A stretch of 64,000 nucleotides of DNA from a candidate division FCPU426 bacterium (lineage in GTDB: Bacteria; Oederibacteriota; Muellerivitia; Muellerivitales; Muellerivitaceae): NCBI GenBank assembly GCA_027452205.1, contig DAIDGV010000024.1:528750-592749 (forward strand). Direction: 5' to 3'. A program made the translations under genes and the position numbers. Positions 1 through 64,000 of this stretch are shown in pieces. The notes under the pieces are model-generated. The model saw only the letters and a program-made list of their open reading frames with translations. It ran no database searches and had not been told where the DNA came from. How positions within the stretch are numbered: position 1 is the stretch's first letter; each line of letters opens with the position of its first letter.

Positions 1-2
1 GC

Positions 3-635
3 ATTACTCGTTTATTGCAAATGGAAAGCTACGAGTTAGCTTACGATTATTTCAATGGCAATAAAATTCCAACAATAGGTTTTATTGATAATTTTTGTAA
101 TGTCTTTGGTGTGAATAAATTATTTTTTGAACAAGATGGAGTTCCTCCGTTCAAGAGCGACGAATTTTCTATGAGTCCGTATCAGGTTTTGGAACTTGTT
201 AAAAATAATGATTTTGAAAATTTATATCTTGTTCGTTCAAAAGGCAAAGAGGGGAAAACGGGCGTAGTATTGATGATCTCCAAATACTATTTTCGTGTAT
301 TGTCGAAAGTTTATTGGACTAGTTCTGAGGGCGGCGGAACATCGCAACGACAAACGGCCGAGTTGTTTGAAGTAATAGAGTCTTTAAACGGCCAATTCAG
401 GCCTCGTCCGCAAGGCATACTGATTAATGATGAGGTATTTGATTCGTTATTCTCCGGCAAAATGTATCCACCAAATCTGACTCAGATTTCTCATGCTTTT
501 AGTCATTGGGCTGATTACTTGTGGGATATTCATCATCAAGATGCAAGGGAAGAAAACTATAGGGAATGGTTTGGAGAAGCGTTTTTAGAAACTCAAAAAA
601 TTATTGAATACAGTGGTAAAAGAAAAGCTTCGTAA
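3..635 (+). CDS. Partial gene, C-terminal part of a possible HTH regulator
   Basis: The reading frame is open to the left edge, so the true start is probably outside the window; internal starts exist at 15 (TTG) and 21 (ATG). The first ~35 visible residues (SYELAYDYFNGNKIPTIGFI then FCNVFGVNKLFF) resemble the last helices of an XRE-type helix-turn-helix, where small residues precede a stretch naming where a repressor prefers its site. The remaining ~165 residues have no recognised domain. It ends 24 nt before hsdM and points the same way, so a control role for the restriction operon is possible but only inferred. Codon use is AT-rich like hsdS and unlike hsdM. Confidence 0.5.
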   Translation: MTRLLQMESYELAYDYFNGNKIPTIGFIDNFCNVFGVNKLFFEQDGVPPFKSDEFSMSPYQVLELVKNNDFENLYLVRSKGKEGKTGVVLMISKYYFRVLSKVYWTSSEGGGTSQRQTAELFEVIESLNGQFRPRPQGILINDEVFDSLFSGKMYPPNLTQISHAFSHWADYLWDIHHQDAREENYREWFGEAFLETQKIIEYSGKRKAS

Positions 636-658
636 AACTACCCATGCGAAAGATTTAA

Positions 659-2320
659 ATGAACACCGAAGAAACAAAATTCCTCAAAGACCTCGACAAG
701 CAGTTGTGGACGGCGGCGGACCAATTGCGCTCCAACTTGGACGCAGCGGTCTACAAGCACGTCGTCCTCGGGCTTATTTTCCTCAAATACGTCTCAGACG
801 CCTTCAAAGAGAGGCATGAAGAACTGGAAGCGGCCTTTGCCGATCCTAAAAATGACTATTACCTGGAAGATCCCAAAGATAGGGCGAAAGAATTAGAAGT
901 CCGCGACTACTACCTGGAAAAGAACGTCTTTTGGGTGCCTGCCCTGGCCAGGTGGGATTTCATCAAGGCAAACGCCAAGGTTGCCAATGGCACCAAGTTA
1001 ACCGTTAAAAACGGTAAAACCTTCCAATATACGTTCAATGGAATCGGTAAATTATTGGATGACGCTTTGGGCGAAGTGGAAAAAGACAATACACAACTTA
1101 AGAACGTCCTCGAAAAAAACTATGCCCGCATGCAGATTGATTCGATATTACCCAGTCTGATAGACCGCATCGCCGACATACCGTTTCATCATGCTTCCCT
1201 CAAGGCCAAAGACATCCTGGGCCATGTTTATGAATATTTCCTGGGTGAATTTGCCACTGCCGAAGGCAAAAAAGGCGGCCAATATTACACACCCAAGTCC
1301 ATCGTGACCCTCATTGTTGAAATGCTCCAACCTTTCCAAGGTCGGGTTTACGACCCCTGCTGTGGTTCGGGCGGTTTCTTTGTGCAATCCGCTGAATTCA
1401 TTGAGCAATATGCGGACGTCAAACACTACGACGCCGACACCCAAAGACAGAAGATTTCCATTTATGGGCAGGAATCCAACCCTACCACTTGGCGCCTCGC
1501 CTGCATGAACCTGGCCATCCGGGGTTTGGGTTATGACCTGGGAAAAGAATGGGCCGATACCCTATCGAGGGACTTGCACCCGGACTTACGGGCCGACTTC
1601 ATAATGGCCAACCCGCCCTTCAACATGAAAGAGTGGGACAGCGCTGTTCGTGAAGACGATCCCCGCTGGAAATACGGCACTCCACCCACCGGCAATGCCA
1701 ACTTCGCCTGGGTGCAGCACATGATTTTTCATTTGGCCCCGCAAGGCAGTATGGGTCTTTTGCTGGCAAATGGTTCCATGAGTTCAAACACCAACAATGA
1801 AGGGGAAATCCGCAAGGCATTCCTTCAGGCGGACTTGGTGGAATGTATGGTTTCCCTGCCCGGCCAGCTTTTCACCAATACGCAAATCCCCGCCTGTATC
1901 TGGTTTCTCACCAAGAACAAGTCCGCCCGAAACGGTTTGCGTGACCGCAAGGGTGAAACCCTTTTTATCGACGCCCGCGATTTGGGCTACATGAAAGACC
2001 GTGTCCTGCGGGACTTTACCCCCGAGGATATCCAAAAGATCGTCGGCACCTTTCAGGCCTGGCGGCAGGGCAAGGGTTATAAAAATGAGGCAGGCTTCTG
2101 CAAGTCCGTCAAACTCAAGGACATCGAAAAGCAGGACTTTGTGCTTACTCCCGGCCGTTATGTGGGGGCCAAGGCCGTCAAGGACGACGGCGAACCCTTT
2201 GAGGAAAAAATGAAACGCCTGACGGCTCAATTGATGGAACAAATGAAGAAAGGCGAAAAATTAGATAAGGAAATCAAAGAGAACCTCAAGAAGCTGGGTT
2301 TTCTGGGGGAGAAGAAGTAG
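659..2320 (+). CDS. hsdM: Type I restriction-modification system, DNA methyltransferase subunit M
   Basis: This is the N6-adenine methyltransferase subunit of a type I system, which methylates host DNA in a complex with HsdS and supports restriction with HsdR. The N-terminal HsdM_N domain (FLKDLDKQLWTAADQLR, residues 8-24) is followed by the SAM-binding motif DPCCGSGGFF near residue 231 and the catalytic NPPF motif near residue 318, spaced as in N6_Mtase proteins. Its 553 aa is a normal family length. It is first in the operon; rhuM begins 2 nt after its stop. The start at 659 is the only ATG that keeps the conserved N-terminus. Confidence 0.95.
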   Translation: MNTEETKFLKDLDKQLWTAADQLRSNLDAAVYKHVVLGLIFLKYVSDAFKERHEELEAAFADPKNDYYLEDPKDRAKELEVRDYYLEKNVFWVPALARWDFIKANAKVANGTKLTVKNGKTFQYTFNGIGKLLDDALGEVEKDNTQLKNVLEKNYARMQIDSILPSLIDRIADIPFHHASLKAKDILGHVYEYFLGEFATAEGKKGGQYYTPKSIVTLIVEMLQPFQGRVYDPCCGSGGFFVQSAEFIEQYADVKHYDADTQRQKISIYGQESNPTTWRLACMNLAIRGLGYDLGKEWADTLSRDLHPDLRADFIMANPPFNMKEWDSAVREDDPRWKYGTPPTGNANFAWVQHMIFHLAPQGSMGLLLANGSMSSNTNNEGEIRKAFLQADLVECMVSLPGQLFTNTQIPACIWFLTKNKSARNGLRDRKGETLFIDARDLGYMKDRVLRDFTPEDIQKIVGTFQAWRQGKGYKNEAGFCKSVKLKDIEKQDFVLTPGRYVGAKAVKDDGEPFEEKMKRLTAQLMEQMKKGEKLDKEIKENLKKLGFLGEKK

Positions 2321-2322
2321 CC

Positions 2323-3447
2323 ATGGCAAATCCCATTCAAAAAAAGCCCAATTCAGATGGTAACAGGTCGCAGTTTTTGATTTACCAGACTGACGACGGA
2401 AAGACCCGCTTAGAAGTCCGCCTTCAGGATGAATCCGTCTGGCTTACCCAGGCCCAAATGGCCGAACTGTTCCAAACCACCAAGCAAAACGTCAGCCTGC
2501 ATATCCAGAACGTCTTTGATGAGGGGGAATTGGCCGAAAATTCAGTTGTCAAGGAATCCTTGACAACTGCGGCGGACGGCAAGAATTACAGGACCAATTT
2601 TTATAATCTGGATGTCATCATCTCCGTCGGTTACCGGGTCCATTCCCACCGGGGCACCCAGTTCAGGCAATGGGCCACCCGCAGCCTGCGGGAATACCTC
2701 ATCAAGGGTTTCGTGCTCGATGATGACAGGCTCAAGCGGGGCGAGGGCGAGGATTATTTCGACGAACTTTTGGAACGCATTCGTTCTATCCGTGCCTCCG
2801 AACGCCGTTTTTACCAGAAGATCACCGATATTTACGCCACCAGCATCGACTATGACCCCCACGCGCCCATCACGCAGGATTTTTACGCCACCGTGCAGAA
2901 CAAGCTTCATTTCGCCATCCACGGCCACACTGCCGCCGAAATCATTGCCGAACGGGCGGACGCCTCCAAGCCCCATATGGGTTTAACCGTCTGGAAGCAT
3001 TCCCCCCAAGGATCCATCCGAAAGCAGGATGCAGGGGTGGCCAAGAATTACCTGACCGAAAAGGAGATTGGCGCCCTCAACCGTATCGTCACCATGTACC
3101 TGGATTATGCGGAACTGCAAGCCCAAAACCGAAACCCCATGCACATGGCTGATTGGATAACCAAGCTGGATGCCTTCCTGCAATTCAACGAAAAGAACAT
3201 TCTGACCCACGCCGGAAGCATTTCCCATGATGCCGCCCTGCAACATGCCCATCAGGAATTTGAAAAGTATGACGCTGAACAAAGACGATTGGAGGCCGAA
3301 CAACCTACCAGTGATTTTGACAAGGTTGTGGAGCAGGTCAAACAACTGGGGGCAAGTGAGCGAAAAACAAAACGAGCCGTAAGTTCAAAAGCCAAGAAGC
3401 ACCTAGTTAAAAAGAAGGGTAAGAAGAGGCGTCGATATGGTGTTTGA
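2323..3447 (+). CDS. RhuM-family protein embedded in the type I R-M operon
   Basis: The protein matches the virulence RhuM family: an N-terminal Bro/HTH-like block (VRLQDESVWLTQAQMAELFQ then QNVSLHIQNVFDEGEL, residues ~30-70) followed by YRTNFYNLDVIISVGYRVHS and a long helical region. It has 374 aa and a very basic tail with runs of K and R in the last 30 residues, suggesting nucleic-acid contact. RhuM-like genes often sit inside type I R-M loci, but no molecular function is established. It starts 2 nt after hsdM and its end overlaps hsdS by 11 nt, so it is co-translated with the methylase and specificity genes. Confidence 0.85.
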   Translation: MANPIQKKPNSDGNRSQFLIYQTDDGKTRLEVRLQDESVWLTQAQMAELFQTTKQNVSLHIQNVFDEGELAENSVVKESLTTAADGKNYRTNFYNLDVIISVGYRVHSHRGTQFRQWATRSLREYLIKGFVLDDDRLKRGEGEDYFDELLERIRSIRASERRFYQKITDIYATSIDYDPHAPITQDFYATVQNKLHFAIHGHTAAEIIAERADASKPHMGLTVWKHSPQGSIRKQDAGVAKNYLTEKEIGALNRIVTMYLDYAELQAQNRNPMHMADWITKLDAFLQFNEKNILTHAGSISHDAALQHAHQEFEKYDAEQRRLEAEQPTSDFDKVVEQVKQLGASERKTKRAVSSKAKKHLVKKKGKKRRRYGV

Positions 3448-4741
3448 TATATCAAGGTTTGGTTTGTCGCCAGAAACACTTCCGAAAGGTTGGCGAATTG
3501 ATAGATTGGATAATCTTGCGTATTTTAATCCAACCCAGATTGATAAAAATTATCCACACACCGACATCGAGTATCTTGATATTTCTGGAGTAAACAAAGG
3601 TTCGATTAACGGCATAGAAAATTTGATTTTAAAAGAGGCCCCAAGTAGAGCCAAACGCATTGTTGCCGAAAATGACACAATAATTTCCACAGTTCGTCCG
3701 GGTAACCGAGCATTTGTTTTTTTAAAAAACGTACCACCCAATCGCATTGTTTCTACCGGGTTTTCAGTTTTAAGAGCGAAAAATGACAATTCGCCTAGAT
3801 TTATCTATTACCTTTCAACCAGTGATCCAATTATTGATTATCTAGCATCAATTGCGGAAGAAAAGACGGCTTACCCCTCTATTAATCCTGAAGATATTGC
3901 TGAGTGCGAAGTTCCGATTCCTCCTGTAACTGAACAAAAAAATATCGCGCATATTCTTGGCACCTTAGACGACAAGATTGAACTCAACCGAAAAATGAAT
4001 GAAACGTTAGAGGCGATTGCACAGGCGTTATTTAAATCTTGGTTTGTTGATTTCGATCCCGTTTATGCCAAAACCGAAGGCCGTGATACCGGTTTGCCCA
4101 AAGAAATTGCTGATCTTTTTCCATCTGAATTTCAAGATTCCAAATTGGGTAAAGTTCCAAAAGACTGGCATTGGTCACCTCTGCTCGAAGTTTCAGAAAT
4201 CAATCCATTACGGAGAACTGAAAAAGGTGTTGTTGCTCCGTATGTCGAAATGGCAAACGTAAAAACTGTTGGACATCGGCCTGAAGGATGGTTTTTGCGA
4301 GCGGTTGGATCAGGGACACGATTTAAAAATGGCGATACGCTTTTAGCCAGAATTACTCCATGTCTTGAGAATGGGAAGACTGCTTTTGTAGATTTTCTTG
4401 ATGAGGGTGTTGTTGGTTGGGGATCAACCGAATATATCGTTATTCGGCCTCTTCCACCAATACCCTCCGAGTGGGGGTATTTACTTGCGCGTGATGAAGT
4501 CTTCAGAGATTTTGCTATTCAAAAAATGAATGGAACAACAGGAAGACAGCGCGTATCAGCAGAGACAATAGGTCATTACATGATAGTCAGAGCTTCAAAA
4601 GAAATTTATGGTGAGTTTGGAAAAATCATAAAACTTTTATTTCAAAAAATGAGTATCAACCACGACGAAAACAAAGTACTTTCTGATCTGCGGGATGTAT
4701 TATTGCAAAAGCTTATTTCCGGTGAATTAAAAGTTGGCTAA
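3437..4741 (+). CDS. hsdS: Type I restriction-modification system, specificity subunit S
   Basis: HsdS chooses the two-part DNA target of the HsdM/HsdR complex. Two target-recognition domains are visible: TRD1 begins at LPKGWRIDRLDNLAYFNPTQ and TRD2 at VPKDWHWSPLLEVSEINPL. They are separated by a central conserved helix (TEQKNIAHILGTLDDKIELN, residues ~160-180, running on to ALFKSWFVDFDP), and a matching helix ends the protein (LRDVLLQKLISGEL). Length of 434 aa is normal. The gene is clearly more AT-rich than hsdM and hsdR, as is common for exchangeable specificity genes. It overlaps rhuM by 11 nt. Confidence 0.93.
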   Translation: MVFDISRFGLSPETLPKGWRIDRLDNLAYFNPTQIDKNYPHTDIEYLDISGVNKGSINGIENLILKEAPSRAKRIVAENDTIISTVRPGNRAFVFLKNVPPNRIVSTGFSVLRAKNDNSPRFIYYLSTSDPIIDYLASIAEEKTAYPSINPEDIAECEVPIPPVTEQKNIAHILGTLDDKIELNRKMNETLEAIAQALFKSWFVDFDPVYAKTEGRDTGLPKEIADLFPSEFQDSKLGKVPKDWHWSPLLEVSEINPLRRTEKGVVAPYVEMANVKTVGHRPEGWFLRAVGSGTRFKNGDTLLARITPCLENGKTAFVDFLDEGVVGWGSTEYIVIRPLPPIPSEWGYLLARDEVFRDFAIQKMNGTTGRQRVSAETIGHYMIVRASKEIYGEFGKIIKLLFQKMSINHDENKVLSDLRDVLLQKLISGELKVG

Positions 4742-4744
4742 ATC

Positions 4745-6205
4745 TTGAATGTTCTAATCGACACAAATATCTTTATACCTCTAGAACCCACCTCTGCTGA
4801 AAATCTACATACCAAAACCAAGTTAATGTCTGAAATGTTTCGCTTGGCTTCCAAAGCCAAATGGAATCTCTTTTATCACCCCTGTATCAAGGCTGATTTT
4901 GAGAGGGACAAAGATACGGAGAGGGTGAAATTAAGAACCGAACTTTTATCCAAATACCATGAATTGTCCAATGCGCCTTATTTGAGCGTGGATTCGCCTG
5001 AAGAATTAAAGGCTGAAAAGAATAGCAACGATTGGGTAGATGGGAATTTATTGTTGGCGGTTGTTAAAAATGCGGTCGATATCTTGGTAACAGATGATCT
5101 CGAAATCCACAAAAAGGCAGTAAAGCTGAATGTCGGGAATAGGGTTAAAACTTCCGTTGAAATACTTCAGGAACTGAAAGATTTCTACGAAGTCATCCCA
5201 CCTCCGCCGCCTGCCGTTGTTTCCTGCAAGGCCCATGTACTTAATGATAAGGACCCTATTTTTGATAGTTTACGGGCGGATTATGCGCCGAAATTCGATG
5301 ATTGGCTTATCAAGATTAAAAGGGACCAAAGGGATTGTTTTGTTATTTATGGAGAGGGCGAAGCGTTGGCGGCTTTTTGCATTATCAAACCCGAAGACCA
5401 AAATGAGTATGGATTACAGGGAAAGACATTAAAACTTTCTACTTTTAAAGTTTCGGATAAATACTCCCGGCAACGATTTGGGGAATTACTTTTAAAGCCG
5501 GTTTTTGATTTTTTATTTGAGAATAACTATGACCATGCGTATGTAACGGTATTGCCCAAATATCCCGAATTAATGGAATACTTACGTGGATTTGGCTTTG
5601 AGGATTCGGGGCACAAAACAACCTTGGGCGAAGTCGTGTTGGTGAAGCGATTCAAGTTCTCGCAGCAGGAACAGGATGCGATGTTGCCGTTGGAATTTAA
5701 TCGGTTATTTGGCCCCTGGCTTACAAAATTTGATGGAAATAAATCTTATCTCATCCCCATACAGCCTCAATTTCACGAGATGCTTTTTCCCGAGCTAAGA
5801 GTTCAAAGCGCCTGGCTTCCTGAAAAACCCTGTGGCAACAGCATTCGAAAAGCCTATCTTTCCAATTCCAAAATTAAAAAGATGCGGCCTGGGGACAATG
5901 TTTTCTTTTACCGTTCGGGTGACACGAAAGCCATTACCGCATTGGGGATTATTGAGGACATTAAATTCGCCACCGACGCTGATGAAATTATGGAATACGT
6001 GGGGGACAGGACGGTTTATTCTTTTGTGGATATACAGAAATTATGTGAGCAGCAGGTCCTGGCCATTAAGTTCAGGCGCGTCATGTTTTTCGAATCACCC
6101 ATCGCCTATACTGAACTGAAAGCAAATGGTGTTTTAAGTGGGGCTCCACAGTCAATACTTGAAATAAAAGGGGAGGGCTTAACTTGGATAACCAGCAGAA
6201 TTTAA
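4745..6205 (+). CDS. PIN - GNAT - PUA/EVE-like triple-domain protein
   Basis: Three domains are visible. Residues 1-150 look like a PIN nuclease: MNVLIDTNIFIPLE places an Asp at 6, with further acidic residues at 96/99 (DWVDGN) and 117/118 (LVTDDLE), as in VapC-like active sites. Residues ~185-310 look like a GNAT acetyltransferase, with a coenzyme-A loop candidate VSDKYSRQRFGELLL near 237-251 and GFGFEDSG near 285. Residues ~325-486 resemble the PUA/EVE/ASCH fold (MRPGDNVFFYRSGDTKAITA then IKFRRVMF). The start is a TTG 3 nt after hsdS, and the end overlaps the ASCH gene by 22 nt. A role as an accessory defence effector or toxin is inferred; I know no named system with this order. Confidence 0.75.
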   Translation: MNVLIDTNIFIPLEPTSAENLHTKTKLMSEMFRLASKAKWNLFYHPCIKADFERDKDTERVKLRTELLSKYHELSNAPYLSVDSPEELKAEKNSNDWVDGNLLLAVVKNAVDILVTDDLEIHKKAVKLNVGNRVKTSVEILQELKDFYEVIPPPPPAVVSCKAHVLNDKDPIFDSLRADYAPKFDDWLIKIKRDQRDCFVIYGEGEALAAFCIIKPEDQNEYGLQGKTLKLSTFKVSDKYSRQRFGELLLKPVFDFLFENNYDHAYVTVLPKYPELMEYLRGFGFEDSGHKTTLGEVVLVKRFKFSQQEQDAMLPLEFNRLFGPWLTKFDGNKSYLIPIQPQFHEMLFPELRVQSAWLPEKPCGNSIRKAYLSNSKIKKMRPGDNVFFYRSGDTKAITALGIIEDIKFATDADEIMEYVGDRTVYSFVDIQKLCEQQVLAIKFRRVMFFESPIAYTELKANGVLSGAPQSILEIKGEGLTWITSRI

Positions 6206-6678
6206 AAGTGGCTTTGGTTTCGCTTTATCCTAGGTTTGCCGATTCCATATTGTCCGGTGAAAAAAAAGTAGAATTTCGAAAAACGAGGATGTCCGAAGAA
6301 ATAAGCAGGGTGGTCATTTATTCGACCTCGCCAGTTAAAAAAGTAGTCGGTTATTTTGACGTGAAAGAAATCGTCGCCAAAAAACCTTTGGCTTTATGGA
6401 AAGAATTCAAAGATACGTCGGGCCTTGAGTTTGGGGAATATACGGAATACTACAACGGAAAAGAAAAGGCATTCGGAATAGTCGTCGGTAACGTCGTGAA
6501 ATTGGAAACCCCGTTAAACCTGGAAAAACTAGGGGTAAACAATCCGCCGCAAAGTTTTATGTATTTGGATTGGCGGGATATTGAAGAAGAGCTGATTGGC
6601 AATCGGGCCGGGTTAATCCAAAGGTTCAAATTGATTGTGAATTGGTTTTTGGAAATGAAAGTTGCATTGGTCAAATGA
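6184..6678 (+). CDS. ASCH-domain protein
   Basis: The N-terminus (VALVSLYPRFADSILSGEKK then VEFRK, residues 9-33) is the hallmark of ASCH domains, a PUA-like fold that binds RNA or nucleotides. Characterised ASCH proteins include the E. coli amidohydrolase YqfB and some ribonucleases. Lys27 aligns with the YqfB catalytic lysine, but Glu30 stands where YqfB has its catalytic threonine, so the same reaction is doubtful. Translation is coupled: a TTG start lies inside the previous gene (22-nt overlap) and the TGA stop overlaps the next ATG. It is probably a partner of the PIN-GNAT-PUA protein. Confidence 0.85.
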   Translation: MDNQQNLKVALVSLYPRFADSILSGEKKVEFRKTRMSEEISRVVIYSTSPVKKVVGYFDVKEIVAKKPLALWKEFKDTSGLEFGEYTEYYNGKEKAFGIVVGNVVKLETPLNLEKLGVNNPPQSFMYLDWRDIEEELIGNRAGLIQRFKLIVNWFLEMKVALVK

Positions 6679-7385
6679 CTTGGATTGAATTAGAAGGAAG
6701 ATTTAGGGAATTAGAAACCTCTTTTCAATTTGCCCGTATTGACGGACAAACAGGCGCGGCAGGAGAACATTGGCGAATAGCGGCTGTCTCTCCTCGCGAT
6801 GAAACTGCTATCCGGTTTCAGCGGTTAGCCGAGATTGCTGGGAGAAAGTTAGCTTCAAATTTCGATGAATTTTTGAATGATTATCCTCTAGTGAAAGAAG
6901 AGCAGGATCCAATCAGAAGATGGTATAAGGCACTTCGTTACATCGCAAACCGTTGGTATAGCGGGTTTTATGCACGGCAGACTGATGACAGCGGCAATTC
7001 TGCGGGGTTTATTTTTATGGGCTCAATTCGTCAACCAGCCGCCGCTTCAGCTACTTTGTGTCTCCGGCTTTCTTCCATTCTCCAGGAGACAGATTTGAAA
7101 TCATCTTCACCCAATGATTTATTGAAATATCCTGTGATTACGGCAATTTTCGTTTCTGTTTTAGTAATTGCGGGGTTTGAGTGGTTAGTTTATGGACTCC
7201 CGTGGGATTGGCTTAAAAATCATTCCAATAGTTATGGTTTGCAGACTGGGTTTGCGGGTGTCATTTTTTCATTTTTCATAGGACTTTTCAGACCACGTTG
7301 GCGTAACGCTTGGTGGGTGACAGCTCTTGTGGCTCTTATAGTTGTGACGATTAGTCTATTAGGTGGGCCGGTTAATTCAAAATAA
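6675..7385 (+). CDS. Three-helix membrane protein in the R-M operon
   Basis: The ATG at 6675 overlaps the ASCH stop as ATGA, which fixes the start and gives 236 aa. The first ~150 residues are soluble (MTWIELEGRFRELETSFQFA then GAAGEHWRIAAV). The C-terminal third has three hydrophobic segments: VITAIFVSVLVIAGFEWLVY, a second at GFAGVIFSFFIGLF, and a third at WWVTALVALIVVTISLLGG. No family was recognised. A soluble sensor-like N-terminus plus a small C-terminal membrane bundle, inside a defence operon, would fit a membrane-disrupting effector, but that is inference only. hsdR begins 9 nt downstream. Confidence 0.8.
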   Translation: MTWIELEGRFRELETSFQFARIDGQTGAAGEHWRIAAVSPRDETAIRFQRLAEIAGRKLASNFDEFLNDYPLVKEEQDPIRRWYKALRYIANRWYSGFYARQTDDSGNSAGFIFMGSIRQPAAASATLCLRLSSILQETDLKSSSPNDLLKYPVITAIFVSVLVIAGFEWLVYGLPWDWLKNHSNSYGLQTGFAGVIFSFFIGLFRPRWRNAWWVTALVALIVVTISLLGGPVNSK

Positions 7386-7394
7386 GAGAATATT

Positions 7395-10300
7395 TTGATA
7401 AACGAATCCGAACTTGAAAATTTAGCGATAACTTGGTTCCAAGACACAGGCTGGGAATATCGATTCGGCCCGGATATTGCCCATGACGGTGACACACCCG
7501 AACGAGTCGATTACCGGCAAGTCGTTTTAACAGGCAGGCTTTTAGAAGCGCTTCGCAGATTAAATCCCGGTATGTCTGATTCTGTCCTCGAAGAAGTCGT
7601 CAGCCGCATATCAAAACCCGAAAATCCTTCTCTCATCCTGAACAACCGCGCTTTTCATGAAGCTTTGGTGGATGGTTTGTCGGTGGAAGTAGTGAAAGAT
7701 GGTGAGAAACGGGGGGATCGCGTTCGGCTGTTCGACTTTGAGTACCCGGAAAAGAACCAGTTCCTAGTTGTTAACCAATTTACCCTGCAAGGCACTCGGC
7801 AATTGCGCCGGCCTGATTTGGTTTGTTTCATCAACGGTCTTCCCATAGCCGTGATTGAACTGAAAAACCCGGCTTTGGAGCAGGTGGATATTTGGGAAGC
7901 TTTTAATCAGCTTCAGACCTACAAAGAAGAAATCAGCGATTTATTCGTTTTCAATGAAGCCCTGGTCATTTCGGATGGGACAAGCGCCCGGGTAGGTTCT
8001 TTAACGGCGGATAGGGAACGTTTTCTGCCGTGGCGTACCATTCGAAACCAGGACGACAAACCTTTATTGGAATATGAACTGGAAAAGGTGGTGCGTGGAT
8101 TTTTCGCGCCGGACTTGTTGATGGATTATTTAAGGTCTTTCATTCTTTTCGAACCGTCGGATGATGGGTTAATCAAGAAGATTGCGGGTTACCATCAGTT
8201 TCACGCGGTTCGTGAAGCCGTGAAAGCCACGGTGATTGCCTCTTCCGAACCCAAGTCGGTGGTGGAAGTGTACGAACCCAGGGCGCGGCATGGGGAAACG
8301 GTAGAACCAGGTTCCCGCAGGGGCGGTATTGTTTGGCATACGCAGGGGTCGGGAAAAAGTATTTCCATGGCTTTTTTCGCGGGCAAGCTGATGCAGGAAC
8401 CCCAAATGCGGAACCCCACCCTAGTTGTGGTGACGGATCGAAATGACTTGGATGGACAGCTTTTCGATACATTCGTGGGCGCTCGTGCCCTTTTGAAAGA
8501 AACCCCGGAACGGGCGGAGGATAGGGAAGGCTTACGCAAATTACTGGCGGGCCGAACTTCGGGCGGGATTATCTTTACCACCATGCAGAAGTTTTCCACT
8601 GAAAAAGATGAAGACCAATTCCCACGCTTGACCGACCGCACGAACCTGGTGGTGATCGCCGATGAGGCCCACCGCACCCAATATGGCTTTAAGGCGATCC
8701 TCGACAAGAAAACAGGCAAGTATAAATACGGTTATGCGACCCATTTGCGGGAAGCCCTGCCTTATGCCACCTTCGTGGGTTTCACCGGCACTCCTGTGGA
8801 AAAAGAAGACCAAGATACCCGGAAGGTATTTGGCGATTACGTCAGCATTTATGACATTCAAGATGCGGTGGACGATAAGGCCACCGTGCCCATTTATTAT
8901 GAAAGCCGTTTGGCCAAGCTGGATATCAACCAAGCCGAAATTGAGAAGTTAAGCGGTGAAGTTGAGGAAGTCTTTGAGGATGAGGAAGACGTGGCCCTGC
9001 GGGAGGCCCAGAAAACAAAATGGTCCACCTTGGAGAAACTGGTGGGTGCCGAACCCCGGTTAAAGGAAGTGGCCGCCGATATTGTGAAGCACTTTGAGGC
9101 CCGTAACACGGTAATTGAAGGCAAGGGACTGATTGTTTGCATGAGCCGGGAGATATGCGCGAGGCTTTACCAGGAAATTGTCGCCTTAAGACCCGATTGG
9201 CACAGCGCGGACCCAACCCAAGGCGCTTTAAAGGTAGTGATGACCGGTTCGGCGGCGGACGTGGAGTTGTTAAGGCCCCACCTTTACACCAAGAAAACCA
9301 AGAAGGCGCTGGAGAAGCGGTTCAAAGACCCGAAAGACCCCCTGAAATTGGTCATCGTGCGAGATATGTGGCTGACCGGTTTTGACGTGCCCTGCCTGCA
9401 CACCATGTATGTCGATAAACCCATGCGGGACCATAACCTGATGCAGGCCATTGCCCGGGTCAACCGCGTGTTCCGCGACAAAGAGGGTGGGTTGGTGGTG
9501 GATTACATCGGCATTGCCTCGGAACTGAGGAATGCCTTAAAGATCTACACCGAAAGTATGGGTAAGGGCACTCCGGCTTCGGCGGTGAAACAAGAACTGG
9601 AAAAGTTGCGGGAAGAAGTGGATATCGCTAGGGTGTTACTGCATGGGTTTGACTATTCGGCCTATCGCACCAAAGCCATTTCTCTTTTAATGCCCGCCGC
9701 CAATTTTATTTTGGGGTTGGAGGAAAAGGCGGGTAAAGACGGCAAAAAGCGTTGGTTTGATACGGTCTTAAGAATGACGAAGGCCTTTTCGCTCTGCGGA
9801 ACCATGGACGAAGCTTTGGCTTTGCGGGAGGAAATCGCCTTCTTCCAGGCGATCAAGACGGTTATTGCCAAGGCTACGACCCCCGATAAAAAGCTTTCGG
9901 AAGAAAACCGAAACAGCATTCTGCACCAAATCATCAACAACGCCGTCGTTGCGGGCGGGGTTGAGGATATTTTTAAGTTAGCAGGTTTGGAAAAACCGAA
10001 CATCGGTTTGCTGTCGGATGCCTTTATGGATGAAGTTCGGCGGATGCCCCAAAGGCATTTTGCTGTGGAATTGCTGCAAAAGCTTTTAAATGACCAAATC
10101 CGGTCTCGCGCCCGAACCAACGTGGTATTGGAGAAAAAGTTCAGCGATAGGCTGCAAGATGCCCTCAACCGTTACCGGAGCCGGGCTATTGAAAGCGCCC
10201 AGGTCATTGAAGAACTCATTGCGATGGCCAAAGAATTTCAAGAGGCCCTTCAACGCGGCGAAAAACTGGGGCTTAATGAATCCGAATTTGCCTTTTATGG

Positions 10301-10556
10301 GGCATTAGCTGAAAACGAGAGTGCAATGCGTGAATTGGGCGATGAAATACTAAAGAAAATCGCTTTAGAAATTACAGAGAAGCTAAAGGGAAGTAGTTTT
10401 GTGGATTGGCAGAAACGGGATAGCGTTCGTGCCCGTTTGAGAAACCTAGTTCGTATTACCTTGCGCCGTTACAAATACCCGCCGGATGAGCAAGAGACGG
10501 CCATTGATCTGGTTTTGAAGCAGGCGGAAACGTTATCGGATGAATGGACAAAATAA
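7395..10556 (+). CDS. hsdR: Type I restriction endonuclease, motor and nuclease subunit R
   Basis: HsdR translocates DNA and cleaves it when HsdM/HsdS finds an unmethylated site. The N-terminal nuclease carries the PD-(D/E)xK pattern (RRPDLVCFINGLPIAVIELK, ending near residue 157). The helicase motor follows with Walker A HTQGSGKS near 315-320, VVIADEAHR near 420 and VGFTGTP near 460. A C-terminal helical region binds the methylase core. Length of 1053 aa is normal. The TTG start gives the usual SELENLAITWF beginning. Its base composition is closer to hsdM than to the three AT-rich genes before it. Confidence 0.95.
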   Translation: MINESELENLAITWFQDTGWEYRFGPDIAHDGDTPERVDYRQVVLTGRLLEALRRLNPGMSDSVLEEVVSRISKPENPSLILNNRAFHEALVDGLSVEVVKDGEKRGDRVRLFDFEYPEKNQFLVVNQFTLQGTRQLRRPDLVCFINGLPIAVIELKNPALEQVDIWEAFNQLQTYKEEISDLFVFNEALVISDGTSARVGSLTADRERFLPWRTIRNQDDKPLLEYELEKVVRGFFAPDLLMDYLRSFILFEPSDDGLIKKIAGYHQFHAVREAVKATVIASSEPKSVVEVYEPRARHGETVEPGSRRGGIVWHTQGSGKSISMAFFAGKLMQEPQMRNPTLVVVTDRNDLDGQLFDTFVGARALLKETPERAEDREGLRKLLAGRTSGGIIFTTMQKFSTEKDEDQFPRLTDRTNLVVIADEAHRTQYGFKAILDKKTGKYKYGYATHLREALPYATFVGFTGTPVEKEDQDTRKVFGDYVSIYDIQDAVDDKATVPIYYESRLAKLDINQAEIEKLSGEVEEVFEDEEDVALREAQKTKWSTLEKLVGAEPRLKEVAADIVKHFEARNTVIEGKGLIVCMSREICARLYQEIVALRPDWHSADPTQGALKVVMTGSAADVELLRPHLYTKKTKKALEKRFKDPKDPLKLVIVRDMWLTGFDVPCLHTMYVDKPMRDHNLMQAIARVNRVFRDKEGGLVVDYIGIASELRNALKIYTESMGKGTPASAVKQELEKLREEVDIARVLLHGFDYSAYRTKAISLLMPAANFILGLEEKAGKDGKKRWFDTVLRMTKAFSLCGTMDEALALREEIAFFQAIKTVIAKATTPDKKLSEENRNSILHQIINNAVVAGGVEDIFKLAGLEKPNIGLLSDAFMDEVRRMPQRHFAVELLQKLLNDQIRSRARTNVVLEKKFSDRLQDALNRYRSRAIESAQVIEELIAMAKEFQEALQRGEKLGLNESEFAFYGALAENESAMRELGDEILKKIALEITEKLKGSSFVDWQKRDSVRARLRNLVRITLRRYKYPPDEQETAIDLVLKQAETLSDEWTK

Positions 10557-10557
10557 T

Positions 10558-11448
10558 ATGTATAACCTTTTTGTGACTGCCGATGATGAACAGTGGAAAA
10601 GAACCGTTTGTGAATATGAAGGATCTAGAGCTATTGAAGAATATACGGAATCAACAATATGGGAAAAATTCAAAAGATTTGATAAAGGAGCTATCGACGA
10701 ATTGAAGTCCTTTCCCTGTCTTTTTGTGTACGAAGGCAAACTTAATAAAGATGCACGGCTCGGACGAATAAAGTCGATCAAAAAGAACGGCATTACGTTG
10801 AGGATTGAATATGAACTGTTTGATTTCAATCAACGTATTTCTTTTGCGAAAATAAAAAAGTTAAAACTCGAGTTGAATATTTCAGATGATTGGGAATTGG
10901 AACGAACGCAGTGGTCCGTCAAAGATGTTGATCTGATAAGTGTGCTAATAACAGCCGAAATCATTGATGAAAACATCGACCGAGATTTCTTAGTTAAACT
11001 AAGAGGTGAGGTGGCAGTTAGAGCGGAAATTTTAAAAATTTATGGCGAAAAAGATATAGTCAAGTTTCACGAGAAGATTCTTGGAAGAGTAGTGGATGAT
11101 CCTGAAGGTGCTATTACGGGAGCTTGCTCGCTTTTAGAGTCTGTTTGCAAACAAGTTCTTGATAAACGGTCAGTTTCGTACGATAGAAAAGACGATCTCT
11201 CCATGCTGTATAGAAAAACAGCGAAAGAATTGAAGTTGGCACCTACAGATCACTCAGAAGAAGCGGTTAAACAAATTTTTGGCGGGTGTGTTTCTGTGGT
11301 TCAAGGAATTGGAACATTGAGGAATAGTTTGGGAGATGCCCACGGGCGCGGTTTAAATGCAATAAAACCCGATGTGCTTCATGCCCGATTGGCAATTAAC
11401 CTTGCAACCGCTATTTCGTCATATCTTTTGGAATTATCTAACAAATAA
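10558..11448 (+). CDS. Abortive-infection family protein (Abi_C type)
   Basis: The C-terminal ~110 residues match the abortive infection C-terminal domain: DPEGAITGACSLLESVCKQV, then LRNSLGDAHGRG and HARLAINLATAISSYLLE. This domain recurs in phage-resistance proteins that shut down an infected cell. The N-terminal ~170 residues are not recognised. I chose ATG 10558, directly after the hsdR stop (TAATATG); an in-frame ATG at 10540 would overlap hsdR. It is AT-rich and is the last gene of the defence operon, so it may act as a back-up when restriction fails. Confidence 0.82.
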   Translation: MYNLFVTADDEQWKRTVCEYEGSRAIEEYTESTIWEKFKRFDKGAIDELKSFPCLFVYEGKLNKDARLGRIKSIKKNGITLRIEYELFDFNQRISFAKIKKLKLELNISDDWELERTQWSVKDVDLISVLITAEIIDENIDRDFLVKLRGEVAVRAEILKIYGEKDIVKFHEKILGRVVDDPEGAITGACSLLESVCKQVLDKRSVSYDRKDDLSMLYRKTAKELKLAPTDHSEEAVKQIFGGCVSVVQGIGTLRNSLGDAHGRGLNAIKPDVLHARLAINLATAISSYLLELSNK

Positions 11449-11560
11449 AAGCCGAACAAAACTAATCCATAACAAAGGGGGCAGGCTGGACTTCCCCGAT
11501 TTAGTGGGCACTTAATTCGGCGAAGTCTTGGGGACAGTCTTCATTTTGTATCCAGCCTAG
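11449..11560. other. Gene-free spacer with repeated GGGGNCAG motifs
   Basis: No gene was found here. Two short related motifs occur, AAGGGGGCAGGCTGGA (11475-11490) and CTTGGGGACAGTCTTCA (11527-11543). Both resemble the start of the long repeat that follows (AAGGGGTCAGGCCTAAAG). They look like degenerate copies of the same REP-like end sequence. Confidence 0.45.
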
Positions 11561-11703
11561 GAACCAAGGGGTCAGGCCTAAAGATCATAGTTAAGGCTTT
11601 TCCTCGTAATTTCATTCTCCACTCCGCATTCTTCGTTCGTTTGCCTCAAAGACCACGTTTCTCGCATGCACATATTTGCTCAGGCCATTCATTCGGCCAA
11701 TGG
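11561..11703 (+). repeat. Long direct repeat, copy 1 (~142 bp)
   Basis: This copy matches 14217-14357 with 9 substitutions and one 2-nt gap (about 92% identity). It begins GAACCAAGGGGTCAGGCCTA and ends GGCCAATGG. It carries no credible reading frame. It starts after a degenerate motif cluster and stops 5 nt short of the stop codon of the HdeD-like gene, so it closely abuts that gene's 3' end. Most differences between the copies are C/T changes. Confidence 0.9.
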
Positions 11704-11707
11704 AAAG

Positions 11708-12292
11708 TTACTTCTTCGCTTTGTCCTTATCCTTCTTGCTAAAGAACCGCTGACCGGCGTTGCCGACCCGCACTTGGGTCGCGCCGTGGAAGATCAAATA
11801 GACCCCCAAGAAAGTACCCGGCACCCAGGTACCCGAAAAGGGCCAGGTGTTGTAGATGATGATGGCGCAAAAGATGGAAATGACCCCATTGGTGATGACC
11901 CAGCCCTTGTGGGGCGCATCGGTGAAGAAAGCCGAAAGGATGGAGAACAGTCCGCTGGTGAACATCAAGATGGCCACTACCAGGGTGAAGACCACCGCGT
12001 CGTTTTGGGGGTTGACCAGCAAAAAGCCGCCGCAGACGAGGGTCAATAACCCCAAGATCAAGAAAGACCAATGGCCTTCCAGGTGCCGGACGCGATAAGC
12101 GAAGTAGATCGAGGCGACCCCGCTAAAAATGAGAAGCCAACCCAGGTAAAGCATGGCGAAAAGCGTGGAGAGGCCGGTAAAAGCCACGGCCAAAATGCCC
12201 AAGATGATGTTCAGGGTGCCGATGTAGACCAACCAACCGAAATGCGCGTGCGCTTTTGCGCCTTGGCGGTGAAGCACTTGAATGTAATCCAT
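11708..12292 (-). CDS. HdeD/DUF308-family membrane protein
   Basis: The protein has six predicted membrane helices in the paired arrangement of HdeD/DUF308 proteins, e.g. YIGTLNIILGILAVAFTGLS and WSFLILGLLTLVCGGFLLVN. HdeD of E. coli is linked to acid resistance; the family function is otherwise vague. The start at 12292 (MDYIQVLHRQ) is preceded by AAGGAGG with a 5-nt gap, so the longer frame to 12442 is rejected. It ends in a lysine-rich cytoplasmic tail (FFSKKDKDKAKK). It is transcribed away from its neighbour at 12399. Confidence 0.88.
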   Translation of the reverse strand: MDYIQVLHRQGAKAHAHFGWLVYIGTLNIILGILAVAFTGLSTLFAMLYLGWLLIFSGVASIYFAYRVRHLEGHWSFLILGLLTLVCGGFLLVNPQNDAVVFTLVVAILMFTSGLFSILSAFFTDAPHKGWVITNGVISIFCAIIIYNTWPFSGTWVPGTFLGVYLIFHGATQVRVGNAGQRFFSKKDKDKAKK

Positions 12293-12398
12293 AGAGGCCT
12301 CCTTAAGGTAGCGACCCCTAGAGCCTAGACCCTTGGGGGGAAAATAGATGTAATAGGTACGGATATATTTGGTAAACCCGCACCCAAGAGGGGGTTTG

Positions 12399-12761
12399 AT
12401 GCCCATTACCCAAGCCTCGGTCCTCAAAGCCCTCAAGAACATCTGCCATCAGATCGACAAGAAACAACCCAAGATCAAATTCGTCCATAAGGGCAAAACG
12501 CGCAAGATGCGTAGTTACTACGACCTGTTACGAATGGACGCCAATATGCCGGGCCTGACGAAATTCTTATTGGCCGAGATCAATGATTACAAACTGCGGG
12601 ATCGATCGAACGCGAGCAACTATGTGCCAAAGCATCAGTTGGTACATATCCTGAAAAGTTTCATGGAACCGGTGGGTTCCAGCCCCGAAAAAGAAGCCTA
12701 TCTCAAACCGGTCATTGAAGGCATGGCGGATTTTTTGATCTTCACTATGAAGCGGCGGTAG
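12399..12761 (+). CDS. Hypothetical 120-aa protein
   Basis: No family was recognised. The protein is mixed helical and basic (QPKIKFVHKGKTRKMRSYYD) and ends ADFLIFTMKRR. The start is chosen at 12399 because GAGGGGG lies 5 nt before it. A 21-codon fragment at 17467-17532 encodes a near-duplicate of the last 21 residues (12 identical), so at least two family members have existed here. It sits inside the segment bracketed by the two long repeats, directly before the XRE/nucleotidyltransferase pair. Confidence 0.7.
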   Translation: MPITQASVLKALKNICHQIDKKQPKIKFVHKGKTRKMRSYYDLLRMDANMPGLTKFLLAEINDYKLRDRSNASNYVPKHQLVHILKSFMEPVGSSPEKEAYLKPVIEGMADFLIFTMKRR

Positions 12762-12779
12762 ACCCATTTGGCTCTTAAA

Positions 12780-12816
12780 TTGACAATTATAGTAAATTTA
12801 CTATAATTAGGTCATG
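12780..12816 (+). promoter_or_regulatory. Consensus promoter overlaid by a 24-bp palindrome
   Basis: A perfect -35 TTGACA (12780-12785) and -10 TATAAT (12802-12807) are 16 bp apart. A perfect 24-bp palindrome, arms AATTATAGTAAA and TTTACTATAATT (12785-12808), covers the spacer and the -10. This is the layout expected for autorepression by the XRE protein that follows. The -10 ends 6 nt before the ATG at 12814, so the message would be leaderless. Confidence 0.85.
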
Positions 12817-13311
12817 ATTCCCTTTGGACCTTGTTTAACCCTATGGCGTAAAGAGCGGGGCCTGAGCCAGATGGCTTTGGCCCAAAAGACCGGCATACCC
12901 CAGCCCAATCTTTCGGGCATGGAACGGGGAGAGGGGGAAGTGTCGTTACGCACCCTGCGGGTTTTGGCCTTGGCTTTGAACATTACGCCGGGAACCCTAG
13001 CCGATGGTATTGGTCCCGAAAAAGAAAAGCCTTTAGTGCTGACCCGCGACCGATTAGAGCGGGTAGCCGAGGCGGTGGCGCAAGGCAAAACCCTGAAAGA
13101 CCCAGTGGAAAACCAACTGGCCCGTCAGACCGCGGCCTTGATGAAAGGTCGTTTGCGGGCGGCGGGAGCGAAAGGGCCGAAGCCTTTCAAGGCGGGGAAA
13201 CCGGTACAAGACCTCTGGCGCGCCCTGAGCGCCACCTATCGGCCCGAGGAGATCCAAAGTTTGGCCCAAAGGGTGAGCGAAAAAGCGGCCGCTTGGGCGG
13301 GAGAAAAGTAA
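12814..13311 (+). CDS. XRE-family regulator, probable antitoxin
   Basis: Residues 8-60 form a helix-turn-helix (WRKERGLSQMALAQKTGIPQ then LSGMERGEGEVSLRTLRVLA). The rest is helical and basic with no named domain. Its stop codon is directly followed by the GTG of a nucleotidyltransferase-fold gene, the order seen in type IV and MNT/HEPN-like toxin-antitoxin pairs. It likely represses its own promoter through the 24-bp palindrome just upstream. There is no Shine-Dalgarno before ATG 12814, consistent with a leaderless message. Confidence 0.82.
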   Translation: MIPFGPCLTLWRKERGLSQMALAQKTGIPQPNLSGMERGEGEVSLRTLRVLALALNITPGTLADGIGPEKEKPLVLTRDRLERVAEAVAQGKTLKDPVENQLARQTAALMKGRLRAAGAKGPKPFKAGKPVQDLWRALSATYRPEEIQSLAQRVSEKAAAWAGEK

Positions 13312-13929
13312 GTGAATCCCAAAGAGATCGAACGGTTCTTCAAGGGCATCGCGAAGGATTTTAATGAAGAGGCCACGGTTTATTTGACCGGCGCGGCTGC
13401 CGGGGCCTTGATGGGTGGAGTGCGGCCCAGCATGGATGTGGATTTTGGTGTTCAACTGAAAAGCGGCAAGGCCCAGCAGTGGGACCGGCTGGCGGAAGCC
13501 ATTGAGAAGAACAAGCGTTTGACCGGCTTGGGCAGTAACTACGACGAGGATATCGACCGTTGGGGCATGATCACCCTGATGGATTATCAAAAGCACGCGA
13601 AACTCTTCAAACAATACGGCCAATTAAAAGTGAAGGTTTTGGAGCCCGCCTATTGGTCCATTGGCAAAATGACCCGTTACCTGCAACCGGACATCGCGGA
13701 CATGGAAATGGTCTTTCGAAAGAAAAAGGTGCCAGCGGCTTTGTTGGCCGAAGTTTGGGGGAGGGCGCTGAAAAGCAGTCCTCGTTCGGCTTCGCTCCTT
13801 TTATTTCGCAGGCAAGTGGAAGATTTTTTTATCCATTCCGGCCCGAAAATCTGGGGAAAGACTTTCGACCCAGTCAAAGCGATCCAGACCTTTCATCAGA
13901 GCTCTGGGTTAAAATTGAAAAACGAATAG
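13312..13929 (+). CDS. Nucleotidyltransferase-fold protein, probable toxin
   Basis: The N-terminal region shows the minimal nucleotidyltransferase signature: TVYLTGAAAGALMGG followed by SMDVDFGV with Asp42 and Asp44 as likely metal ligands. It resembles DUF6036/AbiEii-like proteins, which transfer nucleotides to RNA or protein targets and are toxic without their partner. The 205-aa length fits. The GTG start abuts the stop of the XRE gene, preceded by GGGAGAA. Activity is inferred from fold and context. Confidence 0.75.
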   Translation: MNPKEIERFFKGIAKDFNEEATVYLTGAAAGALMGGVRPSMDVDFGVQLKSGKAQQWDRLAEAIEKNKRLTGLGSNYDEDIDRWGMITLMDYQKHAKLFKQYGQLKVKVLEPAYWSIGKMTRYLQPDIADMEMVFRKKKVPAALLAEVWGRALKSSPRSASLLLFRRQVEDFFIHSGPKIWGKTFDPVKAIQTFHQSSGLKLKNE

Positions 13930-13961
13930 AAGTTTTGGGTTTTTCTTGGAGAAGGCCGTTC

Positions 13962-14216
13962 TCATTTTTGTTCTTCATCCAAATATTTCTGCAGATCCTC
14001 CACCAACCTAAAGAACCCATAAAGATCGATTGGCTTGACCAGGTAAGCCTTGGCTTTCAGTTCCATCACTTCCCGCATGTCCGAATCCAACTTAGAGCTG
14101 GTGAGGACGACCATTTTGAGGTTCTCGAACTGGGGCTGAGCTTTGACCCGGCGCAAGAAGGTGCGTCCGTCCATTCGCGGGAGATCGAGGTCTAACAGGA
14201 CCATTAAACCTTGCAG
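13962..14216 (-). pseudogene. Truncated response-regulator receiver domain
   Basis: The frame encodes the second half of a CheY-like receiver: MVLLDLDLPRMDGRTFLRRV (with the phospho-acceptor Asp), VVLTSS with the conserved Ser/Thr, and AYLVKPIDL with the conserved Lys-Pro. The first ~50 residues are missing. The frame runs without a stop into the long repeat at 14217, exactly where homology is lost, so the repeat or a recombination at it removed the 5' half. It is unlikely to be functional. Confidence 0.8.
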
Positions 14217-14357
14217 GAACCCAGGGGTCAGGCCTAAAGATCATAGTTAAGGTTTTTCCTCGTAATTTCATTCTCCACTCCGCATTTTTCATTCGTTTGT
14301 CTCAAAGACCACGTTTCTCGTATGCACATACTGGCTGGCCATTCATGCGGCCAATGG
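14217..14357 (+). repeat. Long direct repeat, copy 2 (~141 bp)
   Basis: This is the partner of 11561-11703, in the same orientation. Its left end (GAACCCAGGGGTCAGGCCTA) is the point where the response-regulator gene is interrupted. The two copies bracket a 2.5-kb segment holding the HdeD gene, the 120-aa gene and the XRE/nucleotidyltransferase pair. Confidence 0.9.
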
Positions 14358-14451
14358 TTAACCTCGTGCTAGTTCCACTGGATCATTTCGGCCATTAAAC
14401 ATCACCACTTCGGAAGCTTATGAATTAAGCCAATAATCAATATATATAACG

Positions 14452-14484
14452 TTAATGTTGCTCGTTAACATTAATGATGTTAAC
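14452..14484 (+). promoter_or_regulatory. Probable operator of the AbiE-like pair
   Basis: An inverted repeat TTAATGTT (14452-14459) / AACATTAA (14467-14474) with a 7-nt spacer is overlapped by two copies of the palindrome GTTAAC at 14464 and 14479. The AT-rich block lies 35-67 nt before the start of the AbiEi-like gene. AbiEi proteins bind inverted repeats to repress their own operon, so this is the likely site. Confidence 0.55.
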
Positions 14485-14518
14485 ATGCCTATGTGATGTT
14501 ATAGATTATGAGGCCTCC

Positions 14519-15508
14519 ATGTTTGCCCAAACCGTTAAAGACTATCTGGATAAAACCTTGGCGCTTCAAAGCCAAATGACCCCTTGGGCCAACGCCAAGG
14601 CGTTGCCCTTTCTGTTAAGGGACCACTATGACTTTTTTACCCTGTTCCTTTTGGGTACCCAACGTCTTTTGATGGTGGCCAAAACCAAGACCGAGGAAAC
14701 CCCGGCCACCGTGCGCAAGCACACCGAAATGGCCAAGGAACATTGGAAGGGCGAGGTCATTTACGTTCCGCAAGTCATTACCCCTTTCAATCGGGCCCGG
14801 CTGATCGAACAGAGGGTTTCTTTCATCGTTCCCGGACGGCAGCTTTACTTGCCCGATCTGGGTGTGGCTTTGAGCGAACATTTCAAGAAATTCGCCATGG
14901 CCCCGATCAAGACCTACAGCCCGGCGACCCAGCTGGTGATATTGGATGTCTTGAACAACGGTTCCAAAGAAGTCCTGAACGGCACCCAACTGGGAGAGAA
15001 GTTCGGCTATTCGCTGATGACCATTTCCCGGGTGCTGAATGAACTGGAAGAAACGGGGCTGGCGGCGGTAAAGATCCAGGGGCGGGAAAGAAAAGTTGAA
15101 TTCCATCTTTCGAAAAGGGAACTGTGGGAAAAGGCGAAGCCTCAACTGCGGGATCCCATCAAAATGAGCCGGACCGAGTATGAGAGGAACGCGGCCGCGA
15201 AACGGGGCTATATCGAATCGGGATTGACCGCTTTGGCGCATTACTCCCATTTGGTCGAACCAAATGAAAAAACCTACGCGACCGACATGAACCCTGCGCT
15301 TCGCCTCAAGACAGGGGCGGAATTGTTAAACGGGCCGGATTGGGACCATGAGCATAGGATACAGTTGGAAGTTTGGAGCTATGACCCCAAACGATTCGCG
15401 AAAGACGGACGGGTAGATCCCTTCTCACTCTATTTATGCCTTCGGGGGGACCAAGACGAACGGGTCGAGGCCGCGCTGGAAGAAATGATGGAGAAGGTCG
15501 AATGGTAA
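14519..15508 (+). CDS. AbiEi-like winged-helix antitoxin
   Basis: A MarR-like winged helix is visible near residues 145-200 (VLNGTQLGEKFGYSLMTISR, then VLNELEETGLAAVK and a basic wing). The C-terminal half is unassigned. The following gene is an AbiEii-like nucleotidyltransferase that overlaps it by 7 nt, so the pair has the AbiE type IV toxin-antitoxin layout. The start at 14519 has GAGG 6 nt upstream; an in-frame ATG at 14474 lies inside the operator and is rejected. The 329-aa protein is longer than typical AbiEi (~200-300 aa). Confidence 0.65.
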   Translation: MFAQTVKDYLDKTLALQSQMTPWANAKALPFLLRDHYDFFTLFLLGTQRLLMVAKTKTEETPATVRKHTEMAKEHWKGEVIYVPQVITPFNRARLIEQRVSFIVPGRQLYLPDLGVALSEHFKKFAMAPIKTYSPATQLVILDVLNNGSKEVLNGTQLGEKFGYSLMTISRVLNELEETGLAAVKIQGRERKVEFHLSKRELWEKAKPQLRDPIKMSRTEYERNAAAKRGYIESGLTALAHYSHLVEPNEKTYATDMNPALRLKTGAELLNGPDWDHEHRIQLEVWSYDPKRFAKDGRVDPFSLYLCLRGDQDERVEAALEEMMEKVEW

Positions 15509-16263
15509 AAGGGCTGGATCGGTTCAAAGACCATTTCAAGGGCCATTTGAGTTCGTTCGTCATTATCGGCGGGACGGCTTGTTCCATCCTTTTGAAAGAC
15601 TTGAATCCACCCTTTCGCGCGACCAAAGATATCGACATGATCTTATATGTCGAGACCCTAGGCCCCAAATTCGCGAGAGTCTTTTGGGATTTCATCCGCC
15701 AGGGCCGTTACCAGAACAAACAAAAAAGCACGGGCAAGAAGGTCTTTTATCGGTTCCAAGATCCCGCTAACCCTTCTTATCCCGCCATGTTGGAACTTTT
15801 CTCTTCCCAACCCGAAGGCTTCGAACTGGCGCCGGGCAGCGAGATCACACCTCTTCCCCTGGGGGACGACACTTCCAGCCTGTCGGCTATTCTTTTGGAC
15901 GAGATTTATTACCCTTTTCTACAAACAGGCCGAAAGGTCGTTGAAGGGCTGCCCGTTTTGGGCGCGGAACATTTGATCCCCATGAAAGCGAAGGCTTATT
16001 TGGACCTTTCCCGGCGGCGGGCTAAAGGCGAGGTGGTGGATAGTAAGAAGATCAGTAAGCATCAAAACGACGTTTTTCGGCTTTTCCCACTGCTGACGGC
16101 TGAAACGCGTTTGGAACTGCCGTTCCCGATCCAAGAGGACATGAAAGCATTTTTGGGAAGTGTTCAAAATGAAGGGATCGATGTGAAAATTTACGGGATC
16201 AGGACCCAGACTTTACCGCAAGTTGTCGAGAGCCTAAAAGCCATTTACGGTTTAGTAGGGTAG
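15502..16263 (+). CDS. AbiEii-like nucleotidyltransferase, probable toxin
   Basis: The signature FVIIGGTACSILLKDLN followed by RATKDIDMIL (Asp43, Asp45) is that of AbiEii/DUF1814 nucleotidyltransferases, whose members add nucleotides to tRNA ends. A C-terminal helical region includes MKAKAYLDLSRRRAKGE, a conserved Lys-rich helix of the family. The start at 15502 overlaps the antitoxin gene by 7 nt. It has 253 aa. Toxicity and phage defence are inferred from family and partner. Confidence 0.8.
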   Translation: MVKGLDRFKDHFKGHLSSFVIIGGTACSILLKDLNPPFRATKDIDMILYVETLGPKFARVFWDFIRQGRYQNKQKSTGKKVFYRFQDPANPSYPAMLELFSSQPEGFELAPGSEITPLPLGDDTSSLSAILLDEIYYPFLQTGRKVVEGLPVLGAEHLIPMKAKAYLDLSRRRAKGEVVDSKKISKHQNDVFRLFPLLTAETRLELPFPIQEDMKAFLGSVQNEGIDVKIYGIRTQTLPQVVESLKAIYGLVG

Positions 16264-16385
16264 TTACTCGGTTTGAGTACGAAACCTTTAAAGAATCCAG
16301 ACAATAGAATGAAGTTAGTGGAACAAAGGGGCAACGCCTTAAAATATAGTTGAGGTCATCATTTATATCGTTGAAGTGGGGATAT
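16264..16385. repeat. Intergenic spacer with a degenerate third repeat start
   Basis: No gene lies here. Positions 16321-16355 (GAACAAAGGGGCAACGCCTT to GTTGAGG) align with the first 36 nt of the long repeats, about two thirds identical. It is a diverged or partial copy. Confidence 0.5.
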
Positions 16386-17465
16386 ATGGAAAGCGTACAA
16401 GTGAATGCGCAAAAGCGGGTCTGGATCCAAACCGAAGATCTGGCGAAAGCGCTCGGCATTGTTTTTCTCGTTTATTTTTTCTTTTTTGTGTCCGAAAGCA
16501 TTCAATTGGGGCATTGGGCCTTCAGCGAGGCGATCCCCGCCCAAATAGGCTGGGGATTGTTGGCTTATCTTTATTTCATCGGAGCCCTCCGGTTAAAGCT
16601 GCAATATTTAAAAAGCGAAAACACGTTCATCGAAGCGATCTATATCCTTTTGTGTTTTGCGCCAGTGGCTTATTTTTGCCTGTCATTGATCCATTCACTT
16701 CAATTCCTTTGTTGGATCTTGGCGACACACATCTTGGCTTATATCCACGATCTGGGCGGCCTTCGGACCAGCTTGAATCGGAACAGGCTCAGGACCCTAT
16801 TTGAAATAAAGGGGATCACGAAGACGGTTAGCCAGGTCCCTTCCTGGTATTCCTACAAAGCGATGAGGCCTTTCATTCTTTTCATCCTCTTGTTTTGGGT
16901 TTTACCGACGTTTTTGACGGGTGTGATCGAACTGGGAAGTGTTTCATGGATCGACGGATCGGAAATAGGGAGTTTGCAATATACCCAACAGATGACCAGG
17001 TCGTTGTTCAACTTGAACTCGGCTTTTGATGGAAAGCTGGATGAAGGCTATCCTTTCGGCTTGAATTTTTACGCGCGCCGCAAGTTCGATGAAAAAGACT
17101 ATCAGCAAAAGATGATCGAAAAGTACGGGGAGACCGATGCGGCCCTTCGAACGGCGCAGGCCTCCGCCTCCACGCCGCAGACCGAAGAGGAGGTATCGGT
17201 CGGAGAGAATTGGGTCAAACCGTTTCGAAGCTTTTTGCTGACGACGGTCGACGACCTGACGAACTTGATCAACAACCGAACCGCCTCTGAGATCAGGTGC
17301 GCGGTCCTATTGGCTTTAGGCGGTCTTTTTTACTTTTTTTTCCTCGTCGATCTGCCCCGGGCGGTCTTGACCGCTTTCGGCGGCGGCAAAATTCTAAGCC
17401 CGGAGGAAGCGGAACTGCTTTGCGCTTATGAGGCCGAGGAACTGAAACAAAGGGATCGGGCCTAA
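16386..17465 (+). CDS. Multi-pass membrane protein of unknown function
   Basis: About five N-terminal hydrophobic segments are visible (e.g. ALGIVFLVYFFFFVSESI and LCFAPVAYFCLSLIHSLQFL), then a soluble stretch of ~110 residues, and one more helix near residue 310 (LALGGLFYFFFLVDL). No family was recognised. The start at 16386 follows GTGGGG by 5 nt. The gene shows ordinary codon use for the core genome. Directly after its stop lies a fragment of another gene (17467-17532), so its 3' end borders a recombination point. Confidence 0.7.
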   Translation: MESVQVNAQKRVWIQTEDLAKALGIVFLVYFFFFVSESIQLGHWAFSEAIPAQIGWGLLAYLYFIGALRLKLQYLKSENTFIEAIYILLCFAPVAYFCLSLIHSLQFLCWILATHILAYIHDLGGLRTSLNRNRLRTLFEIKGITKTVSQVPSWYSYKAMRPFILFILLFWVLPTFLTGVIELGSVSWIDGSEIGSLQYTQQMTRSLFNLNSAFDGKLDEGYPFGLNFYARRKFDEKDYQQKMIEKYGETDAALRTAQASASTPQTEEEVSVGENWVKPFRSFLLTTVDDLTNLINNRTASEIRCAVLLALGGLFYFFFLVDLPRAVLTAFGGGKILSPEEAELLCAYEAEELKQRDRA

Positions 17466-17466
17466 A

Positions 17467-17532
17467 GCCCATCTCAAGCCGGCCCTGGAAGTCATCGCGA
17501 ATTTCATGATCGCCACGATGAAACGTAAGTGA
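17467..17532 (+). pseudogene. Gene-tail fragment related to the gene at 12399
   Basis: Twenty-one codons and a TGA encode AHLKPALEVIANFMIATMKR and a final K. The last 21 residues of the 12399 gene are AYLKPVIEGMADFLIFTMKR and a final R. Twelve positions are identical and most others conservative. There is no upstream remainder: the fragment begins 1 nt after the stop of the membrane-protein gene. It is debris of a lost paralogue. Confidence 0.75.
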
Positions 17533-17596
17533 ACTCAAAATTCTCCATAAGGTCTTAGAGGCAAGCCACATCGGATAAATCGCATCAAATAGCCAA

Positions 17597-17638
17597 TTGT
17601 TTGATGCTCCGCTATATCATATAATTATGGTCATAATT
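17597..17638 (+). promoter_or_regulatory. vapBC promoter and operator
   Basis: A perfect TATAAT (17620-17625) with a weak -35 TTGTTT 17 bp upstream is followed by the palindrome AATTATG-GT-CATAATT (17623-17638). The palindrome overlaps the -10 and the expected transcription start, as in autorepressed vapBC operons. Confidence 0.65.
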
Positions 17639-17654
17639 GATGATGGAGGCGAAG

Positions 17655-17888
17655 ATGCGCACAACCATTACCGTAGAAGATGAAGTGATCGAAAAACTCA
17701 TGAAATACACCCATGCTAAAACCCGGACCGAGGCGGTGAATAAAGCCTTGGGTGATTGGGTTCAACATCTGAAGGTTGAAAAACTAAGGGCGTTAAAAGG
17801 GAAGCTTTACATGGAAGATAATTGGGAAAAGCTTCGCTCCTTAGAAGCGCAAGAGAACCGGGCAACCTATGGCAAACGTACTCGTTGA
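17655..17888 (+). CDS. vapB: VapB-type ribbon-helix-helix antitoxin
   Basis: The N-terminus MRTTITVEDEVIEKLMKYTH and the following TRTEAVNKALGDWV form the ribbon-helix-helix typical of VapB. The C-terminal part wraps the toxin in characterised pairs. ATG 17655 is chosen because GGAGG lies 6 nt before it; the frame extends to a TTG at 17637 that lacks support. The last 20 nt overlap vapC. It likely represses its own promoter through the AATTATG/CATAATT palindrome. Confidence 0.9.
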   Translation: MRTTITVEDEVIEKLMKYTHAKTRTEAVNKALGDWVQHLKVEKLRALKGKLYMEDNWEKLRSLEAQENRATYGKRTR

Positions 17889-18252
17889 TACCTCGGTCTG
17901 GGTGGACTATTTCCGAGGGACGCCCAGCCCCGCGGCGGCTAAGTTGGACGGGCTCTTAGAAGAAAGGCGCGTGTTCCTTTGCGGAACCGTGGAACTTGAG
18001 CTTTTACAAGGGGCCAAAGCGGGTGAAAAAGATATGTTGGAAGACCTCTTATCCGCCTTGCCTTATCTGGACTCCGAGCGGGTCGATTTTCAAACGGCCG
18101 GGTTTTTATTGAATGGGCTTCGGTCAAAGGGTTTGATGGTGCCGGCGTCAGATGGGTTGATCGCCGCGCTTTGCTTAAGACACCAATGCCCGATCTTGAC
18201 CTTGGACAAACATTTCGATCATTTTCATCAAGTGAAAAAATTGAAAGCTTAA
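17869..18252 (+). CDS. vapC: VapC-type PIN ribonuclease toxin
   Basis: The PIN active-site residues are all present: Asp7 (VLVDTSVWVDYF), Glu42/44 (TVELELLQG), Asp95 (PASDGLIAA) and Asp113 (TLDKHF). VapC toxins cleave tRNA or rRNA and are held inactive by VapB. The 127-aa length is normal. Its start lies inside vapB, with a 20-nt overlap. Confidence 0.93.
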   Translation: MANVLVDTSVWVDYFRGTPSPAAAKLDGLLEERRVFLCGTVELELLQGAKAGEKDMLEDLLSALPYLDSERVDFQTAGFLLNGLRSKGLMVPASDGLIAALCLRHQCPILTLDKHFDHFHQVKKLKA

Positions 18253-18290
18253 AGAACAGATGAACCCAAAAGAAGACGGCGGTTTTTTGT

Positions 18291-18305
18291 TATAATAGGG
18301 CCATG
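18291..18305 (+). promoter_or_regulatory. -10 hexamer next to a start codon
   Basis: TATAAT (18291-18296) lies 6 nt before ATG 18303. No good -35 is seen. Transcription would begin at or beside the start codon. Confidence 0.5.
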
Positions 18306-18506
18306 GAATTAAAAAATCGTTCTATTGTGAAACTTAAACACTTATCGGATACGAACCTGTCTTCGGATCCTGAACCGGTTTCGCCCGCGCGGGGTCTTGC
18401 CATGATGTGGCGATTGACCTTGGATAATTGGTCTTTTATGAAGGAGACTCATGCTGAATCCAGATTACAAAGACATGTTGGTCGCCTTGTGCGAGGAAAA
18501 GACTGA
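18303..18506 (+). CDS. Small partner protein of a nucleotidyltransferase
   Basis: The 67-aa protein ends MWRLTLDNWSFMKETHAESR then LQRHVGRLVRG. This pattern (WxLTL...ESRLxRHVxRxxR) is one I associate with short proteins encoded just before nucleotidyltransferase genes, likely antitoxins. The broken nucleotidyltransferase gene begins inside it at 18451. It may therefore be an orphan antitoxin. Leaderless expression is suggested by the adjacent TATAAT. Confidence 0.6.
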   Translation: MELKNRSIVKLKHLSDTNLSSDPEPVSPARGLAMMWRLTLDNWSFMKETHAESRLQRHVGRLVRGKD

Positions 18507-18625
18507 CTTTTTAATTGTGGGCGCTTATGCCTTAGCGGTTTATGGTTTGCCACAGCCACAGGTGACATTGATCTCTTTGTGGGACAAGATCTAGAAAATT
18601 CAAAAAAAGTTTATCGCGCCCTTCA
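18451..18625 (+). pseudogene. Frameshifted and truncated nucleotidyltransferase
   Basis: Frame 1 reads MLNPDYKDMLVALCEEKTDF then LIVGAYALAVYGLP. After a single missing base near 18552, the next frame continues with ATGDIDLFVGQDLENSKKVY then RAL. Together they form the GxxAxxxYG...TGDIDLF nucleotidyltransferase signature. As written, frame 1 stops at 18592. The sequence is lost at the first hairpin of the array (18626), so the enzyme is also truncated. The start has AAGGAGA 5 nt upstream. Confidence 0.82.
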
Positions 18626-18651
18626 GCTACCGTTTCTACGGAAACGGTAGC
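18626..18651. repeat. Type A hairpin A1 with UACG tetraloop
   Basis: Arms GCTACCGTTTC and GAAACGGTAGC form a perfect 11-bp stem around TACG. C(UACG)G is a member of the very stable UNCG tetraloop class in RNA, which suggests the plus-strand transcript folds. Confidence 0.8.
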
Positions 18652-18655
18652 GACC

Positions 18656-18719
18656 TGCCAACGCTGATATTTAGCGTTGGCACAACCAAACCACGTTGTT
18701 CGGCTTGAAGCCTCACAAC
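18656..18719. repeat. Two-hairpin unit A2-B1
   Basis: A2 has arms TGCCAACGCT and AGCGTTGGCA with a 7-nt loop. The linker CAACCAAACCAC follows. B1 has stem GTTGT/ACAAC (18695-18699 and 18715-18719) around the 15-nt loop TCGGCTTGAAGCCTC, then AGG. Confidence 0.8.
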
Positions 18720-18724
18720 AGGTG

Positions 18725-18759
18725 AAATCTCGCGACTCGCTTTGATGGCTCGTCGCAGG
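18725..18759. repeat. Type B hairpin B2
   Basis: AAATCTC is followed by stem GCGAC/GTCGC (18732-18736 and 18752-18756) around the 15-nt loop TCGCTTTGATGGCTC, then AGG. The spacing is the same 7+5+15+5 as in B1, B3 and B6. It directly follows B1 without an A hairpin. Confidence 0.8.
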
Positions 18760-18767
18760 ACGAGTAT

Positions 18768-18838
18768 TACCGATCCATTTATATTCATTGGATCGGTACA
18801 ACCAAATCTCAGGGCTCAGCTTGTGGCTTCGCCCTAGG
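18768..18838. repeat. Two-hairpin unit A3-B3
   Basis: A3 has arms TACCGATCCA and TGGATCGGTA with an 11-nt loop. The linker CAACCAAATCTC follows. B3 has stem AGGGC/GCCCT (18811-18815 and 18831-18835) around the loop TCAGCTTGTGGCTTC, then AGG. Confidence 0.82.
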
Positions 18839-18856
18839 TGTAAACACGCTTCGACA

Positions 18857-18975
18857 TTTTTGTATCTCTCTACAAATTTAACCGCGTCCATTTTTGTTTG
18901 GCGTTTCGTTTAACTACCGTTGAAAGCCCTTTCAAAACCCAACCAAACTCTGGCACAAGCTTTGCTCTAGTACAG
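18857..18975. repeat. Degenerate central part of the hairpin array
   Basis: Weaker relatives are present: TTTGTA/TACAAA (18859-18876), then TTGAAA/TTTCAA, then the linker CCAACCAAACTC (18939-18950) and a decayed B-like sequence containing CAAGCTTTGCTCT. These look like eroded units. Confidence 0.45.
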
Positions 18976-18987
18976 ATGTCACAAAAG

Positions 18988-19028
18988 AGGGTGCCCCCGT
19001 ATTTACAAGCTGAGAACGGGTGTACCCT
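18988..19028. repeat. Compound hairpin with an inverted type B core
   Basis: Nested stems AGGGT/ACCCT and CCCGT/ACGGG enclose a loop containing ACAAGCTGAG, which is the reverse complement of part of the B3 loop. It appears to be a unit in the opposite orientation. Confidence 0.6.
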
Positions 19029-19045
19029 AAATAAGTGATACGGGA

Positions 19046-19112
19046 TACCCAATTTTGTTAAATGGAAATTGGGTACACCTAAATCTCGCACCTCGCCTTG
19101 TGGGCTCGGTGC
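19046..19112. repeat. Two-hairpin unit A4-B6
   Basis: A4 has arms TACCCAATTT and AAATTGGGTA with a 10-nt loop. The linker CACCTAAATCTC follows. B6 has stem GCACC/GGTGC (19088-19092 and 19108-19112) around the loop TCGCCTTGTGGGCTC. The Shine-Dalgarno of the HPr gene (AAGGGGGA) begins at the next base. Confidence 0.82.
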
Positions 19113-19128
19113 AAGGGGGAGCGTGTCT

Positions 19129-19401
19129 ATGGAGATCACTGAAAAGGTAACCATCGTCAACCGACTGGGGTTCCATCTGCGGGCCGCGGCGCAGTTCGTC
19201 AAGACCTCCTCAAAATACAAATGCCGGGTCTTGGTGCGGCACCAATACAAGGACGCCAACGGCAAAAGCCTGCTCAATCTCTTGGCCTTGGCGGCCAGCT
19301 ATGGAAGCGAACTGGAACTGATCTTCGAAGGCGAGGACGCCAGCGCCGCCCGGGATTCGCTCAAGCGGTTGGTGCTCAATAAGTTCGGTGAAAGAGACTG
19401 A
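19129..19401 (+). CDS. HPr-family phosphocarrier protein
   Basis: HPr carries phosphate from PTS enzyme I to enzyme II or to regulators. His16 lies in the canonical active-site motif NRLGFHLRAAAQF, and the regulatory serine is Ser47 in NGKSLLNLLALAA. The 90-aa length is normal. ATG 19129 is chosen because it gives the family N-terminus and follows AAGGGGGA by 8 nt. No enzyme I, EII or HPr kinase gene is seen nearby. The hairpin array directly precedes the ribosome site and would form its 5' leader. Confidence 0.92.
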   Translation: MEITEKVTIVNRLGFHLRAAAQFVKTSSKYKCRVLVRHQYKDANGKSLLNLLALAASYGSELELIFEGEDASAARDSLKRLVLNKFGERD

Positions 19402-19504
19402 AAACCAAGATTTACCGATCTTTTACCGAATAATCCCGTTCCCTCCTCGCTAATGGACCGTCGATCTCCCTAGACTGGGTCCATCCCACCAAAGGAGGGC
19501 CCAT

Positions 19505-19726
19505 ATGGAACTGACCCGAAAAGATCGTGTCGTGAATGTAAGGACCGGCGAGTTCGCCGCTTATGAAACCACCCAAGAAGTCGAGACGGCGGATGGAAAA
19601 AAGTATGTTCTTTATGAAGTGCAGCCGGAACGAGAAAGCTCTCAGCGCCAGGTCTGGCGGGCGGAAGAAATAGCCCCTTGGATCAAACCCTCCAAGTTGG
19701 TCAGCACCACCCCCACCCACGCCTAA
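19505..19726 (+). CDS. Hypothetical 73-aa protein
   Basis: A strong AAAGGAGG lies 6 nt before ATG 19505, which supports real translation. The sequence looks like a small beta-rich domain (VETADGKKYVLYEVQPERES and VWRAEEIAPWI). No family was recognised. Its GC-rich codon use matches the core genome. Confidence 0.65.
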   Translation: MELTRKDRVVNVRTGEFAAYETTQEVETADGKKYVLYEVQPERESSQRQVWRAEEIAPWIKPSKLVSTTPTHA

Positions 19727-19800
19727 AACCCGATCCCAAGGGATCGAGCTTGATATACCGTTTCGGAATTTCAAAACGGAGTTGGGCAGGTTGAACCCGA

Positions 19801-20157
19801 TTATTTTTTGTGTTTAGGTTTTTGCTTTTTGACGCGGTAGACCGCGGGACTTTCAGCGGCAATGGACATAGAAGACCCTTCAGGGGCTTTCTTGGGCTGC
19901 GCTTGGCGGGGGCGGCCCGGGGTTTGCTTTTTCAGGGTAGCGGTCTTGAAAAGGTCCGCCGTTTCACAGCCCAGGACATCGGCGATGCGGCAGAGGGTCG
20001 AAACCCGCATGTTCTTCCAACCGCCCTCGATCTGGCGGATATAACCTCCGGTCACCCCGGCTCTTTCGGCCAAGGCGTCCTGGGTGAGGCCTAGTTTTAA
20101 GCGCATTTCGGCGACCCTGCGGCCGATGTTCACGATGATCTTGTCCGGGTTGTTCAT
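19801..20157 (-). CDS. XRE-family transcriptional regulator
   Basis: Residues ~8-65 form a clear Cro/C1 helix-turn-helix (MRLKLGLTQDALAERAGVTG then YIRQIEGGWKNMRVSTLCRI). The C-terminal ~45 residues are basic and low-complexity, ending KKQKPKHKK. ATG 20157 has AAGGGG 3 nt upstream; the longer frame to 20181 is not supported. It is divergent from the 20251 gene, and the two share the inverted repeat at 20187-20214, a likely operator. Confidence 0.88.
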   Translation of the reverse strand: MNNPDKIIVNIGRRVAEMRLKLGLTQDALAERAGVTGGYIRQIEGGWKNMRVSTLCRIADVLGCETADLFKTATLKKQTPGRPRQAQPKKAPEGSSMSIAAESPAVYRVKKQKPKHKK

Positions 20158-20186
20158 AGACCCCTTGTTCGAAAGGGCCACTATTT

Positions 20187-20214
20187 AATATATACACTAA
20201 TCAGTGAATATATT
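20187..20214. promoter_or_regulatory. Inverted repeat between divergent genes
   Basis: Arms AATATATACACT and AGTGAATATATT are separated by AATC; 11 of 12 positions pair. A -35-like TTGACG follows at 20216-20221 on the plus strand. The site is well placed for the XRE protein to control itself and the 20251 gene. Confidence 0.65.
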
Positions 20215-20250
20215 GTTGACGGCCTCAAAATAGCCTTTTACGATGGGGGC

Positions 20251-20523
20251 ATGAAAGACCCCTTGCCCCTCGACCGTGAGACCGAGATCAAACAAATATT
20301 GAAAGGTTACCTGACCCTGGACCTGGTGTGCCGCTACGCGACCCGGGAAGCTTTCGTTCCGAACCGCCGGGGCGATGACGCGCGAAAAAGGCTATTCGCC
20401 GATCTTTTAGAACAGGCCGGGCGCGAATTGACCGGCCGGTTGGGCAGGGACCTCTTGCCTGGCGAGGTTGTTCTGACCTTCGAAAGCGTCAAAAAGTTAT
20501 TGGCCTTGTGGGGCCTTTATTAA
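20251..20523 (+). CDS. Hypothetical 90-aa protein, divergent from XRE gene
   Basis: No family was recognised. The protein is helical and charged (RRGDDARKRLFADLLEQAGR). A -10-like TACGAT ends 6 nt before ATG 20251, and TTGACG lies 17 bp upstream of that, so transcription may begin near the start codon; a GGGGG immediately before the ATG is too close for a normal ribosome site. Its divergence from the XRE gene suggests it is that regulator's target. Confidence 0.6.
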   Translation: MKDPLPLDRETEIKQILKGYLTLDLVCRYATREAFVPNRRGDDARKRLFADLLEQAGRELTGRLGRDLLPGEVVLTFESVKKLLALWGLY

Positions 20524-20640
20524 CGGTCTGGGCGCTTGGCGCGAGTTGGTCCCTCCCTAAAATTTTTCTAAAAGTATAAGAATCCCCCGAAATAAACTGC
20601 TATTTTGAAGCTCGTCTGATCAATGACCGAGAGGGATTTC

Positions 20641-21726
20641 ATGCGCGATACATTTTGCCTGGCCTGGGACCAAGCCCACGGCGCCAAGTTGGTGGACTTT
20701 CACGGCTGGAACATGCCGGTGTCATACACGAAGGGTATTTTGGCGGAACATGAGGCCACCCGCACCAGCGCGGGGCTTTTCAACATTTCCCACATGGGCC
20801 GGGTGCGCGTCTCGGGCCCGCAGGCCTACAAACTTTCCCAATGGGCTTTCACCAATGACCTGTCCAAGGTGAATATCGGCAACGCCCTTTACGGCTTCCT
20901 CCTCAATAAAGAGGGTGGCATCATCGACGACGTGATCATCTACAAAGAGGCCAACGACAAATTCCTCTGGATCATCAACGCGGGAGGCCGGGAGACCGAC
21001 GTAGAGCATTTAAAATTCCTCGCCTCGGGCAAGGACCTGACCATCGACGTGCTGTCGGACAAGACCGCGCTGGTGGCCTTGCAGGGTCCCAAGGCCGACG
21101 CCGTCTTGAAGCGCCTGGTGACGGACGTGAACCTGGATAACGTGCCTTACTTCGGCTTTGGCCGGGGACTGATCCAGGGCAAGAGCGTTTTCATCATGGC
21201 AACCGGCTATACGGGCGAGGATGGTTATGAACTGATGATGGACGTCAAGGACGCGCCCTTTATTTGGGAGATCTTGACCCAACAGCCGGAAGTGACCGCT
21301 TGCGGCCTGGGCGCGCGGGACTCCCTGCGCCTGGAAGCGGGGCTACCCCTGCATGGCAACGATATCGACGACAAGACCCAGCCTTATGAGGCCGGGTTGG
21401 GCTGGGCCGTGAAGATGGACAAAGAGGGGGGATTCTTCGGCCGGGAAGCGCTCAATAAAACACCGGCGCGAAAGCTGGTGGGGATCACGTTGGAGGGGCA
21501 GAACATTCCCCGTTCCCACTATAAGGTCTTCAGCGAGGGGCAAGAAGTAGGGGAAGTGACCAGCGGGGTTTTCTCACCCACGCTCAAGCAGGGGATCGCC
21601 CTGGCTTACGTGAAGACCGAGTTCAAAGACAAACCGCTGTCGGTGGAGATCCGGGGCAAACAAGTGCCCGCCCTGAACGCCAAACTGCCCTGGGTGCGCC
21701 ACGTGACCAAAGCGAAGGGGAAATAA
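20641..21726 (+). CDS. gcvT: Glycine cleavage system T protein (aminomethyltransferase)
   Basis: GcvT takes the aminomethyl group from lipoyl-GcvH, transfers it to tetrahydrofolate and releases ammonia. The N-terminus KLVDFHGWNMPVSY, then FNISHMGRVRVSG, VALQGPKA, and GYTGEDGYELMM with GARDSLRLEAGLPLHGNDID are family hallmarks including the folate-binding Asp region. It has 361 aa. ATG 20641 follows GAGAGGG by 5 nt; the upstream ATG at 20623 has no ribosome site. gcvH and gcvP lie 2.8-3.3 kb downstream, separated by two other genes. No glycine riboswitch was seen upstream. Confidence 0.95.
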   Translation: MRDTFCLAWDQAHGAKLVDFHGWNMPVSYTKGILAEHEATRTSAGLFNISHMGRVRVSGPQAYKLSQWAFTNDLSKVNIGNALYGFLLNKEGGIIDDVIIYKEANDKFLWIINAGGRETDVEHLKFLASGKDLTIDVLSDKTALVALQGPKADAVLKRLVTDVNLDNVPYFGFGRGLIQGKSVFIMATGYTGEDGYELMMDVKDAPFIWEILTQQPEVTACGLGARDSLRLEAGLPLHGNDIDDKTQPYEAGLGWAVKMDKEGGFFGREALNKTPARKLVGITLEGQNIPRSHYKVFSEGQEVGEVTSGVFSPTLKQGIALAYVKTEFKDKPLSVEIRGKQVPALNAKLPWVRHVTKAKGK

Positions 21727-21727
21727 G

Positions 21728-22249
21728 ATGACCGAAGCGCCGCAGCAGCCTGTTGGGCCGATGAACAACGATGAAACCTTCGTGCTGGCCAATAAGAACG
21801 AATTGATCGCCCAGGTGGAAGCGGCGCCGGAGTTATTGCGCCAAGCCCTGAAGGGCCTGATCGATGAGCAGTTGGACAGCAAGTACAAGAACTGGAACAT
21901 CCGACAGATCGTGAACCATTTGGTCGATAGCCACATGTACGGCTATTTGCGGTTCAAATTCGCGCTGACCGAGGAAAACCCGGCCTTGAAAGCCTATGAC
22001 CATAATGTCTGGGCCGAACTGCCGGGCAACAAAACCGGCGACTTAGAACCCGCTTTGACCCTTTTTGACGGGGTACAGCCCCGCTGGGCCCGGTTGATGC
22101 GGGAGATGAGCGACGATCAGTTTCGCCGCACTTTCCTTCAACCGGACGGCAAGACGCGATCCTTGGCCCAGTCACTAGGTATTTATTCTTGGCATGCTCG
22201 CCATCACACGGGGCAGATCCTTTGGATGCGCGAGAATCGGTTCCGCTAG
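21728..22249 (+). CDS. DinB/YfiT-like metal-dependent protein
   Basis: The pattern WNIRQIVNHLVDSHMYGYLR with His64/His69, and YSWHARHHTGQI with His156 and His160, matches the three-histidine metal site of the YfiT/BstA branch of the DinB superfamily. Members are metal-dependent thiol transferases or hydrolases. The 173-aa length is normal. It starts 1 nt after gcvT, so it is probably co-transcribed, though no link to glycine cleavage is known. Its stop TAG interlocks with the stop of the convergent gene in CTAG. Confidence 0.88.
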   Translation: MTEAPQQPVGPMNNDETFVLANKNELIAQVEAAPELLRQALKGLIDEQLDSKYKNWNIRQIVNHLVDSHMYGYLRFKFALTEENPALKAYDHNVWAELPGNKTGDLEPALTLFDGVQPRWARLMREMSDDQFRRTFLQPDGKTRSLAQSLGIYSWHARHHTGQILWMRENRFR

Positions 22250-24294
22250 GACCCGGAACGGACCTGATAAACCCTGTGCCGGTCCGCTTGATAAACCGGC
22301 GTCAAATAAACTTTTTGATATTGGTCCAATAACGCCGACTCCACCTGGGTCCATTCCTCGCCCGGGGGCAGCCAGCCCTGTTCTTGAATACCCTTAGGCT
22401 CACCGACCAGGATGTAATCCACCCCCAGTTGCCGGACCTGTTCTTGGATGTCCCGCGCGGTCTGGGCGCGGCGAACAATGTGCTGAAAAATCGCGACGTC
22501 GGGCAGCATGTTGGCGTCAAAGGACCGGTCCAAGTAATAACCTTGGGCTTCCCCCACCAAAAGAACCCCGGAGCCCGGCGGGGTGTTGTGAGCGATCCAA
22601 TCGCAGCAGGCGTAATTGCTGCCCGTCAGTTTTCGTTCCAAATAATCCGCCGGGTTCTCCCGGCCTTGCCAAAGTCCCCCACAGGAAAAATAATGGCCGC
22701 TCATGCCGAAGAGGTAGGGAAGGGTCAGGAGCGCTGAGACCAAGGCCGCCCAGGCGAAACCTTTCTCCCAAAGGTTGTTCCCGCGTGATCCGACCCAAAC
22801 CGCCAGGCTGAGCCCCGCGAGAATGAACCAGGGAATATGGAACCGGGGCATTTCGCTGACCCAGGGCGCGGCCAAGGCGTAGAGCAAGAGGACTTTCCAC
22901 AAGAACCGAAGCCCCGGCTTTTGGGGACGGGCCAGGAAGAACAAAGGTAAGGCCAGCAAATAAAAGGGACCGAGAAAATCATAAATGCTGACGGCGTTCA
23001 TGGTAAGGGCCCAGGGAAAGTTCCACCAGGTCAGGTCGAAGGCGCGGGGCAGGTTGTGGCTGAAAGCGATCAGGTTCTTCAGGTGCGCTTCGGGGATAAC
23101 ACGGAAAGAAGCGCCGGAGGGGCCGAAGGGATAGACGGGGTCGCCGGTCAAAACCAGGGCACGAAGGGGCCAAAAGAAAAAGACGATGGCTGCGGCCAAA
23201 AAAAGAAGGGCTACGAAACGCCCGGAAAAAGGGCGGGTGTTCTTGTCGAAGCTTTGCCAAAGGGCCGCCGGCAAGACCGCCAGGGGGATGACCAAGCCGG
23301 TGTATTTGATCGAGAGGATCATTCCCAAGCCTAGCCCCGCGGCCAGGGCATTCGCCGGCGAGTTCCCTTCTTGGGTCAAAAGCCGCGCGACAAAATAAAT
23401 GAAGATCAGTACGAACAAGGTGAGGATCGTTTCGACCTGGGTGGTCCAGGCGTTCATGCAAAGGAGTGGAAAAGAGGCGGTCAGGGCCATGGCGATCCAA
23501 GCCGCCTTTTCCCCCGCCCATTCCAGGGCCCAGCCCCCGGCGAAGAGGACCGTGAAAAAGAAGACCCAGCCGTTCAAAAGTTTCGCGACCTCGGTGCCGC
23601 CCAGGAGCAGACCGTTCAAAAAGTAAAGCTCGCCCGCGAAGGGGAAAAGGGAATAGGAATGGGTCGGCATATCCACCAGGGTGTGGCGGGCCAGATCGTT
23701 CTTTAGGAAACCCAGGTGATAGACAAGGGAATCCACCCAAGTTTCGGGTGCCAGGTCATGCAAGAAACAAAAAAACAGTTCGAAACCGATCAAAAGGGCC
23801 AGCCCGCGATAAAGACCGCCTGGAAGGGGAAGGGAGGGGAATAAAAAAGAGCCTTTTCGTAGGGCTTGTGCCCCATCCCACAAGGCCCAGAGGATGATCC
23901 CTAGGAGGAGCGCTAACAGGAAAGGCCCCTGCCAAAGCCCGTTGATGCCTAAGGCGGCCCAGAGCAGGGTGGTGAAGAGGGCGCCGAGAGCGAATTGAAA
24001 AGAAAGGCGAAGGAGCGGATTGCCGAGCGAAGGCGTGAAAAGTTTCTCAAAACGAACGCCGATACGTCCCAAAGCGAAGACCAGCAGCAAGGACTGGAAG
24101 AAAAGGCCCGCGAAACGGAACCAAGCGGCTAAAAATCCGCCTAAAACCCAAGACTGGGGGCCCTCCGCGTGCCAAGCCGAGGACAAAAGCTGGGCAGGAT
24201 CGGGGATCCTGGAGAAATAAACCACGAAGACCACGACGGCCCAGAAGGCTAGGGCCCCGAAAACCAAGTTCGAAGGGATGGAAGGTTTGGTCAT
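22246..24294 (-). CDS. GT39/ArnT-like membrane glycosyltransferase
   Basis: About twelve hydrophobic segments and an early luminal loop with ETWVDSLVYHLGFLKNDLAR resemble dolichyl/polyprenyl-phosphate-sugar transferases of the GT39 (PMT/ArnT) clan, which have an acidic catalytic residue in that loop. A C-terminal soluble domain of ~110 residues follows (ACCDWIAHNTPPGSGVLLVG). The 682-aa size fits. MTKPSIPSN at 24294 is taken as the start, but no Shine-Dalgarno precedes it. Substrate is unknown. A second, PA14-fused member lies at 54961. Confidence 0.75.
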   Translation of the reverse strand: MTKPSIPSNLVFGALAFWAVVVFVVYFSRIPDPAQLLSSAWHAEGPQSWVLGGFLAAWFRFAGLFFQSLLLVFALGRIGVRFEKLFTPSLGNPLLRLSFQFALGALFTTLLWAALGINGLWQGPFLLALLLGIILWALWDGAQALRKGSFLFPSLPLPGGLYRGLALLIGFELFFCFLHDLAPETWVDSLVYHLGFLKNDLARHTLVDMPTHSYSLFPFAGELYFLNGLLLGGTEVAKLLNGWVFFFTVLFAGGWALEWAGEKAAWIAMALTASFPLLCMNAWTTQVETILTLFVLIFIYFVARLLTQEGNSPANALAAGLGLGMILSIKYTGLVIPLAVLPAALWQSFDKNTRPFSGRFVALLFLAAAIVFFFWPLRALVLTGDPVYPFGPSGASFRVIPEAHLKNLIAFSHNLPRAFDLTWWNFPWALTMNAVSIYDFLGPFYLLALPLFFLARPQKPGLRFLWKVLLLYALAAPWVSEMPRFHIPWFILAGLSLAVWVGSRGNNLWEKGFAWAALVSALLTLPYLFGMSGHYFSCGGLWQGRENPADYLERKLTGSNYACCDWIAHNTPPGSGVLLVGEAQGYYLDRSFDANMLPDVAIFQHIVRRAQTARDIQEQVRQLGVDYILVGEPKGIQEQGWLPPGEEWTQVESALLDQYQKVYLTPVYQADRHRVYQVRSGS

Positions 24295-24431
24295 AGGAAG
24301 ATGACGCGTGTCAGAGAAGCTAAAGAGAATTATACGGGGATAAGTCTGGAAAACTTTTTCATTTTTGATATATTCAATCCCGCTTCCCACACCCCCTCTA
24401 CACTTTCCGTTTTAAAATTTCAGAAATCCTG

Positions 24432-24460
24432 ATACCCAAACCCCACAGGGCTTTGGGTAT
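24432..24460. promoter_or_regulatory. Hairpin in the gcvH 5' region
   Basis: Arms ATACCCAAA and TTTGGGTAT form a 9-bp stem around an 11-nt loop, about 60 nt before gcvH. No T tract follows, so it is not a simple terminator. Its TACCC/GGGTA base resembles the type A hairpins of the array at 18.6-19.1 kb, especially A4. Confidence 0.5.
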
Positions 24461-24521
24461 GGTGGGCCGCAAAAGGTTCTTATTTTTGCTTTTGGCGCCC
24501 CACACATCTTGAGGAGTTTTC

Positions 24522-24890
24522 ATGCGCAAGTTCGCCAAGACCCACGAATGGTTCGAAGACCTCGGCGGGGGCAAGGTCCGTATCGGCATTTCCAAGCACG
24601 CGGCGCATGAACTTTCGGATGTGGTCTTCATCGAACTTCCCGACGTCGGCAAAAAATTAGCGGATAAACAAAGTCTCTGTGTTCTCGAGTCCGTCAAGGC
24701 CGTGGCCGACGCTTACAGCCCGGCGGGCACGGTGGTGGAAGTGAACACCGTTTTGAAGGACAAAGCGGGCCTGGTGAACGAAGACCCCGAAGGCAAGGGT
24801 TGGATCGCGGTGGTGCAGGTCGATAACCCCAAGGCGCTGGACGAGTACCTGAGTGAAGCGGATTATTTGAAAACGATCGCGGCACACTAG
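24522..24890 (+). CDS. gcvH: Glycine cleavage system H protein
   Basis: GcvH carries the lipoyl arm that shuttles the aminomethyl group between GcvP, GcvT and lipoamide dehydrogenase. The lipoylation site is Lys59 in VLESVKAVADAYSP. Length of 122 aa is normal and GAGGAG lies 6 nt upstream. gcvP follows after an AT-rich spacer. The lipoyl synthase gene lipA at 35274 could supply its cofactor. Confidence 0.96.
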   Translation: MRKFAKTHEWFEDLGGGKVRIGISKHAAHELSDVVFIELPDVGKKLADKQSLCVLESVKAVADAYSPAGTVVEVNTVLKDKAGLVNEDPEGKGWIAVVQVDNPKALDEYLSEADYLKTIAAH

Positions 24891-24892
24891 AC

Positions 24893-24976
24893 ACGTAATT
24901 AAGAATTATGAATTAAGAATTATGAGTTTTTAAAAGCTTCCAATTCAAAATTTAGAATTCTAAATTCAAAATTCTC
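24893..24976. repeat. AT-rich intergenic repeat element
   Basis: A perfect 14-bp tandem duplication (AATTAAGAATTATG twice, 24897-24924) is followed by an 18-bp perfect palindrome (AATTTAGAATTCTAAATT, 24949-24966) flanked by AATTCAAA-type repeats. Similar tracts occur at 59577 and 63951. It occupies the place where a gcvP Shine-Dalgarno would be expected. Confidence 0.7.
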
Positions 24977-27715
24977 ATGGAGTTGAGTTTGGCCTATATC
25001 CCCATTACTCCGGATGATGAAAAGGAAATGCTGAAGGTCATCGGCGTGAAAGCGCTGGACGATCTTTTCGCCGACGTTCCTTCTTCCCAAATCCTCAAAA
25101 AGGGCCTCAACCTGCCGGCGGGCATGACCGAGCCCGAGCTGAAGCGTTTCTTCAATTTGATCGGCAAGAACAACCTGCCGGTGTCGGACCGCCCCTGCTT
25201 TTTGGGCGCGGGCGTTTATTACCACGAGGTTCCCGCGGCGGTGAAGGCGGTGGTGACCCGGCCCGAATTCCTGACCTCTTACACCCCTTACCAGCCCGAG
25301 ATCTCCCAGGGCACATTGCAGGTCCTCTTCGATTTCCAAAGCTACATGGTGCAGTTGACCGGCATGCAGGTTTCGAACGCCTCTTTATATGACGGCGCCA
25401 GCGCGGTGGCCGAAGCGGCCCTGCTGGGCCTGCGGGTGAAGAAGGCCGAGTCCTTTGTTTATGTGTCCAAGGCCCTCCACCCAGAGTACCGCCAGACCGT
25501 ACAAACCTACCTGGACCCCCATGGGTTGAAGTTGCGCGAGATCGGCCTGACGGGCACGGAGACGGACCTAGAAGAATTGAAGACCGAGCTGTGGCCCAAT
25601 TCCGTTCTCATCGTTCAATATCCCAACTTCTTCGGGACCATCGAGGACTTGGCGGCCATTTCCAAGATCTGCAAAGAGAAGAATTCCTATTTGATCGTGG
25701 CGGTGACCGACGCGATGAACCTGGCCTTGCTGCCCACCCCGGGAAGCCTGGGCGCGGACATTTGCGCGGGGAGCGCCCAATCCTTCGGCAATATCCTTTC
25801 TTTCGGTGGCCCCCACGCGGGCTTCATGACGGTGAAAATGGACGATATCCGCCAAATGCCGGGCCGCATCGTGGGCGGCACGACGGACCGCAATGGCAAA
25901 GAAGGTTGTGTGCTCACTTTCCAAGCGCGGGAACAGCATATCCGCCGCGAAAGGGCCGCCAGCAATGTTTGCACGACCCAATCCCTGATGGCCAACTTCG
26001 CCTCCGCCTGGCTTTACTTCAAGGGCGGAAAGGGCGCGCAGCAAGTGGCGAAAGACGGCGTGGCCATCGCGCACGCGATCGCCCAAGAGATCCAAAAGAT
26101 CCCCGGGTTCAAGATCGAAAGCGCCCGTTACGCCAACGAGTTCGTCGTGCGTCCGCCCTCGCCGGGCTTCGCGGACTTCCTGGCCGAGTGGGGCCTGGTG
26201 GCCCCTTACGACCTTTCGAAAGACTATCCGGAGTTCAAGGACTGCGTGTTGGTGGCTTGTACGGAGATGAACAGCCTGGACGATCTGGAATCCTTCATTT
26301 CCGCCTGTGAGGAATTTTCCAACAAGAAGCACGGCGGCAAGATCCACCAAAAGCCCACGGCCCTGCCGGGCTGGGTGAAGGTGCGCGAAGTGCCCGCGAT
26401 CCCGGAGCACGCGGAAGTAGAGTTGGTGCGTTACTACACCGCTTTGGCCCGCAAGAATTTCTGCATCGACAACGGCTTCTATCCCCTGGGTTCCTGCACG
26501 ATGAAATACAACCCGAAGGTGCACGAGGAGATCGCTTTCGCCGACGCTTGGGCGAACCTGCACCCGGCCCAGCGCGAGGACGAGATCCAAGGCGCGCTTC
26601 AAGTGATGTTCGACCTGGAACATTGGCTTCAAGAGATCACAGGATGCCACGCCTTGACGCTGCAACCGGCGGCGGGGGCCCATGGGGAATTGACCGCGCT
26701 CTTGATGGCCCGCCGCTATTTCGCCGACCGCGGCGAACACCAGCGCGTGAACGTGATCGTGCCGGACAGCGCGCATGGCACCAACCCGGCCTCCGCCACG
26801 ATGGCGGGCTGGAAGACGGTTTCCATCCCCACCGACGCGCGGGGAAATATGGACGTGGAAAAACTCAAAGCTCAATTGGGGAAAGAGACAGCCGTGCTGA
26901 TGCTCACCAACCCCAGCACTTTGGGGTTGTTCGAGGAGCATATTTTAGAAGTAGCGAAGCTGGTCCATGACGCGGGGGGTCTTCTGTATTACGACGGGGC
27001 CAATATGAACGCCATTATGGGGATCTGCCGACCGGCAGACATGGGGTTCGACTTGGTCCATCTGAATCTGCATAAGAGTTTCTCCACTCCTCACGGAGGC
27101 GGGGGACCGGGCTCGGGCCCGGTGGGGTGTACCAAAGCTTTGGAGCCCTACCTGCCCGAACCCCGGGTGCTTAAGGAAGGGAACCGGTATTATCTGAAGA
27201 CCGGCTCCCCTTCTTCCATCGGCCGCATGAAGGGCAACACCGGCAACTTCGGCGTGCTCTTGCGGGCCCTGGCTTATTGCAAACGGAACGGGAAAGAGGG
27301 GTTGGAAAGGGTGGGCCGTATCGCCACCTTGAACGCCAACTACCTCCTGGCCCGGCTCAAGGGCCGCTATCCGGTGGCCTATGACCGCCTCTGTAAGCAT
27401 GAATTCGTGCTGACTGCCGAACCCCTGAAGAAACAGTATGGGATTTCGGCCCTGGATATAGCGAAAAGGCTGATCGATTTTGGTTACCATCCGCCTACTA
27501 TCTATTTCCCGTTAGTGGTGCCTGAGGCTATGATGGTGGAGCCGACAGAGACAGAAACTAAGCAGACCCTGGACGAGTTCGTGGACGCAATGCTCAAGAT
27601 CCGCCAGGAAATGGAAACCAATCCGGACGTTTTCAAGAACGCCCCCTACGACACCCCGGTTTCCCGCTTGGACGAAGTCAAAGCCGTTAAAGAACCGAAG
27701 TTGACCCACGCTTAA
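24977..27715 (+). CDS. gcvP: Glycine dehydrogenase (decarboxylating), PA-PB fusion
   Basis: This is the PLP-dependent P protein that decarboxylates glycine and loads the aminomethyl group onto GcvH. Residues ~1-445 resemble the GcvPA subunit (SLAYIPITPDDEKEMLKVIG) and residues ~455-912 the GcvPB subunit (FCIDNGFYPLGSCTMKYNPK). The PLP lysine is Lys700 in HLNLHKSFSTPHGGGGPG. The join near HGGKIHQKPTALPG looks like a simple fusion of the two-subunit form rather than the classic single-chain type. No Shine-Dalgarno precedes ATG 24977; TTG codons at 24983 and 24989 are alternatives. Confidence 0.95.
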   Translation: MELSLAYIPITPDDEKEMLKVIGVKALDDLFADVPSSQILKKGLNLPAGMTEPELKRFFNLIGKNNLPVSDRPCFLGAGVYYHEVPAAVKAVVTRPEFLTSYTPYQPEISQGTLQVLFDFQSYMVQLTGMQVSNASLYDGASAVAEAALLGLRVKKAESFVYVSKALHPEYRQTVQTYLDPHGLKLREIGLTGTETDLEELKTELWPNSVLIVQYPNFFGTIEDLAAISKICKEKNSYLIVAVTDAMNLALLPTPGSLGADICAGSAQSFGNILSFGGPHAGFMTVKMDDIRQMPGRIVGGTTDRNGKEGCVLTFQAREQHIRRERAASNVCTTQSLMANFASAWLYFKGGKGAQQVAKDGVAIAHAIAQEIQKIPGFKIESARYANEFVVRPPSPGFADFLAEWGLVAPYDLSKDYPEFKDCVLVACTEMNSLDDLESFISACEEFSNKKHGGKIHQKPTALPGWVKVREVPAIPEHAEVELVRYYTALARKNFCIDNGFYPLGSCTMKYNPKVHEEIAFADAWANLHPAQREDEIQGALQVMFDLEHWLQEITGCHALTLQPAAGAHGELTALLMARRYFADRGEHQRVNVIVPDSAHGTNPASATMAGWKTVSIPTDARGNMDVEKLKAQLGKETAVLMLTNPSTLGLFEEHILEVAKLVHDAGGLLYYDGANMNAIMGICRPADMGFDLVHLNLHKSFSTPHGGGGPGSGPVGCTKALEPYLPEPRVLKEGNRYYLKTGSPSSIGRMKGNTGNFGVLLRALAYCKRNGKEGLERVGRIATLNANYLLARLKGRYPVAYDRLCKHEFVLTAEPLKKQYGISALDIAKRLIDFGYHPPTIYFPLVVPEAMMVEPTETETKQTLDEFVDAMLKIRQEMETNPDVFKNAPYDTPVSRLDEVKAVKEPKLTHA

Positions 27716-27765
27716 AGGCCGCTTTTCCCGATCCGGGTCAGCGGACCTGATCTGACCGGGAGGCA

Positions 27766-28731
27766 ATGATGGCCCAAACGCCGATGGATCTGACCTTTCC
27801 TTTCGCCCATTCCCCTTTCGCTTTCCGCTATCTTTGGGCCTTTTTCCTTTCCATGGGCTTGGTCAATTGTTTCCTCGGCTGGCGCTCGGTGATGTCCCAC
27901 ATCAAGAACAACGACGCCCTCAAGAGCAAATACCGGCAACTGTTCACCCAATATATCATCTGGACCAACCTGCCCTGGGTGGTGATGGGCGCGGGCATCC
28001 TATTGGGCAAGACCCAAGGGGTTTTGGACTATCTGGTGCCTTCCTCGGGTAATGTGACGGTCATGTTGTGGTGGGTGGTCTTCTTCGTGATGAACTTCAG
28101 CTTGGCGGTCTGGGTCTTTTTCGCCGGAGGCGCCGAGACCCTGGAAAAATATCCGGGACTACCGACATTCCTTTCCGGATCGGCCTCCCACATCAAGGTC
28201 ATGGTCTCCATCGCCTTCATCTTCCTGAATTTCCTGGCGGTCATCATTTATTTCTACAACCCTTGGGCCCATGACGGCCACGCTTATTCCACCCGGGTGC
28301 TTTTGGACTTTCCTTTCTTCTTCTCGCTCTTCTGCGTGGTCTTTTGGCTCTTGGGCGGTTGGCTGATCGCCCAATTCGGCGGCTGGACGTCCTTGGGCCG
28401 TGTTTACGGCACCAAACGCAAATACGAGGGCGCTTTGCTGAAATGGCGCTCGGCCAAGTTGAACTGGGTCTATTACCACACCTGCCTGGACCTGGGCGCG
28501 GATGAGGAGGGACTCTATCTCTCGATGGGTTATTTCTTCAGCCTCCATCACAAGAACCTGTTCATTCCCTGGAGCGACATCAAAACGTCCCAGGCCGAGA
28601 TGCTATGGGGTCCCATGTTGGTGCTTCATTTGGAGAAGGCCCCCAAGGTGCTGTTCGAGATCCACGAAAAGAACGTCCAACTCCTCAAAAAAATGTCCGG
28701 CAACCCGGCCGCTTTCCAGAACGCGGTATAA
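27766..28731 (+). CDS. Membrane protein of unknown function
   Basis: Five to six hydrophobic segments span the first ~210 residues (FRYLWAFFLSMGLVNCFLGW, WWVVFFVMNFSLAVWVFFAG, FPFFFSLFCVVFWLLGGWLI). A soluble C-terminal ~110 residues follow, with GLYLSMGYFFSLHHKNLFIP then WSDIKT, a pattern like PH-type YdbT domains. No firm family was assigned. GGGAGG precedes tandem ATG codons at 27766 and 27769. It heads a run of small genes transcribed the same way. Confidence 0.75.
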   Translation: MMAQTPMDLTFPFAHSPFAFRYLWAFFLSMGLVNCFLGWRSVMSHIKNNDALKSKYRQLFTQYIIWTNLPWVVMGAGILLGKTQGVLDYLVPSSGNVTVMLWWVVFFVMNFSLAVWVFFAGGAETLEKYPGLPTFLSGSASHIKVMVSIAFIFLNFLAVIIYFYNPWAHDGHAYSTRVLLDFPFFFSLFCVVFWLLGGWLIAQFGGWTSLGRVYGTKRKYEGALLKWRSAKLNWVYYHTCLDLGADEEGLYLSMGYFFSLHHKNLFIPWSDIKTSQAEMLWGPMLVLHLEKAPKVLFEIHEKNVQLLKKMSGNPAAFQNAV

Positions 28732-28804
28732 ATTTTACCTGCCCGTTGGATATAACCCGCTCCCTTGTGCTAATTTACGGACCTCTTTTCCCAGTGAGGC
28801 CCCG

Positions 28805-28957
28805 ATGATCCCCCTGATGGCTTATTTCTTTAGCGCACTTCTAATGGTTCCCGTCGGCGCTTGGATCCTTTCGCCGCACTTTAAACCCTTCCCGAAGAGT
28901 CCCTTGGAATTGAGCGCCATCCAAGCCTCCCCAGCTTTGGGGGAGATCGGGTCATGA
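28805..28957 (+). CDS. Small 50-aa membrane protein
   Basis: The frame begins MIPLMAYFFSALLMVPVGAW, one hydrophobic helix, followed by a short polar tail. GAGG lies 5 nt before the ATG, and its TGA stop overlaps the next ATG as ATGA, which supports translation coupling with the zinc-ribbon gene. No family was recognised. Confidence 0.6.
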   Translation: MIPLMAYFFSALLMVPVGAWILSPHFKPFPKSPLELSAIQASPALGEIGS

Positions 28958-29238
28958 AGGCCTGCCACGCTTGCGGCGCCCTTTGGGATGGACCGCCGGG
29001 TACCCAGCCGGGAAGGGGAGAGACCTGCGGGAAATGCGGTGCGGACCTGTATTGCTGCCTGAACTGCAAACTTTACGACTCCTCGGCCGCCCATGAATGC
29101 CGGAGCCGCACCACGGACCGGGTGCGGGACAAGGACAAGCGCAATTTCTGTGACGAGTTCGAATTCTCCGGGGGCAAGTCCAACCCCGGGAAAAACAGCG
29201 GCGATATGGACCAAAAATGGAACGACTTGTTCAAATGA
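28954..29238 (+). CDS. Cysteine-rich zinc-ribbon-like protein
   Basis: Ten cysteines occur in 94 aa, arranged mainly as CHAC near residue 4, CGKC near 29 and CCLNC near 37, with later C-x-H-x-C-like spacing around HEC and FCDEF. This suggests two or three metal sites. The function is unknown. Both ends overlap neighbouring genes as ATGA, so it is part of a tight operon with the genes at 28805 and 29235. Confidence 0.7.
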   Translation: MKACHACGALWDGPPGTQPGRGETCGKCGADLYCCLNCKLYDSSAAHECRSRTTDRVRDKDKRNFCDEFEFSGGKSNPGKNSGDMDQKWNDLFK

Positions 29239-29735
29239 AAAAAGTGACCTTTTCAGCGGTCATTCGAAAAGAGAAGATCAATCCTTATGTCGATGTGCCG
29301 GTCCATTTGGGGAAAAGATGGGACCGGAAAGGCACGGTGCCCGTCCAGGCTTTGATCGGCGGCAAGATCTTTAAGGCCAATCTGATGCCATTAGGCCGGC
29401 AAAGAGGGTTCGAACCCGGACAGGTCCACCGGCTTTATTTGAACCTGCCCATGCGGCAGGCGGCGGGGAAGGATGTCGACGACCGGATCCGGGTGATCGT
29501 GACGCTGGATACCCGACCACGGGTGACCCCCATGGTACCGGCCCTGGCCCGGGAACTGCGAAAGGACCCGTCCGCCCGGAAGGTGTTCGAGAAACTCAGT
29601 CCGTCCCATCAAAAGGAGCTGCTTCGCTATTTGGGTTTCTTGAAGGGCGAGGAAGCGTTAAAGCGTAATGTTGAAAAGGTCATGCGGCACTTAAAAGACC
29701 CGAAAACCACCTGGTTCGGGAAAAAGATCCGTTAA
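29235..29735 (+). CDS. DUF1905/YdeI-like protein
   Basis: The N-terminal ~90 residues resemble DUF1905 (FSAVIRKEKINPYVDVPVHL, then GTVPVQALIGGKIFKANLMP). The C-terminal part (ALARELRKDPSARKVFEKLS then PSHQKELLRYLGFLKGEEAL) resembles the YdeI/OmdA tail, a family reported in bacteriocin or peptide resistance. ATG 29235 overlaps the previous stop (ATGA), giving 166 aa. Confidence 0.75.
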   Translation: MKKVTFSAVIRKEKINPYVDVPVHLGKRWDRKGTVPVQALIGGKIFKANLMPLGRQRGFEPGQVHRLYLNLPMRQAAGKDVDDRIRVIVTLDTRPRVTPMVPALARELRKDPSARKVFEKLSPSHQKELLRYLGFLKGEEALKRNVEKVMRHLKDPKTTWFGKKIR

Positions 29736-29746
29736 AAGGAGTGGTC

Positions 29747-29929
29747 ATGCCTTCTTGTTTAGGCTGTGGCGATGAGATGAAGCAGGTTTCCCGAAAGCTA
29801 GCAAAAGGCGAGAAGTCCGTCTACAAGGCGGTCTATCAATGCGAAAAGAAGGACTGCAAAGAAAAAAGCGTGAAAAAAAGCTTTTTGGACGATGGAATGA
29901 TGTTTATCCCGCTGCCGGATGGACAGTAG
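29747..29929 (+). CDS. Small zinc-ribbon protein
   Basis: The 60-aa protein has CLGC near residue 4 and two further cysteines at QCEKKDC, a four-Cys zinc ribbon spaced like a CxxC...CxxxxC. AAGGAG lies 7 nt before the ATG. Function is unknown; it closes the small-gene cluster begun at 27766. Confidence 0.65.
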   Translation: MPSCLGCGDEMKQVSRKLAKGEKSVYKAVYQCEKKDCKEKSVKKSFLDDGMMFIPLPDGQ

Positions 29930-29963
29930 TTGTTCTTGAGAGGATTTCAAATATCATAAGCGC

Positions 29964-31343
29964 ATGAAAACCCGACAGAGCCTGTTCAACCTCCTTTTAA
30001 CGGTCTTGTCCTTGAGTGTGATGGGTTGCGCCACCACGTCCTCACTGTTGGTGCCGCCGAGCCCCTCGCCGATCCATAGCTTGCCCAAACCGCCGGAAGC
30101 CAAATTGCGCATCCCTATCGTGGTCGTTCTGCCCAGTTTGAAAGAGGTGGAAAAGCACCTGTCCGAAGCCCTGCAAGCGGACGCCAAAAGCGCCGAAAAG
30201 GAGATCACGAAGAAATTGGGCACCCAGGTCTGGTGGGATCCCCTGGACTGGAAATTCGATGACAACAAACTGACCACCCAGATGCACGTTCATTACAAAG
30301 GCCAGACGATCACCACGAACGAAGATGGCGGGAGCGTGACCGAAGAAATCGAAAAGGAGATGCAGAGCAAGGTCTCCTCGACCATCCAATGGTCCAAGGA
30401 CTGGCATTTAGAGGCGCCGGACTTCGAGGAAAATACCCTGGACGCCGAAATGGCGAAAGGTGAGAAGCTGCTCCGCAAAGGCACCAGCCAGTTCAATGAA
30501 GACCTGAAGAAGATGAGCAGCATGGAAGAGAGGTTCAAGGAAGTCTGGGCCGAACTGCAGGAACCGATCCCTATTGGCGACGATATTTGGCTGCAGATCT
30601 TTCCCCACCATTTGAGTGTGGGGGACACGCATATCGTGCCCGACCCGAAGCAACCCCGGGTGGAGACCATCTTCGAGCTTTATGCCGTGCCCCGGGTGAT
30701 CATCGGCGATAAACCCAACACGAAAAAGACCAAGTTGCCGCCTTTGCAGGATTACATCCCCGGCGGGGAAGGGTTCCATATCACGACCAACCTGAAGATC
30801 AAGATCGACCAGGTCAATAAACTGCTCATGACACCTAAGACAGGTATCGTGGACATGGCCCTGCCCGGCGGGGAGAACTACAAAGTGCGCTTGAAAAGCG
30901 TGCATCTTTATGGCTCCGGGGAAAAGATCGTGGTCGAGGCCCATGTGGATTACTCGCCCCTGCTGAACCTGGGCAAGGAACCGGCCCATATGACGGTCTA
31001 CTTGCTGGGCACGCCTACCTACCACGAGGAGACCCAGACCATCGATTTCCCGGACATGGATTACGACATTAAATCCAGCGACTTCCTCGTGCAGATGGTC
31101 GATTTCCTGGATGGGAACGGCATGCGGGACGCTCTCCGCAAGCATTCGGTCATCCCTGTGGGCAAGGACCTGGACGAGTTGAGGGCGAAAATGGACAAGA
31201 TGCTCAACCGAAATCTGGGTCCCCATGTAGTGCTCAAGACCCACATCACCTCCATGAAGATGCAGGAAGCTTATGTGAGCGATTACGGGATCGAAGGACG
31301 GGTCGCTATCGACGGCGACGCGGCGGTGAATTTAGTTTGGTAG
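29964..31343 (+). CDS. DUF4403-family lipoprotein
   Basis: A lipoprotein signal with lipobox LSVMGC places the lipidated Cys at residue 22. The rest matches DUF4403, which has repeated beta-rich segments thought to form a TULIP-like lipid-binding fold (RIPIVVVLPSLKEVEKHLSE near the N-terminus and EGRVAIDGDAAVNLVW at the C-terminus). It should sit in the periplasm or outer membrane. Function is not established. Length of 459 aa is normal for the family. Confidence 0.85.
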   Translation: MKTRQSLFNLLLTVLSLSVMGCATTSSLLVPPSPSPIHSLPKPPEAKLRIPIVVVLPSLKEVEKHLSEALQADAKSAEKEITKKLGTQVWWDPLDWKFDDNKLTTQMHVHYKGQTITTNEDGGSVTEEIEKEMQSKVSSTIQWSKDWHLEAPDFEENTLDAEMAKGEKLLRKGTSQFNEDLKKMSSMEERFKEVWAELQEPIPIGDDIWLQIFPHHLSVGDTHIVPDPKQPRVETIFELYAVPRVIIGDKPNTKKTKLPPLQDYIPGGEGFHITTNLKIKIDQVNKLLMTPKTGIVDMALPGGENYKVRLKSVHLYGSGEKIVVEAHVDYSPLLNLGKEPAHMTVYLLGTPTYHEETQTIDFPDMDYDIKSSDFLVQMVDFLDGNGMRDALRKHSVIPVGKDLDELRAKMDKMLNRNLGPHVVLKTHITSMKMQEAYVSDYGIEGRVAIDGDAAVNLVW

Positions 31344-31573
31344 AGCCTTCGGAACGCGTTAAGCCGTTGTAAATCGCTGGAATTCCACTGAAAGATCAAA
31401 AAACCAACGCGGCCCTAAAAAATAAAAAACAAAACGTAATCGTTCTCTTTTCACGCCCGATAAAAAAAGCGACGCAAGTCCGATTTTTTGGTCATTTCCC
31501 CGGAAATTTTCTTACAATAATGGCGCTTTGATGGATCATTCGTTGATGTTCATTAAATCTTCATAGGCAGCCC
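31344..31573. other. Gene-free spacer
   Basis: No gene or clear terminator was seen in this AT-rich spacer. It contains CGGAACGCGTTAA at 31350-31362, which recurs at 45580-45592, and a TACAAT -10-like hexamer near 31513. Confidence 0.4.
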
Positions 31574-32389
31574 ATGACCGCGACGATGGACGACTCTAAA
31601 TACGCCAAAGGGACCGGCATTTTTTCCATTTATAAAAATGTCGAGCTGCCCACGGACGTCAAAAAGCGCTGCCGAGCCCTGATGGACCTGGGCACCGAAA
31701 CCCTGCTGGACAACAATTTCATCATCCTCGATTTCATCCCCTATCCGGGCTTGGGCGAGGTGGGGCAGAACGACATCCTGATGTATTCCTGGATCCTGTC
31801 CGAATCGCACCGCATCCTTATCTATGACCCGAAGAAAAAGACCCTGATCGACGAACTTTATACCTGCAGTCCCGAAAAAGACGGCCGCATCATGTTCGAG
31901 AAGACCAACAAGCGCCTGGGCCAACCCGCGAAGAACCACACCTTGAACGAGATCGTCAGCAAAGAGATCGCTTTGGTGGAAGAACCTGAAAAACTGTTCC
32001 ATTCGGTGGAGGACGCGTACAAAAAGCACAAGATGGTGGGGGATCACAACTATTGCATCTCCGCGGTCTTTTTCGATATGCCCGACCGCAAATTGGACGA
32101 GGACGCCCTGGAAGATATCCTAACAGTGGCGCTGAACAAGGACGATCAGAAGCCGGTCATCGAATCGGCCTGCCGTTATAACCCCCAGGGTTATACCTAT
32201 ATCCACCAATCCCCGAAGCATTTCGCGGGGTTGCACAGCTATCCGGGCACCCTCAAGTCTGCCCATTTGAGCCTGATCGGCACCGGTGACGCCATCCTGT
32301 CGGTGTTGAGCGACGTAGAGACGGTAGTCTACCGCTCGAAGAAAAAAGAACCCACCATCAGCATCAAAGTGGTCGCCGAGAACTTCTAA
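31574..32389 (+). CDS. Hypothetical 271-aa protein
   Basis: No family was recognised. The protein is soluble and mixed alpha/beta, with motifs such as DNNFIILDFIPYPGLGEVGQ and HQSPKHFAGLHSYPGTLKSA. The AGGCAG at 31564 is a weak ribosome site; ATG 31586 is an alternative. A TACAAT -10-like element lies about 60 nt upstream. The ~230-nt gap before it holds no other gene. Confidence 0.65.
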   Translation: MTATMDDSKYAKGTGIFSIYKNVELPTDVKKRCRALMDLGTETLLDNNFIILDFIPYPGLGEVGQNDILMYSWILSESHRILIYDPKKKTLIDELYTCSPEKDGRIMFEKTNKRLGQPAKNHTLNEIVSKEIALVEEPEKLFHSVEDAYKKHKMVGDHNYCISAVFFDMPDRKLDEDALEDILTVALNKDDQKPVIESACRYNPQGYTYIHQSPKHFAGLHSYPGTLKSAHLSLIGTGDAILSVLSDVETVVYRSKKKEPTISIKVVAENF

Positions 32390-32404
32390 GCCGTTCCCCC
32401 GCCG

Positions 32405-33463
32405 TTATTTCCTTTTTGCCCTTTCATATTGCGCGGGCCAAGCGATGTCTTTGCCCAATTCAAAAGCCGCATGCAGCGGGAAGTAGGGGTCCCGCAGGAA
32501 TTCCCTCGCCAATAAGACCAGATCCGCTTGCTCGGTGTGGATGATGTGGTCCGCTTGGGCGGCGCCGGTGATCATGCCGACGGCGGCCACGGCCATTCCC
32601 GCTTCCTTTTTCACTTTTTGCGCCAAGGGCGTTTGATAACCGCTGGCGATGGGAATTTTCACCCCGGGGACGACCCCGCCGGAAGAGCAGTCGATCAGGT
32701 CCACTCCCAAACCTTTCAACTCCTTGGACAAGGCCACCGATTGGTCGGCGGTCCAACCCTCGGGTTCTTTCCAATCGGTCACCGACAAACGCACGAAGAG
32801 CGGTTTGTCCGCGGGCCAGACCTGACGCACCGCGGTCACGACTTCTTTCAGTAAACGAGCGCGATTCCCGAAAGAGCCGCCGTACTCATCGGTCCGCTGG
32901 TTGCTGAAGGGCGAGAGGAACTCGTGGATCAAATAACCATGGGCGCCGTGGATCTCGACGACATCAAAGCCCGCTTTCAAGGCCCGGGCCGCCGCTTCCT
33001 TGAACTTTTGAACGATCCGCTGGATGCCCGCCTTGTCCAAGGCTTGGGGCAGGGGAGAATGCTCGTCGAAGGCCAGGGCGCTGGGCGCGGAGGGGACCCA
33101 AGCGCCTTCCTTGACCGAAGCTTGCCCGGGAATGGGTGTGCTGGCCTTGCGGCCGGCGTGGGCCAGCTGAATGCCCGAAGCGGCGCCCTGGGAATGGATA
33201 AAACGGGTCAGGCGGGAAAAAGCCTCGACGTGCTCGTCCTTCCACAGTCCCAGGTCCCCGGGGCTGATGCGGCCCTCGGCCTCCACCGCGGTGGCTTCCA
33301 CGATGACCAGGCCCGCGCCACCCACCGCCCGGCTGCCCAGATGCACCAGCTGCCAGTCGTTGGAAAACCCGTCCTCATACGAATATTGGCACATGGGAGA
33401 GACCCCGATGCGGTTCCTCAAGGTCAAACCACGCAGGGTCAGGGGATCGAAAAGGTTCGGCAT
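32405..33463 (-). CDS. Old-yellow-enzyme NADH:flavin oxidoreductase (YqjM type)
   Basis: An FMN-dependent ene-reductase. The family start LFDPLTLRGLTLRNRIGVSP then MCQYSYEDG is present, followed by the catalytic and FMN-binding region VVEIHGAHGYLIHEFLSPFS then NQRTDEYGGS, and the C-terminal phosphate site ADLVLLAREFLRDPYFP. The 352-aa length matches YqjM/XenA enzymes, which reduce activated C=C bonds. ATG 33463 has GGGAGG 5 nt upstream. It converges on the 31574 gene. Confidence 0.94.
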   Translation of the reverse strand: MPNLFDPLTLRGLTLRNRIGVSPMCQYSYEDGFSNDWQLVHLGSRAVGGAGLVIVEATAVEAEGRISPGDLGLWKDEHVEAFSRLTRFIHSQGAASGIQLAHAGRKASTPIPGQASVKEGAWVPSAPSALAFDEHSPLPQALDKAGIQRIVQKFKEAAARALKAGFDVVEIHGAHGYLIHEFLSPFSNQRTDEYGGSFGNRARLLKEVVTAVRQVWPADKPLFVRLSVTDWKEPEGWTADQSVALSKELKGLGVDLIDCSSGGVVPGVKIPIASGYQTPLAQKVKKEAGMAVAAVGMITGAAQADHIIHTEQADLVLLAREFLRDPYFPLHAAFELGKDIAWPAQYERAKRK

Positions 33464-33592
33464 AGGGCCTCCCAAAATGAAGTAATGGCTGGGTTAGGCT
33501 AAGAAAGGACCCCGGGGAATACAAGAAGGAACTGGCCGGAAACCAAAGGGGAAAGCTGGTCCTTTCCCAAGGGCTCCGGTTAAGATGAAACC

Positions 33593-34768
33593 ATGTCCTC
33601 GCGCGCTCCCGAACGGATCCCCGTCGTCGATCTCATCCGGCTCTTCAGCATCATCCCGGTGATGGGACTCCATTTTTTCCTCAGCGGCGTATCGAAAGGG
33701 TATCCGCCCCTTTTGTGGCAAGGGATCATCCATACCTTCGCCAACGGCACATTCGGCGTCAGTTGTTTTTTCGTGGTCTCGGGGTTCGTCATCACCAAGA
33801 TGCTGGTCGGACCCAGCGGGAATTTCCAAGGTCTTAACCTGAAAGCTTTTTATGTCCGCAGGGTGGCCCGGCTCTTTCCACTGCTGGCGGTGGTGCTATT
33901 GGCGGGGCTCGCTATCCTCGCGACCCATCCCCAAAGCGATTACGCGATGAGCCTTTGTTACCGCGGGCCCAACTCCCATTTCGAGTGGGGTTTTTGGGCC
34001 AGTCTTTTCACCTTCACCTTCAATTGGTTCATCCTGCTCAGCCATCAGGATGTCAGCTTCCATTGGGGCGTGCTTTGGTCCCTGGCGGTGGAAGAGCAGT
34101 TCTATCTTTTTTACCCGCTCTTGGTCAAAGCCTTGGGGAACCGCCGCAAGGTGATGCTCTTCCTCGCCGGGGTGGTCCTGTCGGCGATCCTGTTCCGCGC
34201 GGGAGTCCATCTTTGGGCGCCCCGGGATTTTTTGATGAGCACCATCGCTTCCTTCGGGGTCTTCGACCAGATCGCCCTGGGCGCGCTGACTTATTTTCTT
34301 TTGCCCTTCGCGGAGGATCTTTTTAAAAAGAGGCCTTGGTTCAGTGGACTATTCTTTTTCGGCGGGGCGGTCCTGGTGCTGGCGGTCTATTACGGGACAT
34401 CCATCGTGGACACGGGTCTTTTGATCTGGACGCCGACCTGCCTGGCCCTGGGATGCGCGCTGATGATCATCGGAGGCATTCACCTGAAATTCATGAACGG
34501 ACAGTGGATGAAGATCCTGTCCTGGCCTGGCCAACTCAGTTACGGCGCTTACCTGTGGCACGTGACCTTCCTGTTCCTCTTTTGGCCGGTCTTTTCCGCG
34601 ATGGGGCCCTGGGCGCCCCTGCTCTATTTCCCGGGGGTCGGCCTTTTTTGTTACGTTTCTTACCGGTGGTTCGAGCGGCCCGCGAACGCTTGGGTCCGTC
34701 AGGTCTTCGGGAAAAAGCCTGGTAAACCCTTTCCCGACATCGCTTCAAAGGAAAGACTAGGCATCTGA
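33593..34768 (+). CDS. Acyltransferase 3 family membrane protein
   Basis: The start RIPVVDLIRLFSIIPVMGLHF carries the family R...H arrangement, and about ten membrane segments follow (e.g. FGVSCFFVVSGFVITKML). WSLAVEEQFYLFYPLL is the canonical OafA/YrhL motif. Such proteins O-acylate cell-surface glycans. It has 391 aa. No Shine-Dalgarno is visible, and a TAAGAT -10-like hexamer ends 6 nt before the ATG. Confidence 0.9.
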   Translation: MSSRAPERIPVVDLIRLFSIIPVMGLHFFLSGVSKGYPPLLWQGIIHTFANGTFGVSCFFVVSGFVITKMLVGPSGNFQGLNLKAFYVRRVARLFPLLAVVLLAGLAILATHPQSDYAMSLCYRGPNSHFEWGFWASLFTFTFNWFILLSHQDVSFHWGVLWSLAVEEQFYLFYPLLVKALGNRRKVMLFLAGVVLSAILFRAGVHLWAPRDFLMSTIASFGVFDQIALGALTYFLLPFAEDLFKKRPWFSGLFFFGGAVLVLAVYYGTSIVDTGLLIWTPTCLALGCALMIIGGIHLKFMNGQWMKILSWPGQLSYGAYLWHVTFLFLFWPVFSAMGPWAPLLYFPGVGLFCYVSYRWFERPANAWVRQVFGKKPGKPFPDIASKERLGI

Positions 34769-34816
34769 CCCTTCTGATAAGATAACCAGGTCGGTCACTC
34801 ACTCCAGGAGGATGTC

Positions 34817-35182
34817 ATGGATAAAGTCTTGGGTCTGGTCGGTCGTATTCTGTATTCCGTTCCCTTCGTGCTTTTCGGGCTGGGTCATTTGATGAACGCC
34901 GATCAGATGGGCGGGATGGTGCCCGCTTATATCCCCGGCGGCGTGGTCTGGGTCTATCTGACCGGCGTTTGTATGATCCTGGCGGCGGTTGCGATCATCA
35001 CGGGCATCCAGGCCCGGTTGGCCTGCTTTGGGCTGGTCCTGATGCTTTTCATCTTCATCCTGACCATCCATTTGCCGGGCATGATGAACCCCCAAATGAA
35101 GATGATGGCCATGATGGCTCTTTTCAAGGACACCGGCCTTATGGGCGGGGCCTTGGTCATCGCCAGCATTTCGAAAAAGTAG
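34817..35182 (+). CDS. DoxX-like small membrane protein
   Basis: Four hydrophobic segments and the start LGLVGRILYSVPFVLFGLGH then LMN match the DoxX/SURF4-like family. A methionine-rich loop (MMNPQMKMMAMMALF) lies before the last helix. AGGAGG precedes the ATG. A strong terminator follows at 35199. Confidence 0.8.
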   Translation: MDKVLGLVGRILYSVPFVLFGLGHLMNADQMGGMVPAYIPGGVVWVYLTGVCMILAAVAIITGIQARLACFGLVLMLFIFILTIHLPGMMNPQMKMMAMMALFKDTGLMGGALVIASISKK

Positions 35183-35198
35183 TTCTTTTGATGAATCC

Positions 35199-35226
35199 AG
35201 GGCCCCTCTCGGGGCCCTTTTTTATT
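35199..35226 (+). terminator. Rho-independent terminator after the DoxX-like gene
   Basis: Arms AGGGCCCC and GGGGCCCT with a TCTC loop form a perfect 8-bp stem followed by TTTTTTATTT. Confidence 0.92.
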
Positions 35227-35258
35227 TCCGCCGGTCTTTGGTTGCGGGATGAGTTTGT

Positions 35259-35276
35259 TATAATCGCCTCCTCATG
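35259..35276 (+). promoter_or_regulatory. lipA -10 element next to the start codon
   Basis: TATAAT (35259-35264) lies 9 nt before the lipA ATG. The intervening CGCCTCCTC is anti-Shine-Dalgarno-like, so there is no ribosome site. Only a weak -35 (TTTGGT) is seen. Leaderless or near-leaderless transcription is likely. Confidence 0.65.
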
Positions 35277-36158
35277 ACGAACCCGACCTTGCCGCGCCAA
35301 CCGATCCCTTTTTTCCTCATCAACCCCAACCCCAAACACCCCTTCCGGGAAGCCATCGCGAAGCTTCCGATGAACGGGATCCATACCATTTGCGAGGAAG
35401 CCAAATGTCCCAACCGGGGCGAATGCCTGCCCAAGCACGGCACGATCTCCATCATGGTGATGGGTTCCATCTGCACCCGGGGCTGTCCTTTCTGCGCGGT
35501 CACGACGGGTAAACCCCTGCCCCTGGACCCGACGGAGCCCCAGAAGGTGGTCGATATCGCCAAGGCCCTTCAAGTGCGCTATTTGGTCATGACCTCGCCC
35601 AACCGGGATGAGTTACCCGATGGCGGCGCTTTGCAATTCACCAAGATCGTGCGGGCCCTGCGGGACCATGACGCGGCGCTCAAGATCGAGATCCTGGTGC
35701 CGGATTTTCTCGGCAAAGAAGAGGCCTTCAAGGCACTATTGCTCGATCCGCCGGATGTGATCGCCCACGACCTTCAGACCATTCCCCGGCTTTATGGCCC
35801 CATCCGCCCAGGCGCCATTTATGAACGCTCGCTCGGGCTCTTTCGCTGGTTCCAAGCCAACACTGATACTTCGAGGACTCTACTGAAGGCAGGCCTTATG
35901 GTGGGCTTTGGTGAGACCGAAGAAGAAGTGAAGGGTGTCCTCAAAGACGCCGCCCAGGCAGGCGTCCAATTCTTCACCATCGGCCAATACCTAAAGCCGC
36001 CCGGATCGATCCTGGACGTGACCGAATATGTCCCCTTGGACCGCTATGCGCGTTGGACCGAGTATGGAAAGACCATCGGGTTGAACGTTCAGGCCAGTCC
36101 CTTGACCCGTTCCAGCTATTTAGCGGACCGGTTGGCGAGCCATGGAACCCAGGGTTAA
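35274..36158 (+). CDS. lipA: Lipoyl synthase
   Basis: LipA is a radical-SAM enzyme that inserts two sulfurs into octanoyl groups on carrier proteins such as GcvH. The auxiliary cluster cysteines are Cys40, 45 and 51 (CEEAKCPNRGEC) and the radical-SAM cysteines are Cys67, 71 and 74 (CTRGCPFC). The C-terminal RSSY motif that closes the auxiliary cluster is present (LTRSSYLAD). Length of 294 aa is normal. Its end overlaps the next gene by 17 nt. It likely modifies the GcvH encoded at 24522. Confidence 0.97.
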   Translation: MTNPTLPRQPIPFFLINPNPKHPFREAIAKLPMNGIHTICEEAKCPNRGECLPKHGTISIMVMGSICTRGCPFCAVTTGKPLPLDPTEPQKVVDIAKALQVRYLVMTSPNRDELPDGGALQFTKIVRALRDHDAALKIEILVPDFLGKEEAFKALLLDPPDVIAHDLQTIPRLYGPIRPGAIYERSLGLFRWFQANTDTSRTLLKAGLMVGFGETEEEVKGVLKDAAQAGVQFFTIGQYLKPPGSILDVTEYVPLDRYARWTEYGKTIGLNVQASPLTRSSYLADRLASHGTQG

Positions 36159-36921
36159 ATTTAAAAATTTTTCGCGGGCCCTCCGGGCCCTTTTGTTGCC
36201 ATTTCTTCTCATCAGCCTCTGGCAGTGGCTCAGTTACCTAGGCCTTTTGCGGCCAACCCTTTTACCTTCCCCCCTCACCATCACCCAAACCGGTTGGGAC
36301 CTTTTAAAGACCGGGGAACTTGAAAAACATTTGGTCATCAGTTTGATCCGGGTTTTTCAAGGGTTCCTCATCGGCGCGGGGCTCGGTCTTATCCTAGGTC
36401 TAGCCCTGGGGCTTTCTGAAAAACTGCGCCAAGCGACCCAGCTTTTGACCGAGTTCTTGCGGCCCATCCCCACCATCGCCTGGGTCCCCATCCTCATCCT
36501 CTGGATGGGCATCGATGAGGGTTCCAAGATCACTGTGATCGCTATCGGCAGTTTCTGGCCGGTTTTCCTCAACACCATTCAGGGTGTGCGCCAAACGGAC
36601 CCACATTATTTAGAGGTAGCGCGGGTGCTGGAAAAACCCCGCTGGGTGTTACTGACTCGGGTCGTCCTGCCCTCGGCCCTGCCCTCGATCTTTACGGGTT
36701 TTCGGATCGGAATGGGAATTGCCTGGGCCAGTGTGGTGGGCGCGGAACTGATCGCGGCCTCCTCGGGTATCGGGTTCATGATCCTTTACGCCCGGGAAGT
36801 TTCCCAGCCGGACGTGGTGCTGGTCGGGGTGGCGGCCATCGGGCTGACCGGCTTGGCCATCGACACCTTGCTCCAAAAGCTGGAAAGCGCGCTTTTGAAA
36901 TGGAATTCCCATGTCCCGTGA
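36142..36921 (+). CDS. ABC transporter permease (sulfonate/nitrate/taurine type)
   Basis: The protein has six predicted helices and the inner-membrane permease EAA region (LEVARVLEKPRWVLLTRVVL then PSALPSIFTGFRIGMGIAW), like SsuC/TauC/NrtB. The 259-aa length is normal. It overlaps lipA by 17 nt and the ATPase gene by 11 nt. The three-gene transporter cannot be assigned to a substrate from sequence alone. Confidence 0.92.
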   Translation: MEPRVKFKNFSRALRALLLPFLLISLWQWLSYLGLLRPTLLPSPLTITQTGWDLLKTGELEKHLVISLIRVFQGFLIGAGLGLILGLALGLSEKLRQATQLLTEFLRPIPTIAWVPILILWMGIDEGSKITVIAIGSFWPVFLNTIQGVRQTDPHYLEVARVLEKPRWVLLTRVVLPSALPSIFTGFRIGMGIAWASVVGAELIAASSGIGFMILYAREVSQPDVVLVGVAAIGLTGLAIDTLLQKLESALLKWNSHVP

Positions 36922-37642
36922 CCTGATCCTTCAAGGAATTTCCAAGACCTACGCCAACGGGGTCACGGCGGTGCAAGGCATCGACCTGACCTTGCGCGCG
37001 GGCGAGTTCGTTTGCCTGGTGGGGGAAAGCGGCTGCGGCAAAAGCACCCTGCTTCGCATGATCGGCGGGCTTGAACCGGCGACCCAAGGTTCCATCACCT
37101 CAGACGGCCAGGCGGTGACTGGGCCGGGACTGGACCGGGGCATGGTCTTCCAGGATCACCGGCTTTTTCCCTGGCTGACGGTGGAAGAGAACATCGCATT
37201 CGGTTGCGGGGAAAGCCTTTCACCGACCGATAAACAAAGATCCGTGGAAGAACATCTGGAGCTGATCGGTCTGCAAAGCTTCCGGAAAGCCTATCCCCAT
37301 CAATTATCCGGCGGCATGAAACAACGGACCTCCCTGGCCCGGGCCCTGGCGGCAAAACCCCAAGTGCTTTTGATGGATGAGCCTTTTGGCGCCTTGGACG
37401 CCTTGACCCGTATCCACCTGCAGCAAGAACTGCTCAAGCTATGGCAAAAAGAAAAGATCACGGTCCTCCTAGTGACCCACGATATCGACGAGGCGGTCTT
37501 CCTGGCCGACCGCATCGCGGTCATGACGCCTCGCTTGGGAACTTTCCGCCAGGTTCTGGATGTTCCTTTGGCCCGGCCCCGGAACCGAAACGAGGAAGGG
37601 TTCATCGGCTTGCGTAAAACCCTTTACGACCAGTTCTTCTGA
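36911..37642 (+). CDS. ABC transporter ATP-binding protein (SsuB/TauB type)
   Basis: Walker A GESGCGKST (residues 38-46), Q-loop VFQDHRLFPWLTVEENIAFG, signature LSGGMKQR near 132 and Walker B VLLMDEPFGALD identify the ATPase of the transporter. The 243-aa length is normal. It energises the permease encoded just upstream and pairs with the binding protein downstream. Confidence 0.95.
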   Translation: MSRDLILQGISKTYANGVTAVQGIDLTLRAGEFVCLVGESGCGKSTLLRMIGGLEPATQGSITSDGQAVTGPGLDRGMVFQDHRLFPWLTVEENIAFGCGESLSPTDKQRSVEEHLELIGLQSFRKAYPHQLSGGMKQRTSLARALAAKPQVLLMDEPFGALDALTRIHLQQELLKLWQKEKITVLLVTHDIDEAVFLADRIAVMTPRLGTFRQVLDVPLARPRNRNEEGFIGLRKTLYDQFF

Positions 37643-37709
37643 AGGGACCCTTGCCATTCCATGACATTTCAGGCAATTTAGGGCGGTTCGAAATGCCCTG
37701 GAGAGACCC

Positions 37710-38660
37710 ATGAAAACCCTTCTTCACGCCATCCTCCTTCTTTTGGCCCTGCTTTCGTCCCCGGGGGCGCAGACCCTGCCGACGGTCCATATCGGCTACC
37801 AACCCTCCAGCGCCATCCTTTGGGTTGGAAAAGCCAAGGGCTATTACGAGAAAGAATTCGAGAAACTGGGCGTGAAGGTGGAGTGGGACCTTTTCCTTTC
37901 CGGCCCGCTCATCACCGAAGCCGCGGCCTCGGACCGGGTGGATCTTTTCGCCATTGGGAATATGCCGCCCTTGACGGCCAAGGCCGGAGGGATCGATATG
38001 GTGATCATCGCCAACGCGGCTTTCAACCCGGCGACCAACGCGGTGCTGGTGCGGCCCCATTCCAATATCCATTTCATTTCGGACCTCCGGGGTAAAAAGG
38101 TCGCGGCGCAGGTGGGTTCCAGCGTCCATTATTTCCTGTCCCAGGTCCTGGCGACGGCGGGGATGTCCGTCGATGACGTTCAACTGGTCAACCTGAACGC
38201 CCCGGATCAAGGCGCGGCCTTGAGCAGCGGCGCGGTGGACGCGGTAGTGTCCTGGCTGCCTTACCGCGCGCAATTGGAGAAGGATAAAAAAGCGCGGGTA
38301 CTGGTGGATTCGGCCAAGTTCCCGGGGTCCTACAGTTTTTACGGAACCCGCGCGGATTTCGCCAGGGACCATGTGCAATGGGTGAAAGCCTTCCTCCGCG
38401 CGACCCAGAAGACCAACTATTACGTGAAAAAACACCCCGCGGAAACGGTGAAACTATTGGCCCAACAGAACCGTTTCTCGGCGGCGGTGCTGACCGAGAC
38501 CCTGAAGGGTTTTGATTATTCCATGCAGGTCCAACCCGCGGAGATCGAGACGATGAACGACATCAAGAAATTCCTGCTGGGCGCCAAGGTCATCCGCAAG
38601 GATTTCGATATCCAGGGCTTGTTCGACGACCGCTATTGCCGCGCGGTGGGGGCTCTTTGA
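37710..38660 (+). CDS. ABC transporter substrate-binding protein (SsuA-like)
   Basis: A signal peptide (MKTLLHAILLLLALLSSPGA) precedes an NMT1/SsuA-like fold: VHIGYQPSSAILWVGKAKGY, DLFAIGNMPPLTAKAGGIDM, LRGKKVAAQVGSSVHYFLSQ and AVVSWLPYRAQLE. It should be periplasmic and capture a sulfonate-, nitrate- or pyrimidine-like ligand. The 316-aa length is normal. The gene starts 67 nt after the ATPase. Confidence 0.92.
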   Translation: MKTLLHAILLLLALLSSPGAQTLPTVHIGYQPSSAILWVGKAKGYYEKEFEKLGVKVEWDLFLSGPLITEAAASDRVDLFAIGNMPPLTAKAGGIDMVIIANAAFNPATNAVLVRPHSNIHFISDLRGKKVAAQVGSSVHYFLSQVLATAGMSVDDVQLVNLNAPDQGAALSSGAVDAVVSWLPYRAQLEKDKKARVLVDSAKFPGSYSFYGTRADFARDHVQWVKAFLRATQKTNYYVKKHPAETVKLLAQQNRFSAAVLTETLKGFDYSMQVQPAEIETMNDIKKFLLGAKVIRKDFDIQGLFDDRYCRAVGAL

Positions 38661-38962
38661 CCTTGGAGGACCATCGCCACCGGGTCACGCTCTATACCCA
38701 GGATAAAAAACCGTTGCTCGTCGACGAGCTTAAGAACTGGGCGGAGCAGGGCCTCCGGCATTTGCCTTCCCGCTTTCCCGGTCTGAAGATCATCGAGGCG
38801 ACCATCGAGCCCGACCGGGTGAAGTTGACCCTGGATTTCCAGCGGATCGACGAGGACCTGGTGCGGGTACTGCAGACCTTCAAGGCCGAAGTGAAGAACA
38901 TCGCCAAGAAAAAAGGGTTCGAGGGCGGATCCCTTTGGCAGTGGCAGTTCGACGAAGAGTAG
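38657..38962 (+). CDS. Small Y1-transposase-like protein lacking catalytic residues
   Basis: The 101-aa protein resembles the core of REP-associated Y1 transposases. IIEATIEPDRVKLTLDF stands where transposases have xxYxxMPDHVHLxxxx, and LVRVLQTFKAEVKNIAKKKG then SLWQWQFDE where they have xxFKxxxxxxxx...xWQxxFxD. The HUH pair is replaced (HVH to RVK) and the C-terminal catalytic-Tyr helix is absent. The start is a TTG overlapping the previous stop, with GTGGGGG upstream. It may be a domesticated nucleic-acid-binding relic; homology is my reading and needs profile support. Confidence 0.5.
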   Translation: MTLEDHRHRVTLYTQDKKPLLVDELKNWAEQGLRHLPSRFPGLKIIEATIEPDRVKLTLDFQRIDEDLVRVLQTFKAEVKNIAKKKGFEGGSLWQWQFDEE

Positions 38963-38963
38963 G

Positions 38964-39629
38964 TCAGTTCGAGGCGGAGAGGTTCACCTTGGCCGCCCTC
39001 AAGAGCGCTTCCGGGTCCACCCGCTTTTGGAAGTTCGAATTGTAATAAGAGAAAACGATCTTTCCCTTTTGGTTCACGATATAAGCGGCGGGCACAGGCA
39101 AAAGCCCCAAATTGTTACCGGTCGCGTCCTCCAGGTTGTGACCGTATTTGCGCAGGGTCATTTGCATATCAGGGCTGACCCGGTAAGCCAAGCCGAAAGC
39201 CTTCGTCAATTCCATCGTCGGGTCCGACAGCAGGGTATAGGTCAATTGGTTGCGCTTGGCCATTTCTTTCAAGTGATAAGCGTTGTCCGGGGTGACGGCC
39301 AGCACTTGGTATCCCAAGCGCATCAGGTCGGACACGATAAATTGGATCTTGTAGAGGTGCTCGTTACAGTAAGGACACCAGCTGCCGCGATAAAAAAGAA
39401 GGACCGTGGGTTTTTGGGCGACCAGGGCCTTCAGTTGGATCTCTTTTCCCTCGGCGGTCCGCAAGGTGCCATCGGGGATCATGGCGCCCCGTTCTAAAGG
39501 GCGAACCAGATCGTCCGAGTCGGCGATCTTGCCGGCGGTGGAAAGGTTGGGGCCGGTCGTGGCCCCCGCCTGGGCGAAAGCCCAGGAAGAGGTCAGCGAG
39601 AGCAAAAGAACCAAAAGAAAGCGGCGCAT
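38964..39629 (-). CDS. Secreted peroxiredoxin/thioredoxin-like protein
   Basis: A signal peptide ends near AFAQAG (residue 21). The AhpC/TSA-type fold has the CXXC motif GSWCPYCNEH with Cys85 and Cys88, then VLAVTPDN and VPAAYIVNQKGKIVFSYYN. It likely reduces peroxides or handles thiols in the periplasm. Only 1 nt separates its end from the convergent gene at 38657. The 221-aa length fits. Confidence 0.88.
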   Translation of the reverse strand: MRRFLLVLLLSLTSSWAFAQAGATTGPNLSTAGKIADSDDLVRPLERGAMIPDGTLRTAEGKEIQLKALVAQKPTVLLFYRGSWCPYCNEHLYKIQFIVSDLMRLGYQVLAVTPDNAYHLKEMAKRNQLTYTLLSDPTMELTKAFGLAYRVSPDMQMTLRKYGHNLEDATGNNLGLLPVPAAYIVNQKGKIVFSYYNSNFQKRVDPEALLRAAKVNLSASN

Positions 39630-39695
39630 AGGAAATCCTTCAAAGGGAATAACGGCCCCTTTACTAAGGTCCCGGCGGTTTAAAAGTTACAGATC

Positions 39696-41108
39696 TTAAG
39701 GTTTTTGATATTGGGCTATCAGTTTGCTGCGCAGGTCCATTAGTTTTTGGGTGGCGCCCACCTTGTAAGTGTGCGGGTTCTCGAAGCGCTTATGCTCCGG
39801 CGACATCTTCGCGAGGCGTTCCTTGGCGTAAGCCGCGCATTCCTTGACCGTGAAATGGGTCAGGATCTTGCCATTTTCCATCACCTTGAAAAGCAGGTTC
39901 TCCGGGAAGCAATGGGCGACCCGGCTCTTCTGGTCCGGAAAGAGTGGGTGATAGATATATTCGGTCGCTTTTTCGTCCTCCAACAAGATGCCATCCCCAT
40001 AAAAAAGACCCTCGGGGTCCATGTAGCGCACGACTTTCTTCACGCCGGGGAGGGAAGTTTTGGCGATATTCTCCGATACCTTCAAAGTGGCCTTTTGGTC
40101 ATAACTGCTCAGTTTATAGACCCCGTCCAAGGCCGGCGTATCCTGGCCGGTCAAGAGACTGGTCCCGACGCCGTAAACATTGATCGGCGCGGATTGGTCA
40201 TGAAGGCTCTTGATGATGTTCTCGTCCAACTGGTTCGAGGCCACGATCTTCACGTAGTGCAAGTCGGCGGTATCAAGCATGGCGCGGGCCCGCTTGCTCA
40301 AATAGGCCAGATCGCCCGAATCCAACCGGATGCCCACCAACCGGTGGCCCTGCTGTTCCAATTCTTTCGCCACCACAATGGCGTTGGGGATGCCGCTTTC
40401 GAGGGTGTTGTAGGTATCGACCAAGAGGATGGTGCGGTCCGGGTAGATCTTGGCGAATTCCCGAAAGGCGGTCAGCTCGTCCGGAAAACTTTGGATCCAG
40501 GAATGGGCCTGTGTGCCCGAGGGAGACAGGTTGTAGAGGAACGAGGCATAAACGTTGGAGGTGCCGTTCACGCCGCCGATGGCGGCGGCCCGGGAAGCCT
40601 GGATGCCCGCTAAACCCTGGGCCCGGCGGAAACCGAAATCGATCACCCGGCGGCCATGGGCCGCTTGAACCACCCGGGAAGCCTTGGTGGCGATGAGGGA
40701 CTCGAAATTGAGGAAGTTCAGGAGCAGGGTCTCGATGAGCTGGGTCTCCAGCAAGGTGCCCTCGACCCGCACCACGGGCTCCAAGGGAAAGACCACCTCA
40801 CCTTCCCGGGCCGAATAGACCTTGCCCCGGAAGCGGAAGTCCCTCAGGTAATCCAGGAATTTTTGCTGAAAGCCCTGCTCCCGCAGGTATTCCAGGTCCT
40901 CTTTGCCGAAATGAAGCTCCTCGAGGGCCTCTAAAAGGTCGGCCAACCCGGCGAAGAGCACATAACCGCCCTTGAAGGGATTGTCGCGGAAGAAGTAATC
41001 GAAACAAGCGTGAGTGTCGGCCTTGCCGGTCAGGACGAACCCTTGGGCCATGGTGAGCTCGTAAAAATCCGTATAAAGGCCGGAGTGTTGGCTGATGAGG
41101 GAGGACAT
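39696..41108 (-). CDS. pncB: Nicotinate phosphoribosyltransferase
   Basis: The enzyme joins nicotinate and PRPP in NAD salvage. The start LYTDFYELTMAQGFVLTGKA, then ATKASRVVQAAHGRRVIDFG then FRRAQG, and LVDTYNTLESGIPNAIVVAK are characteristic NAPRTase blocks, and GIRLDSGDLAYLSK carries the conserved catalytic region. It has 470 aa from the chosen start MSSLISQ at 41108. The start lies 7 nt after a perfect TATAAT with no Shine-Dalgarno; an ATG at 41117 overlaps the -10 and is unlikely. Confidence 0.95.
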   Translation of the reverse strand: MSSLISQHSGLYTDFYELTMAQGFVLTGKADTHACFDYFFRDNPFKGGYVLFAGLADLLEALEELHFGKEDLEYLREQGFQQKFLDYLRDFRFRGKVYSAREGEVVFPLEPVVRVEGTLLETQLIETLLLNFLNFESLIATKASRVVQAAHGRRVIDFGFRRAQGLAGIQASRAAAIGGVNGTSNVYASFLYNLSPSGTQAHSWIQSFPDELTAFREFAKIYPDRTILLVDTYNTLESGIPNAIVVAKELEQQGHRLVGIRLDSGDLAYLSKRARAMLDTADLHYVKIVASNQLDENIIKSLHDQSAPINVYGVGTSLLTGQDTPALDGVYKLSSYDQKATLKVSENIAKTSLPGVKKVVRYMDPEGLFYGDGILLEDEKATEYIYHPLFPDQKSRVAHCFPENLLFKVMENGKILTHFTVKECAAYAKERLAKMSPEHKRFENPHTYKVGATQKLMDLRSKLIAQYQKP

Positions 41109-41121
41109 AGCGGGCATTATA
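41109..41121 (-). promoter_or_regulatory. pncB -10 element beside the start codon
   Basis: On the minus strand TATAAT (41121-41116) is followed by GCCCGCT and the ATG at 41108. The predicted transcription start coincides with the start codon. No -35 consensus is evident. Confidence 0.6.
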
Positions 41122-41171
41122 GACTCAACCGGACCCGGGACCCACCCCGGAAAGGGCGTGTCAGCGGGCTT

Positions 41172-43106
41172 TTAGCGGCACAACCACTGGGGCAGGGCCA
41201 TGGTCAGCCAGGGAATATAGGTAATGGCGAAGACCATGGCGTGAAGGATCAGGTACATGGGCAGAACGGCCAAATAGACCTCGCCCATGGACTTTTTGAA
41301 GCGGTAGGACGACAAGAAAAGGTTCAGTCCCAGGGGCGGGGCCAGGAAACCCAGTTCCATATTGGCCAGGAAGATGATCCCCATGTGCACCGGGTCCACG
41401 CCGAAGGCGGCGGACATCGGCATCAAAAGGGGAACGACCACCACGATGGCGGCGAAGATCTCCAACAAGCTGCCCACCACGATGAGCATCAGGTTGACCA
41501 TCAAGAGGAACACCCATTGGCTATGCACGGTGGCATGCACCCAGGCGGCCAGTTGGGCCGGCACTTGAGCGTCCACCATGTCGTTGGTAAAGCCCAGGGA
41601 CACGCCCAAGATGAGCAGCACGCCGCCCACCAAAATGCCGCATTCGGTGATGACCTTGGGAACATTCTTGATCTTCAATTCGCGGTAAATGAAGACCTCG
41701 ACCACGAAGGTATAGAGCGCGGTCAAGGCGGCGGATTCGACCAGGGTGACCTTGATGACGAAAAGGAAAATGAAAACGACGAGGGGTAACAACAGTTCCC
41801 ATTTGGCGCCCCACGCCGCGGCGAGGGCCTCTTCCTTCCGGAAAGGATGCTTGGCGGCCTGTTCCTTAGAACCTTTTGCCATACCCCACCAAGCGGTGAT
41901 AAAGAGCAGGATGAATCCGGGCACGATGCCGCCCAAGAACAATTGGTCGATGGGCGTGTGGGAGACCACGCCATAAAGGATGACTGGCAAGCTGGGCGGG
42001 AAGAGCATGCCCAGGGATCCGGCGCTGGTCAAAAGACCCAAGGCGTCCCGTTCTTTATATTTTTCGGCCAAGAGGATCGGCATGAGCAAGCCGCCCAAGG
42101 CCAGGATGGTCACCCCCGAGCCGCCGGTGAAACAGGTGAAGAAAGCACAGACCAAAGCGGTGACGATGGCAGGCCCGCCCTTGAGCCAGCCGAAGAAGGC
42201 CTGGAAGACACGCAGCAACCGTTGGGAGGCGCCGCCCTCGGCCAAGAAATAACCGGTCAGGGTGAAGAGAGGAATGGTCGGGATCGTCGGGGAGACCACC
42301 ATGCGGTAGGTTTCCGCGGGGATCGAATCGATGGGGGTCGAGGAGTTCCACAAAAAGATCAGGGCCGCGCCGCCGAGCACCAGGAAGACCGGCATGCCCA
42401 TGATGACCGCGACCATTAAAAGGCCGAAGCAGATATAGATGAACGACTCGGAAGGGTTATGGATGGCCGGGCCCAAGGCCGAAAAGGCCACGGCCAGCAC
42501 CAAGGTGACGAAACGAAGGCTGTTATGTTCCGACGAGCGCCAGATCATGCGGCCGACGATCATGGTGAAACCCACGGGCAGGAAGAAGAGGATGACCCAC
42601 TTGGGGATGCCCACCGCGATGATAGAGCCTACCTGCTGCTCGATCATGGCGTATTGATAACTGGCCTTGACCAGGTAGAGGGTAATGGCGGAACCAAGCC
42701 CGGTGGTAAGGACGTGGACGAAGGTCTTGAAACGGTCCGGGATCATGCTGGCGGTGGTGGCCAGCTGCAGCAATTTGCCTTCGCGGGCGGCGACCGCGCC
42801 GCCGAACATCATGATGGCCAGGGTCGCGTGCTGGACCAAGGCCAGGGAACCGGGCACCAGGGAGACCGGCACCAGGCTGACGTATGCGTGCAGTTTGCGC
42901 CCGAGGATGTCCAAGAGCGGCAGGGCCATCATCAACGCGAAAAAGAAGGTCAGGAAAAGGTTCTCGGCGGGATGCCAAAAGGCCGGGCGGGCGGGTGCCT
43001 CACCCGGGTGGGACATGACACTTTCGTTCGGGTCCGCCATGGCGGCGGAGATCTCGGAGATCCTTTTCGTTCGGTTTTTTTTGACCGGTTTTTTCCGAGA
43101 AACCAT
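41172..43106 (-). CDS. TRAP transporter fused small and large permease (DctQM)
   Basis: The first ~220 residues are a DctQ-like four-helix unit after a hydrophilic N-terminal extension; the remaining ~420 are a DctM-like large permease (GMPVFLVLGGAALIFLWNSS, FTCFTGGSGVTILALGGLLM, GLLTSAGSLGMLFPPSLPVI). Fused DctQM proteins drive solute uptake by ion gradients. The start shares one base with the DctP stop (TAATG). Substrate is unknown; the operon context is TPAT-like. Confidence 0.93.
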   Translation of the reverse strand: MVSRKKPVKKNRTKRISEISAAMADPNESVMSHPGEAPARPAFWHPAENLFLTFFFALMMALPLLDILGRKLHAYVSLVPVSLVPGSLALVQHATLAIMMFGGAVAAREGKLLQLATTASMIPDRFKTFVHVLTTGLGSAITLYLVKASYQYAMIEQQVGSIIAVGIPKWVILFFLPVGFTMIVGRMIWRSSEHNSLRFVTLVLAVAFSALGPAIHNPSESFIYICFGLLMVAVIMGMPVFLVLGGAALIFLWNSSTPIDSIPAETYRMVVSPTIPTIPLFTLTGYFLAEGGASQRLLRVFQAFFGWLKGGPAIVTALVCAFFTCFTGGSGVTILALGGLLMPILLAEKYKERDALGLLTSAGSLGMLFPPSLPVILYGVVSHTPIDQLFLGGIVPGFILLFITAWWGMAKGSKEQAAKHPFRKEEALAAAWGAKWELLLPLVVFIFLFVIKVTLVESAALTALYTFVVEVFIYRELKIKNVPKVITECGILVGGVLLILGVSLGFTNDMVDAQVPAQLAAWVHATVHSQWVFLLMVNLMLIVVGSLLEIFAAIVVVVPLLMPMSAAFGVDPVHMGIIFLANMELGFLAPPLGLNLFLSSYRFKKSMGEVYLAVLPMYLILHAMVFAITYIPWLTMALPQWLCR

Positions 43107-44128
43107 TACTGGGCGGCTTCCTTGGACGCGTGCTTGGCTCGGTATTCATCCCGGTATTTCACGGCCAGGTCGAAGATATCGGTCGGGATGACGGTCCCGG
43201 AAATTTGCGGATAAGCCGCCTCGAAGGTTTTTTCCCACTTCTCATAGATGGCATCATCCACGTCGTGGACGATCAGTCCCTTGGATTCCATCACTTTGAT
43301 GGCCTTGTCGTTGCCCGCGCGGATCTCGGTGCGGAAACGCTTTCCCGCGGCCGCCGCGGCCTTGAGCATGGCCGGCTTGGCCGAGGCGGGGATCGCGTCC
43401 CAGGCCTTGGTGGTCACGACGGTGGCGCCCACCAGGGGCTCCCACTTCACGTTGGTCATGTGGGGGGCCAGGGCGAACCATTGGAAGGACAGCGCCGATA
43501 GGGGTGTGGTGTCGAACGAGTTAATAAGACCGGTCTGTAAATTGGGCAGGATATCGGTGGCAGCCAAGGGTACCGGTGAATAACCGGCGGATTTCCAAAT
43601 GTTCATCGTGTCGGTATCGTCGCCCCAAACGAAGAACTTCATTTTTTTCAGGTCTTCGGGGGTCAAGATAGGTTCTTTGCCGAAGAAATAGACCCAGCCG
43701 GCCTCACCCCAGTTAAGAACTTTGAAGCCCTTTGCCAAAAGGCGCTTTTCGAGGATGGGTTGCAGCTTAGAGCGCACATAATCGCTTTCGGCGTCGTTCT
43801 TATATAAGAAGGGGATGGAAAGGGCCTGCACAGCCTTGTCGATCTGGGCCAAGCCCACCACAGTGATGATGCCCGCTTGGATCTGGCCGATGCGCATCTT
43901 GCTGACGATATCGGGCTCATCGCCCAACACGCCGCCCGGATAGACCTGCAGCTTCACGCCGGCGGCCTGCCATTCCTGGCCCATGTCGCGAGTGATAAGG
44001 TCCCAGGAAGACCCTTCGGGGGCCAGGGTGCCGAGTTTGAGGACCATGTCCTCGGCTTGGAGATCCGTGGCCACGAAGGCCGCGGCCAGGGCCAGGATAA
44101 CGACCAATCTTTTCCAGATGTTCAACAT
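43106..44128 (-). CDS. TRAP transporter solute-binding protein (DctP type)
   Basis: A signal peptide (to about residue 25, LQAED) precedes a DctP/TatP-like fold: VLKLGTLAPEGSSWDLITRD, AGIITVVGLAQIDKAVQALS, and FFVWGDDTDTMNIWKSAGYS. The Arg that contacts carboxylates in C4-dicarboxylate proteins cannot be placed with certainty, so the ligand is open. GGGAGAG lies upstream of the ATG. It is encoded between TatT and the DctQM permease. Confidence 0.93.
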   Translation of the reverse strand: MLNIWKRLVVILALAAAFVATDLQAEDMVLKLGTLAPEGSSWDLITRDMGQEWQAAGVKLQVYPGGVLGDEPDIVSKMRIGQIQAGIITVVGLAQIDKAVQALSIPFLYKNDAESDYVRSKLQPILEKRLLAKGFKVLNWGEAGWVYFFGKEPILTPEDLKKMKFFVWGDDTDTMNIWKSAGYSPVPLAATDILPNLQTGLINSFDTTPLSALSFQWFALAPHMTNVKWEPLVGATVVTTKAWDAIPASAKPAMLKAAAAAGKRFRTEIRAGNDKAIKVMESKGLIVHDVDDAIYEKWEKTFEAAYPQISGTVIPTDIFDLAVKYRDEYRAKHASKEAAQ

Positions 44129-44147
44129 AGTCTCTCCCTTGACGGAT

Positions 44148-45077
44148 TTACTTCACGAATAAAGTGTCCGCGCGGGCCAATAGCCACTTCGCGCGTTTTT
44201 GGTCGATCAAATTGACCAACCGGATGCTCTTGTTCTTGTCCACGTCGATATCCAAGGCCTTGTTGAGCATCTCCTCGAATTCCTCGCGGTTCTGTTCTTT
44301 CAGGTCCACGGCCTCGGCGTAATTCAAGTAGGCGGAAGCGCTCAATCCCTTGGTCAATTCCAAGGCCTTGTCGTAATGTTCCTTAGCCTTCTTGATGGAG
44401 CCGCCCATCAAAGTGGGTTTGCCGGCCTCGTAAGTGATGAGGAACTCCTGCAGGGAACCATCACCATAATTGGGGTCCAGTTGCTCGACCCGGTAGATCA
44501 TGGCCTCGGCCTGGGGAATGTCGGAGACCAGCTCCGGGTCGTCCTTGCCGATGGAGATGGCGGCCATCCAAGAAACACTGGTCCAATAGAGCAAATCCAG
44601 GTCGTCCTTATTCGTGTCCTTCACGGCGGCTTTGGGGTCGGTCATGATCTTTTGGCTGAAATGGTCGTGACGGGTGTCCAGACCCCGCAAACCGTATTCC
44701 AAAGCGCGTTGGTAAAGTTTCTTGGCCCTCACCCGCATCTCCCGGGCCTGGCTGTAATTGGCATCGGCGATATAGTCGGCCTCGACCTGGATGTAAGCGT
44801 AGCTATATTCGGTGAAGCTCTGGCAAAGGGTGGTCAAAAGGGCGGTGTGGCGGGGTGTGGCCGCCAGGATGCTCTCCATGAACTTCAAGCTGAAGGGGAT
44901 GGCGTCACCCACCAATTGGGGATCATTATCGGAAGAGAAGGTGTCGCCCTGTCCGGCCAATCCATCGGCGACGGAGTTGACGGCCATGGACTTGATGAAA
45001 CAGCCGTTCAAGACGGGCGAAAGGGCCAAGAGGGCCAGTAAGGCCAGGAAAGATCCTCGGGTGGTCTTCGAAAACAT
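44148..45077 (-). CDS. TatT-family TRAP-associated TPR lipoprotein
   Basis: A lipoprotein signal with lipobox VLNGC (Cys26) is followed by helical repeats matching the TatT family known from Treponema pallidum, where a trimer of TPR protein TatT binds the DctP-like TatP. Key stretches are ALEYGLRGLDTRHDHFSQKI and WTSVSWMAAISIGKDDPELV. It is the first gene of a TatT-DctP-DctQM operon, the tripartite-associated TPAT layout thought to move hydrophobic ligands. Confidence 0.88.
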   Translation of the reverse strand: MFSKTTRGSFLALLALLALSPVLNGCFIKSMAVNSVADGLAGQGDTFSSDNDPQLVGDAIPFSLKFMESILAATPRHTALLTTLCQSFTEYSYAYIQVEADYIADANYSQAREMRVRAKKLYQRALEYGLRGLDTRHDHFSQKIMTDPKAAVKDTNKDDLDLLYWTSVSWMAAISIGKDDPELVSDIPQAEAMIYRVEQLDPNYGDGSLQEFLITYEAGKPTLMGGSIKKAKEHYDKALELTKGLSASAYLNYAEAVDLKEQNREEFEEMLNKALDIDVDKNKSIRLVNLIDQKRAKWLLARADTLFVK

Positions 45078-45227
45078 AAAAGCCTTTCATTCTCTCTATA
45101 ACAGGCCCAACGTTTTACCCCTTGGGATAGGGGGTGTCAATACGGCAAGCCCGCCGGAAACCCACGGAAATTATAGGGTTTTTGAACCGAGGATGGGGAA
45201 ATAAGCTTTCCAACCCCCAAAAAAGAA

Positions 45228-45253
45228 AAGCCGTCCGGGGGGCCGGACGGCTT
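45228..45253 (-). terminator. Terminator of the 45281 small secreted protein gene
   Basis: Arms AAGCCGTCCGG and CCGGACGGCTT form an 11-bp stem; on the minus strand it is followed by CTTTTCTTTTTT. Confidence 0.88.
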
Positions 45254-45280
45254 GGGTCAATAGGTCCGAAGACCTTTTGA

Positions 45281-45469
45281 TCATTTGACCACAGGGGTCG
45301 AGACCGGTTTGACCGATTTCTTCGAGCGCTTCTTGTGGATCTTCTTCACTTTCATGACCTTCTTGGCCACCGGGGTGGTCTGGGCCGAGGTTGTCCCTTG
45401 GGCCATGACCAAACCAGAAGTGGAAACCAGAAGAACCAACGCGGTCAGATAAGTAATGAACTTTTTCAT
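45281..45469 (-). CDS. Small secreted Lys-rich protein
   Basis: A signal peptide (MKKFITYLTALVLLVSTSGL then VMAQG) precedes a 38-residue basic, low-complexity tail (KVMKVKKIHKKRSKKSVK). It is a paralogue of the protein at 45680 in layout. AGGAGG lies upstream of the ATG. A dedicated terminator follows. The basic tail suggests binding to nucleic acid, membrane or cell wall, but function is unknown. Confidence 0.75.
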   Translation of the reverse strand: MKKFITYLTALVLLVSTSGLVMAQGTTSAQTTPVAKKVMKVKKIHKKRSKKSVKPVSTPVVK

Positions 45470-45601
45470 GACATCCTCCTCGAGTTTGTGTTGCTTGAAC
45501 TTCTTGCTTATAAGACGAAGGGTGAGCTAGTCCAGTTGCACAAATTTTGGCCGGAAAAAGAGGTCTTTAGGGATCGGTCCGGAACGCGTTAAAAAGGCGG
45601 G

Positions 45602-45639
45602 AAATAAAAAAGCGGTCCAGCCTTTCGGCCGAACCGCTT
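45602..45639 (-). terminator. Terminator of the 45680 small secreted protein gene
   Basis: Arms AAGCGGT and ACCGCTT, with partial pairing in between (AGCC...GGCC), lie ahead of TTTTTATTT on the minus strand. Confidence 0.8.
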
Positions 45640-45679
45640 GGGTATCCTTCGGGCCGCAAGGCCCGAAATGAACGAACAA

Positions 45680-45904
45680 TTACTTGGAGACGGCAGCCGG
45701 AGCAGCGGCAGCCGGCTTGGCAGCAGCAGTCTTGGCAACCTTCTTCTTGTGGCTCTTTTTCTTCATGGTCTTCTTAGCAGAGGTCTTCGTGGTCTTCACC
45801 GGAGCGGCAGCAGCCGGAGCAGCGGTAGTGCCTTCAGCCAAAACCAAGCTGGAGGTCGAAGCAACGAACAACGCAACCAAAGCCATCGCGAATAACTTTT
45901 TCAT
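45680..45904 (-). CDS. Small secreted Ala/Lys-rich protein
   Basis: The signal peptide MKKLFAMALVALFVASTSSL (cleavage near LAEG) is followed by a tail of Ala/Pro and Lys runs (TSAKKTMKKKSHKKKVAKTA). It shares size, layout and SSLVLAEGTT-like cleavage region with the 45281 protein, so they are paralogues. Such proteins resemble H1-like or PHA-like basic tails by composition only. A good Shine-Dalgarno (AAAGGAGAAACACC) and its own terminator indicate real, probably strong, expression. Confidence 0.78.
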   Translation of the reverse strand: MKKLFAMALVALFVASTSSLVLAEGTTAAPAAAAPVKTTKTSAKKTMKKKSHKKKVAKTAAAKPAAAAPAAVSK

Positions 45905-46068
45905 GGTGTTTCTCCTTTAAATTTGGGTGGATCAAACTATCTGTCCTACCTCGGCTTATTGGACGGAGGGGAGAGAGGAAAGGTTGCAAAATAACGGTTG
46001 CACGGAGAATGGCCCCAAATATACGGTTCTAGGCCTCTAAATAATCTTTCTTGAAGTATTGATTATTG

Positions 46069-46082
46069 ACCGACCGGTCGGT
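46069..46082 (+). promoter_or_regulatory. Palindromic TetR-family operator
   Basis: ACCGACCGGTCGGT is a perfect 14-bp palindrome ending 14 nt before the TetR gene. This GACCGACCGGTCGGT type of site is common for autoregulating TetR proteins. Confidence 0.8.
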
Positions 46083-46096
46083 AGGTTAATCGACCT

Positions 46097-46711
46097 ATGG
46101 TCAAAAAAATCGATCCTCAAAAACACGCCGATCAACGAACCCGACTCCTGGCCCATGCCCGCCATCTTTTCGCGGCCCAGGGTGTGAAAGAGACCAGCAT
46201 GTCCCAAATGGCGGGGGCCTGCCATGTCACCAAAGCGACCCTTTACCACTACTTCAAGAACAAAGAGTGCATTCTCAAAGAGATTTTCAATGGCCGCGGC
46301 AAGGAGATGCAGGAAAAGGTCCAAGGCATCCATGCCAAGAACCTGGACGAATGCTTGGCCCAGATCGCTCGGCTTTATTTTGCCGAGATGGAACGGCCCG
46401 AGAAGCTCGAAGAGATGAAGCTTATGATGACCGAGATGATCAAGAACAGGGAAATGCGCAATTTCTATATGGAATTCCTCGGGGAGAAAGTGGCCCTAGG
46501 GGCCAAGGAAGTATCGGCTTTCCTATCCGGCAAGAAGAACGAGAAAGAGCTGCGGCTTCTCTTCTTCCAATTCATGTCCGCCCTGGCCCATTACAACTGG
46601 ACCATCAAGATGGTGGGTGATCCCGTTGGGCTCATTGGCGGCGAGGAAGCTTTCGTCCGCCAATTGGTGCGGACTTATTCCGCCGCTTTCCAAGCCCTTC
46701 CGGGCGCTTGA
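46097..46711 (+). CDS. TetR-family transcriptional regulator
   Basis: The helix-turn-helix is AARHLFAAQG-type followed by TSMSQMAGACHVTKATLYHY then FKNKECIL (residues ~35-60). The C-terminal ligand domain matches TetR_C families found with lipid or efflux genes. It has 204 aa. A palindromic operator lies just upstream, and there is no Shine-Dalgarno. It likely controls the efflux genes that follow. Confidence 0.93.
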   Translation: MVKKIDPQKHADQRTRLLAHARHLFAAQGVKETSMSQMAGACHVTKATLYHYFKNKECILKEIFNGRGKEMQEKVQGIHAKNLDECLAQIARLYFAEMERPEKLEEMKLMMTEMIKNREMRNFYMEFLGEKVALGAKEVSAFLSGKKNEKELRLLFFQFMSALAHYNWTIKMVGDPVGLIGGEEAFVRQLVRTYSAAFQALPGA

Positions 46712-46722
46712 GGTAGACAAAA

Positions 46723-47265
46723 ATGATCCTGGCCGGATCCATCCATCAAGCGAGGTTCGAACCGGCCATGAACGATTTTCGGCAAGCGGAGGTTTTCCGG
46801 GCCTTCATCGAAGCCAACCGGCCCCTTTGGGTGCGGCTGGCGGTGAGGATCCTGGAACGCCGCGAGGAAGCGGAGGACGTTGTCCAGGAAACCCTGGCGA
46901 CCCTCTGGGAAAAAAGAGAAACGCTCGAGCTGGAAAATCCCGGGGCCTATGTGGCCCGGGCGGTCTGGTTGAACGCGCTCAAAAAACGGACAAGAAGCAA
47001 GGTCCACCTCTCGTTGGATGAGGTGGCCGAACCGGCGGCGCTGGAACGCGGATCCGAGGAAGGGCCGGCCCTGAGCCACCCCGGCCAATTGGAAAAAGCG
47101 ATCGGCAAACTGCCGGAGGAGCAACGCAAGGTGATCCAGATGCGGTATCACATGGACCTGTCGTTCAAGGAGATCGGGGAAGCGCTCCAGATCTCCCTCA
47201 ACACGGCGGCCAGCCGCACGCGGTATGCCTTGAAAGCCCTGCGCAAGACCTTGGGTGTCCGATAA
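46723..47265 (+). CDS. ECF-type RNA polymerase sigma factor
   Basis: Region 2 (RLAVRILERREEAEDVVQET then LATLWEKRE) and region 4 (IGKLPEEQRKVIQMRYHMDL then SFKEIGEALQISLNTAASRT) are both clear. The ATG at 46723 has GAGG 9 nt upstream; ATG 46768 is an alternative giving a shorter N-terminus. It is followed by a membrane protein that may act as its anti-sigma or sensor partner, although no classical anti-sigma domain is present. Confidence 0.92.
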   Translation: MILAGSIHQARFEPAMNDFRQAEVFRAFIEANRPLWVRLAVRILERREEAEDVVQETLATLWEKRETLELENPGAYVARAVWLNALKKRTRSKVHLSLDEVAEPAALERGSEEGPALSHPGQLEKAIGKLPEEQRKVIQMRYHMDLSFKEIGEALQISLNTAASRTRYALKALRKTLGVR

Positions 47266-47280
47266 TCCGGGAGGATGAGC

Positions 47281-47673
47281 ATGAGCGAAGAAATGAAAGA
47301 GAAAGAGCACGTCAAAGCCAACGTGGTCTTTGGCGCGGGCAGTGAGATCGCGGTGACGGGGATCATTGGCGGGGTGGTGCTGGCGCTGGGGTTTCCCTGG
47401 ATCGTGCTGGCTTACGGTCAAGCCCTGGGGCCGACCCTGATCGTGGTGTTCGTGCTGTCGGGCCTGGTGCTGGGCGGGTTGGTGGCCTTGACCGCGGCCT
47501 TCTTCGGCTTGGTCATGCCCCGGCATGTGGACGGCAGCAGTCCTTCCTGGTGGGGTTCTGAGGGTTGGAAAAGCTGGTGCCGGGACTGGGAAGACCTGGA
47601 AGACGTGGACTGGAAGGATTGGAGCGCGGAGGACTGGAAAGCCTGGGCGCGGAAGAAAAAAAAGCACGATTGA
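47281..47673 (+). CDS. Two-helix membrane protein with a Trp-rich tail
   Basis: Two hydrophobic segments (VTGIIGGVVLALGFPWIVLA and LIVVFVLSGLVLGGLVALTA) precede a 45-residue tail with nine tryptophans spaced every 3-6 residues among acidic ones (EGWKSWCRDWEDLEDVDWKD then WSAEDWKAWARKKKK). No family was recognised. ATG 47281 sits 6 nt after GGGAGGATG. It follows the sigma-factor gene by 15 nt, so it may be its regulator. Confidence 0.75.
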   Translation: MSEEMKEKEHVKANVVFGAGSEIAVTGIIGGVVLALGFPWIVLAYGQALGPTLIVVFVLSGLVLGGLVALTAAFFGLVMPRHVDGSSPSWWGSEGWKSWCRDWEDLEDVDWKDWSAEDWKAWARKKKKHD

Positions 47674-47717
47674 GTCGGACCCCTTCGAGGGCGAAGCTGG
47701 AATCTATCGGAGCGTAT

Positions 47718-49190
47718 ATGAAAAAGACAGCCGTTTTGGTTTTGGGGATATGGATGGCGGGGAGTGCGGTCTTCGCGGGCAACCTGTCGATGGCGGATTA
47801 TCTGAACGAAGTGAAGGGTCAGGGCCCGGATTACCGATCCGCAGAGGCCTCGGTGGAAGGGTTGGACAAACAATCCCACCAGCAAGACCTGGTCTATTCA
47901 CCGGTCCTTACGGCCAGCTACAACCATATCAACGATACCGAACTGCCCAACGGGTTCAATTACCCCAACATGCAAACGGATACGGCGGGGGTCTCTTTGA
48001 CCGATACCCTGCCTTTCGGGCCCACCTTGTCCCTGGGTTACGCTTTCACCAACTACAACGCCACGGTCAATTCCCAGTTGAACCAGATCGTGATCAGCGG
48101 CGTTTCCCTGGCCAGCGTTTTTCCCACGACCAATTACCAGATCGCGCCGGTGGTGAGCATCTCCATGCCGCTTTTCAAGAATTTCCTGGGGGCCCAAACC
48201 GCGGCTACGGTGCACCAGACCCAGTATCAATTCCAGTCCGCTGAAAAGAGCGCGGCTTATCAAAGGGAACAGACCCTTTATAACGCCAAGGTGGCCTATT
48301 GGAACTTGGCCCTGGCCCAAAACATGATCCGCATCCGAAAGGACACGCTGGAGCGCACCCATAAGATCTGGGACTGGACCAAGAAACGCGTCAAGCGCAA
48401 CCTGGCCGAATCGCCGGACTCGTTAGAAGCGGAAGCTTCGGTGCGTGTCGCTGAACTGGACCTGCAGATGGCGGTGGAAGCCGAAAAGACCGCACGGCTG
48501 CAATTCAACCGTTACCGAAATAAGAAAGGGTCCGAAGTCGCCGAGGTATTGGACCCGCTGGAAGATTCCCTGGAAAGGATGCAGGTCGAACTGCCCGATA
48601 CCTTGAACAACCGATTGGACCTGAACGCCGCCCAAGATACGGTGAGCCAGCAAAAGGCCGCTTATGACGCGGCCCACCAGAATGTCTATCCGGATATCAC
48701 TGTGAACGCTTCTTACCGCGGAAATGGGTTGGACCCGAATTTTGGGCCCGCTAACCAGACGGCTTTTAATTTCAATTATCCGACCTGGAATGTCGGGGCC
48801 CAGTTCAACCTGCCGTTGGATGTTTTCACCTCCTCCACGGTGGCCGAGGGCTACAAAAAGAACTATGACAGCGCGCTCTTGAACCTGCAGGACAAGCGGC
48901 TGGAAGTGGGCCAAGAATGGGCCCAGCTCAAGACCCAGTTGCAGGACGTGAACCGCCGCCTGGTCATGACCCAGGAGATCGAGAACATCCAAAAGAAGAA
49001 AGCCGACGAGGAAAAGAAACGCCTCGAGTACGGCCGCACGACCGAGTTCCAGATGTTGTCCTACGAGAACGATTACAACACCGCCCGGATCAACCATTTG
49101 TCGGTGGTGCTCGAAAAACTTTCCGTCCTGGCCCAGGCCCAATGGTGGCTGGCCACGGATGTGCGCGCCTCCCAAGGAGACAAAGAATGA
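47718..49190 (+). CDS. TolC-family outer-membrane efflux protein
   Basis: A signal peptide (MKKTAVLVLGIWMAGSAVFA) is followed by two OEP repeats with long amphipathic helices, e.g. VAYWNLALAQNMIRIRKDTL and VLEKLSVLAQAQWWLATDVR. It forms the outer-membrane channel of a tripartite pump or a type I exporter. The 490-aa length is normal. Its stop overlaps the RND gene as ATGA with AAGGAGA before it. Confidence 0.92.
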   Translation: MKKTAVLVLGIWMAGSAVFAGNLSMADYLNEVKGQGPDYRSAEASVEGLDKQSHQQDLVYSPVLTASYNHINDTELPNGFNYPNMQTDTAGVSLTDTLPFGPTLSLGYAFTNYNATVNSQLNQIVISGVSLASVFPTTNYQIAPVVSISMPLFKNFLGAQTAATVHQTQYQFQSAEKSAAYQREQTLYNAKVAYWNLALAQNMIRIRKDTLERTHKIWDWTKKRVKRNLAESPDSLEAEASVRVAELDLQMAVEAEKTARLQFNRYRNKKGSEVAEVLDPLEDSLERMQVELPDTLNNRLDLNAAQDTVSQQKAAYDAAHQNVYPDITVNASYRGNGLDPNFGPANQTAFNFNYPTWNVGAQFNLPLDVFTSSTVAEGYKKNYDSALLNLQDKRLEVGQEWAQLKTQLQDVNRRLVMTQEIENIQKKKADEEKKRLEYGRTTEFQMLSYENDYNTARINHLSVVLEKLSVLAQAQWWLATDVRASQGDKE

Positions 49191-52100
49191 ACCTGCCTAA
49201 ACTCGCGATTGAAAGGCCGGTCTTCGTCAGTTGCGTGGTCATCCTCATCATGGTGCTGGGCTTCATGGCTTACCGCTCCCTGGGGGTGGACCTTTTCCCG
49301 GACGTGAGCTTTCCTTTCGTCTCGGTGACCACGCCTTATAAGGGCGCGGCGCCCGAGGAGATCGAGACCCAGATCTCCAAGCCCATGGAAGAGCAATTTT
49401 CCACGCTCGAAGGGGTCAAAAAGGTCTATTCGGTCAACCAGGAAGGCTTCTCGGTGGTGACCATCCAGTTCACCCTGGAAACGGACAGCAAGGACGCCGA
49501 ACAGCGCGTGCGCGACCGCTTGTCCTTCGTACGGCCCAAACTACCGAAAGATATCGACGAGCCGGTCATCCAACGGCTGGATCCCTCGGATCAGCCGATC
49601 ATGATCCTTTCGCTCAATTCCACTTTGACGCCCTACCAGGCCTATGACCTGGCGGACCAAGTCATCAAGCCGCAACTGTCCCAGGTGGAAGGCGTGGGCG
49701 TGGTGGATATCTTCGGCGGGGCCAAACGTGAGATACGTGTGGAATTGGACCGCAAGAAGTTGAATGCTTACCGCCTGAGCGCTTCCAGCGTGGCGGATAA
49801 TATCGGCCGCAACGGACAGAACGTGCCGGTGGGTAAGTTCGAGACCAACGGCCAGAACACCCTCTTCCGGTCAGTGGGCGAATATAACGACCTGGACCGC
49901 TTGCGGCACACGGTGGTCAATTTCATCGGCTCCGACGTGCCCATCACGGTGGATAAGATCGGCAAGGTGGTCGATACCACCGAAGACGCCCAGAATTACA
50001 GTTCCATTGACGGCAAAGAAGCCCTCACCTTATTGGTCCATAAGCAATCCAAGGCCAATACCGTGGCGGTGGTGGATGGCGTGTTCAAGGCCATGGACCG
50101 CATCAACGCGGTGCTAGCGACTCATCCGGGCAACCCCAAGGTGGCCTTGGTGCGTGAGGACGGCCGTATTGTCCGCATGAACCTGGACGATGTGCAGCAC
50201 ACCATCGGTCTGGGCATCCTTCTTACGGTGCTGGTGGTGTTCTTCTTCCTGGGCAGTTTTCGCTCCACGCTTATCACGATCACTTCCTTGCCGGTGTCCC
50301 TGTTGGGCGCCTTCATCCTGATGAACGGCATGGGTTTTACCCTGAACCTGATGACCCTCCTAGCCCTGTCCCTGGCGGTGGGTCTTTTGATCGACGACGC
50401 CATCGTGGTACGGGAAAATATTTGGCGGCATATGGAAGAAGGGGAAGAACCCAAAGTAGCGGCTTTGAACGGCACCCTGGAAGTGGCCATGGCGGTCTTC
50501 GCGACCACCTCGGTCATCATCTCGGTCTTCCTGCCGATCGCCTTCCTGAAGGGCACGGTGGGCCAGTTCTTCCGCCAATTCGGCATGACGGTCTGCTTCG
50601 CCATGGCTGTCTCCCTTTTTGAAGCCATGGTCATGGGGCCCATGTTGTCGGCCTATTGGGCCAAGAAAAAGGGTGGGAAACACGATAAGCCTAAGGGCAT
50701 CCTGCAGTGGTTCGATAATTTCCAGACCGGCCTGGAACGGCAGTATGAAAGGCTTATCACCTGGACCACCGCCCCGAAGCAAAAGGGGCAGCTCATCAGC
50801 CATCGCTTGATCGTGGTGTTGGTGTCCATTGCGGTCTTTTTCGCCAGCGTGTTCGTGGGCGGTAAATACGTGCCTTTCACCTTCCTGCCCAATGGGGATA
50901 ACGGCGAGTTCATGATCAATCTCAAGGCCGCGCCGAACACCGCCTTGGACACTATGCGGGAAAAGACCCTGCTCATCAGCGCCCTGGTGCGCAAGCATCC
51001 GGAGATCGCGGTGACCTCGGAGACCATCGGGGATACCCAAGGGAACGACAACACCAGCACCATCTACGCCAAGTTGACACCCTGGCAGACCCGGAAGCTC
51101 ACGACGTCGGACATGAAGGATATCGTCCGTAAAGAACTGGAACCCTACCGGGCGGAACTTTCGCCCCAGGTGGGCGACCGTGACCTGGTAGCCAACCAAG
51201 CGCCCTTTAACATGGTGTTGGCGGGGGACGATTACAAAACCTTGGAACCTCTGGCGAACCAGATCATGACCCAGTTCAAGACCATCCCCGGGTTGGCGGA
51301 CGTTTCGACCAACTATGACGGCGGTAAGGCGGAGTTCCAGGCGGTGCTGGATCCTTCCAAACTGCGCCAGTTGGGGGTTTTGGGCATCGAGGCGGGCAAT
51401 GAGCTCCGCACCCAGATCGAGGGATCGGTGCCGGCCAAGTTCCGCGACAACGGGTTGGAATATGACATCCGGGTGCGCATGCAGGAAGACCAACGTAACT
51501 TGCAGAAAGACTTCAAGAACGTCTGGGTGCCCAACACCAACCACTTGCAGGTCCGTCTGTCGGACCTGGCCTCGCCGGTCACGACCGAAGGTCCCAATAA
51601 GATCAACCGCTTGAACCGTCAGCGCTATATCCAGATCTCGGGCCAGTTGGGCAAGGGCGGGGCGCTGCAGAGCATCATCGACACCGCCAAAAAATACATG
51701 GCCTCGCAGAAATTACCGCCGGGCGTTTCTTACAGTTTCATCGGCCAGGCGGAGGATATGCAGGACCTGATGGTCAGCATGCTCATGGCGGTCGGGTTGG
51801 CGTTGCTCTTCACTTACATGATCCTGGCCAGCTTGTATGAGTCGCCCATCCTGCCGGTGACCATCATGGCGTCCATTCCCCTGGCCATCGTGGGGGCCTT
51901 CGTGGCCATGGCCCTGACCCATCAGACCATGAACATCTTCAGCATGATCTCCATGATCATGCTGATGGGGTTGGTCACCAAGAACGCCATCCTGTTGGTG
52001 GACTATACGGTGCAGATGGAACGCAAGGGCGTTCCCCGCAACGAGGCCATCCGCCGGGCGGGGGTCATCCGTCTTCGTCCCATCCTCATGACCACCCTGG

Positions 52101-52312
52101 CGCTCATCGCAGGCATGCTGCCCACGGCCCTGGCCCTGACCGAAGTGGCGAAGTTCCGCCAGTCCATGGGCGTGGCGGTCATCGGGGGCCTGATCAGCTC
52201 GCTGGTCCTCACGCTCGTCATCGTGCCGGCGGTCTATGGTTATGTGGATGATTTCCGTCTTTGGCTGCGCCGTTTGTTCAACCTGAGCGGGGAAGAAGGG
52301 GCCGGGAAATGA
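49187..52312 (+). CDS. RND-family (AcrB-type) efflux transporter
   Basis: The N-terminus LPKLAIERPVFVSCVVILIM then LGVDLFPDVSFPFV and PYKGAAPEEIETQISKPMEE is typical of HAE-1/HAE-2 RND pumps. The proton-relay helix has LALSLAVGLLIDDAIVVREN and the second half ends in the usual repeat with GLVTKNAILLVDYTVQMERK. It has 1041 aa, a full-length family member. ATG 49187 overlaps the TolC stop. No membrane-fusion protein gene is next to it, which is unusual for this pump type. Confidence 0.96.
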   Translation: MNLPKLAIERPVFVSCVVILIMVLGFMAYRSLGVDLFPDVSFPFVSVTTPYKGAAPEEIETQISKPMEEQFSTLEGVKKVYSVNQEGFSVVTIQFTLETDSKDAEQRVRDRLSFVRPKLPKDIDEPVIQRLDPSDQPIMILSLNSTLTPYQAYDLADQVIKPQLSQVEGVGVVDIFGGAKREIRVELDRKKLNAYRLSASSVADNIGRNGQNVPVGKFETNGQNTLFRSVGEYNDLDRLRHTVVNFIGSDVPITVDKIGKVVDTTEDAQNYSSIDGKEALTLLVHKQSKANTVAVVDGVFKAMDRINAVLATHPGNPKVALVREDGRIVRMNLDDVQHTIGLGILLTVLVVFFFLGSFRSTLITITSLPVSLLGAFILMNGMGFTLNLMTLLALSLAVGLLIDDAIVVRENIWRHMEEGEEPKVAALNGTLEVAMAVFATTSVIISVFLPIAFLKGTVGQFFRQFGMTVCFAMAVSLFEAMVMGPMLSAYWAKKKGGKHDKPKGILQWFDNFQTGLERQYERLITWTTAPKQKGQLISHRLIVVLVSIAVFFASVFVGGKYVPFTFLPNGDNGEFMINLKAAPNTALDTMREKTLLISALVRKHPEIAVTSETIGDTQGNDNTSTIYAKLTPWQTRKLTTSDMKDIVRKELEPYRAELSPQVGDRDLVANQAPFNMVLAGDDYKTLEPLANQIMTQFKTIPGLADVSTNYDGGKAEFQAVLDPSKLRQLGVLGIEAGNELRTQIEGSVPAKFRDNGLEYDIRVRMQEDQRNLQKDFKNVWVPNTNHLQVRLSDLASPVTTEGPNKINRLNRQRYIQISGQLGKGGALQSIIDTAKKYMASQKLPPGVSYSFIGQAEDMQDLMVSMLMAVGLALLFTYMILASLYESPILPVTIMASIPLAIVGAFVAMALTHQTMNIFSMISMIMLMGLVTKNAILLVDYTVQMERKGVPRNEAIRRAGVIRLRPILMTTLALIAGMLPTALALTEVAKFRQSMGVAVIGGLISSLVLTLVIVPAVYGYVDDFRLWLRRLFNLSGEEGAGK

Positions 52313-52746
52313 GCAAAGAACTGGTGACCCATATCGAGATCGACGCACCCGCGGACCGGGTCTGGAAGACCTTGATGGACTTCCGCAACTATCCGTCCTG
52401 GAATCCCTTCATCCAATATGTGCGGGGCGAGGCCAAGCCGGGGGACAGGATCCACACCATCCTGGCCTTGCCGGACCGGGAGCCGATGGTGATCCATCCG
52501 GAGGTCTTGAAGGTGGAACCGCAGCAGGAATTCCGTTGGAAAGGCAAACTTTGGTTCCGGGGTCTGTTCGACGGCGAGCATTATTTCCAGGTGAGGCCCT
52601 TGGGCCAGGACCGGGCCTTGTTCATCCAGGGTGAGATCTTCTCGGGTATCTTAGTGCCTTTCCTCAAGAAGCTGCTCGACGGCGCCACCCGGGCGGGGTT
52701 CCAGTCGATGAACGAAGCCTTGAAAATAAGGGTCGAATCAAAATAG
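52309..52746 (+). CDS. SRPBCC-fold (polyketide-cyclase-like) protein
   Basis: The start THIEIDAPADRVWKTLMDFR then NYPSWNPFIQ is the SRPBCC signature for small hydrophobic-ligand-binding proteins. The C-terminal helix (FLKKLLDGATRAGFQSMNEA) closes the cavity. It has 145 aa. ATG 52309 overlaps the RND stop, so it is translated with the pump and may bind a pump substrate; that link is inferred. Confidence 0.88.
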   Translation: MSKELVTHIEIDAPADRVWKTLMDFRNYPSWNPFIQYVRGEAKPGDRIHTILALPDREPMVIHPEVLKVEPQQEFRWKGKLWFRGLFDGEHYFQVRPLGQDRALFIQGEIFSGILVPFLKKLLDGATRAGFQSMNEALKIRVESK

Positions 52747-52772
52747 AAAAAACGAATGGTCGCCGGTCAAAA

Positions 52773-52806
52773 AGCCTGAGGGCGATCGAACCCTCGGGCT
52801 TTTTTA
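52773..52806 (+). terminator. Terminator after the SRPBCC gene
   Basis: Arms AGCCTGAGGG and CCCTCGGGCT (one T/G pair) with an 8-nt loop are followed by TTTTTATT. Confidence 0.9.
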
Positions 52807-52994
52807 TTGGGATTTATATACTTAACTCCATCAAACAACGTCAAAAAAATATTTTAGCCGCCGATAAACGCAGATGGACGCCGATATGGAATAGGTTATT
52901 CAGTTTTATCGGCGCGGTTAAGCTCGTCCGCCGTAACTGGCGGTTGCTTTGCCGTAAGAGAATTAAGTATGTAATTCCCGTTGGGTCGGAAAAC
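52807..52994. repeat. Gene-free spacer with a GATNNACGC-type short repeat
   Basis: No gene was found. The stretch 52858-52890 (GCCGCCGATAAACGCAGATG then GACGCCGATATGG) repeats a GAT-NN-ACGC-NGAT unit. It resembles a short intergenic repeat type I recall from other bacterial genomes, including Planctomycetes. A CCGCC/GGCGG hairpin lies near 52929. Confidence 0.45.
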
Positions 52995-53150
52995 TTAACG
53001 AACCTTGATGCCGCTGAAGGTTTTAGGGAATTTGACCCAGCGTTTTTTAAGGGCGTATTCAAAGGCTACAAAAAAGGGTTTCGAAAGGCCCAAAAGGCTG
53101 GTAAGGCTCAGGAGGAAGAGGGCTAAGAAGAGGTCGGTGAGGGATTTCAT
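52995..53150 (-). CDS. Small 51-aa membrane protein
   Basis: On the minus strand MKSLTDLFLALFLLSLTSLL is one hydrophobic helix, followed by a basic tail (YALKKRWVKFPKTFSGIKV). AAAGGA lies 9 nt before the ATG. No family was recognised. It is diverged from the ABC exporter genes at 53278. Confidence 0.5.
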   Translation of the reverse strand: MKSLTDLFLALFLLSLTSLLGLSKPFFVAFEYALKKRWVKFPKTFSGIKVR

Positions 53151-53277
53151 GACTTGGGTCCTTTCTAAGGTCTTGTCTTATTTCAATGCATATTCCGTAC
53201 CGGGTTTAACCTGCCCGACCTTTCGCTTTTAAAGGCTTTTTGTGTATGCTGGCGGCCTATTTTGAGGAGTGTATGCC

Positions 53278-54189
53278 ATGGCGACCAAGCCCCTGATCCA
53301 AGCCCGACAGGTCATCAAAAATTATGACGATTTCCGCGCGGTGGACGGTGTGGATTTCACCGTTCAACCCGGCGAGTGCTTCGGCTTTTTGGGCCCCAAT
53401 GGCGCGGGCAAATCCACCCTGATGAAAATGATCTATTGCTGTTCGCCCCGGGGCGGCGGCGAGCTTTCCATTTTCGGACAAGACCCGGACAAAAGCCCCG
53501 CCCAGATCAAGAACCGCATGGGCGTGGTGGCCCAAACCGATAACCTGGACGAGGACGTGAACGTCACCCAGAACCTCCAGATCTACGGAGGCTATTTCGG
53601 CATCCCCCGCAAGACACTCAACGAGAAGATCCAGGAACTGCTGGCCTTCATGGCGCTGGAAGCCAAGGCCACCGCTGGCATCCGGGAACTTTCCGGCGGC
53701 ATGAAGCGCCGCTTGGTCATCGCCCGGGCGCTCTTGAACGACCCGGACCTCATCATCCTAGACGAGCCCACCACCGGGCTGGACCCGCAGGTGCGTCATC
53801 TCATTTGGGCCAAGATGCGTGAACTCAAAGCCAAGGGCGTCACCATCCTGCTGACGACCCACTATATGGAAGAGGCCCACGAGTTATGCGACCGGCTGTT
53901 GGTCATGGACAAGGGCAAGGTACTGGCCATGGGCAAACCGGATGAGCTGGTGAAGAACAACCTGCCCGCCTATGTGCTGGAACTGCCGGGGATCAAAAAA
54001 GAAGAAGTGCCTTTGACCGGCACCCTGCAAGTGGAACTGCATGGCGACAAATTGTTCGTCTTCGCGGCGGCGCCGTCGGAACTGGAAAAAGTGGCGCTGC
54101 AGTTCAAAGGCCAATTGCGCATCCGCACGACGGGTTTGGAAGACCTGTTCCTCAAACTGACCGGGAGGGACCTGCATGAATCCGAATAA
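53278..54189 (+). CDS. NodI-like ABC exporter ATP-binding protein
   Basis: Walker A FLGPNGAGKST near residue 40, signature ELSGGMKRR near 140 and Walker B LIILDEPTTGLDPQVR identify an ABC-2 exporter ATPase, and the C-terminal extension resembles NodI/DrrA. GAGGAG lies 8 nt before ATG 53278. It overlaps the permease gene by 14 nt. The exported compound is unknown. Confidence 0.94.
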   Translation: MATKPLIQARQVIKNYDDFRAVDGVDFTVQPGECFGFLGPNGAGKSTLMKMIYCCSPRGGGELSIFGQDPDKSPAQIKNRMGVVAQTDNLDEDVNVTQNLQIYGGYFGIPRKTLNEKIQELLAFMALEAKATAGIRELSGGMKRRLVIARALLNDPDLIILDEPTTGLDPQVRHLIWAKMRELKAKGVTILLTTHYMEEAHELCDRLLVMDKGKVLAMGKPDELVKNNLPAYVLELPGIKKEEVPLTGTLQVELHGDKLFVFAAAPSELEKVALQFKGQLRIRTTGLEDLFLKLTGRDLHESE

Positions 54190-54967
54190 TCCGCGGCCCG
54201 TTCCGGGTTTCTTTCGATTGGTCGGCGCCGTCTGGTACCGCCATTACCGGGTGTACCAGAACCATTTCACGACTAACTCTTTCCCCACGGTCATTGAACC
54301 GCTCATCCTGATGCTGTCCTTCGGCTGGGGATTGGCCCAAGTCGTGGGTAACAGCATGGGCGGGTTGGATTACTTGAGTTTCATCGCGCCGGCCCAGGCC
54401 ATGATGGCGGCGGTCTATACTTCCGCTTTCGACGAATCCTACGGCACTTACTTCCGCATGATGGTGGACCACAATTACGACGCGATGCTCTCGACCCCGG
54501 TAAGCGTGTCCGAGGTCTTCTGGGGGGAATTGCTCTATACCGGTACTAAAGGCGCTTTTTTCTCGGCGGTGGTGGTGGCGGTACTGTCCTGCTTCGGGAT
54601 CATCCATTCATTTTGGGCGGTGCTGGTGCCGGTGGTGGGGTTTTTTACGGCCATCGCTTTCGGCTCCCTGGGGCTTTTCGCGGCGCGACTGGTGAAGAAC
54701 ATCAATCAATTCAATTTCTTCATCAGTGGCATCATCTCGCCGCTGATCCTCTTCTCGGGAACGTTCTTCTCGCTGGAGCGTATGCCCGCGGGACCGGCCC
54801 TGGTGGCCAAGGTACTGCCGCTTTATTACTTCATCGATGTGTCCCGCATGCTGACGACCGGACATTTCACGGACGATCTTTATATAGCGATCCCCTATAT
54901 GGTGACCGTACCCTTAGTGATGGGGTTCTTCGCGGTCCGCAACATGAAAGCCAAACTGGTTCAGTAA
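54176..54967 (+). CDS. NodJ-like ABC-2 permease
   Basis: Six predicted helices follow a cytoplasmic N-terminus (WYRHYRVYQNHFTTNSFPTV). The ABC-2 signature around LILFSGTFFSLERMPAGPAL and VLPLYYFIDVSRML matches NodJ-type lipo-oligosaccharide or drug permeases. The 263-aa length is normal. Its 3' end overlaps the convergent GT39-PA14 gene by 7 nt. Confidence 0.92.
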   Translation: MNPNNPRPVPGFFRLVGAVWYRHYRVYQNHFTTNSFPTVIEPLILMLSFGWGLAQVVGNSMGGLDYLSFIAPAQAMMAAVYTSAFDESYGTYFRMMVDHNYDAMLSTPVSVSEVFWGELLYTGTKGAFFSAVVVAVLSCFGIIHSFWAVLVPVVGFFTAIAFGSLGLFAARLVKNINQFNFFISGIISPLILFSGTFFSLERMPAGPALVAKVLPLYYFIDVSRMLTTGHFTDDLYIAIPYMVTVPLVMGFFAVRNMKAKLVQ

Positions 54968-57087
54968 GAGAGTTCAGTCCCAAAGGCCGTCGCCGGTATC
55001 ACTTCCCAGTTCGCCGCGCCGGGCTTTTTCCAGATCAGGTTTAGGGCCATCGTCTCGCCCCCCAGCTTTTGATAATGCACTTTCAGGACATGGGTCCCTT
55101 TTCGCAAATGCACGGGTATATCCAAAAGCGTTTTTCCGTCCACCAGGACCGAGGCACTATCGTTGCTCAAGGCTTTGAACCGATAGTTCCCGGTCTCGGG
55201 AACCTTAAATTTGCCACTCCAGCGGATGGTAAAGGGCGGGTAATTCTTGAAGGGAAAATCCCATTTAGAAGTGAAATTCAACACCGGGTCCACCCGTTGG
55301 GCGATGGAATAGGTCTGCAGGTCCGTGGAATTCCAATAGGTACCCCGCAGGCCCTTTTCCCAGACCCGGGCCCGGGCGAGGGTCTTTCGCGGTACGTCGT
55401 AACGGTAAAGTTGGATGTGTCCTTGGGCGTTGGTCAGGAAGGTCTCACCGCCGCCTGGGAAGAGGGTCTTGAGGAAAGCGAAATCCCCGTTCTTGTTGGC
55501 GTCCAAAAAGAAGACCGCGTCCTTGTTCCGTGGAAAGTCCCCCTGGGCCAGGGCTCTGATATCCAGCGGCAGTATATTTTTCCGGGCGGCATAACCTAAG
55601 AAGGACACCACGTGGTTATGGATGTCCGAAGGGGGCACGAAGAAATGGGTCCGGTCTGGGGCCGATCTTTCCGCTTTGGCGATATCCTCGCCGAGGGTCG
55701 CTTGCTCCAATCCTAAACTCCAACGACATTCCTCATTATTCGCCTGCTCAAAAAAGTAGGTGTAAAAATTCTGGGCCAACAGGGCGGCCAAAAGAAGACA
55801 AACCATGACCTGGGTTGCCCGGATGGAAAACCGAAAAGCCGCCTGAACTTGGTCGGCCAGCGAGGCCAGGGCCAATGCGGCGAAATAAGCGATGAAGGCC
55901 GTCAGGATGACCAGACGGTTCGAATTGGCCAACTGATCGGCCAAAAGCCCGGTGAGCAGCATGACCCCAAAACCGGTCGAGATGTAGAAAGAACCCGGGA
56001 TTTTCCGGGACCGCCAAGCCAAAGCCAACCCCAAAATAAAAAGAACGCCCGAAATGTCGTCCAACATACGGTGGCCGGGGATGTTGTGCCGCGCGATGGG
56101 ATCGCCTAAGCGGTTGAAAAGAGCGGCGTAACTAAGGGCCACATCTATGAATGGCTTCAGACTTTTCTGGGCCATGATGGAATGGAAGATGAAGATGCTC
56201 TCTTCCCGGTAGCCGAGGCCGCCTTCCTGTTGGATGTAAAGAATATAAGGAATAGCGAAAAGCAGGACCGTGGCGAAATAAGCTAGGATAGGTTTAAGTC
56301 TTTTTCGGGCTTCCTGGTGATTGACTAGTTCCCAGACTGAATAGATGAAAAAGAGAAAGGGCAGCAGCTTGAGGGACTGATAAAAGTAGAGCCCCAGCCC
56401 GGAGAAGGCCCCCGCGATGGCGAAGGGCCAAACGCGGCGGATACGAAAACCATAAAGCCAAAAGAACAAAGCGCCGAAAAGGAAAAAGGCAACTTCGCCG
56501 CTGGGATAACCGGTACGGGTCTCGATCCAGTTCCAGCGGGTAACCGCGAGGATGAAAAGAGAGAATAAAGCGATGCGCGGGCCGGAAAGAGAACGAATCA
56601 CCCCATAAAAGAAGGCCAGGGCTAAAAGGGATTGGAGGACGAAGAAAAGGTGGAAGCTGAAAAGGGAATCGCCCGCCAACCGGAACCAAGCGGCTAATTC
56701 ATAGAAGGCCAGGGGAATGGGGATCTCATAATCATAAAGCTCAAAAAAGGGCCGCCAGCCTTCGTGCTCGATGCGTAATGCCAAGAGAGCGGTAAAACCT
56801 TGGTCCGTATGCATGCCCGCGGGCAGGGAATCGATGCGGTAAAGCCGCAAGAAGGCCGCTAGGACCAAAATGGCCAAAAAGAAAACGGTTTCGGAACGTC
56901 TCCAGGCTTGGGGATCTTCAGGCATCGAAGCCAATGGTACTTGCCGCAGTTCCAATAGGGCGCAAGCGTAAAAGAACAGACCGATCCAAAGGTTGTTGAG
57001 CAAGCCGGACTGGGCGATAAAGAACTGGCCGGTCGCGGCGAAGAGGACCAAGAAACCGAGAGATGTTTTTGGGTGAGAGGAGATCAT
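54961..57087 (-). CDS. GT39-like membrane glycosyltransferase with a C-terminal PA14 domain
   Basis: Roughly residues 1-440 hold about twelve hydrophobic segments. An early loop has SLPAGMHTDQGFTALLALRI, with an acidic residue suitable for the GT39/ArnT active site. The last ~140 residues look like a PA14 carbohydrate-binding domain (GLRGTYWNSTDL, then PFTIRWSGKFKVPETGNYRF and SNDSASVLVDGKTLLDIPVH). Fusion of a polyprenyl-sugar glycosyltransferase with a PA14 lectin-like domain suggests acceptor capture outside the membrane. The 708-aa frame has no obvious ribosome site. Confidence 0.8.
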   Translation of the reverse strand: MISSHPKTSLGFLVLFAATGQFFIAQSGLLNNLWIGLFFYACALLELRQVPLASMPEDPQAWRRSETVFFLAILVLAAFLRLYRIDSLPAGMHTDQGFTALLALRIEHEGWRPFFELYDYEIPIPLAFYELAAWFRLAGDSLFSFHLFFVLQSLLALAFFYGVIRSLSGPRIALFSLFILAVTRWNWIETRTGYPSGEVAFFLFGALFFWLYGFRIRRVWPFAIAGAFSGLGLYFYQSLKLLPFLFFIYSVWELVNHQEARKRLKPILAYFATVLLFAIPYILYIQQEGGLGYREESIFIFHSIMAQKSLKPFIDVALSYAALFNRLGDPIARHNIPGHRMLDDISGVLFILGLALAWRSRKIPGSFYISTGFGVMLLTGLLADQLANSNRLVILTAFIAYFAALALASLADQVQAAFRFSIRATQVMVCLLLAALLAQNFYTYFFEQANNEECRWSLGLEQATLGEDIAKAERSAPDRTHFFVPPSDIHNHVVSFLGYAARKNILPLDIRALAQGDFPRNKDAVFFLDANKNGDFAFLKTLFPGGGETFLTNAQGHIQLYRYDVPRKTLARARVWEKGLRGTYWNSTDLQTYSIAQRVDPVLNFTSKWDFPFKNYPPFTIRWSGKFKVPETGNYRFKALSNDSASVLVDGKTLLDIPVHLRKGTHVLKVHYQKLGGETMALNLIWKKPGAANWEVIPATAFGTELSY

Positions 57088-57168
57088 TCAAAGCCCCCAG
57101 GGGTATCCGACCCTTTCATGATAACGAAAATGAAGGCCAGATTGGTCGAGGGCTTCGGCTCGTGGCGG

Positions 57169-57198
57169 TTGACGGTCCGATAGGCCCCCGATTAGGAT
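57169..57198 (+). promoter_or_regulatory. Promoter upstream of the 57232 gene
   Basis: TTGACG (57169-57174) and TAGGAT (57193-57198) are 18 bp apart, with about 34 nt from the -10 to the GTG start. Confidence 0.5.
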
Positions 57199-57231
57199 GA
57201 AACCCTCGTTCATTTGAAAGGCCCCGACCCT

Positions 57232-57762
57232 GTGAGATCCATTCCTTCCCGCGTCCTGATCCCGTTATTTTTGGCGGCTTTGGGTCTTTTGGTTTTCCAA
57301 TGTCTTCATTCCCTTATCCTCGTGGGGGACCTGAATCCCACCTTTCATGTGGCGTCCCGTTATGTGGACCAGGGTCCCCAAGAGACAGGGCAAACCCTTC
57401 CTTTCCTCTCAGCACTCTTGGATTACCGGGCTTCCTATCTGGTGTTGTTGGGACTTTTGAACCTGGTCGCCACTTTAATGGCCTTCCTATTTTGCGTGAT
57501 GGAATCCTTCCCGGTGCGGACAGGTGAAAAGCTCCTTTATAGCGGCTCTTGGTTTTCTTCCTTAGCACTGTTGGGCTGGGGGTCCTTGGGTCTTTGGAAT
57601 GGCGGCAACTGGATGGATTACGAATTTTTGGCAGGGCCTTCGGCCCGGGTACTGGGCGCGGAAGTAACAGGCTGTCTGGGCGTTCTCTCCTTTCTTTTTT
57701 CGATCGCGGTGGTCCGGTCGGTCTGGGCCCGGGGAAAGGAACAGTTCCTTGACCGGAAATAG
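57232..57762 (+). CDS. Four-helix membrane protein beside Mrp-like genes
   Basis: Four predicted helices are visible, e.g. LIPLFLAALGLLVFQCLHSL and YLVLLGLLNLVATLMAFLFC, with a loop containing NGGNWMDYEFLAG. It was not recognised with confidence; a resemblance to DUF2165-like proteins is weak. A GTG start at 57232, 10 nt after AAAGG, is preferred over TTG 57214. The next gene begins inside it (14-nt overlap), so it may be an accessory subunit of the antiporter-like complex. Confidence 0.65.
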   Translation: MRSIPSRVLIPLFLAALGLLVFQCLHSLILVGDLNPTFHVASRYVDQGPQETGQTLPFLSALLDYRASYLVLLGLLNLVATLMAFLFCVMESFPVRTGEKLLYSGSWFSSLALLGWGSLGLWNGGNWMDYEFLAGPSARVLGAEVTGCLGVLSFLFSIAVVRSVWARGKEQFLDRK

Positions 57763-58066
57763 CCTGTTGTTCTGCCAAAGCGTTCTTTTGGTCTTGGGTT
57801 TGACAACCCTTTATTTCGCCTGGGTCTCGACCCATTTGATGAAAAAGATCGGCAACTGGGTCCTATTCCAACTCGACATCGTCCTGCTTTGGTCGACCGC
57901 CTTGTCCCGGTATCACGGTCAGATCAATCCCTTTTGCTTGAGCATCCTTGTGGTGATCCTGCTGGCTTCCTTAGGATTGCTGAGCCTATTCTTGATGTTG
58001 GCCTTGGGCGTGAGAAAACGTTTTGGGAGCTTGGAAACTATGCGGGGCCTGGGAGGCAAAGCGTGA
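57749..58066 (+). CDS. MrpC/NuoK-like small membrane protein
   Basis: Three hydrophobic helices in 105 aa (FCQSVLLVLGLTTLYFAWVS and CLSILVVILLASLGLLSLFL) and the position directly before an MrpD-like gene match the MrpC/MnhC/NuoK type, which carries a conserved transmembrane acidic residue in proton-pumping members. That glutamate is not obvious here. A TTG start follows AAAGGA by 9 nt. Its stop overlaps the next GTG. Confidence 0.65.
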   Translation: MTGNSLLFCQSVLLVLGLTTLYFAWVSTHLMKKIGNWVLFQLDIVLLWSTALSRYHGQINPFCLSILVVILLASLGLLSLFLMLALGVRKRFGSLETMRGLGGKA

Positions 58067-59571
58067 AGGACCAATTGCCCATTTTGCTCCTGACGCTTCC
58101 TTTCCTGGCGGCGGCCCTTCTTTTGCCGCTCTGCGCGGCTTCGACTTGGATCAACCGCTTGATCGTTCTAGCGGTCTTCATCACCGGTTGGATCTGGGGT
58201 TGGCAAGCCTGGGTCCCGGCACAAGCCCAAGAAGTCTGGCATTATCACTTGGGCGGTTGGGCGGCTCCCTGGGGCCTGGAGATCGTGCTGACGCCCTTCA
58301 CCTTCTTTTTCGCGGGCTGGATCTGGCTGATCGGCATGGCGACTTGGTTCTACGCGTTGCCCCATTGGATGCTGCGCCATTCGGAATCCGTCAAAGAGGC
58401 GCTTTTCAACGTTTGTCTGTTCCTTTTGATCGGCGCCAGTTTGGGTCTTTTGTGGTTCAGGGACCTCCTGGCCCTGTATTTGGACCTGGAGATCTTGTTG
58501 GCCGCGATGACCGGGCTTTTGGTGGTGGGGCAGTCCAAGAACTGGCGGGAGGGGTTCGATCTTTTCTTCCGGGGTAACTTAGGCGCTTCGGTCTTCCTCT
58601 TGGCGCTTTTTCTTCTTTATATTTCCACAGGCACCTTGAACCTGGACGATCTCCTATCTCAAGTGTTCATCGCCAAGAATGGGACCGTGGTCCTGACCGC
58701 GGGCATCTTGATGGCGATCTCCTTCGCTTGTTATTTCGTTTTTCCTTTACCGGTGTTCTATGACCGGCTCCTGATCCAAACCCCCGCTTTTTTGACAGGG
58801 TTCCTTTCCTCGGTGATGACCCGTTCGGTCGCGCAGTTGTTCTTCGTGCTCCTGTTCTTCGCTCTCAATCTGCCGGGGTTCAGCGCGCCTCTGTGGTTGA
58901 TCCTTTTGGAATATGTTGTTCTTGTGGTTTTCTTATCCCATTTGTTCCTGGGCTTCCGGCAAAAGGACCTGCTGAGGTCCCTGGCGATGCTGAGCGTGGG
59001 GCAATTGGGCTATCTTTTCGCCGGATTCCTCTTGGGCAACAAGAGCGCTTTGACCGGCGCCTTGCTCGAGTCCCTGAACCAGACCCTGACGGTAGCCGGA
59101 CTTTTTTATATTACCGGGGTCTTGCACCCCTCACCGGGACCCATGCCCTTTTCGAGATTATCGGGTTTGGCCCGGCAGAGACCCTGGACCGGATTGGCTT
59201 TCATCGTCTTTATCGCTTCCATCGTGGGCATCCCGCCCATGGGAGGTTCTTTAGGTAAGTGGTATCTGCTACAAGGAGCTTGGGAAAAAGGGAACTGGAC
59301 CGTGGCGGGGCTTTTGATCGCGGCGTCGCTGGTGAGCTTGTTCTATTTCGTGAAACTGGTGATCCTGCTCTATGAGCATCCGGATGATACCTCTCCGGTA
59401 TCCTTCTCGCCGGCCATGACCGTGCCCTTCCTGGCGCTGGCGCTGGGCGTCCTGGTCTTGGGCGTTTTCCATCAAACGATCATCCAGCATTTCATCGAAC
59501 CGGCCCTGCCGAAGGCTTTCCAGGACATCCCCATGCCGAATGTGCCCTTCCTGGGCCAACAGGTGGAATGA
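58063..59571 (+). CDS. MrpD/NuoN-like proton-translocating subunit
   Basis: About fourteen hydrophobic segments and a Proton_antipo_M-like core are visible (FYALPHWMLRHSESVKEALF, LAMLSVGQLGYLFAGFLLGN, VGIPPMGGSLGKWYLLQGAW). This resembles MrpD of Na+/H+ antiporters or NuoN/NuoL of complex I. The GTG start overlaps the previous stop as GTGA, with GGGAGG upstream, giving 502 aa. Only a C/D-like pair is present, not a full Mrp operon. Confidence 0.85.
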   Translation: MKDQLPILLLTLPFLAAALLLPLCAASTWINRLIVLAVFITGWIWGWQAWVPAQAQEVWHYHLGGWAAPWGLEIVLTPFTFFFAGWIWLIGMATWFYALPHWMLRHSESVKEALFNVCLFLLIGASLGLLWFRDLLALYLDLEILLAAMTGLLVVGQSKNWREGFDLFFRGNLGASVFLLALFLLYISTGTLNLDDLLSQVFIAKNGTVVLTAGILMAISFACYFVFPLPVFYDRLLIQTPAFLTGFLSSVMTRSVAQLFFVLLFFALNLPGFSAPLWLILLEYVVLVVFLSHLFLGFRQKDLLRSLAMLSVGQLGYLFAGFLLGNKSALTGALLESLNQTLTVAGLFYITGVLHPSPGPMPFSRLSGLARQRPWTGLAFIVFIASIVGIPPMGGSLGKWYLLQGAWEKGNWTVAGLLIAASLVSLFYFVKLVILLYEHPDDTSPVSFSPAMTVPFLALALGVLVLGVFHQTIIQHFIEPALPKAFQDIPMPNVPFLGQQVE

Positions 59572-59576
59572 TCCTC

Positions 59577-59612
59577 AATTCAAAATCTTGAATTATGGAT
59601 TTTAAATTAAAG
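59577..59612. repeat. AT-rich intergenic element shared with 63951
   Basis: Positions 59588-59608 match 63955-63975 in 20 of 21 bases (core TTGAATTATG then ATTTTAAATT). It lies between convergent genes and may serve as a bidirectional end signal. Confidence 0.65.
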
Positions 59613-59846
59613 ACTCTTGTGAGTGCCGTCGCAGAAGGGTTTGTTGTGCGAGTGCTTGCATTGGCATAAGTAAGCGGTCTCGGTCTTTTCCGCCTTGAAG
59701 ACCATGGGCCTGAAATCGGTGGTCTTGTGGGAACCGTCACAGAAAGGCTGGCTCTTGGAATGGCCGCAAGCGCACCAAGCGTAGGTCTTGCCTTCTTCCA
59801 GCTTTACTTCAGCGGGATGTTTGGCGGCGATGTGGGGTTCGGACAT
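59607..59846 (-). CDS. Tandem CDGSH iron-sulfur protein
   Basis: Two CDGSH motifs bind 2Fe-2S clusters through three Cys and one His each: Cys25, Cys27, Cys36, His40 (CACGHSKSQPFCDGSH) and Cys61, Cys63, Cys72, His76 (CQCKHSHNKPFCDGTH). The 79-aa length fits the bacterial two-cluster class. It may carry electrons or sense iron or redox state. It is divergent from the FecR-domain gene. Confidence 0.95.
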   Translation of the reverse strand: MSEPHIAAKHPAEVKLEEGKTYAWCACGHSKSQPFCDGSHKTTDFRPMVFKAEKTETAYLCQCKHSHNKPFCDGTHKSL

Positions 59847-59865
59847 AGGGTCTCCTTGGTTCGTT

Positions 59866-59893
59866 TTGACATGATTTTAGCTGACACTATGGT
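59866..59893 (+). promoter_or_regulatory. Promoter upstream of the FecR-domain gene
   Basis: TTGACA (59866-59871) and TATGGT (59888-59893) are 16 bp apart in the divergent spacer, with about 80 nt to the ATG. Confidence 0.6.
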
Positions 59894-59974
59894 ATGGTTT
59901 CGTCGTCCAAAAGCACATCTAGGGTGTTATTTTTCGGTTACGGCCGGGATACTTTCTTTCTTCGAGGTTGATGA

Positions 59975-60622
59975 ATGACATTGTGGAAGATCTGCCTTTG
60001 TTTGGCCCTCTTGGGGGTCTTGACGGCCCCTCTCAGGGCGGCGGCCCTAGAGGAGGATGAGACCCGGTTCCGTGTGGTGGCCCTGAGCGGTTCGGTGACC
60101 GCTTACCACGATGAACGGGACGAGACAGTCCGCGTGAAGGTGAAGGACCAAGTCGATGATGGGGACAATGTCTCCACCGGCGCCAAAAGCGATATTTTGC
60201 TGCGCTTGCCCGGTAAAGGTTACGTCTATCTGGGGCCCCATACCGCCATCCACATCAGCCGCCTTCGGGCTGGGGACAAGGGCTTACAGGTGCGATTGAA
60301 TCTTTTGACGGGGACCCTCTGGTGTCGGATGGATCAAGCCCCTCGATATCCCTTCGAGATCTCCGCTAAAAGTTTGATCGCCCGATGCCACGGGACCTTG
60401 GTCAAAGCGGAAAGGCAAAAGGACGCGGTGCGCGTCACGGCCTTCGACGGACCTATCGTCATGGTGGCCCATGCCAAGGTCAAAATGGCCAAGACCGGCG
60501 AAGTGATGCAATACATCCAGGACCAGTTCCGCTATAAACACCGTCTCAAGGCCTCGGATAATGAACGTTTAATCCAGTGGCAAGCGCATTTCATCGAAAT
60601 GCAAACGCAAAAACCCCATTAA
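59975..60622 (+). CDS. Secreted FecR-domain protein
   Basis: A signal peptide (to about residue 24, LRAAALEED) precedes a FecR-like beta-barrel of repeated short strands (DDGDNVSTGAKSDILLRLPG then GYVYLGPHTAIHISRLRAG and LLTGTLWCRM). Such domains are common in secreted or membrane sensors and surface proteins. It has 215 aa. GAGG lies 7 nt before the ATG. Function is unknown. Confidence 0.82.
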   Translation: MTLWKICLCLALLGVLTAPLRAAALEEDETRFRVVALSGSVTAYHDERDETVRVKVKDQVDDGDNVSTGAKSDILLRLPGKGYVYLGPHTAIHISRLRAGDKGLQVRLNLLTGTLWCRMDQAPRYPFEISAKSLIARCHGTLVKAERQKDAVRVTAFDGPIVMVAHAKVKMAKTGEVMQYIQDQFRYKHRLKASDNERLIQWQAHFIEMQTQKPH

Positions 60623-60644
60623 ATCGGCATAAAACCCAAAAACA

Positions 60645-60685
60645 ATGACCAAGGTCATAAAGAATCCCCTTAATCGGGTTATAAT
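60645..60685 (+). promoter_or_regulatory. Palindrome and promoter upstream of the desaturase
   Basis: ATGACC-AA-GGTCAT (60645-60658) is a perfect inverted repeat that covers the place of the -35 for TATAAT at 60680-60685. The leader to ATG 60756 is about 65 nt. It suggests regulated desaturase transcription. Confidence 0.6.
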
Positions 60686-60755
60686 CTGCCTCCCAGTAAT
60701 AGGCCTCCTTGACCGTTGAGTTTATTATTAGAGGAAAATTCTGGAGGTCGCACGA

Positions 60756-61829
60756 ATGTCTTTTTTGAACCGGGTCCTGGACCCGCCGTCTTACGGATTT
60801 ACCCGTAAGGGCCAATTTTATAAACCCACGAACCAAGAAATGTGGACCGAGTTCTTCGGTCGGTTGAATGTTTTCAGTGATCGCAAGAATTGGTTGGCTT
60901 TTTTCAGCTGGTTCACTGTGTTGTTCTTCGCTCCTTTCTGCGTCCTCTTTTTCGTGAAGTATTTCACCTGGAAATTACTGCTCATTGCTTTCCTTTACAG
61001 CATGGTCTGGATGGGGACCCACGGCACGGTCTACCTGCACCGCTACGGCACGCATCATGCCTTCACTTTTTCAAATAAGGTCTGGCTGTTCCTGGTGAGG
61101 GAATTGAGCGTGAAAGTCATCCCTGAAGAGGTCTATATGATCTCCCACCATGTGCACCATTACATTTCCGAGAAACCCGGCGACCCTTATAACGTTCATG
61201 GCGGCTGGCTTTATTGTTTCCTGGCGGACGTGAACCACCAGGGCGTCGCCAAGGACCTGAGCCGGGAAGAATACAAGCGTTTGGCGGGGATGATCGATCA
61301 CACCGGCATCAAGATCAATTCTTACGAGCAGTACCAAAAGTGGGGCTCGATCGCCCATCCTTTTTGGACCCTGCTGCACTTCCTCCTGAACTGGGCTTTT
61401 TGGGGCGCGGTCTTCTTCTTGATCGGCGGCTGGCCTTTGGTGTTCGCCATCTTCGCGGGCGTGGAAGTCTGGACCGTGGGGATCCGCACCTATAACTACA
61501 GCGGTCACGGAAGCGGCAAAGACCTTCGCAAAGAGGGGGACGATTTCGATCGGACCAACTTGTCCATCAACCAGCTTTGGCCGGGGTTGGTGACCGGGGA
61601 ATGGCACAATAACCATCATTTGTTCCCCAACGGTATCCGGGCGGGCTTTCAGCCCTATCAACTGGATTACGCTTGGTGGGTCATCTGCGGTTGCCGCGCT
61701 TTGGGCGGCGTGGAAACCTGGCGGGACCATACGGAACAGTTCTACACGCAGTATTACGAGCCTTACCTGCGTGAAAAGGCCGCGAAGAGCGCCAAAATCG
61801 AAGCGAAAACAGTTAAGTCCTCGCGTTAA
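60756..61829 (+). CDS. Fatty acid desaturase (acyl-CoA/acyl-lipid type)
   Basis: The three histidine boxes of membrane desaturases are present: HRYGTHH, HHVHHY and EWHNNHH, with four or so membrane segments between them. The enzyme introduces a double bond into fatty acyl chains, controlling membrane fluidity. CTGGAGG lies 8 nt before the ATG and a regulated-looking promoter lies upstream. It has 357 aa. Confidence 0.92.
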   Translation: MSFLNRVLDPPSYGFTRKGQFYKPTNQEMWTEFFGRLNVFSDRKNWLAFFSWFTVLFFAPFCVLFFVKYFTWKLLLIAFLYSMVWMGTHGTVYLHRYGTHHAFTFSNKVWLFLVRELSVKVIPEEVYMISHHVHHYISEKPGDPYNVHGGWLYCFLADVNHQGVAKDLSREEYKRLAGMIDHTGIKINSYEQYQKWGSIAHPFWTLLHFLLNWAFWGAVFFLIGGWPLVFAIFAGVEVWTVGIRTYNYSGHGSGKDLRKEGDDFDRTNLSINQLWPGLVTGEWHNNHHLFPNGIRAGFQPYQLDYAWWVICGCRALGGVETWRDHTEQFYTQYYEPYLREKAAKSAKIEAKTVKSSR

Positions 61830-61903
61830 AGCTGCTTGACTCTCCCGGCGAATCATCCGAGAATTGCGCTCCCTTATCTCGTATTTGGAGCGTTGTTCTC
61901 AGA

Positions 61904-63571
61904 ATGATCTCGGCTAAAGACGTTACCCTTCGGTTCGGCAAAAAGACCCTCTTCGACAAAGTTACGGTCAAATTCAATCCCGGCTACTGCTATGGCCTTA
62001 TCGGGGCCAATGGCGCGGGCAAATCCACCTTCATGAAGATCCTCTCGGGTCAGATCAAGCCGGATGAGGGCGAGATCGCGGTGGACCGCGGTATTAAGGT
62101 CGCTTTCCTCAAACAAGATCAATACGCCTACGACGAATTCTCGGTGCTCGAAACGGTCCTCATGGGCCGGGACGATCTTTGGAAGATCCAACAGGAAAAA
62201 GACACTCTTTACGCCAAACCCGAAATGACCCACGACGAGGGTATTCGCGCCGCGGAACTGGAATCCCAGTTCGGCGATATGGACGGCTATACCATTACCG
62301 CCGCGGCCGGCGAATTGCTTGAAGGCCTTGGGGTCGAGACCGAAAAACACGACTGGAAAATGAAGCAACTCACCGGCGGTTGGAAAGTGCGAGTCCTTTT
62401 GGCCCAAGTGCTTTACGCCAAGCCGGACGTGTTGCTCCTCGACGAACCGACGAACAACCTGGATATCCGCACTATCGACTGGCTGGAAGAATACCTCAAC
62501 AGCTACGAAGGCACGATCATCGTCATCTCCCATGACCGCCATTTCCTGAACCATATTTGTACCCATATTGCCGACGTGGACCGCGAGAAGGTCACGGTCT
62601 ATTCAGGCAATTATGATTACTTTACCGCCGCTTCCAAGCAGGTCTTGGACGCGAAGATGACCGAAAACTCCCGCAAAGAAAAGCAGATCGCCGAACTGAA
62701 AGCCTTCGTGGCTAGGTTCAGCGCCAACGCCTCCAAGAGCGCCCAGGCGACCAGCCGCGCCCGTTTGTTGGAAAAGATCGAACTCGAAACCATCATTCCC
62801 TCGACCCGGCAATATCCCCGTCTCTTCTTTAAAGAGAAACAAGGCGCCGGGAAAGATATCCTCAATGTGAAGAGCATCAGCAAGAGCTATGGTGATATGA
62901 AGGTCCTCCAAAAGATCAGCTTCATCGTTGGCAACGGCGACAAGATCGCCATTATCGGCCCGAACGGCGTGGGGAAGACCACTCTCATTAAGTCCCTGGT
63001 CGGGTCTTATCAAGCCGAAGGAAGCGACCTGGCCCAATGGGGCGTGAAGATTGACGACGGTCAGATCATCTGGGGAAGCACGGTGAAATTATCCAGCATG
63101 CCCCAGGACGTGAAGGAAGAATTGACCCGGGACATGACAGCCCTGGAATGGCTGCGCCAGTTCGCGCCAATGGAAGAAGGCCAAGTGATCCGCGGGATGC
63201 TGGGCCGCATGCTCTTTACCGGCGAGGAACAAGACAAGAACGTGAAGGTGTTGTCCGGGGGCGAATGCCAGCGGATGGTCCTGTCCCGTTTGATGCTCGA
63301 AGGCGGCAACGTGCTCATCATGGACGAACCGACCAACCACATGGACTTGGAATCAATCGAATCCCTTTCCACCGCCTTGTCCGAATACACGGGCACGGTC
63401 ATCTTCTCCAGCCATGACCAGGACTTGATCGGTAAAGTGGCCAACCGCGTCATTGAACTCAAACCGGACGGCACTTACAGCGATTTCAAGGGCGGTTACG
63501 CCGAATACGTGGAATGGACCGAGCTGGAAGCCAAAAGGGCCAAGGAAGCCGCTAAGAGCGGAAAGAAATAA
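61904..63571 (+). CDS. ABC-F protein of the YbiT type
   Basis: Two ABC ATPase cassettes in one chain have Walker A GANGAGKST near residue 35 and GPNGVGKTT near 350. The linker carries SRFSANASKSAQATSRARLL-type residues (here ARFSANASKSAQATSRARLL), matching YbiT closely. The first signature is degenerate (LTGGWKVRVLLAQ) while the second is LSGGECQRMVLSR. ABC-F proteins act on the ribosome E site in translation. It has 555 aa. Confidence 0.93.
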   Translation: MISAKDVTLRFGKKTLFDKVTVKFNPGYCYGLIGANGAGKSTFMKILSGQIKPDEGEIAVDRGIKVAFLKQDQYAYDEFSVLETVLMGRDDLWKIQQEKDTLYAKPEMTHDEGIRAAELESQFGDMDGYTITAAAGELLEGLGVETEKHDWKMKQLTGGWKVRVLLAQVLYAKPDVLLLDEPTNNLDIRTIDWLEEYLNSYEGTIIVISHDRHFLNHICTHIADVDREKVTVYSGNYDYFTAASKQVLDAKMTENSRKEKQIAELKAFVARFSANASKSAQATSRARLLEKIELETIIPSTRQYPRLFFKEKQGAGKDILNVKSISKSYGDMKVLQKISFIVGNGDKIAIIGPNGVGKTTLIKSLVGSYQAEGSDLAQWGVKIDDGQIIWGSTVKLSSMPQDVKEELTRDMTALEWLRQFAPMEEGQVIRGMLGRMLFTGEEQDKNVKVLSGGECQRMVLSRLMLEGGNVLIMDEPTNHMDLESIESLSTALSEYTGTVIFSSHDQDLIGKVANRVIELKPDGTYSDFKGGYAEYVEWTELEAKRAKEAAKSGKK

Positions 63572-63574
63572 CCC

Positions 63575-63606
63575 GGAAGCCGTTCCTTCGGCTTCCCATC
63601 TATAAT
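63575..63606 (+). promoter_or_regulatory. Hairpin and -10 between the ABC-F and SEC-C genes
   Basis: Arms GGAAGCCG and CGGCTTCC with loop TTCCTT form an 8-bp stem (63575-63596) without a T tract. A TATAAT (63601-63606) follows, so the SEC-C gene may have its own promoter. Confidence 0.55.
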
Positions 63607-63634
63607 AAGAACGCAATCCAACCAGGAGGGTTCT

Positions 63635-63946
63635 ATGGCTGACAACGATTGGCAGTCCCGCATCAAGACCGGCCGCAATGATGATTGTCCCTGCGGCTCG
63701 GGAAAAAAATACAAGAAGTGCCATTTGCGCGCCGACGAGGAAGCCCAAAGCTCCGCTTTAGCCAAGGTTAACGCGGACGCCGCCGCGGCCCACGCCGAAG
63801 AACATCATGAGGGTGACGGACATGACCATCACGGGCATGGCCACGAGCACGGTCACAAGCACGAAAAGGGCGGGCCGATGCGCCCGAACACCTCGCAGAA
63901 CACCAACCGTCAGATCAGCGCGCCCCGCAAGACGGGGTCGGCATAA
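63635..63946 (+). CDS. SEC-C zinc-finger protein with a His-rich tail
   Basis: The SEC-C motif NDDCPCGSGKKYKKCH (Cys18, Cys20, Cys29, His30) binds zinc. A low-complexity region at residues ~52-76 has about twelve histidines (GHDHHGHGHEHGHKHEKGG), suggesting metal storage or sensing. AGGAGG lies 6 nt before the ATG. The whole gene is contained in the window; no partner is evident. Confidence 0.9.
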   Translation: MADNDWQSRIKTGRNDDCPCGSGKKYKKCHLRADEEAQSSALAKVNADAAAAHAEEHHEGDGHDHHGHGHEHGHKHEKGGPMRPNTSQNTNRQISAPRKTGSA

Positions 63947-63950
63947 CAGC

Positions 63951-63985
63951 AATTTTGAATTATGAATTTTAAATTTTGAATTAAA
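63951..63985. repeat. AT-rich intergenic element shared with 59577
   Basis: The core TTGAATTATG then AATTTTAAATT (63955-63975) matches 59588-59608 with one difference. It runs on as TTTTGAATTAAAAC toward the window edge. Confidence 0.6.
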
Positions 63986-64000
63986 ACAACAAGAGGTTTT

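Follow-up and report, generated by a model that had tools for sequence, protein, structure and literature searches.

RAYTs, or TnpAREP proteins, are considered to be transposases that have been domesticated. The E. coli enzyme has Y115 as its catalytic tyrosine and N119 as the third ligand of the metal (accessible parts of PMC8266576 and PMC6006769). The accessible text of PMC8266576 also reports that helix alpha3 and Q95 of E. coli TnpAREP contact the REP hairpin, and that C-terminal deletions of 34 and 21 residues impair binding. A 2018 survey of TnpA-Y1 proteins took intact HUH and Tyr motifs as the sign of a functional enzyme and set the other sequences aside, keeping 722 of 924 (PMC6006769, accessible part).

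We analyzed a short gene in a 64,000-nucleotide stretch of DNA (the window) from a bacterium of the FCPU426 lineage. A preliminary description, made from the letters of the window, had named its product a possible domesticated REP-transposase-like protein, and this proposal is supported by a match to RAYT profiles, a Y1 fold, conservation in all eight genomes of the host family, and purifying selection. Compared with RAYTs of the RLKNYDY type (G159, G190, G227, G296, G317), the family protein has the same beta-alpha-beta-beta-alpha-beta core, FK helix and WQ strand, but it is without the HUH pair, the Tyr helix and the RLKNYDY segment, and it has a new acidic DED stretch and a near-neutral charge. 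With the TnpA proteins of IS200/IS605 elements (IS608, 2vju; ISDra2, 2xma) it shares the fold but not the catalytic residues, and the family gene, with one copy per genome and no match in phages or plasmids, shows no sign of mobility. Taken together, an origin from a RAYT, the loss of catalysis and domestication are jointly well supported, and we hold the three together to be highly probable.

The gene and its ABC neighborhood

The gene lies downstream of a set of ABC transporter genes on the same strand:

35274..36158, + strand, radical SAM protein (Radical_SAM E 1e-15), overlapping the start of the permease gene; we take it to be lipoyl synthase, LipA
36142..36921, + strand, ABC permease (BPD_transp_1 E 6.9e-27)
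36911..37642, + strand, ABC ATPase (ABC_tran E 2.1e-35)
37710..38660, + strand, SsuA-family (sulfonate-type) ABC solute-binding protein (TIGR01728 E 2.2e-64), the co-directional neighbor
38657..38660, + strand, TTGA overlap, read from the sequence: TTG start of the Y1/RAYT-core gene and TGA stop (38658-38660) of the solute-binding protein gene
38657..38962, + strand, gene for the Y1/RAYT-core protein that has neither HUH nor the catalytic Tyr; 101 codons and a stop codon

As read from the sequence, the gene starts with TTG at 38657 and stops with TAG at 38960-38962; a mechanical list of open reading frames takes an in-frame TTG further upstream, at 38636, as the start and gives 108 amino acids. 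The next gene on the 3' side, which is convergent, encodes a redoxin-type protein. An Rfam scan of 34500-41500 gave zero matches, and the counts of promoters and terminators were not above those in shuffled sequences. Elsewhere in the window, at 41172-45077, the genes of a TRAP transporter, a T-component included, adjoin a nicotinate phosphoribosyltransferase gene, and several relatives have similar genes there.

The preliminary description had the gene coupled to the ABC binding protein by a TTG start. The TTG/TGA overlap is real, and in the six family genomes (of eight) that have ABC genes upstream of the gene, the orthologue overlaps the stop of the binding-protein gene in every case, through TTGA in G000, G002, G006 and G007 and through ATGA in G003 and G004. 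The coupling is not fixed, however. In genus g2 (G001 and G005) the orthologues have an ATG start of their own, no ABC genes at the locus, and a position after lipA and a gap. No homologue of the binding protein was found at E<=1e-10 in either genome (G001, 99% complete; G005, 94%), and apart from a chance match of 8 residues the gap between lipA and the gene held no ABC remnant. Since both genomes keep the Y1/RAYT-core gene, a link to the operon is frequent without being a requirement.

These data bear on a possible role as a regulator that serves only the neighboring sulfonate-type ABC transporter and whose translation keeps pace with that of the binding protein. The upstream ABC genes and the start overlap in 6/6 ABC-linked genomes are what such a regulator would show, but a shared operon is weak evidence of regulation, and genus g2 keeps the gene where the binding protein is missing, so that the role is not confined to the ABC operon. 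We therefore regard a dedicated transporter regulator as quite unlikely.

In genus g2 the gap between lipA and the gene (L010, L014) holds a small, lysine- and serine-rich, secreted-looking frame at the place where other genera have the ABC transporter. In G001 the same gap (L010, within 8100-8800) contains the palindrome CCCTCTCCCCTCTAGGGAGAGGG.

Homology to active RAYTs

The preliminary description had also stated that core blocks of Y1 transposases seem present, which was borne out by profile, alignment and fold, and it had proposed an HMM-HMM comparison as a check. We aligned the profile of the family with that of six close RAYTs, all of which retain the HUH and Tyr motifs and come from genomes that do not belong to the phylum. 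hhalign gave a probability of 98.48, an E-value of 2.9e-15 and a score of 89.4; when the columns of the family were shuffled, the highest score in 30 trials was 25.1. The probability was 90.7 against ten mixed RAYTs; against twelve more distant RAYTs the match was weak (probability 11.6, score 25.9; shuffles at most 17.8). The HMM-HMM comparison thus links the family to active RAYTs.

Single-sequence searches gave weaker matches. The NCBIfam model REP_Tyr_transpos matched 7/8 members with a best E of 2.1e-5, at 26 bits and so far under the curated cut-off of 80, and Y1_Tnp matched three of the eight (best E 0.0014). The window protein by itself reached E 0.07 with REP_Tyr_transpos and did not match Y1_Tnp, and a Pfam scan of it returned OAF_N at E 0.098 only. 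As these matches of the window member are weak, it is the orthologues that carry the proof. A sequence-only search of the PDB with the profile of the catalytically dead family found no transposase (best E 0.17). Two other weak matches, to CARF in PADLOC (3/8 members, best E 0.0027) and to a PHROGs entry (E 0.054), were taken as chance.

Loss of the catalytic residues

Two segments of the window protein show the loss:

38810..38836, + strand, residues 52-60, P-D-R-V-K-L-T-L-D, the strand that bears the HUH pair in active enzymes (alignments)
38936..38959, + strand, residues 94-101, WQWQFDEE, the last strand and C-terminus, after which active enzymes have the catalytic Tyr helix that is missing here (alignment and structure comparison)

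In alignment columns 54 and 56, which hold the HUH histidines of active enzymes, the eight members read RRRRRRRG and KEEEEEEQ, and none of them has a histidine at either position; the window protein has R54 and K56 in place of the two histidines. The arrangement of a catalytic tyrosine followed four residues on by N or Q, after WQ, is likewise missing from 8/8 members, and the proteins end 5 to 22 residues past WQW. The preliminary description was thus right that both the HUH pair and the catalytic Tyr helix are gone, and what it said of one protein applies to all eight. The family also lacks the RLKNYDY segment that the close RAYTs have at the N-terminus. As neither catalytic feature was found, the protein is a RAYT by descent and not as an active enzyme; in its mode of action it may still resemble the part of a RAYT that does the recognizing.

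Predicted fold

An AlphaFold2 model built from the eight family sequences alone had a mean pLDDT of 84.1 and the order strand-helix-strand-strand-helix-strand. In a Foldseek search of the PDB the best 30 matches were all Y1 transposases (E 1.8e-7 to 1.1e-4), followed by an unrelated entry at 4e-3. Structure comparison with VIA-align gave Z 14.3 to IS608 TnpA (2vju, its residues 4-114) and Z 13.4 to ISDra2 TnpA (2xma), with 99 aligned residues. The Z-score to the E. coli RAYT 4er8 was 9.4 over residues 9-101, a match that ends short of Y115 and N119. The best unrelated row, a designed ferredoxin fold, had Z 8.8, and the score to 4er8 alone is therefore not decisive. We repeated the prediction with the most divergent member, that of G003 (pLDDT 81.8), and its top 30 Foldseek matches were again Y1 transposases only. 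The preliminary description had staked its case on a structural match to the Y1 fold, and both models gave one.

Distribution, descent and selection

The truncated form, whose conservation was the other check proposed in the preliminary description, is present in all eight genomes of the host family (G000-G007), with one match per genome at E<=0.01. Among the other 37 genomes of the phylum none had a match of orthologue strength; of the weak matches there, the one in G013 (L040) is an intact RAYT and the one in G015 overlaps a match to the RAYT profile. A sample of 384 genomes gave 24 matches in 22 genomes, 16 of them (in 14 genomes) outside the family and none of these of orthologue strength. 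Six of the 16 were examined (L091-L094, L117, L118) and all six had the HUH and Tyr motifs; the E-values of the other ten were 8e-4 to 0.01. No relative was found in viral contigs or, with one orthologue as query, in phages and plasmids.

The orthologues are 44-57% identical to the window protein, and the family has 28 invariant columns in common. In a tree of 34 rows the eight members formed one clade (support 100/97), placed in one half of the tree with RLKNYDY-type RAYTs and IS200, where the fork to the exact sister is drawn open. The family is thus one clade, single-copy and, among the genomes searched, confined to one family of the FCPU426 lineage. The gene is under purifying selection: in the closest pair, G002 and G007, dN was 0.032 and dS 0.335 (dN/dS about 0.1), dS being high or saturated in many other pairs.

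These results leave very little room for a decaying, functionless transposase fragment, to which we give the lowest weight of all the explanations. The gene is indeed truncated and catalytically dead, and the 2018 survey classed sequences without the core motifs as probably non-functional (PMC6006769, accessible part). A decaying fragment, however, would not be expected to have an open frame in 8/8 genomes with 28 invariant columns, a dN/dS of about 0.1 in the closest pair, and a start coupling retained in six genomes. That a single gene is conserved throughout the family although all its cutting residues are lost suggests that the cell has another use for the leftover fold.

One such use could be to inhibit RAYT or IS200 transposases that are still active, either by forming mixed dimers with them or by blocking access to their hairpins. 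Several genomes of the family, G002, G004 and G005 among them, do contain active-looking RAYTs, and one in G005 (L014:7832-8434), intact and with both the HUH and the Tyr motif, is encoded about 2.9 kb downstream from the dead gene. However, G001, at 99% completeness, keeps the gene and has no Y1_Tnp match at E<=0.1, and the RAYT profile finds only the dead gene in G007. We consider inhibition of transposases very improbable.

The intact RAYT gene of G005 adjoins a nicotinate phosphoribosyltransferase gene. The genome from which the window comes has one full IS200-type TnpA (L061, contig C16:144-503). It also gives four Y1 matches that are short and partial, of which two lie at the start of a contig.

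The conserved surface

The segment that corresponds to the hairpin-binding helix of RAYTs is one of the best-kept parts of the protein:

38858..38911, + strand, residues 68-85, the homologue of alpha3, the helix with which RAYTs bind hairpins (model and alignment; role of alpha3 from the accessible part of PMC8266576)

By mean entropy the most conserved parts are the strand that once bore HUH (0.61), the next loop with D60 and D65-E66-D67 (0.36) and the helix 68-85 (0.65), against 0.94 overall. Alignment places this helix on the DNA-binding helix alpha3 of TnpAREP (PMC8266576, accessible part). Its net charge is +4 in 7/8 members, the window protein included, and +3 in the other, and 7 of its 18 positions are invariant. 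Q95 is also invariant in the family, and the retained WQ and FK residues are common to the family and the aligned RAYTs.

Several observations count against hairpin binding. K82 of TnpAREP, which makes a base contact, aligns with A, S or N in the family, and R104 is gone with the tail, a C-terminal loss larger than the 34- and 21-residue deletions of the E. coli protein. The core has a net charge of -1 to +4 in the eight members, compared with +1 to +8 in 11 RAYT cores; having drifted towards neutral charge, it is ill suited as a strong general nucleic-acid binder. The family alone has the new, invariant acidic stretch formed by D60 and D65-E66-D67, which the aligned RAYTs lack.

Some of these observations bring in the main rival, in which the Y1 core, a ferredoxin-like fold, has been reused for a protein partner, a small ligand or a metal through the acidic LD-x(4)-DED stretch. 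The neutral overall charge and the new acidic stretch would suit it, and, as the lower rows of the structure matches show, many domains of this fold class bind ligands or proteins. What it leaves aside is that the alpha3-homologous helix carries +3 or +4 in 8/8 members and is among the parts most conserved, and that Q95 and the WQ and FK residues in common with RAYTs are kept. We consider such reuse rather unlikely.

We favor, with a probability of roughly 0.55, a domesticated pseudo-transposase that still binds a nucleic-acid hairpin without cutting it, and that is a candidate regulator or chaperone. The retained hairpin binding itself, which we infer from the helix and Q95, has in our estimate a slightly better than even chance of being correct.

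Repeats in the host genome

A crude scan for perfect stems over 464 kb of the 2.9 Mb host genome found no high-copy family of palindromic or hairpin repeats that the protein might recognize, which within this scope counts against hairpin binding. Contig C24 (stretches L106, L112, L113) has a repeat that starts with TAGCCACAGATGCAGGGGAT, which occurs with its close variants about a dozen times in 464 kb; several times two copies face each other at a distance of 150-500 bases, an arrangement that resembles a small MITE or REPIN. The window also holds two direct repeats of 122 bases (11559-11680 and 14215-14336) that are 93% identical and 2.7 kb apart.

Discussion

TldR is a TnpB-derived, RNA-guided protein that is unrelated to the family protein. 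As an analogy only, it is a disabled protein from the IS200/IS605 element class that has been kept as a regulator (PMC13418256, accessible part). Unlike for TldR, no guide RNA is proposed here. More specifically, and tentatively, as a reading a little short of even odds, the family may represent a Y1/RAYT transposase cut down to its hairpin-reading core and kept family-wide as a non-cutting nucleic-acid binder, which would make it the TnpA-side counterpart of the dead TnpB-derived regulators.

The steps of a pseudo-transposase that binds without cutting can be outlined as follows. The beta-alpha-beta-beta-alpha-beta core of a RAYT has stayed; substitutions have removed the HUH metal site, and a truncation has taken away the Tyr helix. 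With the alpha3-equivalent helix and the glutamine in the WQ strand, the protein may then bind a folded single-stranded hairpin, either ssDNA or an RNA of similar shape. It would take effect by sitting on the hairpin, which it leaves uncut, and could in this way serve, for instance, as a regulator or as a chaperone of nucleic acids. Translation of most members is tied to the ABC operon.

A literature search, with most subscription papers outside it, found no report of a conserved RAYT that lacks HUH. Because the 2018 survey set motif-less sequences aside, this step may explain why such a family lacks a description (PMC6006769, accessible part). A member conserved family-wide without catalytic residues shows that a filter for intact motifs can hide real genes. 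If hairpin recognition by the Y1 fold is separable from cutting, as the favored reading would have it, this family would allow one to study directly what benefit a cell draws from recognition by itself.
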